DNA from: an uncultured Bacteroidota bacterium | GTDB taxonomy: Bacteria > Bacteroidota > Bacteroidia > Bacteroidales > P3 | Direction: 5' to 3' | NCBI GenBank assembly: GCA_902791695.1 | Contig: CADAWR010000009.1 | Location: forward strand, 82,369-146,368 | Length of the DNA: 64,000 nucleotides | In this document: piece after piece, positions 1 to 64,000 of the stretch | How the letters are laid out: each line of letters begins with the position of its first letter | How positions within the stretch are numbered: the first letter of the stretch is position 1 | Translations under genes and position numbers: made by a program | The notes under the pieces: model-generated | What the model was told of the DNA's origin: nothing | Database searches by the model: none | Seen by the model: the letters and a program-made list of their open reading frames with translations, nothing else

Positions 1-131
1 TCATCGGCAATAATGATATTATTATGACGATTATCTTCTTCATTTCTGTATTGCTAAATTATAAACACTCTAGCAATTCTAGAAAAACTAGAAATACTAG
101 AAAACTATGTAATGCTAAAAAGAGGGGGGGG
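1..131. other. window edge, non-coding, with 9-nt array
   Basis: No gene could be supported here. Positions 70-105 hold four 9-nt units in a row (CTAGCAATT, CTAGAAAAA, CTAGAAATA, CTAGAAAAC), one of several short-period arrays in this window. A run of eight G follows at about 124-131, just after the stop of the neighbouring minus-strand gene. The left flank is cut by the window edge. Confidence 0.5.
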
Positions 132-458
132 CTACTCCACCGGCGGAGCCCGCAGCTGGGCGACCCCATAGCGGAATTGCTGCACCATGGTCGGTGTCGG
201 CAGGGAGATGCGTTCCGCAGCGGGGAGAATGGTTAATGCTTGGCCTCCATCCTCTACAAGATAACCCTGACTAATGAAGTTGCAAAGCGGGCAATCGTGG
301 TCGTGATGATGGGGCATTTCGATGTGTCCGACACATTGCTGGCAGTCGTCGTAAGCATCAATTGTCTCGTAATGCACATGCAACGACGAAAGCGTTATCA
401 TTGGCAAATAGCTAGCCAATAATATTATAGGAGCAATATGACGCAACAATGAGTTCAT
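132..458 (-). CDS. small exported His/Cys-rich protein
   Basis: About 108 residues with a hydrophobic N-terminal signal segment (residues 5-25). It then has a compact metal-binding-like cluster: CQQC at 39-42, an HHHDHD stretch at 50-55 and CPLC at 56-59. The family is not recognised with certainty; it resembles small Bacteroidota proteins that accompany metal transport genes. An upstream in-frame ATG at 545 was rejected because a good promoter (470-501) lies between it and the ATG at 458, so transcription would start downstream of 545. The gene is divergent from a cation diffusion facilitator gene, which suggests a role in metal handling. That role is inference from context and the Cys/His pattern. 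Confidence 0.7.
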   Translation of the reverse strand: MNSLLRHIAPIILLASYLPMITLSSLHVHYETIDAYDDCQQCVGHIEMPHHHDHDCPLCNFISQGYLVEDGGQALTILPAAERISLPTPTMVQQFRYGVAQLRAPPVE

Positions 459-469
459 CTTTCGGGTTG

Positions 470-501
470 CAAAAGTACATAAAACATTCCGACTGGACAA
501 A
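470..501 (-). promoter_or_regulatory. promoter of the His/Cys-rich small protein
   Basis: On the minus strand there is a TACTTTTG -7 box (470-477) and a TTTG -33 box (498-501) separated by 20 nt, the Bacteroidota sigma-ABfr pattern. It leaves only about a dozen nucleotides before the ATG at 458 and decides the start of that gene. Confidence 0.65.
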
Positions 502-632
502 TACCCATAAATGATGATTTCGCACAAGGGTATCGTTTGCGCCATATAATAAAATCACGTCTGCGGCGTTATTAAACTAAAGCACAATAAAATCAATACA
601 CCCGAAGAAAGAACTATAAACACTCAAGAATT

Positions 633-1736
633 ATGGATCGTCATACACAAATAATCCGCACCAGTTGGATTGGCATTGGCGCCAATGTGCTGCTGGCCGC
701 ATTCAAGGCCGTTGTTGGCCTGATTGCCGGTAGCGTGGCCATCGTAATGGATGCCGTCAACAACCTCAGCGACGCCCTCTCCAGCGTCATCACCATCGTA
801 GGCACAAAGCTCTCGCAGCGTCCGCCCGACCGCGAACACCCCTTCGGCTTCGGCCGCGTGGAATATTTCAGCGCCATCATCATAGCCCTCATCGTGCTGG
901 CGGCAGGCGTCACGTCGCTCGTCGAGTCGGTGAAGAAGATTATCACCCCCACCGAGCCGAGCTATACCACCGTCACGCTGGTGGTCATCATCGTGGCCAT
1001 TGTCGTCAAGATAGTTCTGGGCCTATTTGTGAAACGCAAGGGCCAGCAGCTGAAGAGCGACGCACTTGTGGCCTCGGGCTCCGACGCCCTGTTCGACGCC
1101 ATTATCACCCTCGCCACCCTCGTTTCGGCAGCCATCATGCTGCTGTGGGGCTTTTCCGTCGACGGCTGGCTTGGCGCCCTCATCTCGCTGCTCATCATCA
1201 AGGCTGGCTTCGAGATGCTGGCATCGCCCATCAACGAGCTGTTGGGCAAGAAGGTATCGCCCGAGCTTGTACGCCAGGTCAAGCACGACGTGGCCGCCGT
1301 GGATGGCGTGCACGGTGTCTTCGACATCATACTCCACAACTACGGCCCCGACGTGATGATTGGCTCGCTGCACATAGGTGTCGACGATACGATGAGCGCC
1401 CACGACATCCACGGCCTCACACGCCGCATTTCCACCCTTATGTACGAGCGCCACGGTATCATCATGACCGTAGGCATCTACGCCAACGCCACTGGCAGCG
1501 GCCCTGTGGCCGAGCTGCAGAGCGCTGTGATGAAGCGCCTCGCCGAGCACAAGGAGCTTGTACAGGTGCACGGATTCTACTGCTCCGAGCGCGACCGCAT
1601 GCTCTCCGTCGACGTGGTGCCCGACATCGCCGTCCACGACGACGCTGCCCTCATCGGCACCCTCACTGCCGAGCTCCAGCCGTTAGCGCCCGACATGCAG
1701 ATAGTGGTGGTTGTCGACCACAACTACAGCGAATAA
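633..1736 (+). CDS. cation diffusion facilitator (CDF) transporter, Mn-type signature
   Basis: A 367-residue inner-membrane metal/proton antiporter. Six transmembrane segments occupy residues 10-200, followed by two cytoplasmic regions to residue 365. The site-A residues can be read directly: N43xxxD47 in TM2 and D151xxxD155 in TM5, with the EHPFGFGRVEY loop at 69-79. The Asn-Asp-Asp-Asp set is what manganese exporters such as MntE carry, whereas zinc CDFs use His-Asp pairs; Mn(II) export is therefore the best inference. The C-terminal region is longer than in the common ~300-residue CDFs. It is divergent from the His/Cys-rich small protein, and its last 13 nt overlap the convergent YdeI-like gene. 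Confidence 0.9.
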   Translation: MDRHTQIIRTSWIGIGANVLLAAFKAVVGLIAGSVAIVMDAVNNLSDALSSVITIVGTKLSQRPPDREHPFGFGRVEYFSAIIIALIVLAAGVTSLVESVKKIITPTEPSYTTVTLVVIIVAIVVKIVLGLFVKRKGQQLKSDALVASGSDALFDAIITLATLVSAAIMLLWGFSVDGWLGALISLLIIKAGFEMLASPINELLGKKVSPELVRQVKHDVAAVDGVHGVFDIILHNYGPDVMIGSLHIGVDDTMSAHDIHGLTRRISTLMYERHGIIMTVGIYANATGSGPVAELQSAVMKRLAEHKELVQVHGFYCSERDRMLSVDVVPDIAVHDDAALIGTLTAELQPLAPDMQIVVVVDHNYSE

Positions 1737-2071
1737 GAACACAACAATACCATCCTGCCAGCCTCCGTCATCAATCCTCGCTGCTCCAGCTCACGGCACC
1801 GCTCCCGGTTGCGCTCCGTCCAATGACTGCTCTTCTTTCGCGGCGAGAGGCGCTGTGCCAGCCGTCCGTCGGGCAGCCGCTTGCAGGTGGAGTCGATCCA
1901 TCCGAAACAGAGCGCCTCCTCCACGACCTCCACATACGGCAGCGCGCCGGCCATCGGCAGTTTGCCCCTATATGTAGCCACCCACACCTCGCGCTCTTTC
2001 TGGTGATGCCTCATCAGCCATCGCCGTAATGCCTTGCGGTCGTCCGTTTCCAAGAGGGTCGTTATATCCAT
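1724..2071 (-). CDS. YdeI/OmpD-associated family protein, short form
   Basis: A 115-residue protein. Its centre matches the YdeI/OmdA family: EEALCFGWIDS at 51-61, an SPRKKSSHW stretch near 76-84, and a GLMTEAG motif near 99-105. Family members are usually about 190 residues with a further C-terminal domain; this copy stops just after the first domain. It may be a naturally short form or a truncation. The molecular function of the family is unclear. It follows the flavodoxin-ferredoxin gene without a gap, so the two are probably co-transcribed, and its end overlaps the CDF gene by 13 nt. Confidence 0.75.
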   Translation of the reverse strand: MDITTLLETDDRKALRRWLMRHHQKEREVWVATYRGKLPMAGALPYVEVVEEALCFGWIDSTCKRLPDGRLAQRLSPRKKSSHWTERNRERCRELEQRGLMTEAGRMVLLCSYSL

Positions 2072-2914
2072 CTACCTGCTGTGTGTCGTTCCTGCAACAT
2101 AGAACTCCGCCCGCTTTGGAGCTGCGAATGTGCGCTCAATCATAGCCACGTGGGAGAGATATTCGGGGTCGGTAAAGGCAATGGCGCCAGTCGGGCAACG
2201 GCGACGGCAAGCCTGACACTTGATGCAGATGCCGTCGAAGGTCGGCATCCCGTCTTTCTCGCCGATGCTCCCCATAGGGCATACATCCAGGCACTTGCCG
2301 CAACGTGTGCACAACGCGCTGTTGCATGCGGGCTTTGCCTCCAGGAAGCCCGCAGGGGCGTTGCCCACCTTGAGCGGGGTGTAGTATTTCTCGGGGTGAG
2401 CCTCGCCGGGAACCGACACAGTCAAGAGTTGAGCGTTAAAAGTTGAAAGTCTCTCTGCCACCTGTGCGGCGAAGTGGTCGAGGGCCGCGATGTCTTCCGC
2501 ACTGGGACGTCCTGCACCCAGGGTGTCGCTGAAAGCGTGGCGCGTCACCATAGCGGCAGCGCCGACGGGCTTCATGCCGCCCTCCTTCATCAGGCCCACC
2601 AACTCGGCCAGCGCGTTGTCGTAGGCGCGGTTGCCGAATGTCACCAAAGCGATAGACGGATTACCGTTGGCATGGATGGCCGCGCGCACATAGTCGAGCG
2701 TCTTGTTGGGTATGCGCCCCGCATAGACCGGTGTCGCCCATAGAACTATGTCCCCCGCATCGAACACCGGCAGCACCTCGCGCCCGGTCGGCAAGGTGTA
2801 GGAGTGGTATTCCACCCCGACATGCAGCATTCTGTCCAACGCCTCGGCCATCAGCCGTACCACTTGCAACGTCCCGCCTGTGGGACTGAAATAGTGCACT
2901 TTTATCTTTGCCAT
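2072..2914 (-). CDS. EFR1-type flavodoxin/ferredoxin fusion
   Basis: A 280-residue redox protein. Residues 1-160 form a flavodoxin-like FMN-binding domain (SPTGGTLQVV near the N-terminus). The C-terminal third is a two-cluster ferredoxin with CTRCGKCLDVCP and CIKCQACRRRCP, each able to bind a [4Fe-4S] cluster. This matches the EFR1 family; the electron partner is not known. The ATG at 2914 is preferred over a GTG six bases upstream because an AAGGA ribosome site lies nine bases before it. Part of the coding sequence (about 2424-2455) is a repetitive GTTGA/GTTAAA-rich stretch resembling the short arrays elsewhere in the window. Confidence 0.85.
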   Translation of the reverse strand: MAKIKVHYFSPTGGTLQVVRLMAEALDRMLHVGVEYHSYTLPTGREVLPVFDAGDIVLWATPVYAGRIPNKTLDYVRAAIHANGNPSIALVTFGNRAYDNALAELVGLMKEGGMKPVGAAAMVTRHAFSDTLGAGRPSAEDIAALDHFAAQVAERLSTFNAQLLTVSVPGEAHPEKYYTPLKVGNAPAGFLEAKPACNSALCTRCGKCLDVCPMGSIGEKDGMPTFDGICIKCQACRRRCPTGAIAFTDPEYLSHVAMIERTFAAPKRAEFYVAGTTHSR

Positions 2915-3050
2915 CGTCACAAATCCTTATTGGGCCATAATTTAACATCAGCAGCCGGAAGACCGGTCTTTATATAAAATGAACGGCAAAGCTCTGTTTT
3001 TATTATAATGTAATACACCGGAACGATATTTTGCCGCCGCCACGCCGTTG

Positions 3051-3160
3051 CCGCTCCGTACCCTCTCCGTCTGTTCACCGGTTGTTCACCGATTGTTTAA
3101 CGGTTTAAACCGGTGAACAACCGGTGAACAACAGTAGAACAGATGGAGGGGAGGCGGAGG
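3051..3160. repeat. 11-nt phased palindrome, copy A
   Basis: A long imperfect inverted repeat centred at 3106/3107 (GGTTTAAACC). The left arm splits into consecutive 11-nt blocks: CTCCGTACCCT, CTCCGTCTGTT, CACCGGTTGTT, CACCGATTGTT, TAACGGTTTAA; the right arm is the approximate reverse complement. It lies in the 384-nt gap between divergent genes, so it is not a terminator of either. The rest of the gap holds a G-rich tail (3141-3190) and the korA promoter. Confidence 0.85.
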
Positions 3161-3224
3161 GGAGACGGACAAGGTAGCGGGAGGAGGCGGAGGGAGGGAT
3201 GTTGAAAGCGGTTGAAAAATAATT

Positions 3225-3255
3225 TTTGCGGGATTGTTTTTATTTTGTATATTTG
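3225..3255 (+). promoter_or_regulatory. korAB promoter
   Basis: TTTG at 3225-3228, a 19-nt spacer, then TATATTTG at 3248-3255: a near-perfect Bacteroidota promoter 44 nt upstream of the korA ATG. Confidence 0.8.
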
Positions 3256-3298
3256 CACTTTCAAAAACAAATAATAATAAATTAAACATATAAATAAC

Positions 3299-5140
3299 AT
3301 GTCAGAGAATCAGATAGTTAATAAAGAGGACCTTGTGGTCCGATTTGCTGGCGACTCGGGTGACGGCATGCAGCTCAGCGGTACGCTCTTCAGCGATGCC
3401 TCTGCACTGACCGGAAACGACATTGCCACGTTCCCCGATTATCCCGCCGAAATCCGTGCCCCGCACAACACCATTGCCGGCGTGAGCGGCTATCAGGTGC
3501 ATGTGGGTAACCACATCTACTCGAGCGGCGACAAATGCGACATACTGGTGGCCATGAACCCCGCCGCCTTCAAGTCGCAGCTGAAGTGGGCCAAGAAGGG
3601 TGCCACCGTCATCGTCGACATCGACACCTTCACCGAGGAGGCTATGGAGAAGGCCGGCTACAAGGAGAACCCCTTCACCGACGAGCTGGAGCGCGCCTAC
3701 ACCATCATCAAGGCCCCCATCACCTCGTTCACGGAGAAAATCGGCGACGCTCAGGGCGTCGACAAGAAGACCGCCGACAAGAGCCGCAACATGTTCGCCC
3801 TCGGCATCATCTTCTATGCCACCCACAAGACCTTAGACCATACTTTTGCATATCTGGAGCGCAAGTTCGCCAAGAAGCCCGCTGTCATCACGCTGAACAA
3901 GGCTGTGCTGACCGAGGGTTACGAATATGCCGACAAGCTTGAGGTGATGCATTCGCACATCTTTGAGGTTGCCCACGCCGACAAGATGGAGAAGGGCCGC
4001 TACCGCAACATCACCGGTAACGTGGCCACTGCCTGGGGTCTGCTGGCAGCCAGCGAGAAGAGCGGCCGCCGCCTCTTCCTGGGCTCCTACCCCATCACCC
4101 CCGCCACCGACGTCATGGTCGAGCTGGCCAAGCACAAGAGCCTCGGCGCCCGCGTGTTCCAGGCCGAAGACGAGATTGCCGGTATCTGCTCCGCCATCGG
4201 CGCCAGCTATGCCGGTGCACTGGCCTGCACCAGCACCTCCGGCCCCGGCCTGTCGCTGAAGAGCGAGGCCCTGGGTCTTGCCGTGATGACCGAGCTGCCG
4301 CTCGTGGTCGTCGACGTGCAGCGTGGCGGCCCCTCGACGGGTCTGCCCACCAAGACTGAGCAGAGCGACCTCGACCAGGCCCTCTACGGCCGCAACGGCG
4401 AGGCTCCCCTGGTGGTTGTTGCCGCCTCGAGCTCGGCCAACTGCTTCTACTGGGCCTTCAACGCCGCCAAGATAGCCCTTGAGCACATGACGCCCGTCAT
4501 CCTGCTCACCGACGGCTACCTGGGCAACGGCAGCCAGCTGTTCAAGATACCGAGCATGAAGGACATGCCTGAAATCAAGCCGCGCCTGGCCAAGGAGAAC
4601 GACCCGAACTACCGTCCGTTCCGCCGCGACGAGGAGAAGTTCGCACGCGAATGGGCCCTGCCCGGCATGGCCGGCCTGAGCCACCGCGTCGGCGGCCTCG
4701 AGAAGTGCCCCGATGGTCCTCTGAGCACCGACCCGGAGAACCACGCCCTGATGACCAAGAACCGTCAGGAGAAGGTGAACCGCGTGGCCAACTACATTCC
4801 CGACCAGGAGGTCATGGGCAACCCCGACGCCGACCTGCTCGTGGTTGGTTGGGGCGGCACCAGCGGTGCACTGACCCTCGCCGTCGAGGAGATGAACAAC
4901 GAAGGCAAGAAGGTGGCCTACACCCACTTCAACTACATCTGCCCGCTGCCTAAGAACACCGGCGACATACTGCGCAAGTACAAGAAGATTGTGGTCTGCG
5001 AGCTGAACAACGGTCAGTTCTGCGGCTACCTGCGCACCCAGTTCCCGGAGTGCACCATGACCAAATACAACAAGGTGATGGGCCTGCCTTTCGAGGTTGG
5101 CGAGCTGAAAGCTGAATTTAACAGATTGTTGGAGAAATAA
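3299..5140 (+). CDS. korA: 2-oxoglutarate (2-oxoacid):ferredoxin oxidoreductase, alpha subunit
   Basis: A 613-residue fused gamma-alpha subunit of the thiamine-diphosphate oxidoreductase that decarboxylates 2-oxoglutarate (or a related 2-oxoacid) to an acyl-CoA and reduces ferredoxin. The gamma domain covers about residues 1-190 (RFAGDSGDGMQLSG near the start). The alpha domain follows, with GSYPITPATDVM near 265 and the EDEIAGICSAIGASYAG and TSTSGPGLSLKSE motifs. The length is typical for Bacteroidota. The beta subunit follows 12 nt downstream under the same promoter. Exact substrate choice cannot be read from sequence. Confidence 0.92.
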   Translation: MSENQIVNKEDLVVRFAGDSGDGMQLSGTLFSDASALTGNDIATFPDYPAEIRAPHNTIAGVSGYQVHVGNHIYSSGDKCDILVAMNPAAFKSQLKWAKKGATVIVDIDTFTEEAMEKAGYKENPFTDELERAYTIIKAPITSFTEKIGDAQGVDKKTADKSRNMFALGIIFYATHKTLDHTFAYLERKFAKKPAVITLNKAVLTEGYEYADKLEVMHSHIFEVAHADKMEKGRYRNITGNVATAWGLLAASEKSGRRLFLGSYPITPATDVMVELAKHKSLGARVFQAEDEIAGICSAIGASYAGALACTSTSGPGLSLKSEALGLAVMTELPLVVVDVQRGGPSTGLPTKTEQSDLDQALYGRNGEAPLVVVAASSSANCFYWAFNAAKIALEHMTPVILLTDGYLGNGSQLFKIPSMKDMPEIKPRLAKENDPNYRPFRRDEEKFAREWALPGMAGLSHRVGGLEKCPDGPLSTDPENHALMTKNRQEKVNRVANYIPDQEVMGNPDADLLVVGWGGTSGALTLAVEEMNNEGKKVAYTHFNYICPLPKNTGDILRKYKKIVVCELNNGQFCGYLRTQFPECTMTKYNKVMGLPFEVGELKAEFNRLLEK

Positions 5141-5152
5141 AAAAGCACAAAT

Positions 5153-6181
5153 ATGGAAAAGCATTTTGTTCCCAAAGCGGATAAAGAATATACCAAGGCT
5201 GATTTCCAGAGCGACCAGATGGTGAAGTGGTGCCCGGGCTGCGGCGACCACGCCATCCTCGCCGCCCTGCTGGCCACCTTCCCCAAGACAGGCTACAAGA
5301 AAGAGAACGTCTGCATGGTCTCCGGTATCGGCTGCTCGAGCCGTATCCCCTACTATGTGGATACCTACGGCTTCCACAGCATCCACGGACGCGCCTGCGC
5401 CATAGCCACGGGTGTGAAACTCGCCAACCCCGCACTGAGCGTGTGGGTGAACATGGGCGACGGCGACTCGATGGCCATCGGCGGCAACCACCTCATCCAC
5501 GCTGTGCGCCGCAACCAGGACCTGAACATCACCATCTTCAACAACGAGATCTACGGCTTGACGAAGGGTCAGTACAGCCCCACCACCAAGTTCGGCCAGA
5601 TAACGAAGACCTCTCCCTACGGCACCATCGACTACCCGTTCAATCCGGGCGAGCTGGTGATGGGCGCCCAGGGCACCTTCTTCGCCCGCACCCTCGACTG
5701 CGTACCGCAGCTGAGCACCGACTGCATGACCCGCGCCGCCAAACACGACGGTTGCTCGGTGGTTGAGGTGCTGCAGAACTGCGTCATCTTCAACGACAAG
5801 ACCCACGCCGCCATCACCGACCGCGCTGTCCGCGACGACCGCACCATAGTGCTCGAGCACGGCAAGCCCATGCTCTTCGGCAAGAACAAGGAGAAAGGTC
5901 TGCGCTTCAACGGCCGCCAGCTCGAGGTTGTCACCCTCGGCGAGAACGGCATCACCATCGACGACATCATGGTGCACGACGAGACCACCGAGGACACCGG
6001 CATCCACATGATGCTAGCACACATGGGCGGCGACCTGCCCGTGGCCCTCGGCGTCATCCGCAACGTCAAGAAAGTCAGCTACACCCAGCTCTACGAAGAG
6101 CAGATGGACGAGCAGATGGCCAACGGCAAATACAAATGCATGGACGACCTGCTCAACAGTGGCGACACTTGGGAGGTGTGA
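5153..6181 (+). CDS. korB: 2-oxoglutarate (2-oxoacid):ferredoxin oxidoreductase, beta subunit
   Basis: A 342-residue catalytic subunit that binds thiamine diphosphate and an iron-sulfur cluster. Visible features are KWCPGCGDHAIL near residue 25, GIGCSSRIPYY near 58, and the diphosphate motif GDGDSMAIGGNHL near 102 followed by NNEIYGLTKGQYSP. It forms a two-gene operon with korA and is followed by a clear terminator. The pair supports ferredoxin-linked central metabolism in an anaerobe. Confidence 0.93.
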   Translation: MEKHFVPKADKEYTKADFQSDQMVKWCPGCGDHAILAALLATFPKTGYKKENVCMVSGIGCSSRIPYYVDTYGFHSIHGRACAIATGVKLANPALSVWVNMGDGDSMAIGGNHLIHAVRRNQDLNITIFNNEIYGLTKGQYSPTTKFGQITKTSPYGTIDYPFNPGELVMGAQGTFFARTLDCVPQLSTDCMTRAAKHDGCSVVEVLQNCVIFNDKTHAAITDRAVRDDRTIVLEHGKPMLFGKNKEKGLRFNGRQLEVVTLGENGITIDDIMVHDETTEDTGIHMMLAHMGGDLPVALGVIRNVKKVSYTQLYEEQMDEQMANGKYKCMDDLLNSGDTWEV

Positions 6182-6212
6182 GTTTAGCGAAGAGCTAATA
6201 GTTAACAACTTG

Positions 6213-6244
6213 AGAGGCTGTCAGTATTGGCAGCCTCTTTTTTT
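6213..6244 (+). terminator. terminator after korB
   Basis: An 8-bp stem (AGAGGCTG, 6213-6220; CAGCCTCT, 6231-6238) with a 10-nt loop, followed by a run of T. Confidence 0.85.
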
Positions 6245-6267
6245 ATTATCATATCCGAAAATATTCG

Positions 6268-6275
6268 TATATTTG
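6268..6275 (+). promoter_or_regulatory. -7 box upstream of the S8 protease
   Basis: TATATTTG followed by CAC, 25 nt before the ATG at 6300. No good TTTG -33 box was found at the usual distance, only T-rich sequence. Confidence 0.5.
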
Positions 6276-6299
6276 CACTTTGTATATAATACCTAATTT

Positions 6300-8429
6300 A
6301 TGAAAAAAATAATCCTTACGCTGTTAGCAGTGAGTGTATTAGCCACGGTATCGGCCCAGTCGGCGAAATGTGGCATAGACACCAAAGCCCTTGTACGCGA
6401 AGAGGTGGCCGCCGGTGCGGAGACCATCAGCTTCCTAGTGAAGATGGTCCCTAACTTCGACCGCGGACCTTTCGAGAAAGCCGGAGTGGTCATTGGAGGC
6501 CAGAGCGGTCCGATAGTCACCATGCGTGTGCCTGTGGCAAGCCTTGGACTGCTGGAGAGCAGCAAGGAGGTATTGCAGTACAGCATATCGCACCGCGTCG
6601 GCGGGATAGACTGCGACATGGCCCGTGCCGACACCCGCGCCGACAGCGTGCAGAACGGCCTCGGCACCCTTGATGGGATATCAATTGACGGAAACGGAGT
6701 GCTGATAGGCATCACCGACTGGGGCTTCGACTATTCGCACCCCAACTACAACGGTCAGGTATCGAGCAACTGGCGCATGGAACGTGCGTGGGACCACTTC
6801 AAGAAGAGCGGTCCTGCACCTGCGGGCTACAACTACGGCACCGAGGTTGTTGGCGCATATAACCTTGCCGATGCCCACGGCGACACGTCGAACCTCTACG
6901 GCTACGGCACCCACGGCACCCATGTGGCTGGCATCGCAGCAGGCAAGGGCAAAGCTGGCAAATACCGCGGCATGGCACCGGGAGCACGTCTGCTGTTCTG
7001 CTCATTCGGCCTCGGCGAGGCAGAGTGGATGGACGCCGTGGACTGGATGTATCGCGTAGCCAAAGAGCAGGGTAAGCGCCTGGTCATCAACAGCAGCTGG
7101 GGCATGTATACCTTCAGCACAATAGACGGAACATCGCTGCTGAGCCAGCACATCAACAGCATGTCAGACTCGGGTGTTGTGTTCTGCACCAGCGCTGGCA
7201 ACAACGGCGACGTACAGTTCCATGTCAGCAAAGCCTTCGGCGACAATGTGGCCGACACGTTGCGCACCATTGTCGTGGCTGCAAGCGATATTTATGCCAT
7301 CGAGGAGACTGGACAGGCCCTTATCATGTGGGGCGAGGTAGGACACGACTTCGAGGCCACCGTACGCATCAAGAACGGCAACAATATCTGGACAGGCCCA
7401 TTCTACAGCACCAGCACCGACACCGTGATATACGACACACTGTTTTGCGGCGAGGACACTGTCACGTGGCGCGTAATGATGGAGCACAGCAACCCTTATG
7501 ACAATAGGTCACACATGCAGATTGACCTCGACAAGACACCGCTGGAGAAGCAGCTGCTCATCACCGCCGAGAGCGGCACCGTGCACGCCTGGAATGTCGA
7601 CAACCTCGATAACCATGCTGGCAACCACGGCTGCCACTTCAAGAGCGAATGGCGCGACGGCTTCACCGAGGGCGACAGCTACTACGGCATCGGTGAACCG
7701 GCCTGCGCGGAGAAATGCATCAGCGTCGCTGCACATCATTCCGACACATGGAACAACGTAACGCATGAATGCCACACCGGCGACCACGCCAGCTTCACCA
7801 GCTATGGCCCAATCATCGACGGGAGACAGAAGCCGGAGATTTCCGCCCCAGGCCATGAGATAGTTTCATCAATCAGCGTATGGTCGACCGACAGCCGTAA
7901 CACCGCCAGCGAAAGCATGATGGACCTCAAGATAGGCAACCTCACATACCGTTGGGCAAAAATGAGCGGCACCTCGATGTCGTGTCCGGTGGTGACCGGT
8001 ATCACTGCCTTGATACTGCAGGCTAATCCCGACCTTAGCGTCGACAACATACGCAATATCATCACCAGCACCGCCCGCAACGACGACAAGACAGGGCCCT
8101 TGGTGGCAAACGACAGTGCCGACATACGCTGGGGATGGGGCAAGATTGATGCATTGGATGCCGTCAATGCCGCCATGGGCTATGTAAGCATCCAGCAGGC
8201 CGAGAAATACCGCCTGCCACTGCATGTGTATCCCAACCCTGCCACTGACAAGCTGATAATAAACACAGGCTGCGGCGAGAAGCAGACGGCCGAAATAATG
8301 AGCATCGACGGCAGAAAAGTGTTGGAGATGCCCGTGACACTTGAGACCTCGGTAGACGTCAGCGGATTGCCTCAGGGTGTGTATATACTGCGCGTCGGGT
8401 CGAGAACCGAGAAGATAATAGTCAAATAA
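6300..8429 (+). CDS. S8 (subtilisin-like) protease with type IX sorting domain
   Basis: A 709-residue secreted serine protease. It has a signal peptide (1-20, ending VSAQ) and the catalytic triad D140 (GITDWGFDYSHP), H205 (GTHGTHVAG) and S559 (MSGTSMSCP), with oxyanion N301 (SAGNNG). A beta-rich insert lies at about 335-430. Residues 640-709 resemble a type IX secretion type A sorting domain: HVYPNPATDKL, a DGRKV turn, and GVYILRV with a lysine-rich end. It should be exported by Sec, moved across the outer membrane by the type IX system and anchored or released. The PorP/SprF gene at 13.8 kb fits this route. The substrate is unknown. Confidence 0.92.
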   Translation: MKKIILTLLAVSVLATVSAQSAKCGIDTKALVREEVAAGAETISFLVKMVPNFDRGPFEKAGVVIGGQSGPIVTMRVPVASLGLLESSKEVLQYSISHRVGGIDCDMARADTRADSVQNGLGTLDGISIDGNGVLIGITDWGFDYSHPNYNGQVSSNWRMERAWDHFKKSGPAPAGYNYGTEVVGAYNLADAHGDTSNLYGYGTHGTHVAGIAAGKGKAGKYRGMAPGARLLFCSFGLGEAEWMDAVDWMYRVAKEQGKRLVINSSWGMYTFSTIDGTSLLSQHINSMSDSGVVFCTSAGNNGDVQFHVSKAFGDNVADTLRTIVVAASDIYAIEETGQALIMWGEVGHDFEATVRIKNGNNIWTGPFYSTSTDTVIYDTLFCGEDTVTWRVMMEHSNPYDNRSHMQIDLDKTPLEKQLLITAESGTVHAWNVDNLDNHAGNHGCHFKSEWRDGFTEGDSYYGIGEPACAEKCISVAAHHSDTWNNVTHECHTGDHASFTSYGPIIDGRQKPEISAPGHEIVSSISVWSTDSRNTASESMMDLKIGNLTYRWAKMSGTSMSCPVVTGITALILQANPDLSVDNIRNIITSTARNDDKTGPLVANDSADIRWGWGKIDALDAVNAAMGYVSIQQAEKYRLPLHVYPNPATDKLIINTGCGEKQTAEIMSIDGRKVLEMPVTLETSVDVSGLPQGVYILRVGSRTEKIIVK

Positions 8430-8431
8430 CA

Positions 8432-9424
8432 ATGCTCAATCTGTTCCGCAAAAACATGGCCGTGCAGGTGCTGCTGATCATAGTGGCGCTGGTGCTACTT
8501 TGGCTGCGGCCTCTGATGACACCTACGCTAATGACAGCGGAGCCCAGCACTGACGGTGTGCTCTACGCGCTGCTGGTTAACTGGCTCTCCGGTGTCCCAC
8601 GGCTGGCTGTTATCATAGCCATGATACTTGTGCTTGCGGAAGGCATAATGCTCAACATACTGCTGTCGGACATGGGCCTTGTGCCGCAGACGACGCTGCT
8701 GCCGACGCTGCTCTACATAACCATGATGAGCGCACCGGCCACCACCCTGACCCCCATGGTGCCTGTCTCGGCAGCACTCATCGGCTGTGCCTACCTGCTA
8801 ATGCTGCGCGGCACCCTGCTGACCATTCCCACCAGCCGTATCTGCAGCGCCACCGCGCTGATAGGTCTCTGCTCTCTTTTCTACCTGCCGGCACTGGCCA
8901 TCATCGTTAGCTACCTGTTTGTGGCTATCAGCTTCCGACTCTACAACTGGCGCGACATAGTGGCGCTCCTGCTGGGCCTCCTTGCTCCCTACATGTTGCT
9001 TGTCACGGTGCTCTTCATGACCGACGGACTGGCTGAATGGTGGAGCGCAACGGCAGCCGCCATAGGCGGCTTCTCATTCCATATTGCCGAAACAGAGCCG
9101 CTGCCGCTCATCGCCAATATCATACTGGCACTTATCGCGGCAGCCGCCATATTCATGATGTGGGGCAAACTCGGCGAACACCCGGTGCTGTGGCAAAAAA
9201 ACGCCTCCACCGTGATGCTGCTCGCCATTGGTGGCATCATCATGCTCTTCTATTCGCACCTGCTGCCCGTAAACCTTTCATTTTTTGCCATCCCCTTCGC
9301 CTTCTGCGGCACCCATATTCTGCTGCCCAAACGCAACGGCAGTACCATAGGACGCCGCAAACAGCACTTATGGATATATGACGTGATACTGATCCTGACC
9401 TTTGTTGCCGCCCTCGTATGCTGA
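8432..9424 (+). CDS. multi-pass membrane protein, DUF6427-like
   Basis: A 330-residue polytopic membrane protein of about ten hydrophobic segments, resembling the Bacteroidota DUF6427 family. No catalytic motif is visible and its role is unknown. It starts 2 nt after the protease stop and its last 7 nt overlap rnhB, so it belongs to a compact transcriptional run that also contains rnhB, the DUF6913-like gene and dapA. Confidence 0.7.
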   Translation: MLNLFRKNMAVQVLLIIVALVLLWLRPLMTPTLMTAEPSTDGVLYALLVNWLSGVPRLAVIIAMILVLAEGIMLNILLSDMGLVPQTTLLPTLLYITMMSAPATTLTPMVPVSAALIGCAYLLMLRGTLLTIPTSRICSATALIGLCSLFYLPALAIIVSYLFVAISFRLYNWRDIVALLLGLLAPYMLLVTVLFMTDGLAEWWSATAAAIGGFSFHIAETEPLPLIANIILALIAAAAIFMMWGKLGEHPVLWQKNASTVMLLAIGGIIMLFYSHLLPVNLSFFAIPFAFCGTHILLPKRNGSTIGRRKQHLWIYDVILILTFVAALVC

Positions 9425-10017
9425 AGCCTTGGCTCATAGAAGGCCGCCGCGAGGCGGGATGCGACGAGGCCGGACGCGGACCCTTGGCCGGGCCTGTGGT
9501 GGCCGCTGCCGTAGTGCTGCCGCCGGACTACCGCAACGACATCCTCAACGACTCAAAGCAGCTCACCGAACGTCAGCGCAACCTGATGCGTGCCGACATC
9601 GAGGCTAACGCCCTCGCATGGGCCGTGGCTGTGGTAAGCCCCGAAGAGATCGACCGTCTAAACATCCTTCACGCGTCGACCCACGCCATGTGCCTCGCCG
9701 TGCAACAGCTTCAGGGACCCAAGCCCGATTTCCTGCTTATTGACGGCAACCGCTTCTACAACGAGACCGATATCCCATACCAGACCTTCGTCAAGGGCGA
9801 CGCTACCTTCATGAGCATCGCCGCCGCCAGTGTGCTGGCCAAGACCCACCGCGACGAGATAATGGTCAAGCTCCACGAAGAATATCCTGCCTACGGATGG
9901 GACCGCAACAAAGGCTATCCCACCGCCGCACACTACGAAGCAATAGAAAAACACGGGGTGACGCCACACCACCGCCGCTCCTTTAACCTATACAGACAAC
10001 ATTCATTATTCGAATAG
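9418..10017 (+). CDS. rnhB: ribonuclease HII
   Basis: A 199-residue enzyme that cleaves RNA-DNA hybrids and excises misincorporated ribonucleotides. The active-site acids D16, E17 (GCDEAGRGPLAGPV), D109 (LIDGN) and D128 (VKGD) are all present, along with the DSKQLT and SIAAASVLAKTHRDE motifs. The length is normal. The start codon overlaps the end of the upstream membrane-protein gene by 7 nt. Confidence 0.95.
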   Translation: MLKPWLIEGRREAGCDEAGRGPLAGPVVAAAVVLPPDYRNDILNDSKQLTERQRNLMRADIEANALAWAVAVVSPEEIDRLNILHASTHAMCLAVQQLQGPKPDFLLIDGNRFYNETDIPYQTFVKGDATFMSIAAASVLAKTHRDEIMVKLHEEYPAYGWDRNKGYPTAAHYEAIEKHGVTPHHRRSFNLYRQHSLFE

Positions 10018-10020
10018 ATT

Positions 10021-10566
10021 ATGCTTGAATTCATCAAAAACGTCCGCCGCAATAAAATCATACGCGACTTGAAGGCGGCGCCTCGGGAGAAGAAGATAGA
10101 CAACCTCGAGGAGGTGCGCACCATCGGCCTCATCTGCCGCCTCGGCGACGAGGGTTCTTGGAACATCCTGCACCACTTCACCAAGGTGATGGAGAGCCAA
10201 GGCAAGAGCGTCCACATCATGGGCATGCTTCCCAAAGACCAGGAGCTCAGCTTTGTGGTGACACATAAAAACACCTACATCTGCCGTGCCAAGAGCGACA
10301 TCAACTTCTGGGGCCTCCCGTCGGACGAGAGCATACGTCCCTTCACCGAGCGCCACTACGACCTGCTCATTGACACCATAGGCGACGAGAACTTCTTTGC
10401 CCAGTACATAGCCCTGCGCACCGATGCCAGCCTCAAGGTGGTCTATGCCACACCGTCCGAGGACCCCTCGGAGGTCTTCGACCTCATCATCCGTGGCGAC
10501 GGCCAGGTGGAACTCAAGGACTTCTTCAACAACATTGTCAAATACCTCAGCAAGATACAGAAATGA
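10021..10566 (+). CDS. DUF6913-like protein
   Basis: A 181-residue cytoplasmic protein of unknown function. It has a basic N-terminal helix and an alternating alpha/beta body (IGLICRLGDEGSWN near 34, YDLLIDTIGDEN near 113). It resembles DUF6913 proteins, which in Bacteroidota commonly sit directly before dapA as here; its stop overlaps the dapA start by 4 nt (ATGA), implying translational coupling. The recurrence next to dapA suggests, but does not prove, a link to lysine or peptidoglycan precursor synthesis. Confidence 0.75.
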   Translation: MLEFIKNVRRNKIIRDLKAAPREKKIDNLEEVRTIGLICRLGDEGSWNILHHFTKVMESQGKSVHIMGMLPKDQELSFVVTHKNTYICRAKSDINFWGLPSDESIRPFTERHYDLLIDTIGDENFFAQYIALRTDASLKVVYATPSEDPSEVFDLIIRGDGQVELKDFFNNIVKYLSKIQK

Positions 10567-11453
10567 AACAACCCATCTTCACCGGTACCGGCGTAGCCCT
10601 CATCACGCCGTTCCGCCGCGGCCAGGAGACCGTCGATTTCACCAAACTCGAGGCCCTCATTGAGCACATCATCGCTTCCGGCGTCGACTATATAGTGGCC
10701 CTTGGCACCACCAGCGAGGCCGCCACCCTCACCGACAGCGAGCGCGCCGCCGTGCAGGAGTTCATCGTGGAGACTGTCAACGGTCGCATACCCATTATGC
10801 TTGGCCTTGGCGGCAACAACACCATAGCCCTCACCGAAGCCATCGCACGCACCAACTTCGAGGGCATCAGCGGCGTGCTCTCCGTGACGCCCTACTATAA
10901 CAAGCCCAACCAGCGCGGCATCATGGCCCACTACCGCATTGTGTCCGAGACCTCGCCCGTGCCCGTCATCATGTACAACGTGCCCGGTCGCACCGGCGTC
11001 AACATCAGCGCCGAAACGGCTCTGGCCATCGCCGCCGAATGCCCCAACATCATTGGCATCAAAGAGGCCTCCGGCAATATGGCCCAGATCATGGAGCTTC
11101 TGCGCAACCGTCCGGCAGGCTTCCGCGTCATCAGCGGCGACGACGCCCTCACCTACCCCATGATGGCCCTCGGCGCCGACGGCGTCATATCGGTCATCGC
11201 CAACGCCCTGCCCAAGGAGACCTCCGACATGGTTCACTTCGCCCTCAAAGGCGACTACAAGCATGCCCTGCCGCTGCACAACCGGATGCTGCCCCTGATG
11301 CACGCCATCTTCGACGAGGGCAACCCCACCGGCATCAAGGCCCTCCTCGAGACCCAGGGACGCATCACCAACGCCCTGCGCCTGCCGCTGGTCAAAGCCT
11401 CCAAGCAGCTCACCAACAAGATAGCCACCCTCTACAATGAATTTGGAGCCTAA
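10563..11453 (+). CDS. dapA: 4-hydroxy-tetrahydrodipicolinate synthase
   Basis: A 296-residue TIM-barrel aldolase condensing pyruvate with aspartate semialdehyde, the first committed step to diaminopimelate and lysine. The Schiff-base lysine is K167 (GIKEASGN), the catalytic tyrosine Y138 (MYNVPGRTG), and the substrate motif GTTSEAATL lies at 48-56. The length is standard. It overlaps both neighbours (4 nt upstream, 17 nt downstream). Confidence 0.95.
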   Translation: MKQPIFTGTGVALITPFRRGQETVDFTKLEALIEHIIASGVDYIVALGTTSEAATLTDSERAAVQEFIVETVNGRIPIMLGLGGNNTIALTEAIARTNFEGISGVLSVTPYYNKPNQRGIMAHYRIVSETSPVPVIMYNVPGRTGVNISAETALAIAAECPNIIGIKEASGNMAQIMELLRNRPAGFRVISGDDALTYPMMALGADGVISVIANALPKETSDMVHFALKGDYKHALPLHNRMLPLMHAIFDEGNPTGIKALLETQGRITNALRLPLVKASKQLTNKIATLYNEFGA

Positions 11454-12156
11454 ACTGGAGCAGGTGCGGCAGGAGTATCTGCGACGCCTTGTCGACACCG
11501 TCGATGCCGAGTCGTTTCACGAAACGGCTCTACCGTCGGTTATAGACCACATCACTTCCCGCAGGGGCAAGATGTTGCGTCCTCGGCTCACCCTCATCGC
11601 CGCCACCACCCTCGGCGAAGAGCACCTCGACGAGCGCCGCACATTGCTGCTCGCCACCGCCGTCGAGATGCTCCACAACGCCTCGCTGCTGCACGACGAC
11701 GTCATCGACACCGCCGACACGCGCCGCGGACAGCCTTCGGTCAACGCCCGTTGGGGCAACGCCACCGCCGTCCTCGTGGGCGACTGGCTACTGGCACAGA
11801 TCATGCGGCTGCTCGACGAAGTCGACGACCGCTCGGCCACACGCCTCGTCAACAGCACCGTCATCGAGATGGTCGAAGCCGAACTGCTGCAACAACAAGT
11901 ACAGACGACTCATGAAACGCCTATGCCGTTAACACCTGCCACTTACCTAAAGATCGTCGACGGCAAAACCGCCCGTCTCTTCGCCACCGCCTGCGCCCTA
12001 GGCAACCCGCTGTACGAGGACTTCGGCCTCCACTACGGCCGCCTCTTCCAGATGCGCGACGACATAGCCGACGGCGAGGCGCCCGACTTCATCGACGAAC
12101 TAATCGAACGTGAAACGCAAGAAATCAACAACCTGAAATACATATTATCGATATGA
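11437..12156 (+). CDS. polyprenyl synthetase family protein, C-terminally short
   Basis: A 239-residue trans-isoprenyl diphosphate synthase-like protein. Both aspartate-rich motifs are intact, LLHDDVIDTADTRRG near residue 84 and QMRDDIAD near 208, at normal spacing. The usual members are about 320 residues; this one ends about 25 residues after the second motif and lacks the C-terminal helices. It may be a natural short subfamily or a truncated gene. The reading frame is clean and overlaps dapA (17 nt) and the thioredoxin-like gene (4 nt), which argues against recent decay. Product chain length cannot be inferred. Confidence 0.8.
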   Translation: MNLEPKLEQVRQEYLRRLVDTVDAESFHETALPSVIDHITSRRGKMLRPRLTLIAATTLGEEHLDERRTLLLATAVEMLHNASLLHDDVIDTADTRRGQPSVNARWGNATAVLVGDWLLAQIMRLLDEVDDRSATRLVNSTVIEMVEAELLQQQVQTTHETPMPLTPATYLKIVDGKTARLFATACALGNPLYEDFGLHYGRLFQMRDDIADGEAPDFIDELIERETQEINNLKYILSI

Positions 12157-12647
12157 AGAAGCTTATCCTTACCCTCGTCGGTCTCCTAATGGCCGCCGGC
12201 CTCATGGCCCAGAACGCCAAGATGCCGCAGAACATCACCCTCAAAAGCATTGACGGCCAAAGCGTACAGTCGTCCGTCATCCAGAACGACGGCAAGCCCG
12301 TCATCATCAGCTTCTGGGCCACATGGTGCAAACCCTGCAACCGCGAGCTCAACAACATCAAGGAGGTCTACGAAGAGTGGCAGGAGGAGACCGGCGTCAA
12401 GCTGGTGGCCATCAGTATCGATGACGCCCGCAGCGCCGCACGCGTAAAACCCCACGTCGACGGCAACGACTGGCCCTACGAGGTCTACCTCGACCAGAAC
12501 TCCGACCTCAAACGCGCCATGGGTGTCGTCAACGTGCCCCACACTTTCATCCTCAACGGCGACGGCGAGATAGTATGGCAACATGCTGGTTACCAAGACG
12601 GTGCCGAGGAAGAAACCATCGAAGAAGTACGTAAGTTGCTGAAATAA
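12153..12647 (+). CDS. exported TlpA-like thioredoxin-fold protein
   Basis: A 164-residue protein with a signal peptide (1-19, ending LMAQ) and a thioredoxin-like domain of the TlpA/AhpC-TSA type. The redox pair is W58-C59-K60-P61-C62, and a cis-proline loop follows (VNVPHTFI near 125). It probably reduces or isomerises disulfides in the periplasm. The start overlaps the preceding stop by 4 nt. A long palindrome (12664-12772) follows within 20 nt of its stop. Confidence 0.88.
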   Translation: MKKLILTLVGLLMAAGLMAQNAKMPQNITLKSIDGQSVQSSVIQNDGKPVIISFWATWCKPCNRELNNIKEVYEEWQEETGVKLVAISIDDARSAARVKPHVDGNDWPYEVYLDQNSDLKRAMGVVNVPHTFILNGDGEIVWQHAGYQDGAEEETIEEVRKLLK

Positions 12648-12663
12648 GGCTTTTTCAGCGTAG

Positions 12664-12772
12664 CCGCTCCGTACCCGCTCCGTACCCGCTCCGACTGTTC
12701 TACGGTTGTTCTACGGTTTTTTGTCGTAGAACAGTCGGAGCGGGTACGGAGCAAGTACGGACCGGATACGGT
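12664..12772. repeat. 11-nt phased palindrome, copy B
   Basis: Left arm blocks: CTCCGTACCCG twice (12667-12688), CTCCGACTGTT, CTACGGTTGTT, CTACGGTTTTT. A 34-nt outer arm is matched by the right arm with two mismatches, leaving a loop of about 20 nt. It sits between two plus-strand genes (thioredoxin-like and tsaD). A transcript would form a very stable hairpin, but the sequence after the 3' arm is not a simple T-run. Confidence 0.85.
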
Positions 12773-12796
12773 GAGAAAAACAGACTGATTGTAACA

Positions 12797-13795
12797 ATGA
12801 CAACAATATTGGCCATAGAGTCGAGTTGCGACGACACGTCGGCGGCAGTGCTGCGCGACCGCGTGGTGCTTAGCAACGTAATCGCAAGCCAGAAGGTCCA
12901 CGAGCAGTACGGCGGCGTGGTGCCTGAGCTGGCCAGCCGCGCCCACCAGCAGAACATCATACCGGTGGTCGACGCCGCCATCAAGCAGGCCGGCATCGCC
13001 AAGGAGGAGATTGACGCCGTGGGCTTCACACGCGGCCCGGGACTGCTGGGCTCGCTGCTCGTGGGCGTCAGCTTTGCCAAGAGCTTCGCCACAGCCATCG
13101 ACCGCCCCCTGATAGAGGTCAACCATCTGCAGGCCCATGTGCTGAGCCACTTCATCGACCGCGGCGAGCCGATGCCGCAGTTCCCCTTCATATGCCTGCT
13201 CGTCTCAGGCGGACACACGCAGATACTGCTGCTCAAAGATTACTTCGACATCGAGTGCCTCGGCACCACCATCGACGATGCCGCAGGCGAAGCCATCGAC
13301 AAGGCTGCCAAGATCATGGACCTCGGCTACCCCGGCGGTCCCGTCATCGACCGGATGGCCAAGGAGGGCGACGCCGACGCCTACCGCTTCGCCACGCCGC
13401 ACATCGCAGGATACGACTACTCCTTCTCGGGCATCAAGACCTCGTTCCTCTACTTCCTGCGCGACCGGTTGAAGGAAGATCCCGATTTCATCGAGAAGCA
13501 CAAGGCCGACCTCTGCGCCAGCATCCAGAAGACCATCGTGGACTTCCTGCTGAAGAAGGTGGAGCGCGCCGCAATAGACCACCATGTGCGCCAGTTGGCC
13601 ATAGCCGGAGGCGTGAGCGCCAACAGCCTGCTGCGCAGCGAACTGCAGCGCGTCTGCCAGAAGCACCACTGGCAGGCCTTCATTCCGCCATTCTCCTTCT
13701 GCACCGACAACGCCGCCATGGTGGCCATAGCAGCCCACTTCAAGTACCAGCGCGGCGATTACGCCGACATAAGCCTGCCACCATACACAAGGTAG
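12797..13795 (+). CDS. tsaD: tRNA N6-adenosine threonylcarbamoyltransferase
   Basis: A 332-residue Kae1/TsaD ASKHA-fold enzyme that transfers the threonylcarbamoyl group to A37 of ANN-decoding tRNAs. Metal-binding H110 and H114 (NHLQAHVLSH), the nucleotide loops LVSGGHTQ and AIAGGVSANSLL, and the C-terminal FCTDNAAM are all present. The full length is normal. It lies between palindrome B and the type IX secretion genes. The window also contains mtaB, which acts on the same t6A base. Confidence 0.96.
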   Translation: MTTILAIESSCDDTSAAVLRDRVVLSNVIASQKVHEQYGGVVPELASRAHQQNIIPVVDAAIKQAGIAKEEIDAVGFTRGPGLLGSLLVGVSFAKSFATAIDRPLIEVNHLQAHVLSHFIDRGEPMPQFPFICLLVSGGHTQILLLKDYFDIECLGTTIDDAAGEAIDKAAKIMDLGYPGGPVIDRMAKEGDADAYRFATPHIAGYDYSFSGIKTSFLYFLRDRLKEDPDFIEKHKADLCASIQKTIVDFLLKKVERAAIDHHVRQLAIAGGVSANSLLRSELQRVCQKHHWQAFIPPFSFCTDNAAMVAIAAHFKYQRGDYADISLPPYTR

Positions 13796-13814
13796 AAGAC
13801 AATGCATCTTTACC

Positions 13815-14825
13815 ATGAAGACAAGAATGACAAGAAAGACATATTGGACGAAAGGTGTTTTCCTTTTGTCTTTCTTTTCTTTCTTTTCATTTGACATAAA
13901 AGCGCAGGACATACATTTCTCGATGTTCGACCTTGACCCGCTGCTCTTCAACCCCGCCTACAGCGGCTTCTTCGACGCAACGGCACGCTTCGGGGCGGTG
14001 TACCGCAACCAGTGGGCCTCGGTGAGCACACCGTTCCAGACAGTCAGCGCCACCGCCGAGGTGGCCTTCCTGCGCAGCCAGCGCAACCGCAACGGCCTCA
14101 ACGGCGGCCTGTGGGTGAGCAACGACCGCGCCGGCACCCTCGGCTACGGCTCCACCACAGCGTCGGCCATCGTCAGCTACTTCCAGGGGCTGGGCGACGG
14201 CAGAAACATCGTATCCGTAGGCCTCGAAGGTGGCATCGGACAGGTGGGCTTCAGCACCGACGGCATCGAGATGGCCGACGGCACAGAGAGCTTCAACCGC
14301 ACCAAGGTGTTCTACCCCACCCTCGGCGCCGGTGTGGCATGGTACTGTCAGGTGAGCGACATGCTATACACCAAGCTGGGCCTCTCGATGCGCAACATCA
14401 ACGAGCCGGACATCAGCTATACAGGCATGAACGCCGACACGCGGCTGAGCCGCCGCTTCAACATCTATGGGCGCGCCGAGTGGCGCTTCGCCGACAGCTG
14501 GGGAGTGCTGCCCGTGGTGGGCTACCAGCGGCAGCGCAACTTCAACGAGCTGGTCTACGGCGGCGACGTGCGCTGGTACCTCAACGAAGAGCCGCACAAC
14601 TATCTGGCCTTCAGCGCCGGTATCATAGGGCGCCACGCAGATGCGGCGGCCATAAATCTCGCCGTCATGTGGCGTGAGTGGACCTTCGCCTTCTGCTACG
14701 ACGCCAATGTGTCGCGGCTCGCCTCCGCCAGCCATACCATAGGCGCCTTCGAGGTGGGCATAGTATACCTGATGAGCAAAAACAACAAGCGGCAACGCAA
14801 AGCAATACAATGCCCCATCTTTTGA
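13815..14825 (+). CDS. PorP/SprF family type IX secretion membrane protein
   Basis: A 336-residue outer-membrane beta-barrel protein. After a signal peptide (about 1-31, ending IKAQ) comes the family signature: HFSMFDLDPLLFNPAYSG, then RNQWASVSTPFQT. PorP/SprF proteins work with type IX secretion and gliding machinery. The downstream PD40-OmpA gene overlaps its end by 16 nt, the usual pairing in Bacteroidota. Several N-terminal in-frame Met codons exist; the first gives the basic residues before the hydrophobic stretch. Confidence 0.9.
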   Translation: MKTRMTRKTYWTKGVFLLSFFSFFSFDIKAQDIHFSMFDLDPLLFNPAYSGFFDATARFGAVYRNQWASVSTPFQTVSATAEVAFLRSQRNRNGLNGGLWVSNDRAGTLGYGSTTASAIVSYFQGLGDGRNIVSVGLEGGIGQVGFSTDGIEMADGTESFNRTKVFYPTLGAGVAWYCQVSDMLYTKLGLSMRNINEPDISYTGMNADTRLSRRFNIYGRAEWRFADSWGVLPVVGYQRQRNFNELVYGGDVRWYLNEEPHNYLAFSAGIIGRHADAAAINLAVMWREWTFAFCYDANVSRLASASHTIGAFEVGIVYLMSKNNKRQRKAIQCPIF

Positions 14826-16351
14826 CCATACTGCTGCTATTGTTACTGCCGCTCTCCCTACAGGGGCAATATAAAGTGACGCATCTCGAGAAGCCCATCA
14901 ACACCACGGGCAGCGAGACAGGGGCTGTGCGCGTAGGCGACACGGTGCTTGCCTACAGCACCATGCCGCCGGAAGTCGGGGGCAACAGGATGTTCGGCTA
15001 CAGCAGTGCACAGATGCAGGTGTGGCAGGCCCGCATAGCACGCAGCGGCAAGCTGGCGCGGCCCAAACCCAGCCGCTGGAATCTCAACACCCGGCGCGAG
15101 CACACCGGCAACCTTGCCCTCGACCCCTACACCAATGACCTCTATTTCACGCGCTGCCGCGTGGGTGACCCCGACCTGCGGTGCGAGATATTTTGGGCAA
15201 AGAAACAGCGACGCGGCTGGAGCAAACCGCAGCCCTTGCGCGGCAAGGCGAACACAGACAACTACACGGCCACCCACCCCGCCGTGGGACGGCTGGCTGA
15301 CAGTACGGTGATACTCTACTTCGTCAGCGACCGCGAAGGGGGCATGGGCGGCATGGATATATGGTACACACTGGTGAAGAACGGCGTGGCGGGCGAGTGC
15401 GTAAACCTCGGTCCGCAGGTCAACAGCCCTGCCGACGAGATAACCCCCTACTACGACCAAGTGAACGGCGTGCTATACTTCAGCAGCGACCGCACGGGCG
15501 GAAAAGGCGGCTACGACATCTACTGCGCCGTGGGGCAGCGCAACACCTGGCAGAAAGCCGAAGCCGTGTGCCAATGTCTCAACAGCGAGCAGAACGACAT
15601 CTACTTCACCATCAGCCAGCGCGACTCCGCCACCGGCATACCCGTCAGCGGATACCTCAGCAGCAACCGCGCCGACAGCTACTTCCTCAACGACTCCATG
15701 TGCTGCAACGACATCTACCAGTGGACACTCGACAGTTCAATGTTCGCAAGCCGTGATTCTGTGATGGCTGACGCCGTTGATACCACGACCGATATCATTA
15801 CCCGCCCCTCCAAACCGAGGTTCATGTTCCCCCTCTTCCTCTACTTCCACAACGACGAGCCTGACCCCATGAGCCGGCAGGCAACAACGACGACGAGCTA
15901 TCAGGAGTGCCAGCGGCGCTATGCACAGCTGCGCGGCGAGTACCTAAGCCATCAGACCTCGGCCATCGACTCGGCCATGATGCAGTTGTTCTTCGACACC
16001 TGCGTAGTGGGCAACTACGAACGCGTGGAGGCACTGTTCGACTATGTCGAGGAGCAGCTCGACGAAGGCCACCGCGTGGTGCTGACCATCGCAGGCTACG
16101 CCTCGCCGGTGTTCCAGAGCGAATACAACCAGCTGCTTTCGGAGCGAAGGATAGCCTCCTTTGTCAACATGCTGCGTGCCTGGCGCGGCGGCATGTTCGC
16201 CGACGCCATGGACGACGGCCGCCTCACCCTCGTGCAACGCCCCCACGGAGCCGTGGAGCCCACCACAGAAAGCCTCTCCAAGGACCCCGTCTACGGCCTC
16301 CCAGCCGCCATCGCCCGCCGCATCGAGATACTCTCCTGCGAGGTGCGGTAG
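14810..16351 (+). CDS. exported PD40/OmpA-like protein, type IX-associated
   Basis: A 513-residue protein starting at the ATG at 14810, which opens directly into a signal peptide (TILLLLLLPLSLQGQ); an upstream in-frame start lacks this. The middle contains WD40-like PD40 blades (LYFTRCR, LYFVSDREGGMGGMDIWY, LYFSSDRTGGKGGYDIY). Residues ~370-513 resemble an OmpA C-terminal peptidoglycan-binding domain (LTIAGYASPVFQSEYNQLLSERR). The arrangement resembles PorE-like components, although no TPR region was seen. It probably tethers the neighbouring PorP/SprF protein to the cell wall. Confidence 0.85.
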   Translation: MPHLLTILLLLLLPLSLQGQYKVTHLEKPINTTGSETGAVRVGDTVLAYSTMPPEVGGNRMFGYSSAQMQVWQARIARSGKLARPKPSRWNLNTRREHTGNLALDPYTNDLYFTRCRVGDPDLRCEIFWAKKQRRGWSKPQPLRGKANTDNYTATHPAVGRLADSTVILYFVSDREGGMGGMDIWYTLVKNGVAGECVNLGPQVNSPADEITPYYDQVNGVLYFSSDRTGGKGGYDIYCAVGQRNTWQKAEAVCQCLNSEQNDIYFTISQRDSATGIPVSGYLSSNRADSYFLNDSMCCNDIYQWTLDSSMFASRDSVMADAVDTTTDIITRPSKPRFMFPLFLYFHNDEPDPMSRQATTTTSYQECQRRYAQLRGEYLSHQTSAIDSAMMQLFFDTCVVGNYERVEALFDYVEEQLDEGHRVVLTIAGYASPVFQSEYNQLLSERRIASFVNMLRAWRGGMFADAMDDGRLTLVQRPHGAVEPTTESLSKDPVYGLPAAIARRIEILSCEVR

Positions 16352-16419
16352 ACCTGACATCCATAGACACAATTAAAGACAGACACAACCCTTGCCGTCG
16401 CAAGGGCATAACAAGCACT

Positions 16420-16530
16420 TTCCTTCGGTATTTCGACCATCGTTCAACCATACTTTAACCATCGTTTAACCATATATAATGGTAGAACAAAGGTTAAACG
16501 ATAGTCGAACAATAGTAGGAAATCCGAAGG
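16420..16530. repeat. 11-nt phased palindrome, divergent copy C
   Basis: Same architecture as the other copies but different sequence: blocks TCGACCATCGT, TCAACCATACT, TTAACCATCGT, TTAACCATATA (16433-16476) run to a centre near 16476, then an approximate inverse copy. The outer CCTTCGG/CCGAAGG arms close it. It lies in the gap between the PD40-OmpA gene and the methyltransferase leader. Confidence 0.75.
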
Positions 16531-16574
16531 TACGACGAACAAAAAGGGGGCTGGAGAGGCGCCATATAAAATAT

Positions 16575-16606
16575 TTTGCCCATATAAAAAAAACTTTGTA
16601 TCTTTG
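16575..16606 (+). promoter_or_regulatory. promoter of the methyltransferase/DUF262-HNH unit
   Basis: TTTG at 16575-16578, a 20-nt spacer, and TATCTTTG at 16599-16606. The start site should fall near 16613, leaving a leader of about 300 nt before the methyltransferase ATG. Confidence 0.75.
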
Positions 16607-16622
16607 CACTCCGAAAGACACT

Positions 16623-16910
16623 GGCTTATCGAGAGAGGATAAGCCATATAATATTAACAAAGCATTACTATTATTTCGCGTTTAGCCAAGAGCCTCGGAA
16701 ACTTATTGGATATAAATAGCTGAAATAATCAGTATGGTGTTATGGATGAACGCCATATGCAAGGAAATAAGTATGCCACACTTAGGTGTAGGCTCTTATT
16801 CTTGCATAGAGGTATCCATCCGAGGCCGCCTCGCTAAACGCAGTAAGAAAACCGCACCTTTTCTTATTGCCTCTTGCCGATTGATAGCAATGCGTAAAAG
16901 CTATCAAACA
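16623..16910 (+). ncRNA. highly structured leader RNA upstream of methyltransferase
   Basis: No known riboswitch class was recognised. Perfect or near-perfect helices fill the leader. There is a hairpin 16623-16630/16638-16645. A closed domain at 16678-16841 has outer stem 16678-16686/16833-16841 (9 bp), 16692-16698/16820-16826 (7 bp) and 16707-16712/16813-16818. Inside the domain are hairpin 16720-16723/16729-16732, hairpin 16733-16741/16749-16757, and a long arm 16756-16763 plus 16767-16771 pairing with 16801-16808 plus 16795-16799, capped by 16775-16781/16786-16793. Two more hairpins follow: 16844-16851/16859-16866 and 16881-16888/16900-16907. The last ends three nucleotides before the ATG. 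It may be a cis-regulator of the downstream genes or a free RNA. Confidence 0.7.
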
Positions 16911-17942
16911 ATGGCAGGAAACAAAAGTCTCAACGCGGCCATCAAGGCCAAACAAGATGAATTCTACACACAGATAAACGATATCAGTAACGAACTGAAA
17001 CACTACCGCAACCACTTCTGCGGCAAAGTGGTATTCTGTAACTGCGATGACCCTTACGAAAGTAATTTTTTCAAATACTTTGCCCTTAACTTTAACAGTC
17101 TTGGGTTAAAGAAGCTAATTGCCACTTGCTATGACGGCTCACCAGTAATGGGTAATGAGTTACTACTGCAATTCGATACGCCTAATTGTGAACCTAAAAA
17201 AATTGCTTACAAGGTGGAGATAACCGAAGTTGACGATTACAACGGTGACGGAGCAGTAAATCTCGCAGATGTAGCTTATTTATTACAAAACGATAAGAAT
17301 GTTCTATCTCGCCTTAAAGGAAATGGAGACTTCCGAAGTCCCGAATGCGTGGAACTGCTTAAACAAACAGATATTGTTTGCACTAACCCACCATTCTCAC
17401 TATTCCGCGAGTATGTGGCGCAACTGATGAAATATGAAAAGAAGTTCCTGATAATAGGAAATCAAAACGCTCTTAAATACAAAGAGATTTTTCCCTTGAT
17501 AATGCGTAATCAACTATGGCTCGGCAACAAATCTGGGGACATGAGCTTCCAAGTACCAGATTCTTATGAAGCACGCGAAACAAGATACTGGCAAGATAAT
17601 AGTGGGCAAAAATGGCGTAGCCTTGGGAACATTTGCTGGTATACAAATCTTGATCACAAAAAAAGACATGAGTTATTAGACCTTATTAGAGAGTATTCTC
17701 CGAAAGAATACCCCACATATGATAATTATCCAGCAATAAATGTAAATAAATTTGCAGATATTCCTTGTGACTATGATGGAATAATGGGAGTACCAATAAC
17801 CTTTATTGATAAATATAATCCAGACCAATTTGAGATTTTGGGTGTGCTTAATCATGGCTGTGATTCTGAGTTCGACCTTGCAAAGCCTACAATCAATGGG
17901 AAAGACCTTTATTCAAGAATATTAATCCGTAAAAAGAAATGA
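16911..17942 (+). CDS. EcoRI-type adenine-specific DNA methyltransferase
   Basis: A 343-residue N6-adenine methyltransferase of the M.EcoRI family. The N-terminal AIKAKQDEFYTQ is followed by VVFCNCDDP (41-48), the AdoMet loop region ATCYDGSP, and the catalytic TNPPFSLF at 158-165. The ATG at 16911 is chosen because the resulting N-terminus aligns with M.EcoRI; the 59 open codons upstream overlap the structured leader. An acidic loop NGDGAVNLADV (111-121) looks like an EF-hand. The DNA is AT-richer than its neighbours, suggesting horizontal acquisition. The next gene overlaps by 4 nt and encodes an HNH nuclease, so the pair is probably a restriction-modification unit. Confidence 0.88.
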   Translation: MAGNKSLNAAIKAKQDEFYTQINDISNELKHYRNHFCGKVVFCNCDDPYESNFFKYFALNFNSLGLKKLIATCYDGSPVMGNELLLQFDTPNCEPKKIAYKVEITEVDDYNGDGAVNLADVAYLLQNDKNVLSRLKGNGDFRSPECVELLKQTDIVCTNPPFSLFREYVAQLMKYEKKFLIIGNQNALKYKEIFPLIMRNQLWLGNKSGDMSFQVPDSYEARETRYWQDNSGQKWRSLGNICWYTNLDHKKRHELLDLIREYSPKEYPTYDNYPAINVNKFADIPCDYDGIMGVPITFIDKYNPDQFEILGVLNHGCDSEFDLAKPTINGKDLYSRILIRKKK

Positions 17943-19036
17943 AAATAGATCTAACACAAGTAACCATCGGCGAGTTGGTGGAAGGCTACGCCGACAATAG
18001 TGCCACAGAAGAAGGCATTGTGGGATATGGCGGACGTCTGAACATTCGCCCCAAGTATCAGCGCGAGTTCGTATATGACGAAAAAAAACGCAACGCCGTG
18101 ATAGATACGGTATGGAAAGGTTTTCCCCTCAACGTGATGTACTGGGTGCGCAACGAAGATGGTAACTACGAGTTGCTTGACGGACAACAGCGCACAATCA
18201 GCATCTGTCAATTTGTTTGGGGCGAGTACCTAATGGAACTGGATGGCAAGCTAACCAATTTTGATGGTCTGCGGGGGTTACAGAAGCGTATAACAGACTA
18301 CAAACTACAGGTATACATCTGTGAAGGCACTCCAGAGGAACAAGTCGACTGGTTCCAAATAATCAACATCGCAGGTGAGAAATTAACTACACAGGAAATG
18401 TATAATGCCATATACAACGGTCCGTGGATTAACCATGCCAAACGACGCTTCAGCAAGACAAATTGTGTTGCACAACAACTAGGCAAAGACTACATGAGCG
18501 GTTCGCCAATACGGCAGGATTACCTCGAAACCGTGCTTGGGTGGATATCAAAGGGAAAAATAAGAGAGTATATGGTTGAACACCGATTCGACGAAAACTG
18601 CGATGAACTGTGGCAATACTATCAGGATGTAATCCATTGGGTTGGGACTCATTTCACCGATAATCGTAAAGAAATGAAAGGTGTACAGTGGGGCGATATG
18701 TACAACATGCACAAGGACGATCCATTCAAAGAGAGTGAATTACGAGAGAAGGTAGATAAGCTAATGAAAGACAGTGACATTAAAAAGAAAAGCGGCATAT
18801 ACTGGTATGTGATGGACGGCGACGAGCGGCACCTTGACCTTCGAGCCTTCGACGACAACACGAAAAGAGAGGTCTATGAACGACAGCTTGGCATTTGCCC
18901 TGTTTGTGGAAAACATTTCGCCATCGAGCAAATGGAAGCCGACCACATCACCCCATGGTGCCAAGGTGGCCGCACAACTGCCGACAACTGCCAGATGCTT
19001 TGCAAAGAGTGCAATAGACGCAAATCGGGCAAATAA
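17939..19036 (+). CDS. DUF262 domain protein with C-terminal HNH nuclease
   Basis: A 365-residue protein. The N-terminal DUF262/ParB-like domain has PKYQREFVYD near 39 and the DGQQR nucleotide motif at 81-85. The C-terminal HNH domain has zinc-type C320/C323 and C355/C358 with catalytic-type D335-H336, N350 and N359. DUF262 with HNH is the arrangement of nucleotide-dependent restriction enzymes such as GmrSD-, BrxU- and SspE-like proteins. The start overlaps the methyltransferase stop by 4 nt (ATGA), so the two are translated together. Likely role: restriction partner, cutting DNA that lacks (or carries) a modification; the polarity cannot be read from sequence. Confidence 0.85.
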   Translation: MKIDLTQVTIGELVEGYADNSATEEGIVGYGGRLNIRPKYQREFVYDEKKRNAVIDTVWKGFPLNVMYWVRNEDGNYELLDGQQRTISICQFVWGEYLMELDGKLTNFDGLRGLQKRITDYKLQVYICEGTPEEQVDWFQIINIAGEKLTTQEMYNAIYNGPWINHAKRRFSKTNCVAQQLGKDYMSGSPIRQDYLETVLGWISKGKIREYMVEHRFDENCDELWQYYQDVIHWVGTHFTDNRKEMKGVQWGDMYNMHKDDPFKESELREKVDKLMKDSDIKKKSGIYWYVMDGDERHLDLRAFDDNTKREVYERQLGICPVCGKHFAIEQMEADHITPWCQGGRTTADNCQMLCKECNRRKSGK

Positions 19037-19071
19037 AGGCTTGCCAGGAGTGTTAAAGTTTAGTTAAAAAA

Positions 19072-19097
19072 GGCCCTGTCCGACGACAGGGCCTTAT
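19072..19097 (+). terminator. terminator after the HNH gene
   Basis: A 9-bp stem GGCCCTGTC/GACAGGGCC (19072-19080/19085-19093) with loop CGAC, flanked by AAAAAA and TTATATTAT. It closes the methyltransferase/HNH unit; the flanking A-run could also serve leftward transcripts from the convergent exonuclease gene. Confidence 0.8.
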
Positions 19098-19162
19098 ATT
19101 ATATATGCGCTTTCTAGAACGAGGGTTCTTTGAAATGTTGAGAAGATTGGTCAAATAAGTTA

Positions 19163-20020
19163 TTAAGCACCGAAATGGGCTTTGAGCTGGTCGAGCTTGC
19201 GCTGCTTCATGCCGTCCCATATCTCGGTGATGAGCTTCTTGGTGCTGAGGGGGAAGTCGGACTTCATCATCCAGTCGTAGTAGGAGGGCTCCTGCTCAAA
19301 GACTTCGACGACGGTCTTGCCCTTGTGCTTGCCGAAATTGAAGACCTCGCGGTGCTTGGCGTCGTAGCCTATATGTCCCACAAGGTCGGCCCACTGGCTG
19401 TTGGCGGTGAAGCGGCTGAGGGCGTCGATGTCGTTGACGACGGGCTGGCTCACCTTGCCGGAGCGGTCCTTGTAGTCGACACCCTGGTAGCGGTCGAGCT
19501 GCGCCTTGAGGACCTCATAGGTGGCTATGGTGTCGGCGGCAGCGGAATGGGCATTCTCGAGATCTTTCTGGCAGTAGAACTTATAGGCGGCCACGAGGGT
19601 GCGCTGCTCCATCTGGTGGAAGATGTTCTGCACGTCGACGAGGCGGCGGCAGCGCAGGTCGAAGTCGATGCCTGCGCGCAGGAACTCCTCGACGAGCAGC
19701 GGCACGTCGAACTTGTTGCTGTTATATCCGGCAAGGTCGGCGTCGCCGATGTACTCCAGCAGGCTGGGGGCCAGCTCGCGGAATGTGGGCTTGTCGGCCA
19801 CGTCGGCGTCGGTGATGCCGTGCACGGCGGTGGTCACCTCGGGGATGTGGATGGTCTTGCCCTCGGCGTCGGCGGGGCGCACGCGCTCCACGCGGGTGTC
19901 GGTGGTGCCGTCTGGCATCACCTTGTGGAGGCATATCTCAACTATATGGTCGTGACCTACCTGCACGCCGGTGGTCTCAAGGTCAAAGAAGATTATGGGT
20001 TTGGTGAGGTTGAGCTCCAT
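19163..20020 (-). CDS. DnaQ-like 3'-5' exonuclease
   Basis: A 285-residue DEDDh exonuclease: D13 and E15 (FFDLETTG), D105 (NSNKFDVPLL), H158 and D163 (HSAAADT). The C-terminal 65 residues carry a short motif (FNFGKHKGKTVVEV, YYDWMMKSDFP) found in stand-alone ExoX-like or polymerase-epsilon-like nucleases. It may act in proofreading, repair or RNA/DNA turnover; it is not part of a polymerase fusion. The kdsA gene lies 7 nt upstream on the same strand, so the two are probably co-transcribed. Confidence 0.88.
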   Translation of the reverse strand: MELNLTKPIIFFDLETTGVQVGHDHIVEICLHKVMPDGTTDTRVERVRPADAEGKTIHIPEVTTAVHGITDADVADKPTFRELAPSLLEYIGDADLAGYNSNKFDVPLLVEEFLRAGIDFDLRCRRLVDVQNIFHQMEQRTLVAAYKFYCQKDLENAHSAAADTIATYEVLKAQLDRYQGVDYKDRSGKVSQPVVNDIDALSRFTANSQWADLVGHIGYDAKHREVFNFGKHKGKTVVEVFEQEPSYYDWMMKSDFPLSTKKLITEIWDGMKQRKLDQLKAHFGA

Positions 20021-20027
20021 TGGGTGT

Positions 20028-20849
20028 TCAGTTTAGTTTGTTTATCGTCTGGCGGATGGCCACAAGGTGTTCCAGCAGTCCTTCGGCAAGGTCGAGGCGT
20101 AGCATGTTGGCGCCGTCGCTTTTGGCGCGAGCCGGGTCGGGGTGTGTCTCCATAAAGATGCCGTCGGCACCCACGGCGATAGCGGCACGGGCGATGGTCT
20201 CTATCATGTCGGGGCGGCCGCCGGTGACGCCGCAGCCTTGGTTGGGTTGCTGCAGTGAGTGGGTGATGTCGACAACCACAGGTACAGAGTTCTTCTGCAT
20301 AGTGGGCACACCGCGGAAGTCAACCACAAGGTCCTGATAGCCGAAGGTGGTGCCGCGCTCGGTGAGCATGAAGTTGTTGCTGCCGAAAGCGCGCATCTTG
20401 CCAGCCACCTGCTCCATAGCCTCGGGCGAGAGGAACTGCCCCTTCTTGACGTTGACGCAACGTCCGGTCTCGGCGGCGGCTTTCAGAAGCTCCGTTTGAC
20501 GACAGAGGAAAGCGGGTATCTGCAGCACATCGGCATAGTCGGCCGCCAGGCGAGACTCTTCGTTGGTATGTATGTCGGTCACCACTGGCACGCCGTATTT
20601 CTCCCCCACCTCGCGCAGCACACGCAGCGCCTCAAGGTCGCCGATGCCAGTGAAAGAGTTTACGGATGAGCGGTTGGCCTTGCGGTAGCTGGCCTTGAAT
20701 AGGAACGGTATCTGTAGGCGGTCGGTTATTTCCTTAAGCCGCTGGCACACCACGAAGGGGTTCTCGTGGTCCTCTACAACACAAGGACCGGCAATCAGGA
20801 AGAAATTGCCGGTCTCTGTGTGGTTTATGTTCTTTATTTGTGGGTACAT
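20028..20849 (-). CDS. kdsA: 3-deoxy-8-phosphooctulonate synthase
   Basis: A 273-residue TIM-barrel enzyme that joins arabinose-5-phosphate and phosphoenolpyruvate to make Kdo-8-phosphate for lipopolysaccharide. Motifs: FLIAGPCVVE near 17, FKASYRKANRSS near 51, TDIHTNEE near 91, ITHSLQQPNQ near 195 and METHPDP near 233. The start shares one base with the stop of the four-helix gene. WaaA, which uses the Kdo product, is encoded at 59.3 kb. Confidence 0.95.
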   Translation of the reverse strand: MYPQIKNINHTETGNFFLIAGPCVVEDHENPFVVCQRLKEITDRLQIPFLFKASYRKANRSSVNSFTGIGDLEALRVLREVGEKYGVPVVTDIHTNEESRLAADYADVLQIPAFLCRQTELLKAAAETGRCVNVKKGQFLSPEAMEQVAGKMRAFGSNNFMLTERGTTFGYQDLVVDFRGVPTMQKNSVPVVVDITHSLQQPNQGCGVTGGRPDMIETIARAAIAVGADGIFMETHPDPARAKSDGANMLRLDLAEGLLEHLVAIRQTINKLN

Positions 20850-21301
20850 TAGTATGACATTTCGTCGTTGCTGCTGTAGTCGTCGGGTTCGCCGTCACCA
20901 TCGCCACGCATGGAGCGGCGTTCGGCGGAGCGCTGCAGACTGATGATTAGGGCGCCGAGCATGCGGGTGAGTTCCATGAGGAGTTCGCGCGACTGCTCTT
21001 TCTGCTCGGGGGTAAACATGCCCAGATTGGCTGCCACCTCGGTGTAGACGACGCACTCGCGGATGGCGGTCTTGGAGATCTTGAGGTAGTGGTCGAACTG
21101 GCTCTTGCTGCGGCTGGAGCCCTCGGCAATGTTGAGGGCGATGTCGTAGGCCGAGTGGCAGAAAGCGCCCACGAGGGACTTGTGCTTCTCGTCGCCAGCG
21201 ACATTGGCGGTCACCCAAGTGGCATAGTCGGTAGCTTTGGCATAGACGCGCAGGTCTTCGAAGCGGAAAAAGCTGACGGTCTTTTCTTCTTGCTGTTCCA
21301 T
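20849..21301 (-). CDS. four-helix bundle protein (23S rRNA intervening-sequence type)
   Basis: A 150-residue protein of the four-helix bundle family first found in 23S rRNA intervening sequences: FEDLRVYAKA near residue 13, ALNIAEGSSRSK near 55, EVAANLGMF near 88. These form pentameric alpha-helical bundles; the cellular role is not established. It lies free in the chromosome between a DHODH-like gene and kdsA, not in rRNA. The C-terminal 25 residues are polar and likely disordered. Confidence 0.85.
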   Translation of the reverse strand: MEQQEEKTVSFFRFEDLRVYAKATDYATWVTANVAGDEKHKSLVGAFCHSAYDIALNIAEGSSRSKSQFDHYLKISKTAIRECVVYTEVAANLGMFTPEQKEQSRELLMELTRMLGALIISLQRSAERRSMRGDGDGEPDDYSSNDEMSY

Positions 21302-21341
21302 TGTAAGTAATGTTTAATGGTTTATGGTTTATGAATTAGAC

Positions 21342-22325
21342 TTATGATATTTCGGCGAAATACTTCATGAACTGGGTACGCATGGCGACGGAGGCTTTGT
21401 CGGTGGGTAGGACGGCAAGCTTGCCACGGAAGGCATCGATACTGTCGTAGCCCTTCTTCTGCATCCATGACTGGAGACCTGCGTTGAGCTCCTTGAGGGT
21501 GTCTATGCCATTCTTGTAGAGACAGCTGACCACCTGGACGCTGTTCGCACCGGCAAGGAGCATCTTCACCACGTCGTCGGCGGTGTAGACGCCGGTAGAG
21601 GCGGAGATATCGCAGCGCATCTTCTTGCTCATGAGGGCCACCCAGCGCAGTGTCTTGAACATATCCTCGTGTGTGGAAAGGTTGCTGGCATTCTTCATCG
21701 ACTCGTTCTCTATATCGATATCCACCTCAACGCTCTTGTTGAACATAGTGACACCTTGTATACCCATCCAGCTAATCTGCTGCAGCGACTTGGCCATATC
21801 GGTGAAATAGGTGCCCAGCTTGATACTGATAGGTATTGTGATGGATTTACGTAGCGTGTTGATAATCTGCGTATACGTGCGCTCTATGTCATCGGCCGAG
21901 AGGTTGGTCTCATATGGCAGGATGGCCATATTGAGTTCCAGCGCGTCACAACCGGATTCCTGGAAACGCTTGGCGTAGGTGAGCCAGTTCTCGTAGGAGA
22001 AGCAGTTGATGCTGCCTATCACGGGAATAGTGAGGCGCTTCTTGGCCTCGCTAATCATGCTGAAGTGTTTTTCAAGCGAATCGTCGGCCACATGGGCTGC
22101 AATGTACTCATAACTTACACCGTAGTTGTCAATGGGTGCAAACATGTGGGTGTTGCGCTTGATGTCGTGGATAATCTGCTCCTCGAAGACCGACTTCAAT
22201 ACCACGGCGCCGGCACCAGCCTGTTCCATCTGCACCATTTTGTCTACATCAGCGGTCAGGCCGCAGCTTCCCACCACGATGGGGCTCTTCAATTCAAGAC
22301 CCAAATATTTGGTTTTTGTATCCAT
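21342..22325 (-). CDS. dihydroorotate dehydrogenase-like protein
   Basis: A 327-residue FMN-type TIM-barrel protein. Visible are LGLELKSPIVVGSCGLT at the N-terminus, a GSINCFSYENW loop near 105, LELNMAILP near 128, ISIKLG near 165 and SASTGVYTADDVVKMLLAGAN near 240. It resembles the class 1 dihydroorotate dehydrogenase fold. Many Bacteroidota carry this paralog beside a true pyrD, so whether it makes orotate is uncertain. A -7 box lies upstream (22360-22367). Confidence 0.8.
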   Translation of the reverse strand: MDTKTKYLGLELKSPIVVGSCGLTADVDKMVQMEQAGAGAVVLKSVFEEQIIHDIKRNTHMFAPIDNYGVSYEYIAAHVADDSLEKHFSMISEAKKRLTIPVIGSINCFSYENWLTYAKRFQESGCDALELNMAILPYETNLSADDIERTYTQIINTLRKSITIPISIKLGTYFTDMAKSLQQISWMGIQGVTMFNKSVEVDIDIENESMKNASNLSTHEDMFKTLRWVALMSKKMRCDISASTGVYTADDVVKMLLAGANSVQVVSCLYKNGIDTLKELNAGLQSWMQKKGYDSIDAFRGKLAVLPTDKASVAMRTQFMKYFAEIS

Positions 22326-22359
22326 ATTTGTTCGTTTTTTTTCCTGTCAATATTCTTTG

Positions 22360-22367
22360 CAAAAGTA
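22360..22367 (-). promoter_or_regulatory. -7 box of the DHODH-like gene
   Basis: TACTTTTG on the minus strand, 34 nt before the start. Upstream sequence is T-rich, with a TTTG at somewhat short spacing. Confidence 0.5.
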
Positions 22368-22527
22368 TGCAAAATATATTTACAAAAAAAATATTTCTTA
22401 CTTTTTTTAACATAATAATTCATACACCATTGATAATCAACAACACCCAAAACCACCACAAACCACTGCCTCCCACCAGTGACCACTAACCTTTTACTTT
22501 TTTCCATTCCATTTCACAAAAAAGTTG

Positions 22528-22535
22528 TATTTTTG
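22528..22535 (+). promoter_or_regulatory. -7 box of the TPR protein gene
   Basis: TATTTTTG followed by CACC, about 70 nt before the ATG at 22605. It supports that start, because an open frame beginning at 22479 would start upstream of the promoter. No clear -33 TTTG. Confidence 0.55.
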
Positions 22536-22604
22536 CACCCGATTTTAACGGACCAATCCGCAAGTAGATCGACCCGTACAAAGAGGAAAAATAAAGATAA
22601 AGAT

Positions 22605-23279
22605 ATGGAAAAACAGATTGAAGAAAAGAACACCGAGATGGGCAGCGTGATTACCCGTTCGGAAGAATTCATCCAGAAAAATCAAAAAACCATCATCATC
22701 TGCGTGGCCGCCGTTTTGGTCGTCGTACTCGCCGTCTTCGGCCTCCGCAAGTGGTACTTCCAGCCCCGCGAGGTACGCGCCGCCGAGGAGATGTTCGCCG
22801 CTGAGCAGTGGTTCGCCCAAGGCGACTATGAGAAAGCACTCAACGGTGACGACACCTTCCGTGGTTTCCTTGGTGTCATCGACAGTTACGGATGCACTAA
22901 GGCTGGCAAACTGGCAAAGTACTATGCTGGTATCGCCAACCTGCGCATGGGCAACTATGACGAGGCCGCCAAATGGCTCGGCAAATACAGCGGCAAGGAT
23001 CTCTTCACCGCTCCTCTCGCCGTGATGGCCGAGGGTGACGCCGAGATGGAACTTGGCAACACCGACAAGGCTGTCAGCCTCTACGTCAAAGCCGCAAAAA
23101 TGAACGACAACTACATCACTTCACCCTCTGCATGGTTTAAGGCCGGTCTCGGCTACATGGTGATGGGCGACAATGGCAAAGCCCTCGAGTGCTTCGAGAC
23201 CGTGAAGCAGAACTACCCCGAGAGTACCGAATGGCAGGAGATGGACAAATACATAGGACTTGTCGAAACAGCTGAATAA
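22605..23279 (+). CDS. membrane-anchored tetratricopeptide repeat protein
   Basis: A 224-residue protein. A short cytoplasmic N-terminus is followed by one transmembrane helix (about 30-47, TIIICVAAVLVVVLAVF). The periplasmic TPR-like repeats include YEKALNGD, GNYDEAAKWLG, GNTDKAVSLYVKAAK and GDNGKALECFETV. The layout is that of YfgM-type proteins, which link the Sec translocon to periplasmic chaperones; that match is structural rather than by close sequence. It is followed by a symmetric terminator shared with the convergent elbB gene. Confidence 0.82.
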   Translation: MEKQIEEKNTEMGSVITRSEEFIQKNQKTIIICVAAVLVVVLAVFGLRKWYFQPREVRAAEEMFAAEQWFAQGDYEKALNGDDTFRGFLGVIDSYGCTKAGKLAKYYAGIANLRMGNYDEAAKWLGKYSGKDLFTAPLAVMAEGDAEMELGNTDKAVSLYVKAAKMNDNYITSPSAWFKAGLGYMVMGDNGKALECFETVKQNYPESTEWQEMDKYIGLVETAE

Positions 23280-23293
23280 ACATCGCAACAATC

Positions 23294-23327
23294 AAAAAAA
23301 AGACGCCTCGATGGGGCGTCTTTTTTT
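23294..23327. terminator. bidirectional terminator between TPR gene and elbB
   Basis: A stem AGACGCC/GGCGTCT (23301-23307/23315-23321) flanked by A7 on the left and T8 on the right, so it can stop transcription from both convergent genes. Confidence 0.85.
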
Positions 23328-23341
23328 GCACATATGCTGGT

Positions 23342-24022
23342 CTACCCCAACATTCTCTCAAGCTCGGCAACCATATTCTCAGCACCGGCGAAAATCTCGC
23401 TGATGCGTGAAGCTGCCATGTAGGCTGGGGTGGTGAGTACCTTGCGTTCATCGTCGACACAGACGTCAACTGGCCCACATGCCTTCACCTTGCAGCCGAA
23501 ACCTCTGGCCACCTGCGATGCCTGGTTATCGTCTGGGCCGAGAGTAAGTTCCACCTCGTAGCGCCCCAGCACTTTAGCCAGCACCATTGGGGCAATGCAC
23601 ATGGCAAGCACCGGCTTCTCAGCTCGGTAGGTGGCGAGTATGGCATCCTGAACACTGTCGACGACCTCCATCCGGGAACCGTCGAAGGCAAAGGTGCTCA
23701 GGTTGCGGGCTGCGCCCATACCGCCAGGCAACGCCAACGCGTCATAGTCAGCTGGACTGTACTGCTCCAACGGCAACAGGTTGCCACGAGCTATGCGCGC
23801 ACTTTCCACGAAAATGTCGCGCTGCTCCATGTCCAGTACCGTTCCCTCCTCCTCGTCGTCCTGCACGTCGATGTGGGGAACCACCTCGAACATGCCTTCC
23901 GGCGCGAAGCACTGGTACTGCCAACCACGGCGGTCGATAGCGAGCAGCAGGGATAGACTCTCCTGCAACTCGCTACCGTCGCGGTTTCCGCAGCCACTTA
24001 AGATAACTGCTATTTTCTTCAT
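23342..24022 (-). CDS. elbB: ElbB-like glyoxalase / GATase1-fold protein
   Basis: A 226-residue class I glutamine-amidotransferase-like protein. SGCGNRDGSEL near the N-terminus, ALPGGMGAARNLSTFA near 103 and AMCIAPMVLAKVL with the nucleophilic Cys near 148 match ElbB. ElbB has glyoxalase activity and is linked to isoprenoid metabolism in older literature; its physiological role is unsettled. The ATG at 24022 is chosen because it opens straight into the family N-terminus (MKKIAVILSGCG). It follows the Cys/Met lyase gene by one nucleotide. Confidence 0.88.
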   Translation of the reverse strand: MKKIAVILSGCGNRDGSELQESLSLLLAIDRRGWQYQCFAPEGMFEVVPHIDVQDDEEEGTVLDMEQRDIFVESARIARGNLLPLEQYSPADYDALALPGGMGAARNLSTFAFDGSRMEVVDSVQDAILATYRAEKPVLAMCIAPMVLAKVLGRYEVELTLGPDDNQASQVARGFGCKVKACGPVDVCVDDERKVLTTPAYMAASRISEIFAGAENMVAELERMLG

Positions 24023-24023
24023 A

Positions 24024-25229
24024 TTACTTGTTGAAAGCGTCCACGCTCTCCTTGATGAGCTGGAAGGTGGCTTCGATGTCGTTGTCAAGACCCATGCTGA
24101 AGCGGATGAGACCTTCGCTCATACCCATCTCCTTCTGGATGTCTTCAGGAACCTCGCTCGAGGTGCTCTTGCCACTGTTGCTGAAGAGAGTCTTGAAGTA
24201 GCCAAGGCTGACGGCCAGATAACCGACACCCTTCTGCTGCATGAGCTCCATAATCTTGCTGGCACGGTCGGCAGTACCCATGTCGATGCTGATCATGCCG
24301 CCAAAGCCGTAACCCTCGTTCATCATGCTGCAGAACAGCTCGTAGTCGGGATGCTCGGGCAGACCGGGGTAGTTGTATTTGAAGCCCACCTCTTTGAAGC
24401 GCTTGGCCAGGTACATGGCGTTCTCGCCGTGTTTCTTCATGCGGATATGCAGAGTGTGGAGGTTCTTGTTGATGGAGGCGCTGCGCATCGGGTCGAGCAC
24501 GGGGCCGAGGAGCATGCAGGTACCATTGTTCACGTCAATCAGGCTGTTGATGTACTCGGCGCTGCCGCAGATGGCACCGGCCACGCAGTCGTTCGTACCG
24601 TTGATGTACTTGGTCATCGAATAGACGGTGACGTCGGCACCCAGACGGCAGGGGCTGAAAATCATGGGGGTGAAGGTGTTGTCGACAATGAGCTTGGCAC
24701 CGGCGGCATGAGCCATCTTGCTCAGCTCGGGAATGTTGGCGATGCGGAGCAGGGGGTTGTTCATGGTCTCAGTGTAGACCACCTTGGTGTTGGGGTGCTC
24801 GGCGAGGGCTTTCTTCACGGCGTCGAGGTTCTGCATGTTGACGAACGTGCAGTTGACGTTGAACTTCTTGAGGTAGTTGGCCATGAAGGCGAAGGTGCCG
24901 CCGTAGGTGGTCATGCTGGCAACGATGTGGTCGCCGGCGTTGACCTCGTGCAACAGGGCACTGGTGATGGCGGCCAGACCGGAACCAGTGACCCATGCCA
25001 TCTCGGTGCCTTCCATAGCGGCGAGGCGCTGGCAAAGGGCGAGGTTCGAGGGGTTCCAGTGACGGCTGTAGAGGAAATAGCCCTCGGTTTCGCCGTGGAA
25101 GGTCTCGGTCATGAGGTGAGCCTCGGGGAAGGTGAAGGTTGCGGAGTCGCAGATTGCGGGGTTAACGCCACGGTTTGCATCGCGGCCATCGATACGCTGA
25201 ATAGCGGTTGCGGGATCAAATTTGCTCAT
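24024..25229 (-). CDS. PLP-dependent Cys/Met metabolism enzyme (gamma-lyase-like)
   Basis: A 401-residue fold-type I PLP enzyme. YSRHWNPSNLALCQRLAAMEG near 54 is the family's substrate-loop region, IVDNTFTPMIF near 180 contains the PLP aspartate, and SMTKYING near 201 the PLP lysine. Likely activities are methionine gamma-lyase, cystathionine lyase or O-acetylhomoserine sulfhydrylase; the C-terminal substrate residues do not let me choose. elbB follows directly. It has its own promoter. Confidence 0.88.
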   Translation of the reverse strand: MSKFDPATAIQRIDGRDANRGVNPAICDSATFTFPEAHLMTETFHGETEGYFLYSRHWNPSNLALCQRLAAMEGTEMAWVTGSGLAAITSALLHEVNAGDHIVASMTTYGGTFAFMANYLKKFNVNCTFVNMQNLDAVKKALAEHPNTKVVYTETMNNPLLRIANIPELSKMAHAAGAKLIVDNTFTPMIFSPCRLGADVTVYSMTKYINGTNDCVAGAICGSAEYINSLIDVNNGTCMLLGPVLDPMRSASINKNLHTLHIRMKKHGENAMYLAKRFKEVGFKYNYPGLPEHPDYELFCSMMNEGYGFGGMISIDMGTADRASKIMELMQQKGVGYLAVSLGYFKTLFSNSGKSTSSEVPEDIQKEMGMSEGLIRFSMGLDNDIEATFQLIKESVDAFNK

Positions 25230-25273
25230 GTTTGTCTGTTATTTAAATTTGTACTTATTAAAATTTGGAACTG

Positions 25274-25304
25274 CAAAAATACAACATATTTTCGACATGA
25301 CAAA
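25274..25304 (-). promoter_or_regulatory. promoter of the Cys/Met lyase-elbB unit
   Basis: TATTTTTG (25274-25281) and TTTG (25301-25304) on the minus strand with a 19-nt spacer. Confidence 0.75.
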
Positions 25305-25330
25305 AAAAATGTTTCACTACCTCAACTCAG

Positions 25331-25459
25331 CCGCTCCGTACCCTCTCCGTACCCTCTCCGACTGTTCACCGGTTGTTCACCGGTTGTTTAACGGTTTAAA
25401 CCGTCGAACAATCGGAGAACAACCGGTGAACAGTCGGAGAAGAGTCGCATGGGGTACGG
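25331..25459. repeat. 11-nt phased palindrome, copy D
   Basis: The most regular copy: CTCCGTACCCT twice (25334-25355), CTCCGACTGTT, CACCGGTTGTT twice, TAACGGTTTAA (25389-25399), then the inverse arm. It occupies most of the 328-nt gap between the divergent lyase and efflux genes; the remainder is the two promoters. Confidence 0.87.
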
Positions 25460-25511
25460 CGTGGCAATGGCACTTTTATTCTCTTTTTATGTATAATGCG
25501 AAAATAATTTG

Positions 25512-25519
25512 TATATTTG
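25512..25519 (+). promoter_or_regulatory. -7 box of the RND efflux operon
   Basis: TATATTTG followed by CA, 39 nt before the adaptor ATG. The -33 region lacks a clean TTTG. Confidence 0.5.
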
Positions 25520-25557
25520 CATTTTAAATTGGAAACAATAATTTATTGCATAACGCT

Positions 25558-26580
25558 ATGAGACAACTCATTACCATGATAGCTGCAGCACTGCTGCTTT
25601 TCTGCTCCTGCGGAAATAGACAGTCGTCTGCCAATGGTTGGAGCGACACGATACCTGTGACAGTGATGGTGGTGGACGGTTCGGACGCGCCGAACGAGCG
25701 AAACTATGTTGGCGACATTTCGTCGGAGAAGGTGATAGACCTGAGCTTCCCGCTGGGCGGCACCTTGACGAAGGTTGGCGTGAAGAACGGCCAAAAGGTC
25801 AAGAGCGGCCAACTGATTGCCGCCATTGACAGCACGACGGCCACAAGCCTGCACGCCACAGCGCTGGCGACGTTACGCCAGGCCGAGGATGCCCACCACA
25901 GGTTGGAGGCTGTGCACAAGGAAGGCGGCATAAGCGATGTACGCTGGATGCAGATGGTGACGGACTTGGAGAAAGCGCGCCAAGCAGAGGTGAGCGCACG
26001 CAAGCACTTAGAAAACTGCATGCTGAGGGCGCCGTTCAGCGGCGTGGTGTCGTGTATAGACCGCCATGTGGGGCAGGAGTTGCGCCCGGCGGAGGTTTTC
26101 GCAAGGGTGCTCGATATGGAGAAGTTGCGCATAACCTTCTCGGTGCCCGAACAGGAGATACACAACATCAACATAGGCGACGAAGCCAAAGCTACGATAC
26201 CGGCGCTCGGCAACCGCGAGGTGAAGCTGCGCATCAGCGACAAGAGCCTGATAGCAAACCCTCTGGGCCATACCTACAGGGTTCATGCGACCATAGAGGA
26301 TAAGGACTTGCGTGAGCTGCTGCCCGACATGGTGGCAAAGGTTCATACAGAGTACGCGTCGAGTGTAGGCACAGTGGTGCCGTCGGACTGCGTGCACACG
26401 ATGCCCGAGGGGCAGATGGTGTGGGTGATTGAAGACGGGGTGGCACAGCAGCGCAAGATTACTGTTGGTGACTTTGTGAAATGCGGTGTGATGGTGACCG
26501 CCGGTCTGACAGCTGGCGACACTGTAGTGACGAAGGGTTACCAGAAGCTGTACACCGGCGCGAAAGTGATTGTCAGGTAA
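25558..26580 (+). CDS. RND efflux periplasmic adaptor lipoprotein
   Basis: A 340-residue HlyD/MFP-type adaptor. The lipobox LLLFCSC puts the lipidated Cys at about residue 16 or 18. The lipoyl-like half (GGTLTKVGVKNGQKVKSGQLIA), an alpha-hairpin (about 95-155) and the second lipoyl half (LRAPFSGVVSCIDRHVGQEL) follow in order, then the beta-barrel domain. The ATG at 25558 is chosen over an upstream TTG because the signal sequence starts there. First gene of a three-part efflux operon. Confidence 0.9.
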   Translation: MRQLITMIAAALLLFCSCGNRQSSANGWSDTIPVTVMVVDGSDAPNERNYVGDISSEKVIDLSFPLGGTLTKVGVKNGQKVKSGQLIAAIDSTTATSLHATALATLRQAEDAHHRLEAVHKEGGISDVRWMQMVTDLEKARQAEVSARKHLENCMLRAPFSGVVSCIDRHVGQELRPAEVFARVLDMEKLRITFSVPEQEIHNINIGDEAKATIPALGNREVKLRISDKSLIANPLGHTYRVHATIEDKDLRELLPDMVAKVHTEYASSVGTVVPSDCVHTMPEGQMVWVIEDGVAQQRKITVGDFVKCGVMVTAGLTAGDTVVTKGYQKLYTGAKVIVR

Positions 26581-26581
26581 A

Positions 26582-26630
26582 GGGTAACGGTTACGGGTTA
26601 AAGGTTACGGGTTATAAGGATACAGCTATG
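26582..26630 (+). repeat. 7-nt array running into the RND permease start
   Basis: Seven consecutive heptamers: GGGTAAC, GGTTACG, GGTTAAA, GGTTACG, GGTTATA, AGGATAC, AGCTATG. The sixth supplies the ribosome site (AGGA) and the seventh ends in the start codon, so the array and the translation start are one piece of DNA. Confidence 0.75.
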
Positions 26631-29600
26631 GCGAGAAGGACAAATATGATAGAGGGCGCGATGCGGAGCTTCCCGATGATTATGTTCACAATCATCGTTG
26701 TGATAGCAATAGGCATCTGGGCGCTACCCAACCTTAACAAAAACGAGTTTCCGAATGTGAGCATCAGCCAGGGTGTTGTAGCCGTGGTGTACCCTGGAGC
26801 AACTGCCGAGGAGATTGAGGAACAGGTGGCCGGCAAAGTGGAGGATTTTTTGTTCACGTTCACCGACGTGGACAAGACGAAAACCTACTCGTACAGCAAG
26901 AACGGCATGCTGTACATATTCGTGACGCTCGTACATTCGGACAGCGACATGAAGGTGACGTGGTCGCGCATCCGCGAGGGGCTGACGCTGTTCAGGCTTA
27001 CTGACTTGCCGCAGGGTGTGGTGGCGACGGCTGTGATTGATGATTTCGGCAATGCGTCGAGCCTGTTGCTGGCCATTGAGAGCAACGAGCGGAGCCCACG
27101 CGAGCTCGAGGCGTTGGCCAAAGGGCTGTCGGACAAGCTACGCAACATACCGGAGATGGGCAAGATAAGCATTGTCGGTGCCCAGAGGGAGGAAGTGGCG
27201 GTGCATATGGACCCGATGAAGTTGACGCAGTACGCGATATCGCCGGCGATGGTGAGCGCCGAACTGGCAGCCCACGGATTCCGTACCATCTCGGGCAAGA
27301 TAAACAGCAACGAGGGCAACGCGATGGTGCATGTGTCGATACCGTTCGGCAGTATCTATGACCTAAACGAGTTGGTCATCTTCGCCGACCCACTGACGGG
27401 TCAGACACTGAGGCTGAGGGATGTGGCTCGCGTGGAGAGCAGATACGAAAAGAACGCGCCACACATAAGCTACAGCGACAAGAATGTAACCGACAACAGA
27501 ACACTTATGCTGTCAATAGAGATGCGACCCGGCAACAACGTGGTTGAGTTCGGCAGCAAAGTAGACAAAGTAATGGATGAATACGCGAAGAATATTTCGC
27601 CCGACATCCACATACACCGCATCACCGACCAGCCGCAGGTGGTGGACCGCTCGGTACGGTCCTTCCTGAAGGACCTGATAGAGGCCATTCTTGTGGTCAT
27701 CATAGTGATGCTTATACTGTTCCCGTTGAGGACCGCACTGGTGAGTTCAACGTCGGTGCCAATATGCATAGCGGCAACGCTGGGCATCATGTACTTCCTC
27801 GGCTTCGAGATGAACACTGTGACACTGGCTGCACTGATAGCAGTTCTGGGCATGATAGTGGACGACTCGGTGGTGGTTATAGACGGCTATTCGGACATGT
27901 TGAACGAAGGCCATTCGCGATGGTATTCGGCGGCGGTGTCGACTACAAAGCTGTCGGGCTCTATGCTCTTCGCAACGGCGTCAATAGCCATGATGTTCTT
28001 CCCTGCGCTGGGCATTTTCAAGGGCAACATGATGGGTGACTTTGTCAAGTTGTTCCCCTGGACGATACTGATAGCACTGGCCTGCAGCTACCTGTACGCA
28101 GTACTGGTAATACCATTTATGGCGTCGCACATCATAAAGCGCAAGCCTGCCGACACGAAGCCGACCCGCTTCGAGAAGATACAGGCGGGCTTCTTCGACG
28201 GACTGCAGAACGCCTACAAGTGGCTGTTAGATCGATGCTTCCGCCACAAAAAACTGACGCTGGCCATAGGAGCGGCGAGTGTGGTTCTGGGCGGCGTGTT
28301 CTTCACACTCATCAACATACAGGTGCTGCCGAAAGCGGAACGCAACAGCTTCGCGGTGGAGATACATCTGGCGGCAGGCTCGAACATCGATGAAAGCGAG
28401 CGTGTGGCCGACTCACTGGCGACCATACTGCAGAGTGACAAGAGGGTGGAGAGCGTGACATCGTTTGTCGGCATGTCGTCGCCGAGGTTCCACATGATGT
28501 ACGCCCCGCAGCTGGCGAGTGACAACTACGCGCAGTTCATAGTGAACACCGTGAGCGACGACGCCACGAAAGAACTTATAGCGGAATATTCGCAGAAGTA
28601 CGAAAATATCTTCCCCAACGCACAGGTACGCTTCAAACAGATGGACTACCAGTTCGCCCCGTCGCCTGTGGAATTCTACATCAAGGCCGACGACTATGCA
28701 AAGATTGAACCCGTACGCGACACCTTGATAAGGCTCATGAAGGAGAACCCCAACCTGTTCTACGTACACTCGGATTACGACGAGACGGAAGAGATGCTGG
28801 ATGTTGTACTGAAGACCGACGAAGCTAACCGCCTCGGCATCAGCCAGGCGACACTGTCGATGTACCTGAGCGGAGCGCTAAGCGGCACAAGGCTGTCGTC
28901 ACTATGGGAAGGAGACTACAACATACCGATATCCATCTACTCCGACGGACAGGAGACAATGAGCTACGGAGACATTGGCGACCTGCTGGTGCCGTGTGCC
29001 CAGCCAGGTGTGTGGGTGCCGCTACGCCAGGTGGCAGACATCACGCCGAAGTTCCACCACAACAACATGCCGCACCGCAACGGAGTGCGCTGTGTGACAG
29101 TGAGCGCAGACGTTGTGGCCGGAGCCGGACAGATAAAAGAATACCAGAAGATAGCCGACAAACTGGACAAGAAAGATATGCCAGAAGGTATTACCATTGA
29201 ACCTGGCGGCACCGTGCAATTCTCAGCCGAGATATTCCCACTGCTGGTGCTAGTCATCTTTGCCGCCATAGCGGTCATGTTCATCGTGCTCATAATCCAC
29301 TATGGCAAGATAGGCATCTCGCTGCTCTCCATCTCAATGGCGGTGCTGTGCCTGTTCGGAGCCAACTTCGGATTGTGGATGTTCGGACTTGACTTCTCGA
29401 TAACGGCCACACTGGGTATGATATCGCTGGTGGGAATTATCGTGAGAAACGCCATCATCATGTACGACTACGTGGCCGAACTGCGCAGCAAGCAGTTGCT
29501 GTCGGTCGAGGAGGCCGCCTACCAGGCAGGCCTGCGAAGGATGAGGCCAATCTTCTTAACCTCAGCCACAACGGCCTTGGGTGTGATACCAATGATAATG

Positions 29601-29756
29601 GCCGGCACACTGCTATGGATGCCTATGGGAGTGGTGATTTGCTTTGGAACAGTGTTCACGTTGCCATTGGTAATCACCATACTGCCGGTAGCCTACTGCG
29701 TAGCCTTCGATGGCAAGAAACGCAAGAACTTCCGGCCGATAAAAATACAACGCTAA
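26628..29756 (+). CDS. RND-family efflux permease
   Basis: A 1042-residue inner-membrane proton antiporter of the AcrB/HAE type. The first TM segment is at about 14-33, followed by the large porter domain (NKNEFPNVSI, VYPGATAEEIEEQV). The TM4 region (GMIVDDSVVVIDGY) carries the proton-relay Asp pair, and the second half repeats the fold (LGMISLVGIIVRNAIIMYDYV). It starts at the ATG at 26628 after an AAGGA site; a longer in-frame extension overlaps the adaptor and is not needed. It works with the adaptor upstream and the TolC-like channel downstream. The substrate is unknown. Confidence 0.92.
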   Translation: MARRTNMIEGAMRSFPMIMFTIIVVIAIGIWALPNLNKNEFPNVSISQGVVAVVYPGATAEEIEEQVAGKVEDFLFTFTDVDKTKTYSYSKNGMLYIFVTLVHSDSDMKVTWSRIREGLTLFRLTDLPQGVVATAVIDDFGNASSLLLAIESNERSPRELEALAKGLSDKLRNIPEMGKISIVGAQREEVAVHMDPMKLTQYAISPAMVSAELAAHGFRTISGKINSNEGNAMVHVSIPFGSIYDLNELVIFADPLTGQTLRLRDVARVESRYEKNAPHISYSDKNVTDNRTLMLSIEMRPGNNVVEFGSKVDKVMDEYAKNISPDIHIHRITDQPQVVDRSVRSFLKDLIEAILVVIIVMLILFPLRTALVSSTSVPICIAATLGIMYFLGFEMNTVTLAALIAVLGMIVDDSVVVIDGYSDMLNEGHSRWYSAAVSTTKLSGSMLFATASIAMMFFPALGIFKGNMMGDFVKLFPWTILIALACSYLYAVLVIPFMASHIIKRKPADTKPTRFEKIQAGFFDGLQNAYKWLLDRCFRHKKLTLAIGAASVVLGGVFFTLINIQVLPKAERNSFAVEIHLAAGSNIDESERVADSLATILQSDKRVESVTSFVGMSSPRFHMMYAPQLASDNYAQFIVNTVSDDATKELIAEYSQKYENIFPNAQVRFKQMDYQFAPSPVEFYIKADDYAKIEPVRDTLIRLMKENPNLFYVHSDYDETEEMLDVVLKTDEANRLGISQATLSMYLSGALSGTRLSSLWEGDYNIPISIYSDGQETMSYGDIGDLLVPCAQPGVWVPLRQVADITPKFHHNNMPHRNGVRCVTVSADVVAGAGQIKEYQKIADKLDKKDMPEGITIEPGGTVQFSAEIFPLLVLVIFAAIAVMFIVLIIHYGKIGISLLSISMAVLCLFGANFGLWMFGLDFSITATLGMISLVGIIVRNAIIMYDYVAELRSKQLLSVEEAAYQAGLRRMRPIFLTSATTALGVIPMIMAGTLLWMPMGVVICFGTVFTLPLVITILPVAYCVAFDGKKRKNFRPIKIQR

Positions 29757-29769
29757 GACTGCAAAGAGG

Positions 29770-31104
29770 ATGAAACGCATAGCACTAATAATAGCAATGG
29801 TCGTCGCAACTGCACCGGCAATAGGTCAGACACTGACCTTGGACAGCTGTCTGGCGCTGGCGCGCAAGAACAACACCGACTTACGTACCTCCCAACTCGA
29901 GGTAATAAAGGCACAAGAGGTGAAGCGGCAGGTGTTTACCAAGTACTTCCCTCAAGTGCAAATAAGCGCATTCACCTACTATGCAGTAGACCCACTGGTG
30001 AGGTTCGGTATAGACGACATTCAATCGAACGACATGCGCGAGCTGGTTGCCGACCTATACGAACTGGTGGCCACCGAAACAGACTTCAAGAGCGAAATGA
30101 CGCTGATGAAGAAAGGTTCCAGCATTTCGGGAAGCTTTGCCCAGCCCATCTTCGCCGGAGGACGCATCATCAACGGCAACAGGTTGGCCAGCCTCGGTGT
30201 TGATGCCGCAGAACTGCAGGCACAGGCCAAGATGCGCGACGTACTGGAGAACATCGAGTCTAGTTACTATCTCGTCACCGGACTTCAGCAGAAAGTGGCC
30301 ACATTGGAAGCGGCATTAGCCCTGATTGACTCACTTGATCGTACCGTTCAAGTAGCCCTTGCCAACGGTCTGGTCACCAACGCCGATGCACTGCAGGTGC
30401 AACTGAAACGCAACGAGATGCTCGCCAACAAACAGCAGTTGACCAGTGGTATACGTCTCTCCAAGCGACTGCTCTGCCGCCAGATAGGCATAGACTATAG
30501 CGACGGTATAATGTTCGAAGAGCCCACAGGAGCAACACCACCTCCTGCCCTATTCTCATACAAGACTGTGGCCGACAGCCTGCGTCCAGAGATGCAGTTG
30601 CTGGAGCTCAACGTAAAGGCTGAGAAACTTAAGAAACTGATGACCATTGGTGAAAGTTTGCCACAGATAGCCCTCGTTGGCATCACCTACTACGGCAACA
30701 TCATAAAAAAGGACGCAAGTTCTAACGGTATTGTGTTGCTTTCATTACAGGTGCCACTGACAAGCTGGTGGGAGACCTCTCACAAGATACACCAGCATAA
30801 TATTGCCATCGAGGAAGCACAGATAAAACAAGATAACCTAAGCAAGATGATGTCCCTTGAGGAGGAAAAAGCCTACAGCGACATGATGGATGCATACATG
30901 CTCATGAAGTCGGATAGTTCGGCTCTGGAGGTGGCTCAGGAAAATTACCGTCTGGCCAACCTCAACTACGAAGCTGGCAACGCCACTGTCTCGGACGTGC
31001 TGCAGGCTCACGCACTGCTGTTGCAAGCACAGAACGCCATAACAGAACGCAAGACCACATACACTGTGGCTCGCCGTCGACTGCTTGACATTAGAGAAAA
31101 CTAA
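29770..31104 (+). CDS. TolC-family outer-membrane efflux channel
   Basis: A 444-residue protein with a signal peptide (1-19, ending AIGQ) and two halves of long alpha-helical hairpins typical of TolC/OprM (TLDSCLALARKNNTDLRTSQLEV near 22; YRLANLNYEAGNATVSDVLQAHALLLQAQ near 395). It completes the adaptor-permease-channel set, 13 nt after the permease stop with an AGAGG ribosome site. Confidence 0.9.
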   Translation: MKRIALIIAMVVATAPAIGQTLTLDSCLALARKNNTDLRTSQLEVIKAQEVKRQVFTKYFPQVQISAFTYYAVDPLVRFGIDDIQSNDMRELVADLYELVATETDFKSEMTLMKKGSSISGSFAQPIFAGGRIINGNRLASLGVDAAELQAQAKMRDVLENIESSYYLVTGLQQKVATLEAALALIDSLDRTVQVALANGLVTNADALQVQLKRNEMLANKQQLTSGIRLSKRLLCRQIGIDYSDGIMFEEPTGATPPPALFSYKTVADSLRPEMQLLELNVKAEKLKKLMTIGESLPQIALVGITYYGNIIKKDASSNGIVLLSLQVPLTSWWETSHKIHQHNIAIEEAQIKQDNLSKMMSLEEEKAYSDMMDAYMLMKSDSSALEVAQENYRLANLNYEAGNATVSDVLQAHALLLQAQNAITERKTTYTVARRRLLDIREN

Positions 31105-31127
31105 CAGAATAAAAATAACACACCATA

Positions 31128-32480
31128 ATGAAGAAAAGTATCTTTATCACAGCACTGACAGTGCTATTCGCATTCGGCACACAAGCACAAAAGCCGGTGT
31201 TTGAGAGCGCCACACAGTCTTTCGGCTACAAGAACGAGAACGGAACATGGAAACTGATGCCACAGTACCAGCGTGCCGGCGAGTTCGAGGGTAATGTCAG
31301 AAGATGGGCGCCGGTGAAAGTTGACGGGAAATGGGGGTGCATAGATATTGACGGCAACATGGTGTGCCGCAACATGTTCCCCACAAAGGAGGTAGCTCAG
31401 GAGGCCGGACGTCAATGGGAAAATCTGGTTGAACCCGGCAAGTGGGTGTATCCCGCCCGCAACGCCTCCGACGGCCGCTGGGGTTTTGTCGACTACTACG
31501 GTCGCTGGAAATACCAGCCGATTTATCAAGCCGCCAACCCCCACCAGGGGCGCGATCCGAAGAGTTACGCCTCGGTCAAGAAAGACGACCGCTGGGGCTG
31601 CATAGACGGACGCGGTGTGCTGGTTGTCAACAATATCTTCCACAGCGCAGAACAGGCGGAAGAGGCCGGTGCACAGTGGGCCGTTGGCCGTAACTACTAC
31701 ACATGGCGCGTGCCTGTCACCAATCCCAAGAATGGTCTTTGGGGATTTGTTGACTATCTGGGGCGCTGGGCGGTACAACCATTGTACGAAGAAGTCACCC
31801 CTATGGGTAGCGACAACAACTACCCATACACACAGGTGAAGCAGGAAGGACGCTGGGGCAACATCGACCGCAACGGCAACATCGTCAGCACCCCCATATT
31901 CTTCACGCAGGAAGAGGCCGCTGACGCCCTGCTGCAGTATGAGCACGGACGCAGCCTCGAAGGATGGCGTTATCCGGTGAGCAACCCCGTGAGCGGCAAG
32001 TGGGGCTGGGTAGACTGGAGCGGCGAATGGCGTATCCAGCCTAAATATGAAGCTGCCACACGCTTCGCCAACGATACCGGACTCTTCGCCACAGCCAAAC
32101 TGGATGGCAAATGGATGGTGGTGAGCGACACCGGCGACGACCTCTCTCGCAATGTATTCACACTTAGCAGCGAAGCCTGGTTGGCTGGCGATCAGTGGGA
32201 CCGTGGCGAAGAGCTAGGCCACTGGCTATACCCCATCATGGATCCCGGCACACAAGCCTGGGGATACGTCGATTACAAAGGCGAATGGGTCATTAAGCCA
32301 ACGCTCGAGGATGCTAAGCTTTTCACCTATGTATGGAACGACCGTGTGGCCCCTGCCAAGATGGATGGCAAATGGGGCTGCATCGACCACACTGGACAAT
32401 TCGTGGTAAAGAATCAATACAACACTTCAGCAGAAGCGCAGATTGCAGGTCGTCGTTGGGCTGAAGGCCGCAAATTCTAA
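31128..32480 (+). CDS. exported WG-repeat protein
   Basis: A 450-residue protein with a signal peptide (1-20) and repeating WG motifs, each a short beta unit: DGKWGCIDIDGN, DGRWGFVDYYGRWKYQPIY, DRWGCIDGRG, NGLWGFVDYLGRWAVQPLY, GRWGNIDRNGN, GKWGWVDWSGEWRIQPKY, QAWGYVDYKGEWVIKPT and GKWGCIDHTG. Two kinds alternate, giving about four modules of ~105 residues. WG-repeat proteins are usually surface or periplasmic binding proteins; the ligand is unknown. It follows the efflux operon by 23 nt and may be co-transcribed. Confidence 0.85.
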   Translation: MKKSIFITALTVLFAFGTQAQKPVFESATQSFGYKNENGTWKLMPQYQRAGEFEGNVRRWAPVKVDGKWGCIDIDGNMVCRNMFPTKEVAQEAGRQWENLVEPGKWVYPARNASDGRWGFVDYYGRWKYQPIYQAANPHQGRDPKSYASVKKDDRWGCIDGRGVLVVNNIFHSAEQAEEAGAQWAVGRNYYTWRVPVTNPKNGLWGFVDYLGRWAVQPLYEEVTPMGSDNNYPYTQVKQEGRWGNIDRNGNIVSTPIFFTQEEAADALLQYEHGRSLEGWRYPVSNPVSGKWGWVDWSGEWRIQPKYEAATRFANDTGLFATAKLDGKWMVVSDTGDDLSRNVFTLSSEAWLAGDQWDRGEELGHWLYPIMDPGTQAWGYVDYKGEWVIKPTLEDAKLFTYVWNDRVAPAKMDGKWGCIDHTGQFVVKNQYNTSAEAQIAGRRWAEGRKF

Positions 32481-32483
32481 AAT

Positions 32484-33803
32484 ATGAAAACACTGATATA
32501 CAATGCGACCATCGTCAACGAGGGTCGCATTTTCAATGGTTCGGTACTAATCGAGGATGACCATATTGCTGAGATATTTCATGAAACATCTCCAATATCT
32601 GAATATGACAAGATTGTAGAGGCCTACGGTATGCTGCTTCTGCCAGGCGTGATTGACACACATGTACATTTTCGCGACGGCGGCATGAGCGATAACCCCG
32701 CAGGAAACTTCTATACCGAGAGCCGCGCAGCACGTGCTGGAGGTGTGACATCAGTGATTGACATGCCTAATACCAAGCCACAGACAACCACAATGGAGGC
32801 ACTGGAGACCAAGGAATCCCTCGCAGCTCGCGATAGCGCTGTAAATTACGGGTTTATGCTCGGCGCCACTAACAACAACATAGACACGTTGCTGGCCATA
32901 GAACCCACACGCTATGCAGCCATCAAGCTTTTTCTTGGCTCATCAACTGGCAACATGCTTGTCAACGATCCAGAACAACTCGACCGACTTTTCCGTGATG
33001 CAAATAAACTAATAGTAGCACACTGCGAAGATGAGCGTGTGATACAGGCCAATATGGCCAATGCAAAACTTCAATATCAAGGAACACCCAATGAGTCTGC
33101 TGCCCTGCACCCTAAAATACGTAACAGCGAAGCCTGCTTTCTAAGCACCTACCATGCCATCGAACGTGCCCGCAAATATGGCACTCACCTTCATGTAGCA
33201 CATATCTCTACCGCCACGGAACTCAGCCTACTCAGCAACTTTGATTTGGAAAAGAAGCACATCACGGCAGAGGTAACCCCTAACCATCTGTGGTTCGACG
33301 ACCGCGACTATGCAGAACTGGGTAACCTCATCAAGTGCAACCCAGCTATCAAGAGTAATGACGACCGGCTGGCGCTTTGGGCCGCCCTCGAGGATGACAT
33401 CATTGACACCATCGCCACCGACCACGCTCCTCACCCACTGGAGGCAAAGAGCAAACCTTACTTTGATGCCCCAAGCGGCATACCATCCATCCAGCACTCA
33501 CTGCAGATGATGCTTGAGGCGGCCATAAGCAATGATGACTTGCTTACAATGATTGTACAGAAGATGTGCCACAATCCTGCCACACTATTCGGCATAAAGG
33601 ATCGCGGTTTTATCCGCAAAGGCTACAAGGCCGACCTAGTACTTGCGCGCACCGGTGTAGAAGAGACCGTCACCAAGGAATCACTACTGAGCAAATGTGG
33701 CTGGAGTCCTCTTGAAGGACAGACATTCCACACACATATAGAGTCCGTATACGTGAATGGAGACACCGATGGCACCGCCGAACAACTGGTCTTCAGTAAA
33801 TAG
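32484..33803 (+). CDS. pyrC: dihydroorotase (class I amidohydrolase)
   Basis: A 439-residue amidohydrolase closing carbamoyl-aspartate to dihydroorotate in pyrimidine synthesis. Metal ligands H60 and H62 (DTHVHFRDGG), the carboxylated-lysine candidate K148 (AAIKLFLGSS), later histidines (LHVAHIST) and the catalytic aspartate (ATDHAPHP) are present. It starts 3 nt after the WG-repeat gene and ends 2 nt before a convergent gene with no visible terminator. Other cyclic amidases of this superfamily are an alternative, but the length and motifs fit dihydroorotase. Confidence 0.88.
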   Translation: MKTLIYNATIVNEGRIFNGSVLIEDDHIAEIFHETSPISEYDKIVEAYGMLLLPGVIDTHVHFRDGGMSDNPAGNFYTESRAARAGGVTSVIDMPNTKPQTTTMEALETKESLAARDSAVNYGFMLGATNNNIDTLLAIEPTRYAAIKLFLGSSTGNMLVNDPEQLDRLFRDANKLIVAHCEDERVIQANMANAKLQYQGTPNESAALHPKIRNSEACFLSTYHAIERARKYGTHLHVAHISTATELSLLSNFDLEKKHITAEVTPNHLWFDDRDYAELGNLIKCNPAIKSNDDRLALWAALEDDIIDTIATDHAPHPLEAKSKPYFDAPSGIPSIQHSLQMMLEAAISNDDLLTMIVQKMCHNPATLFGIKDRGFIRKGYKADLVLARTGVEETVTKESLLSKCGWSPLEGQTFHTHIESVYVNGDTDGTAEQLVFSK

Positions 33804-33805
33804 TA

Positions 33806-35647
33806 TTACTTGATTCCAACGACAAGTTTAATTTTGTCGATGGAAGTCTCACGCCTCAAACTGGTATCGATATCCTTAGCGGTGGGACTCTTCTGTACCT
33901 CAATGAACGTCTCCTGAAGGGTGATTATGCGATCGCACTGGCGACTGTAGCGGCGTAGATCCTCAAGGTTAGTAATTTCACTGACATCACTGTAGGCCTT
34001 GTATATACGGTTGTATGCCTTCACGATATTGCGAAATGGGTTTTCCTTGAAGTCAATCATCGAATCATTGCGCTTAATCTGGTCAAGCTTTTTCTTAGTA
34101 ATCAGACAAAGATTCTGCATATCAATATGAGCCGTCAGCATGTCGATAAAACTGCGGCCACGCTCCACGGTGGCAAAGTTAGGCTTAAGGTCAGTCTGTT
34201 TACGTAAAAGTTTGTAACCATTAGCAAGCGTGCGGTCGAGTTTCTTCACCGACGTGATGGTGTCGTCATTGCGGGCTATAGTAGTGCGCAACGCAAGCAC
34301 ATCCATGTAGCACTGCTGCACGTTACGCACCTCCTCGAGCTGTGTTTCATAAACTTTAGCGCCTTCCGGGTCACGGAATGTCGGCAGAGGTATAAGGTTT
34401 TCGTTTATCTCACGGTAAGCCACCACCACATCATACAGCTGTCTGTTGTCTGTACCACGTTTCATGATGGAGTCGGACCGTTGTGTAATCTCCTCAAGCT
34501 GGCTGAAATAGTCAATATATAACTGCTGGGCTGCCACAAAGTCTTCAAGACTTTGTATGAACAACAAGCTCTCGGCGTTAGTGGTGAATGACGGAGTCTG
34601 ATTCAACCCTTTCAAGACCTCCTTGTACGAACCAACAACAGCACGGTATTTCTTACCATACTGGTTGTTGATGGCATCGGTGCCTGTAGCTATGGCTGCT
34701 CGCAAGTCGATAGTTTGCATGTAACGCTGCTGCACATTGATGACCGTTCGCATACGGTTGATATACTCCTCATATTCTCTAACGTCAGCAAATGACACTG
34801 GCACCGAGGTATGCTTGAAGACCTTGGTATAACTGCGATACACATCGCTGTTCTCTTTCTCACAGCGCACCTTCAGAACATTCTTGAAGTTCTCTATCTG
34901 GAATGGCAGTGAGTTGTTGCCCAGAACATTCTCCAACATGTCGTTCTGGAATGCATTGAGCTCATCCAGTTTAGCTATACTCTCGTTTGTAGCATTGCCC
35001 ATCGACAGGTCATACTTGTTGTACACCATCAGATAACTGTAGTAAAGGTCTTTGAGTTCCTTGAGCTTCACCTTATCTGTTATGCCTGCACCGTCACATT
35101 TCTCTATGATTGCCCTATGGTGCAGCTCTATGTTCGAACGCAAATCCGATGCAATACGGTTTCGCTCATCCTGCTGGCGGCGGGCCTCTTCTATGGCACG
35201 CTGACGTGCAGCTTCCTTTTCGGCCTCTATGCGTTGCTGCTCCAAACGACTATAACGTATGCTCATCTTGCCCATGAGATCGGCTAATCGACGCAGCCTG
35301 AACTCAAATATTGGATAGTCGGCCAACACAGTATTGCTGTCGAGCCATATCAGACTGTCGCGGAACTCATAGTCATTCTCTATGGAACTTATAGCTTTCT
35401 GAGCTTTAGTGCGGATGGAGACGCAGAGGTTGGTGAGCGCGACATAATCCTCCGGCTGCTCTGCAAGATAGGCCATGGCAGCGGATGTGTCGTTAACCCA
35501 TGCCGAATCCAGTCCATAGTTACCAAGTATCTCACCCACACTGAGCACTGTAGGCGGCTGCACAGGCTTGGCTTTCACCTTCGGCTTCTGAGCCATAACC
35601 GCGCCACAAACCATGATAGCACTCAAGAGCAATAGCAGACGTTTCAT
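33806..35647 (-). CDS. exported helical-repeat protein of unknown function
   Basis: A 613-residue secreted protein, not recognised as a known family. It has a signal peptide (1-20, ending VMAQ), then a strongly charged coiled coil (about 130-180, rich in E, R, Q, A). Residues ~201-586 contain five or six helical repeats of 64-71 residues, starting near 201 (weak), 269, 333, 404, 469 and 537. Each has an AY/VY-x-x-V helix, a segment around S/P-x-F, and a helix with VQQxYM-like residues. The ATG at 35647 opens the signal peptide; an earlier in-frame Met overlaps the PurF-like gene. It lies 31 nt after that gene and may share its transcript. Confidence 0.75.
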   Translation of the reverse strand: MKRLLLLLSAIMVCGAVMAQKPKVKAKPVQPPTVLSVGEILGNYGLDSAWVNDTSAAMAYLAEQPEDYVALTNLCVSIRTKAQKAISSIENDYEFRDSLIWLDSNTVLADYPIFEFRLRRLADLMGKMSIRYSRLEQQRIEAEKEAARQRAIEEARRQQDERNRIASDLRSNIELHHRAIIEKCDGAGITDKVKLKELKDLYYSYLMVYNKYDLSMGNATNESIAKLDELNAFQNDMLENVLGNNSLPFQIENFKNVLKVRCEKENSDVYRSYTKVFKHTSVPVSFADVREYEEYINRMRTVINVQQRYMQTIDLRAAIATGTDAINNQYGKKYRAVVGSYKEVLKGLNQTPSFTTNAESLLFIQSLEDFVAAQQLYIDYFSQLEEITQRSDSIMKRGTDNRQLYDVVVAYREINENLIPLPTFRDPEGAKVYETQLEEVRNVQQCYMDVLALRTTIARNDDTITSVKKLDRTLANGYKLLRKQTDLKPNFATVERGRSFIDMLTAHIDMQNLCLITKKKLDQIKRNDSMIDFKENPFRNIVKAYNRIYKAYSDVSEITNLEDLRRYSRQCDRIITLQETFIEVQKSPTAKDIDTSLRRETSIDKIKLVVGIK

Positions 35648-35678
35648 ATTCGCTTTTGATATTATGTATTTCTTATTT

Positions 35679-37103
35679 TCAGTCCCCGTACGACGAGGCA
35701 TCGAAGCAGTGCGTGCAGATGCTCTCCTTCGGCAGGCCTATGGCTTCGCAAACGTCATTCACGGTGTTGAACTTAAGAGTATCCACACCAATATGTTGAC
35801 GTATAACCTCCACCATGTCGGCATACTGTTTAGTTTCAGCATTCTGATAGAGGGCGAGCTGCTCCTTTGGCAACTGCGCGGCAGGCACTCCTTCAAGTTC
35901 CTCTATCACTCGACGCGTGATAAGCTCACGGTCGGTTTTGCTCTCGCTGAAGTTGAGGAATGTGCAACCGTGTACCAGCGGTGGGCAGCTGATGCGGACA
36001 TGCACCTTCTTGGCACCGTAGTCGTAGAGCATCTTTACGTTGTCGCGAAGTTGGGTGCCACGTACAATAGAGTCGTCACAGAAGACCACCTCTTTACCCT
36101 GCAGTACGGCACGGCTAGGTATGAGCTTCATCTTAGCCACCAGGAATCTGTCGGCCTGGCTCACCGGCATAAAGCTGCGGCTCCATGTGGGTGTGTACTT
36201 AAGCAAGCCACGCTTGTAAGGTATCTGGCGGCCATTACTGTAACCTAAGGCCATACCTATACCACTGTCGGGTATCGGGCTCACAAAGTCAGGGGTTATG
36301 TCATCGCGCTGACCCATAATGCGACCCAGATTGTAGCGCACCTCCTCGGTATTGATACCTTCGTATTCCGTGCAAGGATAGCCGTAGTATATCCACAAGA
36401 ACGAGCATATCTGGTTCTTCTCCTCAGCCTGACGCAACACCTTGATGCCTCCATCAGTGGTCACCTTGACCACCTCGCCTGGGCCGATAAAACGGCAAGT
36501 CTCGTAGCCCAAGTTCACATACGAGTGGCTCTCGCTGGCGAGAGCGTAGTCATTGCCCCTGCGACCTATCACTATCGGCGTGCGGCCATATCGGTCGCGT
36601 GCGGCAATGATACCATCAGGTGTCAATATCAGCATCGTGCAGCTACCCTTCACCCTGTTATACACATTCTCAATACCGTCCACAAAGTCCTTGCCCTGCG
36701 AAATGAGCAGCGCCACAAGCTCTGTGGGGTTTGTTTTGCCACGGCTCAGGTCGGTGAACTGCTGATGACGTGCCAAACAGTCCTGTTCCAACTCGTCAAT
36801 ATTGTTAATCTTGCTTACCGTAGCAATGGCGAAACGACCCAAATGCGAGTTCACCATCACCGGCTGTGCCTCCGTGTCACTGATGACGCCAATACCCACG
36901 TTGCCAGTCATCTCACCCAAATCCTTGGAGAATTTCGGGCGGAAGTGTGAATTCTGAATGTTGTGGATGTTCTGGTGCGCCTGACCGTTATCGAAGGTTG
37001 CCAGACCGGCACGCTTGGTGCCAAGATGCGAATGATAATCTGTCCCGTAGAACAAATCGGAGATACAAGGACGTTCACTTACTACGCCGAAGAATCCGCT
37101 CAT
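35679..37103 (-). CDS. amidophosphoribosyltransferase-like protein lacking the N-terminal Cys
   Basis: A 474-residue PurF-like protein. The N-terminal glutaminase domain begins MSGFFGVVS, so the position of the catalytic Cys (residue 2, MCG in active enzymes) is Ser. The C-terminal phosphoribosyltransferase domain keeps the PRPP loop (VVFCDDSIVRGTQ near 347), TPDFVSPIPDSG near 275 and a terminal CTHCF. It probably cannot hydrolyse glutamine by the usual mechanism; it may use ammonia, partner with another subunit, or be regulatory. I recall Bacteroidota encoding such paralogs besides true PurF, so this may be a subfamily rather than a defect. The leader carries a LacI-operator-like palindrome. 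Confidence 0.82.
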   Translation of the reverse strand: MSGFFGVVSERPCISDLFYGTDYHSHLGTKRAGLATFDNGQAHQNIHNIQNSHFRPKFSKDLGEMTGNVGIGVISDTEAQPVMVNSHLGRFAIATVSKINNIDELEQDCLARHQQFTDLSRGKTNPTELVALLISQGKDFVDGIENVYNRVKGSCTMLILTPDGIIAARDRYGRTPIVIGRRGNDYALASESHSYVNLGYETCRFIGPGEVVKVTTDGGIKVLRQAEEKNQICSFLWIYYGYPCTEYEGINTEEVRYNLGRIMGQRDDITPDFVSPIPDSGIGMALGYSNGRQIPYKRGLLKYTPTWSRSFMPVSQADRFLVAKMKLIPSRAVLQGKEVVFCDDSIVRGTQLRDNVKMLYDYGAKKVHVRISCPPLVHGCTFLNFSESKTDRELITRRVIEELEGVPAAQLPKEQLALYQNAETKQYADMVEVIRQHIGVDTLKFNTVNDVCEAIGLPKESICTHCFDASSYGD

Positions 37104-37141
37104 AATACCTTTTTGTTTTTAAATGATTTTTAAATATATTG

Positions 37142-37157
37142 ATAACGTTTTCGTTAT
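37142..37157. promoter_or_regulatory. LacI/PurR-like palindromic operator candidate
   Basis: A perfect inverted repeat ATAACG-TTTT-CGTTAT, with the AACG/CGTT arms seen in LacI-family (including PurR) operators. It lies between the promoter and start of the PurF-like gene, where a repressor would block transcription. The regulator is not in this window. Confidence 0.45.
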
Positions 37158-37184
37158 AAGTCCCAATTACAAAATATTAAAGTG

Positions 37185-37219
37185 CAAAGATACACTTTTT
37201 CTTAGTAATCTTTACAAAA
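37185..37219 (-). promoter_or_regulatory. promoter of the PurF-like gene
   Basis: TATCTTTG on the minus strand (37185-37192) with a T-rich TTTTTG further upstream at a slightly long spacing of about 22 nt. Confidence 0.55.
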
Positions 37220-37253
37220 AGTTACCAACAAAATGTTACCAAAACGCCTGCCA

Positions 37254-38144
37254 TCAGTCTTTCAAGAAATCAGCAATCTTTCGCTCACTGATGTTGCGGT
37301 AGTGATATGTTGCTTGTGGCTCGCCGTCGTCAAGCAGCATAATCAGCGGTCTGTTACCATAGGTGATACCCAGAAAAAGCTCATTGCCAATGTCGGCAGG
37401 CTCCAAATAGACAATATCCGTGGTGTCAAGCTCGTGACGTTTTGCTATCGAGCTTATCTTCTCTCGACTCATGCGGCAGTATGGACACCCAGGCGTAACG
37501 AATGCCACCATCTTGTGTCCTTTGTCAAGCTGCTGCTCTTCAAGGGTCTCTTTCAGCAACTCTTTGTCATAAAGCATCTCTTCGTTGCCAAACATCCAGC
37601 TGTCTGGCACCGAGATGGTGAATACAGCCACCAGTACTGCAACCGCCATTCCTGCAACCATACACCTTTTCCATTTTTTTCTCATGCATCCCCCACCCTC
37701 ACCCTTGCGCGTCTGGCGCATATAAAACAGCACCAGCACTATCAGCACGGCATTCTTCAACAACGATACTGTCGGCGGCATGTTGACCAGTCGGCCCATG
37801 CACTGGCACGAGTCCGTACGCCCCATCAGGGCAGCATAGCACAGAAACAAACAGAACATCAGCAGAATTACCACTGCGGCGAGGTTCACCCACCTCCGCC
37901 ACCATCCCACAGCTATGAGCAGTCCCAACAGGAACTCTATCGCTATACACAGGCGTGTGGCAATATACGTAAGGGTAAGCGGCATGAAGCCGAAAGAGAA
38001 GACGTATAGTTCAAAGTCGTCTATGGCCACAAGCTTGGCCACAGCCGAGACAATAAAGATTGCGGCAAGCAACACACGCAGGCACAAAGCCACCCAGCCA
38101 CACCGGCATTTTGCCACAGCCTCAACCTCATTTTCCATATTCAC
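37254..38144 (-). CDS. MauE/DoxX-like membrane protein with redoxin domain
   Basis: A 296-residue protein. The N-terminal half has four transmembrane helices of the DoxX/MauE type (about 18-155), with a periplasmic or loop CQCMG near 112. After another helix (about 162-182) comes a thioredoxin-like domain with the redox pair CPYC (VTPGCPYCRM near 225). It probably passes electrons across the membrane to periplasmic disulfides. It resembles a Bacteroidota-specific family (BT_3928-like). Its start overlaps the small lipoprotein gene upstream by 17 nt, in the ftsK run. Confidence 0.8.
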   Translation of the reverse strand: MNMENEVEAVAKCRCGWVALCLRVLLAAIFIVSAVAKLVAIDDFELYVFSFGFMPLTLTYIATRLCIAIEFLLGLLIAVGWWRRWVNLAAVVILLMFCLFLCYAALMGRTDSCQCMGRLVNMPPTVSLLKNAVLIVLVLFYMRQTRKGEGGGCMRKKWKRCMVAGMAVAVLVAVFTISVPDSWMFGNEEMLYDKELLKETLEEQQLDKGHKMVAFVTPGCPYCRMSREKISSIAKRHELDTTDIVYLEPADIGNELFLGITYGNRPLIMLLDDGEPQATYHYRNISERKIADFLKD

Positions 38145-38391
38145 GGCAGGATACCTTGTGAATCTCCACTCGCCTCAACGAGTGCCTCGGCGGTGTCGAT
38201 GTACTGTCGGTTATATGCTCCTCCTCGGCCAGTTCTGTAATACTCTCACATTTTAAACCACCGTCGACATATATTAGACGTAGCGAATTGTCCTCTTCCA
38301 CGTCCTTGTACACGCACTTGCACTGGCGCTCCTTGTTGCAGGCGGCAAGCGTCAGCATCGCGGCAGCAGCTATTATCATTATCTTTTTCAT
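38128..38391 (-). CDS. small Cys-rich lipoprotein 1
   Basis: An 87-residue lipoprotein with the lipobox LTLAAC near residue 18, then CKC (QCKCVYKD) and a further Cys (LKCESI). It is related to the next gene upstream, which has the same lipobox-CxC-Cys layout (CRCIVRG, ECTSL). The function is unknown. The ATG at 38391 is chosen because it starts the signal peptide; longer in-frame starts add a charged extension. It overlaps the MauE-like gene by 17 nt. Confidence 0.75.
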   Translation of the reverse strand: MKKIMIIAAAAMLTLAACNKERQCKCVYKDVEEDNSLRLIYVDGGLKCESITELAEEEHITDSTSTPPRHSLRRVEIHKVSCREYGK

Positions 38392-38395
38392 GGCG

Positions 38396-38656
38396 TCACT
38401 TTTCTTCAAAGATGCTGTCAATTTTGAACTCATAATCCGTGCAGAGCAGTGGCTCGAGCCACACCGAGTCTAGCTCGTCATGGGCTTCATAATACCTCAG
38501 CGACGTGCACTCACCTTTGTCTATCTTGACAATGCGCACAAGCGATGAGCCTCCACCGCGCACGATACAGCGGCAGGTCTTTGCCTTCGAGCAACCCGCC
38601 ACCACGAGCAGCACTGCCGCTGCTGCCAGTACCATTATCTTCCGTTTCATAATCAT
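38396..38656 (-). CDS. small Cys-rich lipoprotein 2
   Basis: An 86-residue lipoprotein with the lipobox LVVAGC near residue 22, CRC near 28-30, and further Cys residues near 50 and 72. It is a paralog of the neighbouring lipoprotein (38128-38391), so a tandem duplication is likely. The start overlaps the ftsK stop as ATGA, favouring the ATG at 38656 over the one two codons later. The function is unknown. Confidence 0.75.
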   Translation of the reverse strand: MIMKRKIMVLAAAAVLLVVAGCSKAKTCRCIVRGGGSSLVRIVKIDKGECTSLRYYEAHDELDSVWLEPLLCTDYEFKIDSIFEEK

Positions 38657-41238
38657 AGTGTTTTCAACAATTCTTCGAGGCTCACCTCGTCGTGTATCAG
38701 CACGTCGCGTGGCTTAGAGCCATTGCTGGGACCCACAATTCCGGCGGCTTCCAGCTGGTCTATTATTCGTCCGGCACGGTTGTAGCCGAGCTGCAGCTTG
38801 CGCTGCAACAGGCTCGTGCTGCCAAACTGCGAGGCCACCACCAGCCGCGCGGCGTCGTTGAAGAATTCATCTTTGCTCTTTGCGTCGAACTCCTTGTTCG
38901 GCTCTTCGTTCTCGTCCAAGTATTCGGGCAGTTCGAAGCCGTCGGGATAGCCCCGCTGGTCTCCAATAAACTTGACCAGTTTGTCAATCTCTGGCGTGTC
39001 TATCAAGGCACACTGCAGACGTATCATATCCTTGCCAGCCAGTGAGATGAGCATGTCGCCACGTCCTATCAGCTGCTGGGCGCCACCGGTATCGAGGATA
39101 GTCTTGCTGTCTATGCCACTGGTGACGCGGAAAGCGACACGGGCAGGGAAGTTGGCCTTGATGGTACCAGTGATGATGTTCGTCGTCGGACGCTGGGTAG
39201 CAATGATGAGGTGTATACCAACGGCACGCGCCAGCTGCGCCAGTCGCGCTATCGGCAGCTCCACCTCCTTTCCGGCGGTCATAATCAGGTCACCGAACTC
39301 GTCTATCACCACCACTATGTACGGCAAGTAGCGGTGCCCGTTGGCGGGACTCAGCATCCGCTTGCAGAACTTATCGTTGTATTCCGTTATCTTGCGCACT
39401 TTGGCCTGTTTCAGCAGGTCGTAGCGCGAATCCATCTCTATGCAGAGACTGTTGAGCGTGCGCACCACCTTCTTGACATCAGTGATGACAGGCTCTTCGT
39501 CACCCGGCATCTTGGCCAGATAGTGACGCTCCAGCGCCGAGTATAGACTGAACTCCACCTTCTTCGGGTCCACAAGCACAAGCTTCAGCTCGCTGGGATG
39601 CTTGGTGTATAGCAAACTCGCCAGCACGGCGTTCAGGCCCACCGACTTACCGGTACCCGTGGCACCAGCCATCAGCAAATGCGGCATCTTGGCCAGATCG
39701 GTGACAAAGCACTCGTTGCTGATGGTTTTGCCGAAAGCCACCGGCAGTTCCATCTTCGCTTTTGCATTCTGGAAGGCTTCGCTGTCGAGCATGGTCTTCA
39801 TAGCCACTATCTGAGGCTTGGCGTTGGGCACTTCTATGCCGACGTTGCTCTCGCCCGGTATCGGCGCTATGATACGTATGCCGAGTGCCGCCAGCGAGAG
39901 GGCTATGTCGTCCTCAAGGTTCTTAATCTTGCTGATACGTACACCTGGGGCAGGCTTAATCTTATAGAGGGTCACCGTGGGACCAGGAGTAGCTGTAATC
40001 TCGGTAATCTCAATACCATAGTCGCGCAACGTCTGCACAATACGGTCTTTGTTGGCCACCAGCTCCTCCTTGGAGACACGCACATTGGACACCTCCCAGT
40101 CTTCCAGCAGCGCCGTTTCCGGCATCACATAGTCGCTCAAGTCCAGATGCGGGTCGTATGGTTCGTCGACACCGTAGTGCCTGCGATAGTCATCGTCATC
40201 CAACTCTTCGTGGGCCTCTTCTTCCTGCGGTTCCGGCTCTTGCGGGGCCTCGCCGCCGGTGGGCTCTTCTATAGTGAAGCTCACATCGCCTGATGCGGGC
40301 TCGTCGGCCTCAGGGATGCTGACATCAGTGTCGAGGGCAATCTCTGTCCCCTGCGCTCTGGCGTTGATGCGGGCGAACTCATCGTCGATGCTGAAGGCAG
40401 GCTCTTCGTCCGCCGGAGCCCCCTCTTCGGGCTGATGTTGCACCGGCTGATGGAACAGCTTCAGAGCCTCCTCCTCGAAGTCGGCATCCACACCCTCGTC
40501 TTCCTCCTCTGGTTTCTCAACCTCCACCTTTCCCTCCACATCCGCAACTGGTGAAGCGTAACGGCTATCCTTTATCTCGTTAGTCTCTTTCTCGGTTGCC
40601 ACCTCCTCAATCTCGTGCCCGACGGTCTTCAGGCCCTTCATCATTTCCTCTTTAAGCTTCTCTCCCGTTTCCTTCAACTTTTCGCCCTCCACCTTAGGCA
40701 GCTCCACCTTGTGCACCAGCACAAGGAACAGTATAGCGATGAAGAGCAGCGCCACGAGCGTCCACCAGCTCATAAGCCTATGCAGCGGCTCGGCCATCTG
40801 CAGGCCTATGCCGGCGTAGCTCTCGAAGCCGGCGCTCTTGACCCACACGCCGCCGATGTAGCCCAAGGTGACAGAGCACCACAGCATCCAGAACACTGTG
40901 CTGCCGAATGTCTTCCACCAAGGCATCACCACGACGTCCCACAGCCGCATGCCGTAGACGAAAAAGAGCAGCGAGAAGCCCAGACTGCCGATGCCGAAGA
41001 GGTTGACGGCGAAGAACTCCGCCACCCCTTTGCCCAGCGAGCCAGCCCATCCGCCGCGTGCGTCGGTAATATAGTAGCCCATCATGGCCACCACGAGGAA
41101 TACGGAAAAGAGCACATAGAGCGCCCCGCGGATATGCGCAAAACGCTTGCTACGCAGGAACGCTACGAAAGCCGCCGCACGGCTCTTGCCTGCGGCGCCC
41201 TTGCCTTTGGCTGTCGTTTTCTTTTTACCCTTGCTCAC
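38653..41238 (-). CDS. ftsK: DNA translocase FtsK
   Basis: An 861-residue septal DNA pump that clears and aligns the chromosome terminus at division. Four transmembrane helices occupy about residues 38-185, then an acidic Glu/Pro-rich linker (about 195-365), then the RecA-like motor with Walker A GATGTGKSVG, Walker B VVVIDEFGDL and ATQRPTTN. The C-terminal gamma winged helix (SLLQRKLQLGYNRAGRIIDQLE) reads polarity sequences. First gene of a run with two lipoproteins and the MauE-like gene, all overlapping. Confidence 0.95.
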   Translation of the reverse strand: MSKGKKKTTAKGKGAAGKSRAAAFVAFLRSKRFAHIRGALYVLFSVFLVVAMMGYYITDARGGWAGSLGKGVAEFFAVNLFGIGSLGFSLLFFVYGMRLWDVVVMPWWKTFGSTVFWMLWCSVTLGYIGGVWVKSAGFESYAGIGLQMAEPLHRLMSWWTLVALLFIAILFLVLVHKVELPKVEGEKLKETGEKLKEEMMKGLKTVGHEIEEVATEKETNEIKDSRYASPVADVEGKVEVEKPEEEDEGVDADFEEEALKLFHQPVQHQPEEGAPADEEPAFSIDDEFARINARAQGTEIALDTDVSIPEADEPASGDVSFTIEEPTGGEAPQEPEPQEEEAHEELDDDDYRRHYGVDEPYDPHLDLSDYVMPETALLEDWEVSNVRVSKEELVANKDRIVQTLRDYGIEITEITATPGPTVTLYKIKPAPGVRISKIKNLEDDIALSLAALGIRIIAPIPGESNVGIEVPNAKPQIVAMKTMLDSEAFQNAKAKMELPVAFGKTISNECFVTDLAKMPHLLMAGATGTGKSVGLNAVLASLLYTKHPSELKLVLVDPKKVEFSLYSALERHYLAKMPGDEEPVITDVKKVVRTLNSLCIEMDSRYDLLKQAKVRKITEYNDKFCKRMLSPANGHRYLPYIVVVIDEFGDLIMTAGKEVELPIARLAQLARAVGIHLIIATQRPTTNIITGTIKANFPARVAFRVTSGIDSKTILDTGGAQQLIGRGDMLISLAGKDMIRLQCALIDTPEIDKLVKFIGDQRGYPDGFELPEYLDENEEPNKEFDAKSKDEFFNDAARLVVASQFGSTSLLQRKLQLGYNRAGRIIDQLEAAGIVGPSNGSKPRDVLIHDEVSLEELLKTL

Positions 41239-41276
41239 TTAACGTATCACTTAACGCTTCACACTTAACTCTCCCA

Positions 41277-42029
41277 CTACTCTTCCTGCAGCAGCTCAAG
41301 CTCTTCCTGGAGCTGGGTGCCGAGGGTCTCGAGTTCCTCTTCGCTGAGGGTGTCGTAGCCGTCGGGCAGCAGGAAGTCGGCCTCTTTCACCTTACCCTTC
41401 ACCACCTCGGTGGCTGTGTAGGTGATGGCCTTGCCTTCGCCAGCCTCGACGGTGCACTCCAAGGGCATACCCTTGATGCCGTCGAACAGGATATTGATCT
41501 TCGGACCAATCTCCTCACAAATCCACATCACGCGCGGATGGTCGACACCCTCCTCGTCATACATGTGGCGCACCATCTTCTTGGCAGTCACACCGGCAAT
41601 CTCCTTGGTCTCGCTGGTGTACTCATAGTAGAAATGGCCGGGCTCGGTGTCGACAATCTCGAGGCTGTCGAAGTCCGAAGACTTGGCGGTGTTCTTGATA
41701 ATCAGTTTGCCTTCACCTTGGTAGTCGAACTCGGAACCCTGGCTGCGCAGGTAGCTCAGCAGCATGCCGTAGTTCTCACAGCGGGTGATGGTGAGGTTCT
41801 GCACGAGCACGCACTCCGAGAAGGGCGACTGGAAGAAGATGGCGCTCTTGGTGTACATGTCGTTGCCAGAGACCTTGATCTCGGCAGTGGCAGCCTCTTC
41901 GGGAATCTGCATAGCCACCTGACCGGTCGATTCCACCTTGTACTTCACGATGCCCTTGAAAGTGTTTTGGGCGCTCAACATGCTGGCAGTCATAAGCACT
42001 GCGGCAGCGATAGCAAAGATTTTCTTCAT
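41277..42029 (-). CDS. exported DUF4412-like protein
   Basis: A 250-residue secreted protein with a signal peptide (1-20, ending MLSAQ) and beta-strand-rich content. The middle resembles DUF4412-like periplasmic proteins (a KGIVKYKVESTG start; CTVEAGEGKAITYTATEVVKG towards the end). The C-terminus is acidic and Glu-rich. It lies 38 nt upstream of ftsK on the same strand; in other Bacteroidota a LolA-like gene neighbours ftsK, but I see no LolA signature here. Role unknown. Confidence 0.65.
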   Translation of the reverse strand: MKKIFAIAAAVLMTASMLSAQNTFKGIVKYKVESTGQVAMQIPEEAATAEIKVSGNDMYTKSAIFFQSPFSECVLVQNLTITRCENYGMLLSYLRSQGSEFDYQGEGKLIIKNTAKSSDFDSLEIVDTEPGHFYYEYTSETKEIAGVTAKKMVRHMYDEEGVDHPRVMWICEEIGPKINILFDGIKGMPLECTVEAGEGKAITYTATEVVKGKVKEADFLLPDGYDTLSEEELETLGTQLQEELELLQEE

Positions 42030-42118
42030 TTTTATTGTATATTTTTTATTATTATCAAATATTGGTATAACAGCACAACACCGTTTTTATTGTATGCGGA
42101 AGCATTTTTTTTATCATT

Positions 42119-42250
42119 TCTCCGACGCCGGTCCGTCCCTTCTCCGACTGTTCACCGGTTGTTCTACGATTGTTCGACGGTTTAAACCGTTAAACAACCG
42201 GTGAACAACCGGTGAACAGTCGGAGAGGGGACGGAGAGAGGACGGAGAGG
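42119..42250. repeat. 11-nt phased palindrome, copy E
   Basis: Blocks CTCCGACTGTT (42142-42152), CACCGGTTGTT, CTACGATTGTT, CGACGGTTTAA, then an inverse arm extending into GGAGAGGGGACGG-type sequence. It lies in the 341-nt gap between divergent genes; the remainder of the gap holds AT-rich DNA and the promoter of the HD-domain gene. Confidence 0.85.
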
Positions 42251-42319
42251 ATGGGCTATAGGTTCCGGGGTAGAGATTGCGTGGTACGCGGCATGGGTGC
42301 AGGGGTAAAGGTTAAAAAT

Positions 42320-42350
42320 TTTGTACATTTTATAAAAAGTCGTATCTTTG
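42320..42350 (+). promoter_or_regulatory. promoter of the 7TM-HD gene
   Basis: TTTG at 42320-42323, a 19-nt spacer, and TATCTTTG at 42343-42350, 21 nt before the ATG. Confidence 0.8.
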
Positions 42351-42370
42351 CAGTTTGTAAAAGATAAAAG

Positions 42371-44356
42371 ATGAGCAGCATATTGACTTCGACGGTGAAA
42401 CGTTTGCCGTTGCTATACAAGGTGTTGGCGATGCTGGTGACGGCGTTGCTGATTGTTGTCATTTTCCCACATACACGTCATGGAGTGCACTACGACTACA
42501 AGGTGGGAGCCGTGTGGCGCGGAGCCGACCTGACGGCGCCGTACGATTTCGCGGTGCTGAAGTCGGCGGACGAGATACGCGGCGAGGAGGAGGCCGAGAG
42601 GCAGCGGGCGATAGTGTACTACAGGGTCGACTCGACGGCTAGGGAGAGGGCAATGAAAAAGGTGGCCAGTGGACGGTGGACGACGAGCGGTGCAGAGCTG
42701 AGGCAGCTGAGAAAACAGGTGGACAGTGTATACCGTATTGGCTACATTGCGTTGCCGGAGGGGGTGACTGACCTTGATGGTCGCGAGGTGGTGGTGCTGG
42801 AGGGCAACGTGGGCAGCATGCACAAAGGGAGCGACTATGTCAGTGCTGCCGACTTGGGAGCGGGATTGCTGAGAGACAGCATACTGGAGCCAAGCCTGGT
42901 GCCCGACGAGGCGCGTACGGCGCTGGAGCTTGAGAGCCGCCTGTCGCAGATAAGCTACAGCAGCCAGATGGTTATGGCTGGCGACCACATTGTGAGCAAG
43001 GGCGAGGAGGTGAGCGAGGAGAAGGCTCAGGTGATAAGGAGCCTTGAGGCGGAGAACGACCGGAGGTTCAGCGACGGCTTCAGTCTGGCGGGCCAGATGG
43101 GCGGCCAGCTGTTGCTGGCGGTGATAGCCTTTGTGACCCTGTATATGTTCCTGAAGAATACGCGCCACCCGATACTGGAGGACAACCGGAAGGTTACGTT
43201 CGTGATGCTGCTGATACTGCTGATGTCGGCAGTGGTGGCTCTGGTGACGAGGGTGAATCCCGACTGGGTGCTGCTGGTGCCACTGTGCATAGTGCCTATC
43301 CTGATGCGCGTCTTCTTCGACATGAGGGTAGCGCTGTATGTGCACCTGACGATGACGATAATACTGGCCAACCTGGTGCCCAACTCGTTCGAGTTCATAT
43401 TCTACCAGCTGATTACGGGCATGATGAGCATCATTGCGGTGCGCGACCTGGAGCGGAGAAGCCAGTTCTTTGTGCTGGCGCTGGTGATTTTCGCGAGCTA
43501 CTCGTTCATATATACGGCCGGTGTGCTGAGCCAGGACACGAATCTGAACGCCATAACGCCGGAGCGCTACCTGATGTTCTTCCTGAACGCCATACTGACG
43601 CTGCTGGCGTACCCACTGATATACCTGTTTGAGAAGTTGTTCGGAATGACGACGAACCTGACTCTGATGGAGTTGAGCAGCACGGGGCATCCGGCGCTGC
43701 GTGAGCTTTCGCGCCGTGCGCCGGGCACGTTCCAGCATTCGATGCAGGTGGCGAACATCACGGAGGACCTGATGGGCGACATTGGGGGCAACGCGCTGCT
43801 GGCGAAGGTCGGGGCGCTGTACCACGACATAGGCAAGACGCGCAACCCATTCTACTTCACGGAGAACCAGAGCTCCGACTTCAACCCGCACGGTGAGCTG
43901 GACTATGCGGAGAGCGCGCAGATTATCACGAGCCATGTGACGGACGGCTTGGAACTGGCGCGGCAGTACCACCTGCCTACGGAGGTGCAGGACTTCATAA
44001 GGACGCACCACGGGACCACCTACACGGGCTACTTCTACGCCAAAGAGAAAGAGAAGCATCCTGACGGCGACTTCGACGCAAGCCTGTTCCGCTATCCTGG
44101 GCCGCGACCCTATAGCCGCGAGACGGCGGTGGTGATGATAGTGGACACCGTGGAGGCGGCCTGCCGAAGCCTTAAGGTGCATAGCAAAGAGGCGACGGAC
44201 AAGATGGTGGACCAACTGATTGACGGCAAGATAGAGGCAGGGCAGCTAGACAATTGCGACCTGACGTACGGCGATATTGCAAGGATAAGGAGGATGCTGA
44301 AAGAGAAGATGATGAGCATCTACCACGTGAGGGTTGAGTACCCGACGGTAAAGTAG
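42371..44356 (+). CDS. 7TM-HD family phosphohydrolase (PgpH-like)
   Basis: A 661-residue membrane enzyme. One N-terminal TM helix (about 18-36) is followed by an extracytoplasmic domain (to about 245), then seven TM helices (about 250-440). The cytoplasmic HD domain includes GTFQHSMQVANI, YHDIGKTRNP with the metal HD pair, and FIRTHHGTTYTGYF. In Firmicutes the same architecture (PgpH) hydrolyses cyclic di-AMP; a c-di-AMP phosphodiesterase role is the likely inference. It is followed by a TAGATGT repeat and the YfhO gene, probably one transcript. Confidence 0.88.
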   Translation: MSSILTSTVKRLPLLYKVLAMLVTALLIVVIFPHTRHGVHYDYKVGAVWRGADLTAPYDFAVLKSADEIRGEEEAERQRAIVYYRVDSTARERAMKKVASGRWTTSGAELRQLRKQVDSVYRIGYIALPEGVTDLDGREVVVLEGNVGSMHKGSDYVSAADLGAGLLRDSILEPSLVPDEARTALELESRLSQISYSSQMVMAGDHIVSKGEEVSEEKAQVIRSLEAENDRRFSDGFSLAGQMGGQLLLAVIAFVTLYMFLKNTRHPILEDNRKVTFVMLLILLMSAVVALVTRVNPDWVLLVPLCIVPILMRVFFDMRVALYVHLTMTIILANLVPNSFEFIFYQLITGMMSIIAVRDLERRSQFFVLALVIFASYSFIYTAGVLSQDTNLNAITPERYLMFFLNAILTLLAYPLIYLFEKLFGMTTNLTLMELSSTGHPALRELSRRAPGTFQHSMQVANITEDLMGDIGGNALLAKVGALYHDIGKTRNPFYFTENQSSDFNPHGELDYAESAQIITSHVTDGLELARQYHLPTEVQDFIRTHHGTTYTGYFYAKEKEKHPDGDFDASLFRYPGPRPYSRETAVVMIVDTVEAACRSLKVHSKEATDKMVDQLIDGKIEAGQLDNCDLTYGDIARIRRMLKEKMMSIYHVRVEYPTVK

Positions 44357-44374
44357 ATGTTAGATGTTAGAGAA
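44354..44374 (+). repeat. 7-nt repeat between HD gene and YfhO gene
   Basis: TAGATGT, TAGATGT, TAGAGAA in direct succession, overlapping the stop codon of the HD gene. The same TAGATGT heptamer recurs at 62881-62894, 18.5 kb away. Confidence 0.65.
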
Positions 44375-44392
44375 ATAAAAACAAACAAATAT

Positions 44393-46879
44393 ATGAAGAA
44401 AAACATTTGGATACATGTTGCGATGGTTGCCGTGATGGCGGCGGTGGCATGCATATATTTCTCGCCGGTGCTGAGTGGCAAGGAGATGTACCAAGGCGAC
44501 ACGCAGAAGTTCGAGGCGATGGTGAAGGAGACGAAAGACTACCACGCGAAGACAGGCGAGTATGCGCTGTGGAACAGTGCCATGTTCGGCGGAATGCCTA
44601 TATACCAGGTTGGTGGGAATCCGCCGATGCAGAGCATCATGTCGCCGCTGCGGTCGATGGTCAACCTTGAGATGTTTGGCGTGGGGCGGACGATAGGCGT
44701 ACTGTTCCTGTACCTTATAGGATTCTACGTAGCCCTTGCAGTGCTGGGGTGCACGCCGTTGCTGTCGTTGCTTGGAGCGGTCGCTTTCGGGCTGGGGAGC
44801 TACAACATCATCATCGTGGAGGCCGGCCATATCTCGAAAGCGTGGGCGATAGCGATGATGGCGCCGATACTGGCTGGCATGATACTATGCCTACGTAGGG
44901 CAAAGGATGGGAGAGACAAGCGCAAAGACTGGCTTTGGGGCGGGCTGCTGTTCACCCTTGCGCTGGGTCTGCAGCTGAACTTCAACCATATACAGATAAC
45001 CTTCTACACCATAATAGGGGCAGTGCTGCTGGGATTGGCACATCTGGTGTATGCGATAAAAGACAAATACCTGCCGAAATTCGCATGGGGCGTGGGCGTG
45101 CTGCTGATAGGGTGCGCACTGGCCTTTGCCTGCAATGCGAGAGCGCTGATAGTGAGCCAACAGTATGCCAAACAGACAATGCGTGGCGGCAACGCGATAA
45201 CGGTGACGCCCGAAGACCTGTACCACGACAGCGAACCAGCATCAATGAGCGGCAAGACGAGCGGACTGGACATCAACTACGCCTTCTCGTGGAGCTACGG
45301 TGTAGGCGAGACATACACGCTGCTTGTGCCTGGTGCGATGGGTGGCGGCAGCGGAGAGCCCGTGAGCAGGGAGAGTGCGTCGTACAAAGCCTTCAGGCAG
45401 GAGCAGATGCCGCTGTACTGGGGCAACCAGCCCTTCACAAGCGGGCCTGTTTATTTCGGCGCAATAGTGGTGCTGCTGGCCGTGATGGGTCTGATACTGG
45501 TGAAAGGGCCGGAGAAGTGGTGGCTGATAGCAGCGACGGTGGTGGCAATACTGATGTCATGGGGGCGCAACCTGATGCCGGTGAACGAATGGCTATTCAA
45601 CAACCTGCCGCTATACAACAAGTTCCGTACGCCGAGCATGAGTCTGGTGCTTGCCAACGTATGCATGGTGCTGCTGGGACTACTTGGACTGCGCGAATTG
45701 TTCTCGAAGGATGTGGAGACGAAGAGAAAACAGCTGGCGCTATACATAGGAGGCGGTCTGACGGCAGCGACGATACTGGTAGGGCTGATGATGAGCGGCG
45801 GGCTGAGCTACAGCGGAGCCGTTGACAACCAGATGGCGCCGCAGTACGGTGCGCAATGGTCGCAGATACAAAGCGTGATGATACAGGACCGTAAGGCGCT
45901 CTTTGTAGGAGACTCGTGGCGGTCGCTGCTGTTTGTGGCGCTGGCCTTTGCGGTGCTGTGGTTCTATGTGAAACGAAGCGGCAATGACAATGGCAAAAAG
46001 AACACCATTGCGATAACGGCCACGGTGGTGCTCATAGTGCTGACGGCTGTCGATCTGTGGGGAGTGGACCGCAGATATGTGAACGAGAAGAATTATGTGA
46101 ACGAGAACCAGCTGAAGCTGAAGCCGGACCAGTGGGACTATGAGATAGACGAGATGGCGGCGCGATACGGCGACCAGGACTATCGTGTGCTAAATTTGGC
46201 CACCAACACCTTCAACGACAGCAAGCCGGCGGCGTTCCATCACCAAGTGGGCGGATACAGTGCAGTGAAGATGCGCCGCTACCAGGACATCATAGACTTC
46301 TACATCAGCCGCCACATCAACGAAGGTGTGCTGAACATGCTAAACGCACGCTATATAGTGATGCAGAACGGGCAGGTACAGAGGAACCCTGGTGCACTGG
46401 GGAACGCCTGGTTTGTGCAGGAAGTGAAGGCGGTGGAGAACGCCAACGAAGAGATACTGGCCCTCAACGACATAAACACCGCTATCACAGCAGTGGTGAA
46501 CACTGAGGAATTCAGCCTGCCGGAGAACGAGAGCATCATTGACAGTAACGACCGCATAGAGATGGTGCATGAGAAGCTGTACAATCCGGACCACTTGACA
46601 TACAAAACGCACACGAGCGACGAACAGCTGGCGGTGTTCAGCGAGATATACTATGAGCCGGACTGGCGCGCCTACATCGATGGGAAACCAGCAGAATACA
46701 TACGGGCCAACTATATCCTCCGCGCAATGGTGATACCTGCGGGTGACCACGTGATAGAGTTCAAGAACGAAGCACCGCTGTTCCACCGGATGAACATAGT
46801 CACCATCATTGGCTCGGTGCTGCTGGTACTTATGGCCGGAGGTGCAATCTTCATTGTATACCGCAAGAAAAAGCAATAA
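44393..46879 (+). CDS. YfhO-family multi-pass membrane protein
   Basis: An 828-residue protein with about 12-13 transmembrane helices, a large periplasmic C-terminal region (about 560-795) and a final TM helix. It fits the YfhO family, GT-C-like membrane proteins linked to glycosylation of surface polymers. The ATG at 44393 follows an A-rich stretch and opens the first TM helix; the 12 codons upstream are repeat sequence. A glycosyltransferase gene follows with no gap, supporting a role in surface glycan assembly. Confidence 0.8.
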   Translation: MKKNIWIHVAMVAVMAAVACIYFSPVLSGKEMYQGDTQKFEAMVKETKDYHAKTGEYALWNSAMFGGMPIYQVGGNPPMQSIMSPLRSMVNLEMFGVGRTIGVLFLYLIGFYVALAVLGCTPLLSLLGAVAFGLGSYNIIIVEAGHISKAWAIAMMAPILAGMILCLRRAKDGRDKRKDWLWGGLLFTLALGLQLNFNHIQITFYTIIGAVLLGLAHLVYAIKDKYLPKFAWGVGVLLIGCALAFACNARALIVSQQYAKQTMRGGNAITVTPEDLYHDSEPASMSGKTSGLDINYAFSWSYGVGETYTLLVPGAMGGGSGEPVSRESASYKAFRQEQMPLYWGNQPFTSGPVYFGAIVVLLAVMGLILVKGPEKWWLIAATVVAILMSWGRNLMPVNEWLFNNLPLYNKFRTPSMSLVLANVCMVLLGLLGLRELFSKDVETKRKQLALYIGGGLTAATILVGLMMSGGLSYSGAVDNQMAPQYGAQWSQIQSVMIQDRKALFVGDSWRSLLFVALAFAVLWFYVKRSGNDNGKKNTIAITATVVLIVLTAVDLWGVDRRYVNEKNYVNENQLKLKPDQWDYEIDEMAARYGDQDYRVLNLATNTFNDSKPAAFHHQVGGYSAVKMRRYQDIIDFYISRHINEGVLNMLNARYIVMQNGQVQRNPGALGNAWFVQEVKAVENANEEILALNDINTAITAVVNTEEFSLPENESIIDSNDRIEMVHEKLYNPDHLTYKTHTSDEQLAVFSEIYYEPDWRAYIDGKPAEYIRANYILRAMVIPAGDHVIEFKNEAPLFHRMNIVTIIGSVLLVLMAGGAIFIVYRKKKQ

Positions 46880-47974
46880 ATGAAGATACTGATAATCCGA
46901 TACAAGAAGACACGCGGCGTACCCGAAGGGGGTGAACAGGGCAGCGAGAAGAACCTTATCGTACTGCGCCAGATTGCCGGTAAGGAGAACGTAGACACAT
47001 ACTTCATACACGACGAAGCACATCATCGTAGCCCATGGGAATACCTGCAAGGAATAGTCTATATGCCTCTGGGCTACTACTTCGGGCTCACACCCAAACG
47101 GGTGAAAGAGATAGTCAGAATGGCGCAGGACTACGACGTGGTGTTTGTAGACCGCTCGGTATTCGGCATTGTAGCCAAACGACTGAAAGAGACAGGATAC
47201 AAAGGCCGCGTAGTATGCTTTTTCCACAACGTGGAGGCGGTCTACTTCTCGGCGAAATACTCCAGCAAGTTGAACCCCATGAGATGGCTGGTGGTGCCTT
47301 GTGCCGACCGTAACGACCGATGGAGCTGCCGCTATGCCGACCGTACAATAGCCCTCAGCACGCGAGATGACGACGAGCTTTTCCAACGGTACCACCGCCG
47401 TGCAGACCAGCTGATACCGGTAGCTTTCGTCGACCGCTACCAGCATGACACCTACCCCACAGAGCCTATCGGCAACCCTCCTCTCTGCATGTTCCTCGGA
47501 GCCTACTTTCCTGCCAACGTAGAAGGTATAGAGTGGTTTGTGAAGAACGTTCTTCCCAAAGTCAACATCCGCATGCAGATTGTGGGCAAAGGGATGGAGA
47601 AGTTGAAAGAGAGCGACTGGATGCGCTCAGACATAGAAGTGTTGAGCAATGTGCCTGACCTAGAGCCGCTGTTCGAAGCCGCCGACATCATGGTGCTTCC
47701 CATATTCAAAGGCAGCGGCATGAAGGTGAAGACCTGCGAGAGCCTGATGTACGGCAAGAACATAATAGGCACCCCGGAAGCATGGAGCGGCTATAAGTTG
47801 GACTACTCAAAGGCTGGTGCCTGCTGTGAGATGGCCGATGAATTCGTCGCCGCCATCAACGACCTATGCCAGCATTCACGACACCGCTTCAACGAATATT
47901 CAAGAAAAGTGTTTGTAGAGCAATACTCCGCCGACCGGATGGTAGACAAGTTCCGGGCAGTATTATATAACTAG
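46880..47974 (+). CDS. glycosyltransferase, GT-B fold (family 4-like)
   Basis: A 364-residue cytoplasmic glycosyltransferase. The N-terminal lobe shows FFHNVEAVYFSAKYS near 114 and the C-terminal donor-binding lobe GSGMKVKTCESLMYGKNIIG near 279 (a Glu-containing E-x7-E-like region). Donor and acceptor sugars are unknown. It starts one base after the YfhO stop. Its 3' end overlaps the convergent LicD-like gene by 4 nt, and its terminator lies inside that gene. Confidence 0.82.
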   Translation: MKILIIRYKKTRGVPEGGEQGSEKNLIVLRQIAGKENVDTYFIHDEAHHRSPWEYLQGIVYMPLGYYFGLTPKRVKEIVRMAQDYDVVFVDRSVFGIVAKRLKETGYKGRVVCFFHNVEAVYFSAKYSSKLNPMRWLVVPCADRNDRWSCRYADRTIALSTRDDDELFQRYHRRADQLIPVAFVDRYQHDTYPTEPIGNPPLCMFLGAYFPANVEGIEWFVKNVLPKVNIRMQIVGKGMEKLKESDWMRSDIEVLSNVPDLEPLFEAADIMVLPIFKGSGMKVKTCESLMYGKNIIGTPEAWSGYKLDYSKAGACCEMADEFVAAINDLCQHSRHRFNEYSRKVFVEQYSADRMVDKFRAVLYN

Positions 47975-48666
47975 TTCACCTTTCTGCGATACATACGCTC
48001 CCCGTTAGACTGGGAGCGTTTTTTATGGTCGCCCATTGTCCATTTTGGGTCTGGTGTCATGAAATGCTCGCCATAGAGGGTGCGTAGCCACTCCTCGGTG
48101 CGGTCTGGCATATACACCTGTTCGCCAAGGAAATCATGCTTTGAGAATGTACTATTGGGCACTGTGCGAATGATTGTCGGGAAGCCATCGGTGGCATTAG
48201 CTTCCCGCCAAGGTTTGCTCTCATGTGGGAGACACAGGTCGCAGTAAAGATTGCCGTCACCGTCGGGATAGAAATAATGAACATCGACATGGACACCTTT
48301 ATAGTCGTATTTGTCGAGACATATACGACCTGTGGCTTTAATATAGTACTGTCGAAGCAATGTAAATCCGTGATGGCGCATCGTTGCAACAAGATTGTCG
48401 GACCGTTCCGATGCCAGCAACCCCATATCAAGGTCATAATCGAAAGGGATAAACCCCTTCTCACGGTAAGCACCGAGCAAAGAGCCAAAAGCCAGGAAGA
48501 GCTTGCCTCCGCATTTGTCGGTGGAAGCCACAGCCTCGCGCAGTGCTTCGAGGCCATACTTCATAAAAGCCTTATTCTGTCGCTTTGTCTCTATACGGTT
48601 GTCTATTTTCATCAGCCAGTTGTATAGACCGACGAAGGTTGCCAACTTAACAATCAGTTCTCTCAT
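47971..48666 (-). CDS. LicD-like phosphotransferase
   Basis: A 231-residue LicD/fukutin-type nucleotidyltransferase-fold protein. Signature: FLAFGSLLGAYREKGFIPFDYDLDMG (residues 57-82), with the GS pair at 61-62 and acidic D76, D78, D80. LicD-type enzymes move phosphocholine or similar CMP-activated groups onto glycans. As the last gene of the phosphonate operon, it is the likely transferase for CMP-activated phosphonate. That substrate is inference from context. Starts 2 nt after the dehydrogenase gene. Confidence 0.82.
   Translation of the reverse strand: MRELIVKLATFVGLYNWLMKIDNRIETKRQNKAFMKYGLEALREAVASTDKCGGKLFLAFGSLLGAYREKGFIPFDYDLDMGLLASERSDNLVATMRHHGFTLLRQYYIKATGRICLDKYDYKGVHVDVHYFYPDGDGNLYCDLCLPHESKPWREANATDGFPTIIRTVPNSTFSKHDFLGEQVYMPDRTEEWLRTLYGEHFMTPDPKWTMGDHKKRSQSNGERMYRRKVN
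47995..48025 (+). terminator. plus-strand terminator embedded in the licD-like gene
   Basis: ACGCTCCC/GGGAGCGT (47995-48002/48012-48019) followed by TTTTTT. It terminates the YfhO-glycosyltransferase transcript while encoding part of the C-terminus of the LicD-like protein on the other strand. Confidence 0.75.
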
Positions 48667-48668
48667 GA

Positions 48669-49775
48669 TTAGATATGCAGTTTAGTAAATGAGAAGACGC
48701 GTTCGTAAAGATAACGCAAGGTGTTTGGGTCTAGGGCTACAGGATTGTTTTTTAGACGTACAGGATTGACTGAAGAGGACAGCACGTCGAGATCGGTTTC
48801 GATGTGCTCACTGTGCAATTCGGGCATTCCCAAGCTGAACATTATGGTACGAAACATCATCAGCCCTTTATATGCGCTATCGCATCCCATCATTTGTCCC
48901 AGCCATTCGAAGACGAACTCAAGGTGCTCTTTGCCGCGAGGGTCGATACATTTCTCAGGATGTTCCATCATGTACATCCACACCTCAGGCAGACAGAGTG
49001 CCACAGCATGACCATGCGGCAAACCGTACATGGAAGTCAGCTTGTAGCTCATAGCATGAGGTGCCGTCGTCTGCGAGATGTTTATTGCACGTCCGCCGTA
49101 ATTGGCCGCCATCATAATATACTGAGCATCCTCATCGTTGTTGTCTTCAATATACCCGTGCCAATGATCCATTATCATCTGCAGACCAATCTTGGCGTAG
49201 AGCATACTCTCGTCGGTGGAGTTGACACTCCATATTGACTCAATACACTGGCACATTGCGTCAAGCATTGTGCACTTCTTCTGATAAAGGGGCAGTGATT
49301 TTAGTAATGCAGGTTCAAGAACGGCATAGTTGGGGACAATGCTTTCATGAGTAACGCTCTGCTTCTTGCCCTCAAAGTAAATAACTGCATAGCGAGTACT
49401 CTCACTACCGGTACCAGCGGTAGTAGGCACCGCAATCAAGGGTATACCGCTATCCTTATATTCCTGCTGCAGGTAGTTCTCCTTGTGGTCCATCCTGCAG
49501 TAAAGCTTTATACACTTGGCCACGTCGATGGTGGATCCGCCACCGACTGCGACTATGGCATCACAATGGTTATCATTGAAAAGCCTCACACCTGCACACA
49601 CCTGCTCATATAGAGGATTTGGGGTAAAATCATTGAACATTGCTGTCGGATGGAAAGAATCCTTAATCGGCAAGAAAGGGAACGAAGTATCGCATACAAG
49701 CATATAACGCTTGCTGCCCACCTCCGACAAAGCCTTCTCTATGTTCTCATATCCCTTAAGTATTTGCTGCATCAC
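48669..49775 (-). CDS. iron-containing alcohol dehydrogenase, phosphonoacetaldehyde reductase-like
   Basis: A 368-residue group III dehydrogenase. The NAD loop VGGGSTIDVAK (76-86), PTTAGTGSES near 115 and iron-ligand regions (DAMCQCIES, HAMSYKL, GLPHGHAVAL) are present. Its position after phosphonopyruvate decarboxylase indicates reduction of phosphonoacetaldehyde to 2-hydroxyethylphosphonate, as by PhpC-type enzymes. If so, the final head group is hydroxyethyl rather than aminoethyl phosphonate, since no AEP transaminase is seen in the window. 2-nt gap to the decarboxylase. Confidence 0.83.
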   Translation of the reverse strand: MMQQILKGYENIEKALSEVGSKRYMLVCDTSFPFLPIKDSFHPTAMFNDFTPNPLYEQVCAGVRLFNDNHCDAIVAVGGGSTIDVAKCIKLYCRMDHKENYLQQEYKDSGIPLIAVPTTAGTGSESTRYAVIYFEGKKQSVTHESIVPNYAVLEPALLKSLPLYQKKCTMLDAMCQCIESIWSVNSTDESMLYAKIGLQMIMDHWHGYIEDNNDEDAQYIMMAANYGGRAINISQTTAPHAMSYKLTSMYGLPHGHAVALCLPEVWMYMMEHPEKCIDPRGKEHLEFVFEWLGQMMGCDSAYKGLMMFRTIMFSLGMPELHSEHIETDLDVLSSSVNPVRLKNNPVALDPNTLRYLYERVFSFTKLHI

Positions 49776-49777
49776 AA

Positions 49778-50902
49778 TTACTTTTTAAGGAAATCCATCA
49801 AAGCCTCTTTATTCTGTATCGGAGTGGTAGTCGGACGTCCAAGGTCTTTACGGTTACCCTTTTTCACCCTAACCTCAATCAATTGCAAACCCTTGGTGTG
49901 CACATCACCCAATGCCTTTCTCAGCTGTTCCGACGTTACGACACAAACCGCATCGTCATAGTGCATAGCTTTGGCAATACCTACAAGGTCAATCTTATGA
50001 CCTACCGTCGGCTGTCCGCCTACGCTGTCATGAGCACCGTTATTGAATACCACATGGACATAGTTATTTGGATGTTTGCTGCCGACAATAGCCATATTGC
50101 CCATGTGCATGATACTGGCACCGTCACCGTCGAAACAATATACCTTACGCTCCGGATGCTGCAATGCAATGCCGAGAGCTATCATCGAGGCATGCCCCAT
50201 CGACCCCACCGTAAGGAAGTCGCGTTCATGTCCCTGCCCCATTGCGGTACGGTATTCAAACAACTCGCGGCTTATCATGCCCGTTGTGCTAACGATGACA
50301 GCATCGTCTGGCATACTGGCGGCAACCGCCCGGATTGCCTCTTCCCTGCTCATGGTGTAGTCATTCTTCTCTACATTCTGCAGCGTATAGCTGTCAAAAG
50401 TATCCTTCTCAACCACCAGCGCATATGCATCGCCAGTCTCACGGATACTACGCATAGCTTTCTCTATCTGCCTAGCCGCCTGTTCTTCCTCCTTCGACAA
50501 TACCTCATAGTTGATGCCCATCACATTGAGCAAGCCTGTCGTCACTTTACCCTGCTTCACATGTTGCGGCTCATCGTGCACACCTGGGCGGCCTCGCCAC
50601 CCTATCAACAACAAAAGAGGTATATGATACACCTCATGGTCGGTCAACGACGCCAACGGGTTCACTGCATTACCCTCTCCACTGTTCTGCATATACACAC
50701 ACCCGACCTTGCCGGTGGCAAGATGGTATCCTGCTGCGAGCGCCACCGCGCCACCTTCGTTGGCAGCGATAATATTATGTCTGCCATCGAAGTGGTCTGT
50801 AATATATGCACATACATTCTTCAACAGCGAATCCGGAACACCAGCATAGAATTCCACACCCTCGCTCTTGAGCTTTTCTATAAAAAACTGCGGTGTAATC
50901 AT
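49778..50902 (-). CDS. phosphonopyruvate decarboxylase
   Basis: A 374-residue thiamine-diphosphate enzyme converting phosphonopyruvate to phosphonoacetaldehyde, the step that pulls the unfavourable PEP mutase reaction forward. The N-terminal PYR domain has [15 protein letters not shown] and the glutamate at [12 protein letters not shown]. The PP domain has the cofactor motif [16 protein letters not shown] ending at [15 protein letters not shown]. The start overlaps the mutase stop by 4 nt. Confidence 0.92.
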
Positions 50903-52209
50903 TTCTTTGTTCCAGGTATGAGGGTAAGTATTTCTTTTATCGGCATACAGTAGTCGTTACTGGCCTCAAGACTGCGCTGATGCATCAGTATGCTCTTGGC
51001 GCAGTTCACCATCGCAGGATATGCTGCACGAAGCATGTGGTTGGCATAGATAACCACATTGATGCCCCACGAGGCCAGCTCATCTTCTGTAAACTGGTTG
51101 TATGTTGTCGGCACAGCCACGATAGGCGTTTCAACATCTTTCTCACGGAATCTCTGGCAGAACTCCTTGATATCCATGCCGTCTTTGTTCTTGCTGTGAA
51201 TCATTATGCCGTCGGCTCCGGCAGCCACATAGGCATGGGCTCGCTCAAGAGCATCCTCCACCGGCTTGCCGGCAATAAGGCTCTCAATTCGGGCTATTAC
51301 CATGAAGTCATCGGTAATCTGCGCATTCTTGCCAGCCTTGATTTTGGCACAAAAACCCTCTATGGTATCCTGAGTTTGCACCGCATCGGTACCAAACAAT
51401 GAATTCTGCTTCAGACCCACCTTGTCCTCTATGATGACTGCCGAAATACCCAGACGTTCCAAAGTACGTACGGTAAATACAAAATGTTCCACCTTGCCAC
51501 CAGTGTCACCGTCGAAAATAACGGGCTTGGTGGTCACTTCGAGGGCGTCGTTTAGGTCGTGCAGACGTGTTGTGATATCCACCGCCTCGATATCGGGCTT
51601 ACCCTTGCTGGTACTGTCAGTGAGGCTGCTGGCCCACATGCCGTCGAACTCCTCTTTCTTTCCGTTCACATCCACATAGGTATTCTCTATTATAAGGCCT
51701 GTCAATCCACTATGGCTCTCCAGTATTCGCACAATCTTCTTGGCACCTATCAGTCTACGCAGACGTTTCATTCGTATCTCAGGCGTTGTGCCAATCTCTT
51801 TCAGGCGCTGGTTCATGGCAGTACTGCTGATACCCTGGGTGTACGGTATGTCTATAACCTTGCCGCCCCATTCCGCCATCGCGTCGATGATGCGCTGGCG
51901 AGTCTTCTGCTGCACGCCCTCTTTCCAGTCGTCGCCATGCACCACATAGTCAGGCTTAAGCTCTCGGAGGTTGGGCACATAATCCAATGTAGTCTGCGGC
52001 ACCACACGGTCCACACCCTTGATATTGCTTACTATCTCGGCTCGCTGTTCATAGGTAAGGTACGGCAACCGCTTGTAGCTGGCTATGGCTTCATCTGTAA
52101 GCACACCGACCGTCACGCTGCCAAGTTTGACAGCCTCGTGAATTATATTTAGGTGACCCGGGTGTATCATGTCGGCACTCATGCCAACATACACTGTTTT
52201 CTTATCCAT
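50899..52209 (-). CDS. phosphoenolpyruvate mutase with N-terminal cytidylyltransferase-like domain
   Basis: A 436-residue two-domain protein. Residues 1-135 form a nucleotidyltransferase-like domain with HPGH at 16-19 ([15 protein letters not shown]). Residues ~145-436 are the isocitrate-lyase-superfamily mutase with DGDTGG at 233-238 and the diagnostic [10 protein letters not shown] at 261-270. The mutase forms the C-P bond of phosphonopyruvate. The fused domain suggests CMP activation of the phosphonate product. The 3' end overlaps the decarboxylase by 4 nt; the 5' end overlaps the IspD/TarI-like gene by 8 nt. Confidence 0.92.
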
Positions 52210-52921
52210 TGTTTATATTGTTTTGCATCACGGACAGGTCGTCCGCATGGGTTATTTTCATATTCCTCTCGCTGCCTTCCACCACCGTTATCTTGGTGCC
52301 GGGCATGTATTTACGAACCACGCCGCAGTCGTCGGTGACGCTAAACTGTGGGTCCTGCAGGGCCCGCTGGTAGGCGTCGCGTATCAAGGGCAGGCGGAAA
52401 GACTGAGGTGTCTGGGCACGCCACATCAGACGGCGCTCGGGAATACGTGCCACGAAACGTCCGAAGTCATTGCCGTCAAAGTCGGGATGCACCTCCCACA
52501 CGGTATCAGTGCTCGGCACCGCCACTCCCACAGCCTCGTGGTGCTCCAATGCCATTACCACATGGTCGATAATCTCTGCCGTCACGAAAGGGCGCGCCGC
52601 GTCATGCAGCAGCAGGTTGGTGTCGTCAGGCTCGTCGATGTACGCCATAATTGCGTTGAGCGAAGACATGTAGCGTTCGCTGCCGCCATCAATAACCTTG
52701 GTCAGCTTCCGCCAGCTGTTCCTCTTGGCGATAGCCTCGAACTCACCCTTCCAGTCGGGATGCATCACCACAGCCACCTCGTCGATGGCCGGATGGCTGT
52801 CGAAGGCACCTATCGGATATTCTATCACAGCACGTCCGGCAAGAGGCAGAAACTGCTTAGGCACCTCCGCACCCATGCGGCTGCCTGTTCCACCTGCCAG
52901 TATCACTGCAATATTTCTCAT
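52202..52921 (-). CDS. IspD/TarI-like cytidylyltransferase
   Basis: A 239-residue sugar- or alcohol-phosphate cytidylyltransferase. [11 protein letters not shown] (7-17) followed by [19 protein letters not shown] near 105, QTPQSFR near 169, TDDCGVV near 190 and [15 protein letters not shown] near 210. The C-terminal pattern looks more like TarI/Bcs1-type enzymes than canonical IspD, though an IspD role in isoprenoid synthesis cannot be excluded. As first gene of the phosphonate operon it may activate a polyol or the phosphonate. The ATG at 52921 is chosen because it starts the nucleotide loop. Confidence 0.82.
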
Positions 52922-52943
52922 TTTTAGTCGCTTTATTCGAATG

Positions 52944-52951
52944 CAAAAATA
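52944..52951 (-). promoter_or_regulatory. -7 box of the phosphonate operon
   Basis: TATTTTTG on the minus strand, 22 nt before the first start codon; upstream TTTT at 20 nt is a weak -33. With gaps of 2 nt or overlaps throughout, this would drive all five genes. Confidence 0.55.
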
Positions 52952-53027
52952 CATCTTTTTTTCGACATATTAAAATAAATAACATAAAACGGCGTTATTC
53001 AAACAAATAATAGCAAGTACAACCCGA

Positions 53028-54065
53028 ATGAAAAAGACATTATTATTCCTCGCCGCCGCCATGCTGCTGACCTCTGTCGGCGCTGTGGCACAAAACAAGA
53101 TTGACAAACAGGGCCGCCGCCAGGGTCACTGGGTACGCACCGACAAGGACGGCTCCAAAATCTACGAAGGCACCTTCGTCGACGGTCTTGAGACTGGCGT
53201 CTTCACCTACTACTACCACGACGGATCTGTACGCATCCGCAACACCTACACCGAGCCCGGTCGCGTGTGCAACCACGAGGCTTTCGACGAGCAGGGGCAC
53301 CGCCTTGCCACCGGCACCTACAACCAGCGCAACCGCGACGGCCAGTGGAAGTTCTATAACGAGAGCGGCCGACTCGTCAAGGAAGCACAGTACAAGATGG
53401 GTGTCAAGCACGGCCTCCACGTCATTTACACCTCCAAGGGCGACACCGCCGAGGTAACCCACTGGGCCGACAACCACCGCCACGGCCGCTGGTGGAAACG
53501 CATCGGTGAGCGCGGCTATATCACAGGCATCTATGTGCGCGGTGGCCTCGAGGGACGCCTCGTCGAGTACGACGACAACGGCCTCCTCATCCGCGAGGGC
53601 TTCTACAAGGACGGCTTCCGCCACGGCGCCTACCGCTTCTTCGAGGACCGCCACCTCGTCGTCGACGAGACCTGGAACCACGGCACACTCAGCGACCGCC
53701 GCGTGCGCCTCCTCACTCCTGACACCGAGTTTGTATCCGTCCGCAATATCGCCTGCCTCGCACCGCAGGGCAAGGCCAAAACCGTCGTATATCTAAAGGA
53801 TGGCACCAAGAAAGTGTCGCGCGAGAGCTCCGAAGCACTCTACGACCGTCTAGGCAGCGAGTTCTTCGCCTTCGCCAACCACAAAAGCCGCATCCTCGTG
53901 GCTATGAGCTGCGTACAAGGCGTATCCAAGGACTCTGAGGGTCGCGAAGTGCTTATCCTCGAGCCGCAACCCGACTTTGCCATCTTCCCCGACGAAGACG
54001 GCCTCAAGATGGTACGCAGCCGCCAGTACGAGGACGACTCCCCCCTCGAAAAACTTATCCGATAG
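53028..54065 (+). CDS. exported MORN-repeat (YwqK-like) protein
   Basis: A 345-residue protein with a signal peptide (1-21, ending VAQ) and successive MORN-like repeats of about 23 residues (GRRQGHWVRTDKDGSKIYEGTF, GLETGVFTYYYHDG, RDGQWKFYNESGRLVKEAQY, GVKHGLHVIYTSKG, FRHGAYRFFEDRHLV). The family is called YwqK-type antitoxin in databases, but signal peptide and context give no sign of a toxin partner here. It probably binds cell-surface material. No plus-strand terminator was found downstream. Confidence 0.82.
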   Translation: MKKTLLFLAAAMLLTSVGAVAQNKIDKQGRRQGHWVRTDKDGSKIYEGTFVDGLETGVFTYYYHDGSVRIRNTYTEPGRVCNHEAFDEQGHRLATGTYNQRNRDGQWKFYNESGRLVKEAQYKMGVKHGLHVIYTSKGDTAEVTHWADNHRHGRWWKRIGERGYITGIYVRGGLEGRLVEYDDNGLLIREGFYKDGFRHGAYRFFEDRHLVVDETWNHGTLSDRRVRLLTPDTEFVSVRNIACLAPQGKAKTVVYLKDGTKKVSRESSEALYDRLGSEFFAFANHKSRILVAMSCVQGVSKDSEGREVLILEPQPDFAIFPDEDGLKMVRSRQYEDDSPLEKLIR

Positions 54066-54107
54066 CCGGGACCTCTATGAAATGCCCCGGCACGGCACGA
54101 CAAAAAA

Positions 54108-54238
54108 AGACGCAGCCCCCAAGACAGGGGGCTGTATCTACCATTAAACACTATTACAAAACCCAAAATTTAGAAGGTATCTGGGAAACCTTTTCTTCTA
54201 ACAATCAATCCAATATCCTCTCTCTCCATCCCTTTTTC
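54108..54238 (-). ncRNA. candidate small RNA with promoter and intrinsic terminator
   Basis: The minus-strand promoter at 54245-54276 points left into a 180-nt stretch without a minus-strand gene and predicts a start near 54238. The transcript ends in an 8-bp stem CAGCCCCC/GGGGGCTG (54113-54134), then CGTC and seven U. Near the 5' end an ATG opens a 19-codon frame (about 54224 down to 54165) ending in TAA, with GGGA just before it. It may therefore be a leaderless-peptide gene or a regulatory RNA. A hairpin AGAAG..GGT/ACCTTCT lies within. No known RNA family was recognised. Confidence 0.6.
54113..54134 (-). terminator. terminator of the candidate small RNA
   Basis: A GC-rich 8-bp stem (54113-54120/54127-54134) with loop AAGACA. 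The A-run lies on the left (54102-54108), so the T-run follows the stem only on the minus strand; the plus side has no T-run. Confidence 0.65.
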
Positions 54239-54244
54239 CGACTG

Positions 54245-54276
54245 CAAAGATACATATATTTCCCCAACCGGCAAAA
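54245..54276 (-). promoter_or_regulatory. promoter of the candidate small RNA
   Basis: TATCTTTG (54245-54252), a 19-nt spacer, TTTTG (54272-54276) on the minus strand: a textbook Bacteroidota promoter that no minus-strand protein gene explains. Confidence 0.75.
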
Positions 54277-54321
54277 TTTTATCACTTTTTTAACATTTCA
54301 CCCCTACCTTTTCTTCCTCAC

Positions 54322-55689
54322 ATGACCATCGCCGCACATACACTTGGCTGCAAGCTCAACTTCGCTGAGACCTCCGACACCCTGCGCCGCCTCGCCGCCG
54401 AAGGCAACACCATAGTCGATTGGGCCGCGTGCTCGCGGGGAGCGGAGAAAGCCGACCTCTACCTCATCAACACCTGCACCGTAACCGCTGTAGCCGAGAA
54501 GAAATGCCGCGCCGCCATACGTCAGGCACACCGCCAGAATCCCGACGCGCAGATTGTCGTCATGGGATGCTTCGCCCAGGTAGCTGCCAGAGAAATTGAA
54601 GCCATCCCCGGCGTCACCCTCGTCCTCGGCAACGACCGAAAACACCTGCTGCCATATCTGCTTAATTCTGCAAATCTTGGAAATAGGCTCAATGAGATTT
54701 CACAAGATTTTGACGGACCAGACAACAATAATCTCCAAGATTTCCAAGATCTCGCGAAGCGGGAGGGCTTTGCCCTGCAGTGGTCCTCGGGCGACCGCAC
54801 ACGTACATTCTTCAAGATACAAGACGGCTGCGACTATTTCTGCACCTACTGCGCCATCCCCTTCGCCCGCGGCCGCTCGCGCTCAGCCTCTATCGAAGAG
54901 ACTCTCTGCGCCGCACGCCGCATCGCCGACTCGGGCTCCAAAGAAGTGATACTCACCGGCGTCAACACCGGCACCTTCGGCCAACACCGGAACGAATCGT
55001 TCTTAGACCTTCTCAAAGGCCTCGACCAGATTGAGGGCATCCTCCGCTACCGCATATCATCCATAGAGCCCAACCTGCTCACCGACGACATCATCGACTT
55101 CGTGGCCTCAAGCCGCGCCTTCCTCCCCCACTTCCACATCCCCCTGCAGGCCGGCAGCGACCACGTGCTGCAACTCATGCACCGCCGCTACGACACCGCC
55201 CTCTACGCCGCCAAACTGCAGCGTATCAAGGCCGTAATGCCCGACGCCTGCATAGCCGCCGACGTCATGGCCGGCTTCAACGGCGAGAACGAGGAGGAAT
55301 TTGCCAAAGTGCTCAGCTTCATCGACTCACTCCCTATTTCCTACCTCCACGTCTTCACCTACAGCGACCGCCCCGGCACCGCAGCCCTCCGCCTTGGTGA
55401 GAAGATACCCGTCCCCGTCCGCCACGAGCACACCGCCCGCCTCCTCGAACTCAGCGAGCGCAAACACCGCGCCTTCATCGACAGCCAGCTCGGCAAGACG
55501 CGTCCCGTCCTCTGGGAGTCCTCACCCCACCCAAGCAATCAAGCACTCAAACAACCAAGCACTCAAGCGGAGATGCTTGGCTGGACCGACAACTACATCC
55601 GCCTCTGCCGCCCCTTCTCCCCCACCCTCGCCAACACCGTCGAGCAAGTGACCATCACACCCGACAACATCGTCAAAGACACCGACTGA
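54322..55689 (+). CDS. mtaB: tRNA (t6A37) methylthiotransferase
   Basis: A 455-residue radical SAM enzyme adding a methylthio group to t6A37 of tRNA. The N-terminal UPF0004 cluster cysteines are C10 (GCKLNF), C52 (NTCTVT) and C83 (MGCFAQ); the radical SAM cluster is C170, C174, C177 (CDYFCTYC). Two stretches look like inserted low-complexity DNA. One is residues ~113-147, AT-rich, with CCAAGATTT and CCAAGATCT in tandem (54735-54752). The other is residues ~403-416, where four 8-nt units (55533-55564) encode a Ser/Gln/Pro-rich loop. Both avoid the active site and keep the frame. It works downstream of TsaD, also encoded here. Confidence 0.92.
   Translation: MTIAAHTLGCKLNFAETSDTLRRLAAEGNTIVDWAACSRGAEKADLYLINTCTVTAVAEKKCRAAIRQAHRQNPDAQIVVMGCFAQVAAREIEAIPGVTLVLGNDRKHLLPYLLNSANLGNRLNEISQDFDGPDNNNLQDFQDLAKREGFALQWSSGDRTRTFFKIQDGCDYFCTYCAIPFARGRSRSASIEETLCAARRIADSGSKEVILTGVNTGTFGQHRNESFLDLLKGLDQIEGILRYRISSIEPNLLTDDIIDFVASSRAFLPHFHIPLQAGSDHVLQLMHRRYDTALYAAKLQRIKAVMPDACIAADVMAGFNGENEEEFAKVLSFIDSLPISYLHVFTYSDRPGTAALRLGEKIPVPVRHEHTARLLELSERKHRAFIDSQLGKTRPVLWESSPHPSNQALKQPSTQAEMLGWTDNYIRLCRPFSPTLANTVEQVTITPDNIVKDTD
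55533..55564 (+). repeat. 8-nt array inside mtaB
   Basis: AAGCAATC, AAGCACTC, AAACAACC, AAGCACTC in series, within the coding region just before the C-terminal TRAM-like domain. It codes for a polar loop. Confidence 0.7.
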
Positions 55690-55703
55690 CAGTTAACCTT
55701 TGC

Positions 55704-55804
55704 CTCTCCGTACCCACTCCGTATCTCCTCCGACCTTTCTTCGACAAAAAACCGTTAAACAACCGGTGAACAGTCGGAGCGGGTACGGAGCGGGTACGGA
55801 GCGA
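55704..55804. repeat. 11-nt phased palindrome, copy F
   Basis: Left blocks CTCCGTACCCA (55706-55716), CTCCGTATCTC, CTCCGACCTTT, CTTCGACAAAA. The right arm on the minus strand reads CTCCGTACCCG twice, CTCCGACTGTT, CACCGGTTGTT, TAACGGTTTTT. It lies between convergent mtaB and the aquaporin gene. Confidence 0.82.
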
Positions 55805-55882
55805 CCACGTAGCAGATAATTCGTAAAGTAGTCTCAAAGCCATGCCTGATGTGCCCCATCGGCTCGGGCATGGCAACAAAAC

Positions 55883-55914
55883 AAGCGGCCCGCGCCGTAT
55901 GGCGCGGGCCGCTT
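55883..55914 (-). terminator. terminator of the aquaporin gene
   Basis: A 14-bp stem AAGCGGCCCGCGCC/GGCGCGGGCCGCTT with loop GTAT, followed on the minus strand by TGTTTTGTT. A second, weaker hairpin (CCATGCC/GGCATGG, 55842-55872) lies just beyond. Confidence 0.85.
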
Positions 55915-55936
55915 ACTTCTATCAGACAAATGTTAA

Positions 55937-56668
55937 TCAGTCTTTCTTGCAAGCCTTCTTGCAGCAGCAGTCGCCGCAGACGCACTTGTAGAACAGGCCG
56001 GCCACAGCGGCGCCCACAAGCGGGGCCACGATGAAGAGCCACAGCTGGCTACAGGCGCTCCAAGTGGCGCAGTCGCTGAAGATAGCCTGGCTGATGGAGC
56101 GGGCGGGGTTGACGCTGGTGTTGGTCAGCGGTATGCTCACCAGGTGGATAAGCGTCAGCGTCAGGCCGATGGCCAAACCGGCGGCCTTGGTATTGCTGCG
56201 CTCGTCGGTAGCGCCGAGGATGACCATCAGGAAGACGAAGGTCAGCACAGCCTCGATGGCGAAGGCGCCCCACATGCTCACATTGAGGTAGCCTTCACCG
56301 GCGGCAGCCTGGAAGGCCTCGCCGTAGCCGTTGGCGGCGAACACGCCTGTGGCGCCCAGATGGGCAGCCTTGTAGATGCCGAACAGCACAGCACCGGCGA
56401 CGATGGCACCGACAATCTGGCTCACCCAGTAGAGGAGCATGTCCTTGAACGACATACGACCGTTGACCCACACGCCGAACGAGACGGCTGGGTTGAGGTG
56501 GGCGCCGCTCACATGGCCGATGCCATAAGCCATGGCGATGACTGTGAGGCCGAAGGCGATGGCCACACCGAGGAAGCCCACGTGTCCGAACAGCGCTGTG
56601 CCGCAGCCGCCCAGAACGAGAACGAAAGTGCCGAAGCACTCAGCAAGCATTTTGTTACAAATCTTCAT
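55937..56668 (-). CDS. aqpZ: aquaporin Z-like water channel with Cys-rich tail
   Basis: A 243-residue major intrinsic protein with six TM helices and both NPA boxes (N59-P60-A61 and N187-P188-A189 followed by R190 of the selectivity filter). The surrounding residues match water-selective AqpZ rather than glycerol channels. Unusual: the cytoplasmic C-terminus ends CVCGDCCCKKACKKD, with six Cys in 15 residues, a possible metal-binding or thiol-sensing tail. It stands alone with its own terminator. Confidence 0.92.
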   Translation of the reverse strand: MKICNKMLAECFGTFVLVLGGCGTALFGHVGFLGVAIAFGLTVIAMAYGIGHVSGAHLNPAVSFGVWVNGRMSFKDMLLYWVSQIVGAIVAGAVLFGIYKAAHLGATGVFAANGYGEAFQAAAGEGYLNVSMWGAFAIEAVLTFVFLMVILGATDERSNTKAAGLAIGLTLTLIHLVSIPLTNTSVNPARSISQAIFSDCATWSACSQLWLFIVAPLVGAAVAGLFYKCVCGDCCCKKACKKD

Positions 56669-56797
56669 AGTTTTAAGTTTTTAGATGGTTAGTATCTGAC
56701 CCTATTAACGCAAATTAACGAATAATATTGCTCAACACCGCACAAAAAAGAGGTTTTGCTGTAATTCAACAACTTGGTAGTGGCATTAATAAAGAAG

Positions 56798-56823
56798 GGC
56801 CGCTGTGCAAAAGCACAGCGGCC
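56798..56823 (-). terminator. terminator of proS
   Basis: An 11-bp perfect stem GGCCGCTGTGC/GCACAGCGGCC with loop AAAA, followed on the minus strand by TTCTTTATTA. Confidence 0.85.
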
Positions 56824-56847
56824 ACGTTTATGTGCAGGGTTTTCAAA

Positions 56848-58320
56848 TCAGTAGCTGCGGGCGAAGACGACGCGGCGGTGGCTGGGCTTGCCGCTGTAGA
56901 TGCACTTGCCTTCCTCTTCGGGAGCGTCGTAGGGGATGCAGCGGATGGTGGCCTTGGTCTCTTCCTTGATGCGCTCCTCGGTCTCGGGGGTACCGTCCCA
57001 GTGGCATAGCAGGAAGCCATTCTTCTCAATCTCGACCTTAAAGTCGTCCCAGGTGTCGACCTTGCGGGTCATCGAGGCACGGAAGTCGGCAGCCTTCTTG
57101 AAGAGGTTCTTTTGAATATCCTCCATGAGGTCGTAGACGTGGTCGGCGATGCCTTCGAGGGGCAGCGTAGCCTTCTCGAGGGTGTCGCGGCGGCGCACCT
57201 CGCAGGTGCCGTTCTCCATGTCGCGGGCACCTATGGCCAGCTGCACGGGGACGCCCTTGAACTCGTACTCGGTGAACTTCCAGCCCGGCTTGTACTCAGG
57301 ACGGTTGTCGTACTTCACCACCAAGCCTTTGGCTTCAAGAGCCTTGACTATCGGGGCGATATGTTCGTCGAGCTGGCGCTGTTGCTCGTCGCTCTTGCAG
57401 ATGGGGACGATGGCCACGTGGATGGGTGCCAGGCGCGGCGGCAACACGAGTCCGTTGTCGTCGGAGTGGGTCATGATGAGGGCGCCCATCAGGCGGGTGC
57501 TGACGCCCCACGAGGTGGCCCATACATACTCTAACTTATTCTCCTTGTTGAGGAACTGCACCTCGAAAGCCTTGGCGAAGTTCTGCCCGAGGAAGTGACT
57601 GGTGCCAGCCTGGAGGGCTTTGCCGTCCTGCATCATAGCCTCGATGCAGAGGGTGTCGAGGGCACCGGCGAAGCGTTCGTTGGGGCTCTTGTGTCCTTTG
57701 ATGACAGGCACAGCCATGTAGTTCTCCACGAAGTCGCCGTAGACGTCAAGCATCTTGCGAGCTTCCTCCTCGGCCTCCTCGCGGGTGGCGTGGGCTGTGT
57801 GGCCCTCCTGCCAGAGGAATTCGGCGGTGCGGAGGAACATACGGGTGCGCATCTCCCAGCGCACAACGTTGGCCCACTGGTTGCAGAGGATGGGCAGGTC
57901 GCGGTAGGACTTGATCCAGTTCTTATAGGTGCTCCAGATGATTGTCTCGGAGGTGGGGCGCACGATAAGCTCTTCTTCGAGCTTGGCGGCGGGGTCGACG
58001 ACGACACCGTTGCCGTTGGGGTCGTTCATCAGACGGTGGTGGGTTACCACAGCACATTCCTTGGCGAAGCCTTCCACATGCTCAGCCTCACGGCTGAGGA
58101 AACTCTTGGGGATGAAGAGGGGGAAATAAGCGTTGACATGGCCGGTGGCCTTGAACATAGAGTCAAGTTGGTGCTGCATCTTCTCCCAGATGGCATAGCC
58201 ATAGGGCTTTATGACCATGCAGCCACGCACTGCGCTCTGCTCGGCCAGATCGGCACGGACGACGAGTTCATTATACCATTCGGAATAGTTCTCACTGCGT
58301 TTCGAGAAATCTTTTGCCAT
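56848..58320 (-). CDS. proS: prolyl-tRNA synthetase, archaeal/eukaryal type
   Basis: A 490-residue class II synthetase of the short type without the bacterial editing insert. Motif 2 includes RPTSETIIW and [24 protein letters not shown], motif 3 [19 protein letters not shown]. The C-terminal zinc-like domain (about 420-490) ends in the family's aromatic residue (RSY). This type is common in Bacteroidota. A single gene with its own promoter box and terminator. Confidence 0.95.
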
Positions 58321-58386
58321 TGACAGTATATTTTTTTATTTATTATACAATATTTTGTGACGAAAGTCGTTTCAATAAACGATTTG

Positions 58387-58394
58387 CAAAGATA
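58387..58394 (-). promoter_or_regulatory. -7 box of proS
   Basis: TATCTTTG followed by CAA on the minus strand, about 67 nt before the proS ATG. It overlaps the leader region of the divergent barrel gene. The -33 region is not a clean TTTG. Confidence 0.55.
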
Positions 58395-58409
58395 CGAACT
58401 TTTTTGGAA

Positions 58410-59231
58410 ATGAGAAATAAATTTTGGATAATAGCACTGGCGGCCACACTGTTGCCCACCATGGCGATGAGCCAGGTGAAGCTCACCGTGGACACGCTGG
58501 AATGCCATATCATAGGTTTCACCGCCGGTGTGCTTATGCCCGGCTTCGGCTCGGCGAGCAACGGGGCGCAGGGGGGCACCATGGGGGATCTATACAAAGG
58601 GCCCTACCTCGACTTCTCCATAGGGTGTGACTACAAATACAAGAGCAACTGGATGGTCACCTTCGACGCCGACATGTGGTTCGGCTACAACAGTGACAAC
58701 CTGCGCAACCGCGAAGAGCGCATACCCGTCTACACATCCTCGGGCATAGCACTCTGCTGGGGCGGCTATGACGGTGCCGTGGCGGCCTATAACCGCGGCT
58801 TGTCGGCACGTGTTGGCGGCGCCAAGATAATACCCGTCATCAAAGACAACCCCAACTCCGGTATCATGCTCAAGCTCAGCGGTGGATGGATGATGCAGAA
58901 GACCGTCTTCTCGCAGGACATGAACGAGAGCCCTGTGCCGCAACTCAACGGCGACTACGCCAAGATCTACGACCACATGCAACACGGTGCCATACTCACC
59001 GAAGGCATCGGCTTTGTGTTCATGAGCAACCTCTCCACATACGTCAACTTCAAGGTCATGTTCGAGGTGAGCCAATGCCTCAGCTGGTCCACCCGCCCAT
59101 ACCAGCTCGACAACGTCATTGGCCTCAACGGCAAGGACAACGGCAGTCATTTCGACCTAATGTACGGCCTGCGGCTGTCGTGGATGTTCCCGCTGATGGG
59201 CAAAACGACTTACGATTATTACTACTACTAA
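58410..59231 (+). CDS. predicted outer-membrane beta-barrel protein
   Basis: A 273-residue exported protein, family not recognised. A signal peptide (1-20, ending AMSQ) is followed by alternating amphipathic strands (LDFSIGCDYKYKSNWMVTFDADMWFGYN; LMYGLRLSWMFPLMG) and an aromatic-rich C-terminus (YDYYYY), as in small outer-membrane barrels. Gly-rich loops lie near 45-60. The ATG at 58410 is chosen because it opens the signal peptide. An 8-nt array (59231-59254) separates it from waaA. Confidence 0.7.
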   Translation: MRNKFWIIALAATLLPTMAMSQVKLTVDTLECHIIGFTAGVLMPGFGSASNGAQGGTMGDLYKGPYLDFSIGCDYKYKSNWMVTFDADMWFGYNSDNLRNREERIPVYTSSGIALCWGGYDGAVAAYNRGLSARVGGAKIIPVIKDNPNSGIMLKLSGGWMMQKTVFSQDMNESPVPQLNGDYAKIYDHMQHGAILTEGIGFVFMSNLSTYVNFKVMFEVSQCLSWSTRPYQLDNVIGLNGKDNGSHFDLMYGLRLSWMFPLMGKTTYDYYYY

Positions 59232-59254
59232 TAACGTGATAACGTCATAACGAA
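59231..59254 (+). repeat. 8-nt array upstream of waaA
   Basis: ATAACGTG, ATAACGTC, ATAACGAA in series, ending four bases before the waaA ATG; the last unit runs into the purine-rich ribosome site. Confidence 0.6.
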
Positions 59255-59257
59255 GAG

Positions 59258-60493
59258 ATGAGACTCTTTTACACTATAGGCATCTGGTTCTACTGCTTCG
59301 GCGTACATGTGGCGGCATTCTTCGGCCACCGCAACGCACGTCTGATGCTGCGAGGCTGGCACCATTGGGGCGAAGAGCTCAGGAAGCTCGACGGGCGCCC
59401 TGTGGTGTGGTTCCATGCCGCCAGCCTCGGTGAGTTTGAACAGGCCCGTCCTGTTCTCGAGAGCTACATCGGCAAGCATCCTGAACAACAGGTGCTGCTG
59501 ACATTCTTCTCGCCGTCGGGCTACGAAGTGCGCAAGAACTACCCCATGGCTCAGGCCGTGTGCTACCTGCCGCCCGACCTGCCGCTGACGGTGCGCTGCT
59601 TCACCAAGCGCATAAAAAACCTTCAGGCGGTGTTCTTCGTCAAGTATGACTTCTGGTTCAACTACCTTGCAGCGTTGAAGCGCCGCGGCACACCCACATA
59701 TATCTTCTCAGCCATATTCCGGCCCGACCAGTACTTCTTCAAGCCCTGGGGCAGATGGTTCCTGCGCCAGTTGAAGCATTGCTACACGCACCTATTCGTG
59801 CAGAACGAAGAGAGTCTGCGTCTGCTGCGCGAACACGGTGTGGAGCACTGTACGCTGGCCGGCGACACACGCTTCGACCGTGCGCACCAGATAGCCCTTG
59901 CTGCCGAAGGCAACGATACCGTGGAGCGTTTCCTTGACGGACACAACGGCAAAGTACTCGTCTGTGGCAGCACATGGCCGCCCGATGAGGAACTACTGGC
60001 AAGGTTACAGGTTACAGATTACCGATTACGGATAATTCTGGCGCCGCATGTCATAAGCGAAGAACACCTGCAACAGATAGAAAAACACTTCCCCGACAGC
60101 GTGAGGTATTCCAGACTGTCCGGCGACCCCGAACCATCCGGCAAGCAGACCCTCATCATCGACAACATCGGCATGCTGTCGAAGCTCTACCGCTATGCCG
60201 ACGTAGCGTACATCGGTGGTGGCTTCGGCGTGGGCATTCACAACATACTGGAGGCCGTGACCTTCGGCAAGCCCGTGCTCTTCGGTCCCAACTATGGCAA
60301 GTTCCAGGAGGCCAAGGACATCATCGCCCGTGGTGGTGGATGGAGCCACAGCTGCCAAGACGAACTCATCGCCCACATCACACCCTTGCTCACCGACACT
60401 GACGCCTATCGCAAAGCCTCACAAGCCTGCACCGACTATATGAACGCCAACCTCGGCAGCACCGACAAGATACTGAATACCATTGAAGATTAG
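59258..60493 (+). CDS. waaA: 3-deoxy-D-manno-octulosonic acid transferase
   Basis: A 411-residue GT-B glycosyltransferase (family 30) that adds Kdo to lipid A precursor at the inner membrane. An N-terminal membrane-associated helix (3-20), WFHAASLGEFEQARP near 49 with the catalytic Glu, FFSPSGYEV near 88, GSTWPPDEE near 237 and GGGFGVGIHNILEAVTFGKPVLFGPN near 324 are present. Nucleotides 60002-60036 are a perfect-phase 7-nt array that encodes the linker after the WPPDEE motif. It uses the product pathway of kdsA (20 kb). Confidence 0.94.
   Translation: MRLFYTIGIWFYCFGVHVAAFFGHRNARLMLRGWHHWGEELRKLDGRPVVWFHAASLGEFEQARPVLESYIGKHPEQQVLLTFFSPSGYEVRKNYPMAQAVCYLPPDLPLTVRCFTKRIKNLQAVFFVKYDFWFNYLAALKRRGTPTYIFSAIFRPDQYFFKPWGRWFLRQLKHCYTHLFVQNEESLRLLREHGVEHCTLAGDTRFDRAHQIALAAEGNDTVERFLDGHNGKVLVCGSTWPPDEELLARLQVTDYRLRIILAPHVISEEHLQQIEKHFPDSVRYSRLSGDPEPSGKQTLIIDNIGMLSKLYRYADVAYIGGGFGVGIHNILEAVTFGKPVLFGPNYGKFQEAKDIIARGGGWSHSCQDELIAHITPLLTDTDAYRKASQACTDYMNANLGSTDKILNTIED
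60002..60036 (+). repeat. 7-nt array inside waaA coding sequence
   Basis: AGGTTAC, AGGTTAC, AGATTAC, CGATTAC, GGATAAT in series. Because 7 is not a multiple of 3, each unit is read in a different frame, yet the gene stays open. Confidence 0.75.
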
Positions 60494-62873
60494 GATCACA
60501 CATATACTGACGTCACTCGTGGCACTGCTGCTGTGCAGCTGCTCCGTCGAGCCCTATCTCGGGCCTGGGGAACATGTGCTACACGATGTGACGCTTGATG
60601 TGCAGATGTCCGACAGCAGCGCGGTGACTCCTGAAGTAGCCGCCGCCCTGAAGCACGCCAAGAAGTACTACCTGCAGCGTCCCAACACCAAAGCCCTCGG
60701 TATCAAATGGCTGCCAATCAGCAAATGGACCTACTGCTTTCTGACGGACACCACGTCCAACTTTTGGAACAACGCCATGCACCGCATAGGCGAAGCGCCT
60801 GTCGTCTACGACGAAGAGCGCAGTCGCCAGACCGCCGACCAGCTGCGACAACTGATGGTGTCGAAAGGCTGCTTCGGCAGCACGGCAAGCTTCGACACCG
60901 TGGCGACGGACGACCACAACATCAGCATACGCTACAACATCAAAGCCACGCACCGCTACCTCATCGACGAGATTACCTACCGCACGGAGAACCCAGCCGT
61001 ACGCCATATCCTCGACGAAACCGAGGACGAGTCGCCCCTTGTGGCTGGCGACCCCTACGACCAGGAGAAGATTGCCGCAGAGCGTAGCCGCATAGTCAAC
61101 ACCCTGCGCGAAGCCGGCTACTACCTCGCCTCCAACGACAACGTCCATTTTATTGTCGACACCACCTACTCGGCCTCCAAACTCAGCATCGACGTCATCG
61201 TCGACAGCCGCAATCTGCAGGTGTACCACATCAACAACGTATACATATACCCACATAGCAATGCAGGTCTGCGCAACACACCGACAAGTTACGACACCCT
61301 CATCCACACCTATCCGGGAGCCACACGGCGCATAGACAACATCTACGTCTTCGACCGTCCAATGTCTATCAAGCCGCAGACCATCAGCCGCTCGCTCATG
61401 CTCTTCCCCGGTATGACATACAGGCCCCACTATATCACCGACACCTACAACTCACTCCTCGGCCTGCGCAACTTCAAGTACATCAACATCGACATGCTGC
61501 CGTCGCCGGCCTCAACCGACTCGCTGCCGCTTGTCGACGCACACATAAAACTCATTCGGACCACCCAGCAGAAGATAAGCCTCTCCATCGAGCTCACCAA
61601 TGCTTCTCCATTGGGCGCCAACGACAGCAGCCGCAACAACAACTTCTTCACCGGTGGCAACCTCGGTGTCGAGACAGCCATCGAATACCAGCACAAGAAC
61701 ATCTTTGGAGGTGCCGAGTTGTTGAAAGTCAAGGGTTCCATTCTCTTTGAGCTGCCGAAACTCATCTTCAGCAAACGCGGCGAGAGCTTCTACGACAACT
61801 TCTCCGCCTTCGAGGCGGGGCTCGACGTCTCGCTCGACATGCCGATATTCCTTCTGCCCTTCACGCGCAACATCGTCTTCCAGCGCATCAAGCCCCACAC
61901 CCTCTTCTCGGCCGGTGGCAGCTATCAGTACCGCCACTACTTCGAGCGCATCCTGGCCAACACCTCCTTCGGTTACACATGGAGCCATTCGCGCCATGTC
62001 AGCAACCAGCTACTGCCTGTGGAGATGACCTTTGTCCGCATGATCAATCTCGAAGAAGACTTCGCCCTTCGAATGCTCAGCCTCAACGACCTGCGACTGA
62101 TAAACCAGTACAGCAGCCACTTCATCCTTGATGCGCGATATGACTACAGCTACAGTAACCAGCAGTACGGCACACGTGAAGACTTCACGGCCTTCCACGC
62201 CTCGCTCGAGACCGCCGGCAACTTCCTTGCCGCCGTTGCCAACCTCACCAAGGCCAACACCGACGAGTTCGACATGAAGCAAGTGCTCGGTGTCCCCTAC
62301 TCCCAGTATGCACGCTTCGGTGCCGAACTGACACGCTACCACTATTTCGGCCATAAGTCGAGCCTCGTAGGGCGCATCATCGTCGGCGTCGGCATACCCT
62401 ATGGCAATTCGGCTTCAATGCCCTACGAGAAGAGCTTTTTCGGCGGCGGTCCCACAACCATGCGAGCCTGGCAGCTTCGACGCCTAGGCCCGGGAGGCTA
62501 TCAGTCTGGCAGCGGTGATTTTGTGGTCGACATGGAGCGCGTGGGAGACCTTCAGCTCGTCATGAACCTCGAGGGACGCTTCCCCATAGCAGGCATCTTC
62601 GAAGGTGCCATCTTCGCCGACATGGGCAACGTGTGGCTCTTCAAACCCTCGGAGCAGTATATCGACGGCCACATCAAATGGAACAGCCTGCCTAAGGAGA
62701 TAGCCGTCGGTGCCGGTCTCGGCCTGCGCGTGTCGGTATCCATAGCCACCATCCGCGTCGACTTCGCCATCCCATTCTACGACCCGGGCTTCGAGGAGTC
62801 GGCACGCTGGCGTCCGCCACACTGGAAATTCAACCAGATAGTCACCAACTTTGGCATAAACTATCCGTTCTGA
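60483..62873 (+). CDS. tamL: TamL-like BamA/TamA-family outer-membrane lipoprotein
   Basis: A 796-residue protein. The lipobox LLLCSCS gives an N-terminal lipidated Cys (about residue 18-20), then POTRA-like domains (about 35-340) and a C-terminal Omp85 16-strand barrel. The barrel ends in a phenylalanine motif and includes the GPTTMRAWQLRRLGPGGY stretch with the conserved R-x-W/F loop near 658. A lipidated Omp85 member is characteristic of Bacteroidota TamL, which helps insert outer-membrane proteins. The start appears to be TTG at 60483, overlapping waaA by 11 nt; no ATG lies upstream of the signal peptide. Co-expression with waaA is likely. Confidence 0.9.
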   Translation: MKIRITHILTSLVALLLCSCSVEPYLGPGEHVLHDVTLDVQMSDSSAVTPEVAAALKHAKKYYLQRPNTKALGIKWLPISKWTYCFLTDTTSNFWNNAMHRIGEAPVVYDEERSRQTADQLRQLMVSKGCFGSTASFDTVATDDHNISIRYNIKATHRYLIDEITYRTENPAVRHILDETEDESPLVAGDPYDQEKIAAERSRIVNTLREAGYYLASNDNVHFIVDTTYSASKLSIDVIVDSRNLQVYHINNVYIYPHSNAGLRNTPTSYDTLIHTYPGATRRIDNIYVFDRPMSIKPQTISRSLMLFPGMTYRPHYITDTYNSLLGLRNFKYINIDMLPSPASTDSLPLVDAHIKLIRTTQQKISLSIELTNASPLGANDSSRNNNFFTGGNLGVETAIEYQHKNIFGGAELLKVKGSILFELPKLIFSKRGESFYDNFSAFEAGLDVSLDMPIFLLPFTRNIVFQRIKPHTLFSAGGSYQYRHYFERILANTSFGYTWSHSRHVSNQLLPVEMTFVRMINLEEDFALRMLSLNDLRLINQYSSHFILDARYDYSYSNQQYGTREDFTAFHASLETAGNFLAAVANLTKANTDEFDMKQVLGVPYSQYARFGAELTRYHYFGHKSSLVGRIIVGVGIPYGNSASMPYEKSFFGGGPTTMRAWQLRRLGPGGYQSGSGDFVVDMERVGDLQLVMNLEGRFPIAGIFEGAIFADMGNVWLFKPSEQYIDGHIKWNSLPKEIAVGAGLGLRVSVSIATIRVDFAIPFYDPGFEESARWRPPHWKFNQIVTNFGINYPF

Positions 62874-62915
62874 TAGAGGTTAGATGTTAGATGTTAAAGG
62901 TTAAAGATTAAAGAT
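62874..62915 (+). repeat. 7-nt array upstream of the EamA gene
   Basis: Six heptamers: TAGAGGT, TAGATGT, TAGATGT, TAAAGGT, TAAAGAT, TAAAGAT, filling almost the whole gap between tamL and the transporter. Confidence 0.75.
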
Positions 62916-62923
62916 TATTGTTT

Positions 62924-63850
62924 GTGAAAAAGACAAAAAGCCTTACTTACATTCTTATAAGTCTCTCAGTCATTTTCTGGGGCATCAGTTTCATCCTCAC
63001 CAAGGAGCTCTTCCTCACAGAGGAGCACATGACCGTCACCATACTCATCGCCCTACGGCTTGGCATAGCCACCCTCGTCATGCTGCCCACCATGGCTCTC
63101 ACCCGCCAGCTTGAGCCCATCCGCAAAGGTCCCGGCAAGGGGCTGGCAGCGCTCCTGCGCGGAGACCTCAAGTGGTTCCTGCTGCTGGCCCTCTGCGAGC
63201 CCTTCATCTACCACCTCTGCGAGACCTCCGGCGTACAGCTCGTCAGCGGCAGTCTCGCCTCGGTAGTCATCGCCACCATACCCCTCTTCGTCCCTTTCGG
63301 CATGTGGGTGGCCTACCGCCAGCGCATCACCCCCCAGCTCATCGTCGGCGTGGTGCTCTCGCTCGGTGGCGTCTTCATACTTATCGCCGGTGGCGAATCG
63401 TTGCAGGGCAACGCCAAAGGGCTCCTGTTCCTTGCCGGAGCCGTCGTCATCGCCGTCGTCTACACGCTGCTGCTTGTCAAGATTGTGGGGCACTACCGCC
63501 CCCTAACCATCACCACCTGGCAGAACCTTATAGGCCTCATCTATTTCCTTCCCTTGGTGCTTGCCTTCGACGGCAGTCAGCTGTCGCTGCTTAGCTACTC
63601 ACCCAAGATGTTGCTGATACTGCTCACCCTCGGCATCTGCTGCTCCACCCTCGCCTACGCCTTCTACAACCGAGGCGTGCGTGTCCTCGGAGCCTCAGAG
63701 GCCTGCATCTTCAACAACGCCATACCCGTCTTCTCCCTTATTGCCGCCATCCTCATCGGTCAGGAGACCTTCAGCTGGCTCAAAGTCCTCGGCATCGTCA
63801 TAGTCATCGCCGGCGTCATCCTCGCCCAGTTCGAACCCAGACATATATAA
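62924..63850 (+). CDS. EamA/DMT-family transporter
   Basis: A 308-residue inner-membrane protein with ten TM helices arranged as two EamA repeats (ISLSVIFWGISFILTKELF near 10; LLFLAGAVVIAVVYTLLL near 165; ACIFNNAIPVFSLIAAILIGQE near 262). Members export metabolites or amino acids; the substrate is unknown. The start is uncertain: GTG at 62924 gives the basic KKTK N-terminus, and a TTG two codons upstream is possible. Preceded by a heptamer array and closed by a terminator. Confidence 0.85.
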   Translation: MKKTKSLTYILISLSVIFWGISFILTKELFLTEEHMTVTILIALRLGIATLVMLPTMALTRQLEPIRKGPGKGLAALLRGDLKWFLLLALCEPFIYHLCETSGVQLVSGSLASVVIATIPLFVPFGMWVAYRQRITPQLIVGVVLSLGGVFILIAGGESLQGNAKGLLFLAGAVVIAVVYTLLLVKIVGHYRPLTITTWQNLIGLIYFLPLVLAFDGSQLSLLSYSPKMLLILLTLGICCSTLAYAFYNRGVRVLGASEACIFNNAIPVFSLIAAILIGQETFSWLKVLGIVIVIAGVILAQFEPRHI

Positions 63851-63853
63851 TAT

Positions 63854-63883
63854 AAGGCCCTGCCGAGCGGAAGGGCCTTTTTT
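63854..63883 (+). terminator. terminator after the EamA gene
   Basis: AAGGCCCT/AGGGCCTT stem (63854-63861/63872-63879) with a 10-nt loop, then T6. Confidence 0.85.
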
Positions 63884-64000
63884 AACCAAACTTTAACACT
63901 CCTTAGGTTCAACTAATAAATGCAACACTTTTGGTAAAAAACAGAAAAGGGAGCGAGTAAGCCTTAAAAACTTCAAAGGAGAAGCGCAAAAAAATGCAAC
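63884..64000. other. right window edge, no gene seen
   Basis: 117 nt with no supportable gene. ATGCAAC occurs at about 63919 and again as the last bases of the window. The stretch around 63903-63935 looks like the end of a longer element, possibly an insertion sequence of the IS30 type, but no transposase is inside the window. Confidence 0.3.

Follow-up and report, generated by a model that had tools for sequence, protein, structure and literature searches.

The leader RNA and the genes behind it

The window, a 64,000-nt stretch of DNA, contains a restriction-modification (R-M) unit of two genes. The first gene (16911-17942, plus strand) encodes an EcoRI-family adenine methyltransferase (PF13651, E 2.6e-147; PADLOC MTase_II). 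The second (17939-19036, plus strand) overlaps it by 4 nt and encodes a DUF262 (GmrSD_N)-HNH nuclease, identified by the Pfam domains GmrSD_N and HNH and called REase_II by PADLOC. This protein also has weak NCBIfam matches, to the HNH part alone. The closest relatives of the methyltransferase among the best 80 of 569 loci are from Bacteroidales of ruminant guts. An M.EcoRI-family/DUF262-HNH unit with a structured leader RNA had been proposed in the initial annotation, and the Pfam assignments (PF13651, GmrSD_N, HNH) and the analysis below confirmed it.

The RNA studied here is the leader in front of the methyltransferase gene. Its functional unit spans 16662-16907 on the plus strand, and its 3' limit is 3 nt upstream of the start codon. 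The window genome contains a single copy. The 164-nt domain at 16678-16841 folds at -67.3 kcal/mol, compared to -38.65 ± 4.08 kcal/mol in 200 dinucleotide shuffles, none of which is as good (z -7.0). The whole leader (316 nt) has a z of -7.15, and none of 100 shuffles is as good. These values bear out the earlier impression that the complementary segments are beyond chance, and the helices named in the initial annotation were found where it had placed them.

The domain is closed by P1, in which 16678-16686 pairs with 16833-16841, as indicated by folding and covariation. P2 (16692-16698 with 16820-16826) and P3 (16707-16712 with 16813-16818) are located inside it. Folding also predicts a small hairpin (AUGGUGUU/AACGCCAU, 16734-16756). 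A long arm with an apical hairpin occupies 16757-16807. Upstream of P1 is the 5' element GCAUUACUAUUAUUUC (16662-16677), which is near-invariant in type 1 leaders, defined below. It can pair either inward (helix a) or with a 3' element (helix b). Its internal partner is located at 16722-16734, and the resulting pseudoknot helix a (GAAAUAAU plus AGUA), supported by the swap tests below, crosses P1. Downstream of the domain is hairpin H3 (GCAGUAAGAAAA/UUUUCUUAUUGC, 16840-16870). The 3' strand of the arm (16785-16800) also pairs with 16842-16858 to form helix d, which crosses P1 as well, so that the 5' strand and loop of H3 are an alternative partner of the arm. The start-codon hairpin c (UUGAUAGC/GCUAUCAA) is located at 16881-16907. 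The 3' element, which is the partner in helix b, corresponds to the 5' half of this hairpin (16882-16893 with the loop); when it pairs with 16900-16907 instead, hairpin c results.

The extent of 164 nt originally given to the RNA is thus too small. The structure is real, but both the 5' element (16662-16677) and the start-codon hairpin (16881-16907) have to be counted in, which extends the functional unit to 16662-16907. Two of three hairpins first described as flanking, 16844-16866 (within 16840-16870) and 16881-16907, are integral. The third, 16623-16645, is instead a variable 5' hairpin (UGGCUUAUC/GAUAAGCCA, 16622-16646, plus strand) in the gap between promoter and domain, recognized by direct reading and folding. 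Some other leaders have a different hairpin at the equivalent site, for example GCGCAAAGCGUUGCGC.

Homologous leaders fall into two types

Relatives of the methyltransferase were gathered in a scan of 84,980 species genomes, and the best 80 of 569 loci were used. The initial annotation had advised collecting homologous leaders upstream of M.EcoRI-family genes. With a single-sequence nhmmer profile (E<0.2, window copy excluded), they were found in 40 of these best 80 of 569 loci, with matches ending at most about 100 nt from the methyltransferase start. Seventeen more Bacteroidales loci without an nhmmer match were read by eye; L124, which is near a contig end, was left out. In 12 of the 17 (L058, L060, L064, L066, L068, L076, L086, L088, L105, L109, L118 and L121) this reading indicated a second type of leader. 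Type 2 has almost no sequence in common with type 1 and the same layout and topology. In the other five (L067, L070, L074, L079 and L080) neither type was seen by eye. L015, from a viral collection, appears intermediate by eye and matches the type-2 model with 39 bits.

Each type has a conserved core, which in type 1 includes conserved unpaired letters, and little sequence is common to both. In contrast, most metabolite riboswitches share primary sequence across their members. In type-2 methyltransferase leaders, the start codon itself is located inside hairpin c (GCGUAUGG). A search of the window genome with the type-2 model found no match.

A long, strongly folding methyltransferase leader unlike types 1 and 2 is common to L077 and L079.

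Covariation supports the structure

RNAalifold on the raw 41-row MAFFT alignment returned one helix only. This alignment was judged to be at fault, and subgroups (A1-A3) were therefore aligned apart; six of the 41 leaders were dropped by an end rule, and L089, L113 and L092 also remained outside. In A1, which was built without structure, double changes are present in 15 of 27 predicted pairs.

The larger alignment A5 comprises 75 type-1 matches (74 distinct), and the structure scored in it consists of P1, P2, P3 and the start hairpin. It was aligned to a model containing these helices and leans towards them; helices a, b and d are absent from the model. In A5, 95.2% of 1873 cells are paired, compared to 77.8% in column shuffles, and 26 of 27 pairs are changed on both sides (303 cells). 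None of 500 shuffles is as high on any of five measures. When the structure is slid by 1-3 columns, just 32-41% of cells are paired. P1 (four pairs counted) has 97.9% of cells paired and double changes in 4/4 pairs, P2 99.7% and 8/8, P3 85.5% and 7/7, and hairpin c 96.6% and 7/8 in the 75 type-1 rows. For type 2 (43 matches, 42 distinct), 93.4% of cells are paired and 38 of 45 pairs are doubly changed, in an alignment that leans to its own model. Covariation, on which the initial annotation had staked the structure beforehand, is thus present.

Two pairings are predicted to compete at the start codon

An alignment-free swap test, in which each leader's own partner segment is compared with partners from other leaders, was applied to helices a, b and d. 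The first test used 43 methyltransferase leaders in four groups, permuted within group, and the second the 75 type-1 leaders. In the first, the number of 2000 permutations as low as the real pairing was 2 for helix a, 0 for c and 0 for d. Support for helix b was weak here, with 52 of 2000 within-type permutations as low. In the second, the numbers were 0 for a, 2 for b and 0 for d, again in 2000. Helix d is the strongest, with an own mean of -19.3 kcal/mol versus -14.9 kcal/mol for same-group swaps in the 43 leaders and a z of -14.4 in the 75. Its partner in H3 is the 5' strand and loop in type 1; type 2, by eye, uses chiefly the 3' half. The alignment model for type 2 included helix b, for which 90.9% of cells are paired and 9/9 pairs are doubly changed.

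Two control pairings were null, 5' element with H3 (z +0.5) and internal segment with 3' element (z +0.8). Two others were expected to be null but were not, 5' element with the arm (z -6.8) and internal segment with H3 (z -4.1), probably because the segments overlap true partners or share composition. The swap test is therefore not clean for every segment.

These data support a domain body, P1-P2-P3, tied by two pseudoknot helices. At the sequence level, the strand exchange is conserved, with helices b and c predicted to compete for one strand at the start codon. In nested folding of type 1, c exceeds 0.5 in 63 of 75 leaders and b in 7 of 75. With c so far ahead, the energies by themselves favor c, and the conservation of two states applies to the sequence.

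Two folds trapped during transcription could give on and off messages in a bet-hedging manner, with no ligand. The conserved, mutually exclusive helices fit such a bistable RNA, and the genes led include R-M and envelope enzymes, classes known to be phase variable. However, the conserved core and its conserved unpaired letters exceed the needs of a bare bistable hairpin. This explanation appears unlikely.

The RNA is probably the 5' part of an mRNA

By direct reading, a Bacteroidetes-type promoter (TTTTG ... TAtcTTTG, the latter at 16599-16606) is located at 16574-16606 on the plus strand. TAnnTTTG is the Bacteroidetes -7 motif. Of 75 homologues, 43 have it no more than 110 nt upstream of the 5' element, mostly at a distance of 43-92 nt, compared to 6 of 75 for a control stretch. 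In 73 of 75 homologues, an ATG-initiated frame of 60 codons or more begins between -13 and +60 nt from the RNA end, and in 69 it does so between -4 and +8 nt. This placement supports the RNA being transcribed as the 5' part of an mRNA from the promoter just upstream.

No terminator-like site was found on the sense strand of the leader in the window or in L237, the two loci scanned. For the window leader this points to translational control. An intrinsic-terminator attenuator, by comparison, has a sense-strand hairpin and U tract before the gene, found in neither locus. Features of a riboswitch were found at the level of sequence: a cis position in the 5' leader, a covarying fold and mutually exclusive pairings at the start codon.

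The leader could also be the source of a separate RNA, processed from it to act in trans or as an RNA antitoxin by binding a protein or another message. There is a precedent: PMC12373285 describes the AbiF-associated ncRNA of C. difficile (RCd22) as acting in cis and in trans. Yet the 3' hairpin of the present RNA adjoins the start codon at a nearly constant distance, there is no sense-strand terminator-like site in the window or L237, and the genes led are completely different between loci. We consider a trans-acting product very unlikely.

Upstream of the leader promoter, in the stretch that separates it from the preceding gene (16400-16560), is a long imperfect inverted repeat with 52-nt arms that are 73% complementary. 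Similar stretches recur in the genome (nine matches including the window's own), which makes it look like a MITE-like repeat.

In L078 a tRNA gene (4630-4703) is located about 46 nt upstream of the RNA, and in L191 (1358-1431) about 69 nt. This suggests tRNA-linked insertion of the leader cassette at these two loci.

The class leads many defense genes and some envelope genes

Whole genomes were searched, without regard to gene content, with models for type 1 (R1), type 2 (R2) and a broader type 1 (R3). A cut-off of E<=1e-8 was used throughout the tally and each place was counted once. The 88 places in Bacteroidales, given as raw counts with several assignments weak or by eye, comprise 32 before PF13651, 33 before other R-M or defense genes, 5 before envelope genes, 6 before HTH-like genes and 12 without class (L244, L247, L248, L252/L270, L266, L267, L269, L288, L299, L302, L249 at a contig end, and G371:C21). 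Thus 65 of the 88 places lead R-M or defense genes, 32 of them the PF13651 methyltransferase. Of all genes in a genome, those for R-M make up a small share. The annotation of the RNA as belonging to one M.EcoRI-family/DUF262-HNH unit was right for this locus, but the class serves many defense genes and some envelope genes.

R1 gave 35 matches in 23 of 393 genomes of the order, 20 directly before PF13651 and 15 before other genes. At E<=1e-8 there are 30 of the 35, comprising 19 PF13651, 6 other R-M or defense and 5 envelope. The R-M and defense genes led by R1 matches are an N6_N4 methylase with a PADLOC restriction enzyme (L186/L224), a D12 methylase (L189), a methylase-like gene recognized by eye, with no Pfam or PADLOC match (L195), Tsp45I followed by a gene that is methylase-like by eye (L197), a ResIII helicase (L203), MmeI (L205, L220), and N6_N4 methylases followed by a helicase-like gene, type III-like by eye (L222, L223). 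The envelope genes encode sulfatase-family membrane proteins (L187, L196 and L191, the last with a sub-threshold EptA match), an Acyl_transf_3 protein (L188) and a GDSL hydrolase (L200). In L221, a small HTH protein is encoded 40 nt downstream. Below the tally cut-off for R1 are L220, L148/G315:C25 (PF13651), L221, L222 and L223.

In the same 393 genomes, R2 has matches in 56. The 27 at E<=1e-8 precede R-M or defense genes (15), small HTH-like genes (3) and genes without class (7), and two are unreadable. The genes led encode HSDR_N with an N6 methylase (L235, L250), MmeI (L236, L254), DarT (L237), an HKD+Snf2 helicase (L239), N6 methylases called IIG by PADLOC (L240, L253), C5 methylases (L241, L268), N6_N4 methylases (L265, L271), a PADLOC MTase_II (L251), a protein with a sub-threshold MmeI_Mtase match (L242), PF13651 (L246) and small HTH-like proteins (L238, and by likeness L243 and L245).

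The search of the window's genus covered 29 genomes, in which R3 has 18 matches at E<=1e-8: 13 PF13651 including the window, three Eco57I-type methylases, one ResIII and one without class. R2 has 14, namely nine R-M or defense, three HTH-like (L305 without a Pfam match) and two without class. The nine are of the kinds D12, N6, N6_N4, Mrr+ResIII, ResIII and two MmeI_Mtase-like, one of these below the Pfam cut-off. Also outside the tally are R2 matches above the cut-off E value and, in the genus, five such R3 matches. An Acyl_transf_3 gene (L319) is among the weaker genus matches. Among the weaker R2 matches that were read, L272-L275 clearly represent the same RNA, and others, located before genes for secreted proteins, may have arisen by chance.

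PF13651 is present in 54 of the 393 order genomes, and 21 of the 64 matches listed, some of them gene fragments, have an R1 or R2 leader. The leader is therefore common, not obligatory. In 326 genomes of the phylum, R3 matched the window's own genome only, so type 1, the type covered by this model, looks restricted to the order. In viral contigs, neither of the two 5' elements was found as an exact pattern. The exact type-1 5' element is present in 11 genomes. In 4 of these (L135, L136, L142, L144) it was taken as chance since no model match is significant: L135 scores E 1.9, and the other three have no match up to E 10.

Small HTH-like proteins (68-97 aa) are encoded at or close behind the RNA in L238, L243, L245, L221 and L303-L305. 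Such recurrent partners might be regulators of the same circuit.

Several type-2 matches are located close to the beginning of a contig, at most a few hundred bases in (G055:C4, G171:C223, G079:C24 and C36, G147:C5 and C6, G371:C21 and G412:C286), perhaps reflecting assembly breaks at repeated or invertible DNA.

In L195 / L230, the methylase-like gene led is apparently frame-shifted near its start, by eye, and the leader is intact.

Leaders are exchanged between R-M alleles

On the trees of the methyltransferase and of the nuclease, each covering 48 loci, the leader subtypes require 21 changes apiece. Shuffled labels give means of 28.7 and 28.5, and none of 200 shuffles is as low. The subtypes are thus clustered on both protein trees, yet often exchanged. 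For example, L083 has a type-1 and L086 a type-2 leader, and their nucleases are about 0.02 substitutions per site apart. Conversely, L089 and L093 have near-identical leaders and clearly different R-M protein pairs. From these comparisons, the leader appears to behave as an exchangeable control cassette.

The partial correlation between leader and nuclease distances, given the methyltransferase, is weak (0.165, permutation 0.001); that between leader and methyltransferase distances, given the nuclease, is 0.016 (permutation 0.38). A tie of the RNA to either protein was rejected on this weak distance test and the 21 subtype changes on each tree.

The methyltransferase or nuclease might bind its own leader to repress translation and set the ratio and timing of both enzymes; the leader does abut the gene start directly in nearly all homologues. 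The weak nuclease correlation and the clustering of subtypes on both trees also favor such autogenous control. However, the same RNA leads different families (MmeI, DarT, sulfatase, acyltransferase and GDSL), and leader types swap between near-identical proteins such as those of L083 and L086, which makes it quite improbable.

The initial annotation also raised the possibility that the RNA is a component used by the DUF262-HNH protein, and methyltransferase/DUF262-HNH pairs in Bacteroidales do often have the leader. A part in the nuclease effector is nevertheless extremely unlikely. Many unrelated genes are led, most of them without this nuclease family behind them, and leader types swap between near-identical nucleases. 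The same gene pair, moreover, has an apparent upstream gap of just 18-29 nt in L007, L013, L019, L020 and L022, as measured with mechanical frames of at least 80 codons, and there apparently lacks the leader. IscB omega-RNA and Cas9 guide RNA are likewise structured RNAs beside an HNH protein. The similarity is limited to the HNH part, and the present class is not constantly linked to one HNH effector.

Exchange of cassettes between R-M alleles and the matches at contig ends could point to a DNA-level element, an operator or the end of a mobile element, whose RNA fold is incidental. In contrast, an RNA accounts for the G-U pairs, the complementarity of the pseudoknots and the location ahead of starts on one particular strand, and we find a DNA-level element scarcely credible.

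A model for control by start-codon masking

Our best reading is that these leaders are probably a cis-acting, riboswitch-like RNA class that controls phage-defense genes by masking the start codon. A role in controlling a restriction system, one of the functions first suggested for the RNA, is likely. According to this model, the 5' element has two possible partners, one in the domain interior (helix a) and the other the 3' element (helix b), and the 3' element would pair either with the 5' element or within hairpin c, which abuts or covers the start codon. In the off state, the domain would hold the 5' element, hairpin c would form and translation would be prevented. In the on state, the domain would release the 5' element, helix b would form and hairpin c would open, allowing translation of the methyltransferase and the overlapping nuclease gene.

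Because the class leads many kinds of R-M genes, other defense genes and envelope-modifying enzymes, the domain may respond to one signal common to phage defense and envelope remodeling. More tentatively, it is possible that the RNA is an 'immunity riboswitch', in which a signal of infection or envelope attack sets translation of a regulon of unrelated defense and surface-modifying genes, carried as an exchangeable cassette.

The safe activation of R-M and other immune genes is a long-standing problem, for which the answers so far are mostly proteins. If the model is correct, a leader RNA would be a common control point for immunity in gut and rumen Bacteroidales, spanning several R-M types, DarT, helicases and envelope enzymes. 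The trigger of the RNA, once found, would tell when cells choose to arm themselves.

Comparison with known RNAs and control systems

No Rfam 15 family matches the window at the gathering cut-off, and in 18 carrier loci there are matches to two tRNAs only, both outside the RNA. This family search agrees with the original judgment that the RNA is not a known riboswitch class. Candidates up to E 10 were weak, all below gathering scores, and none in the domain was convincing. They comprise a histone stem-loop at 16618-16671, miRNA families on the minus strand at 16419-16530, and miRNA families again at 16857-16928, across the start hairpin. In open-access full text, a body that leaves supplements, preprints and most subscription papers outside, searches found no description of an RNA leader common to R-M genes. 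No passage on restriction, methyltransferase, methylase or defense was found in PMC8040213. The RNA family is apparently undescribed so far.

A leader with alternative start-codon pairing is of a kind already known. Translational riboswitches likewise are 5' leaders with a conserved domain, in which access to the start codon depends on which of two alternative pairings forms. They serve metabolism and transport, whereas the gene set here is phage defense and envelope; also unlike them, the present class has no Rfam match and consists of two sequence-unlike types with one topology. A class common to unrelated immune and envelope genes appears to be new.

Controller (C) proteins and antisense control also regulate R-M gene expression. 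These use a DNA-binding protein or an antisense RNA, whereas here a structured leader is found across R-M kinds. The AbiF/Abi_2-associated ncRNA, as described in PMC12373285, is also a conserved structured RNA that adjoins a phage-defense gene and exerts negative control. By that description it is tied to and binds one protein family, whereas the class found in the window leads many unrelated families. For the same reason, it lacks the link to one toxin family that characterizes type III toxin-antitoxin and AbiF-like RNAs.

Structured leaders outside Bacteroidales

In the Lentisphaeria loci L114, L122 and L133, the same methyltransferase has leaders that are unrelated in sequence and similar in layout by eye, with a closing stem, a 5' stretch paired to an internal stretch, and an arm paired with a downstream hairpin. 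Large structured leaders of this methyltransferase were also seen by eye in L116 and in the Clostridia loci L082 and L117. Judged from topology by eye, the class may reach beyond Bacteroidales, to L114, L122 and L133 in Lentisphaeria and L082 and L117 in Clostridia. In L082 and L117, a hairpin resembling an intrinsic terminator, again by eye, is located between leader and gene, as if control there were by termination.
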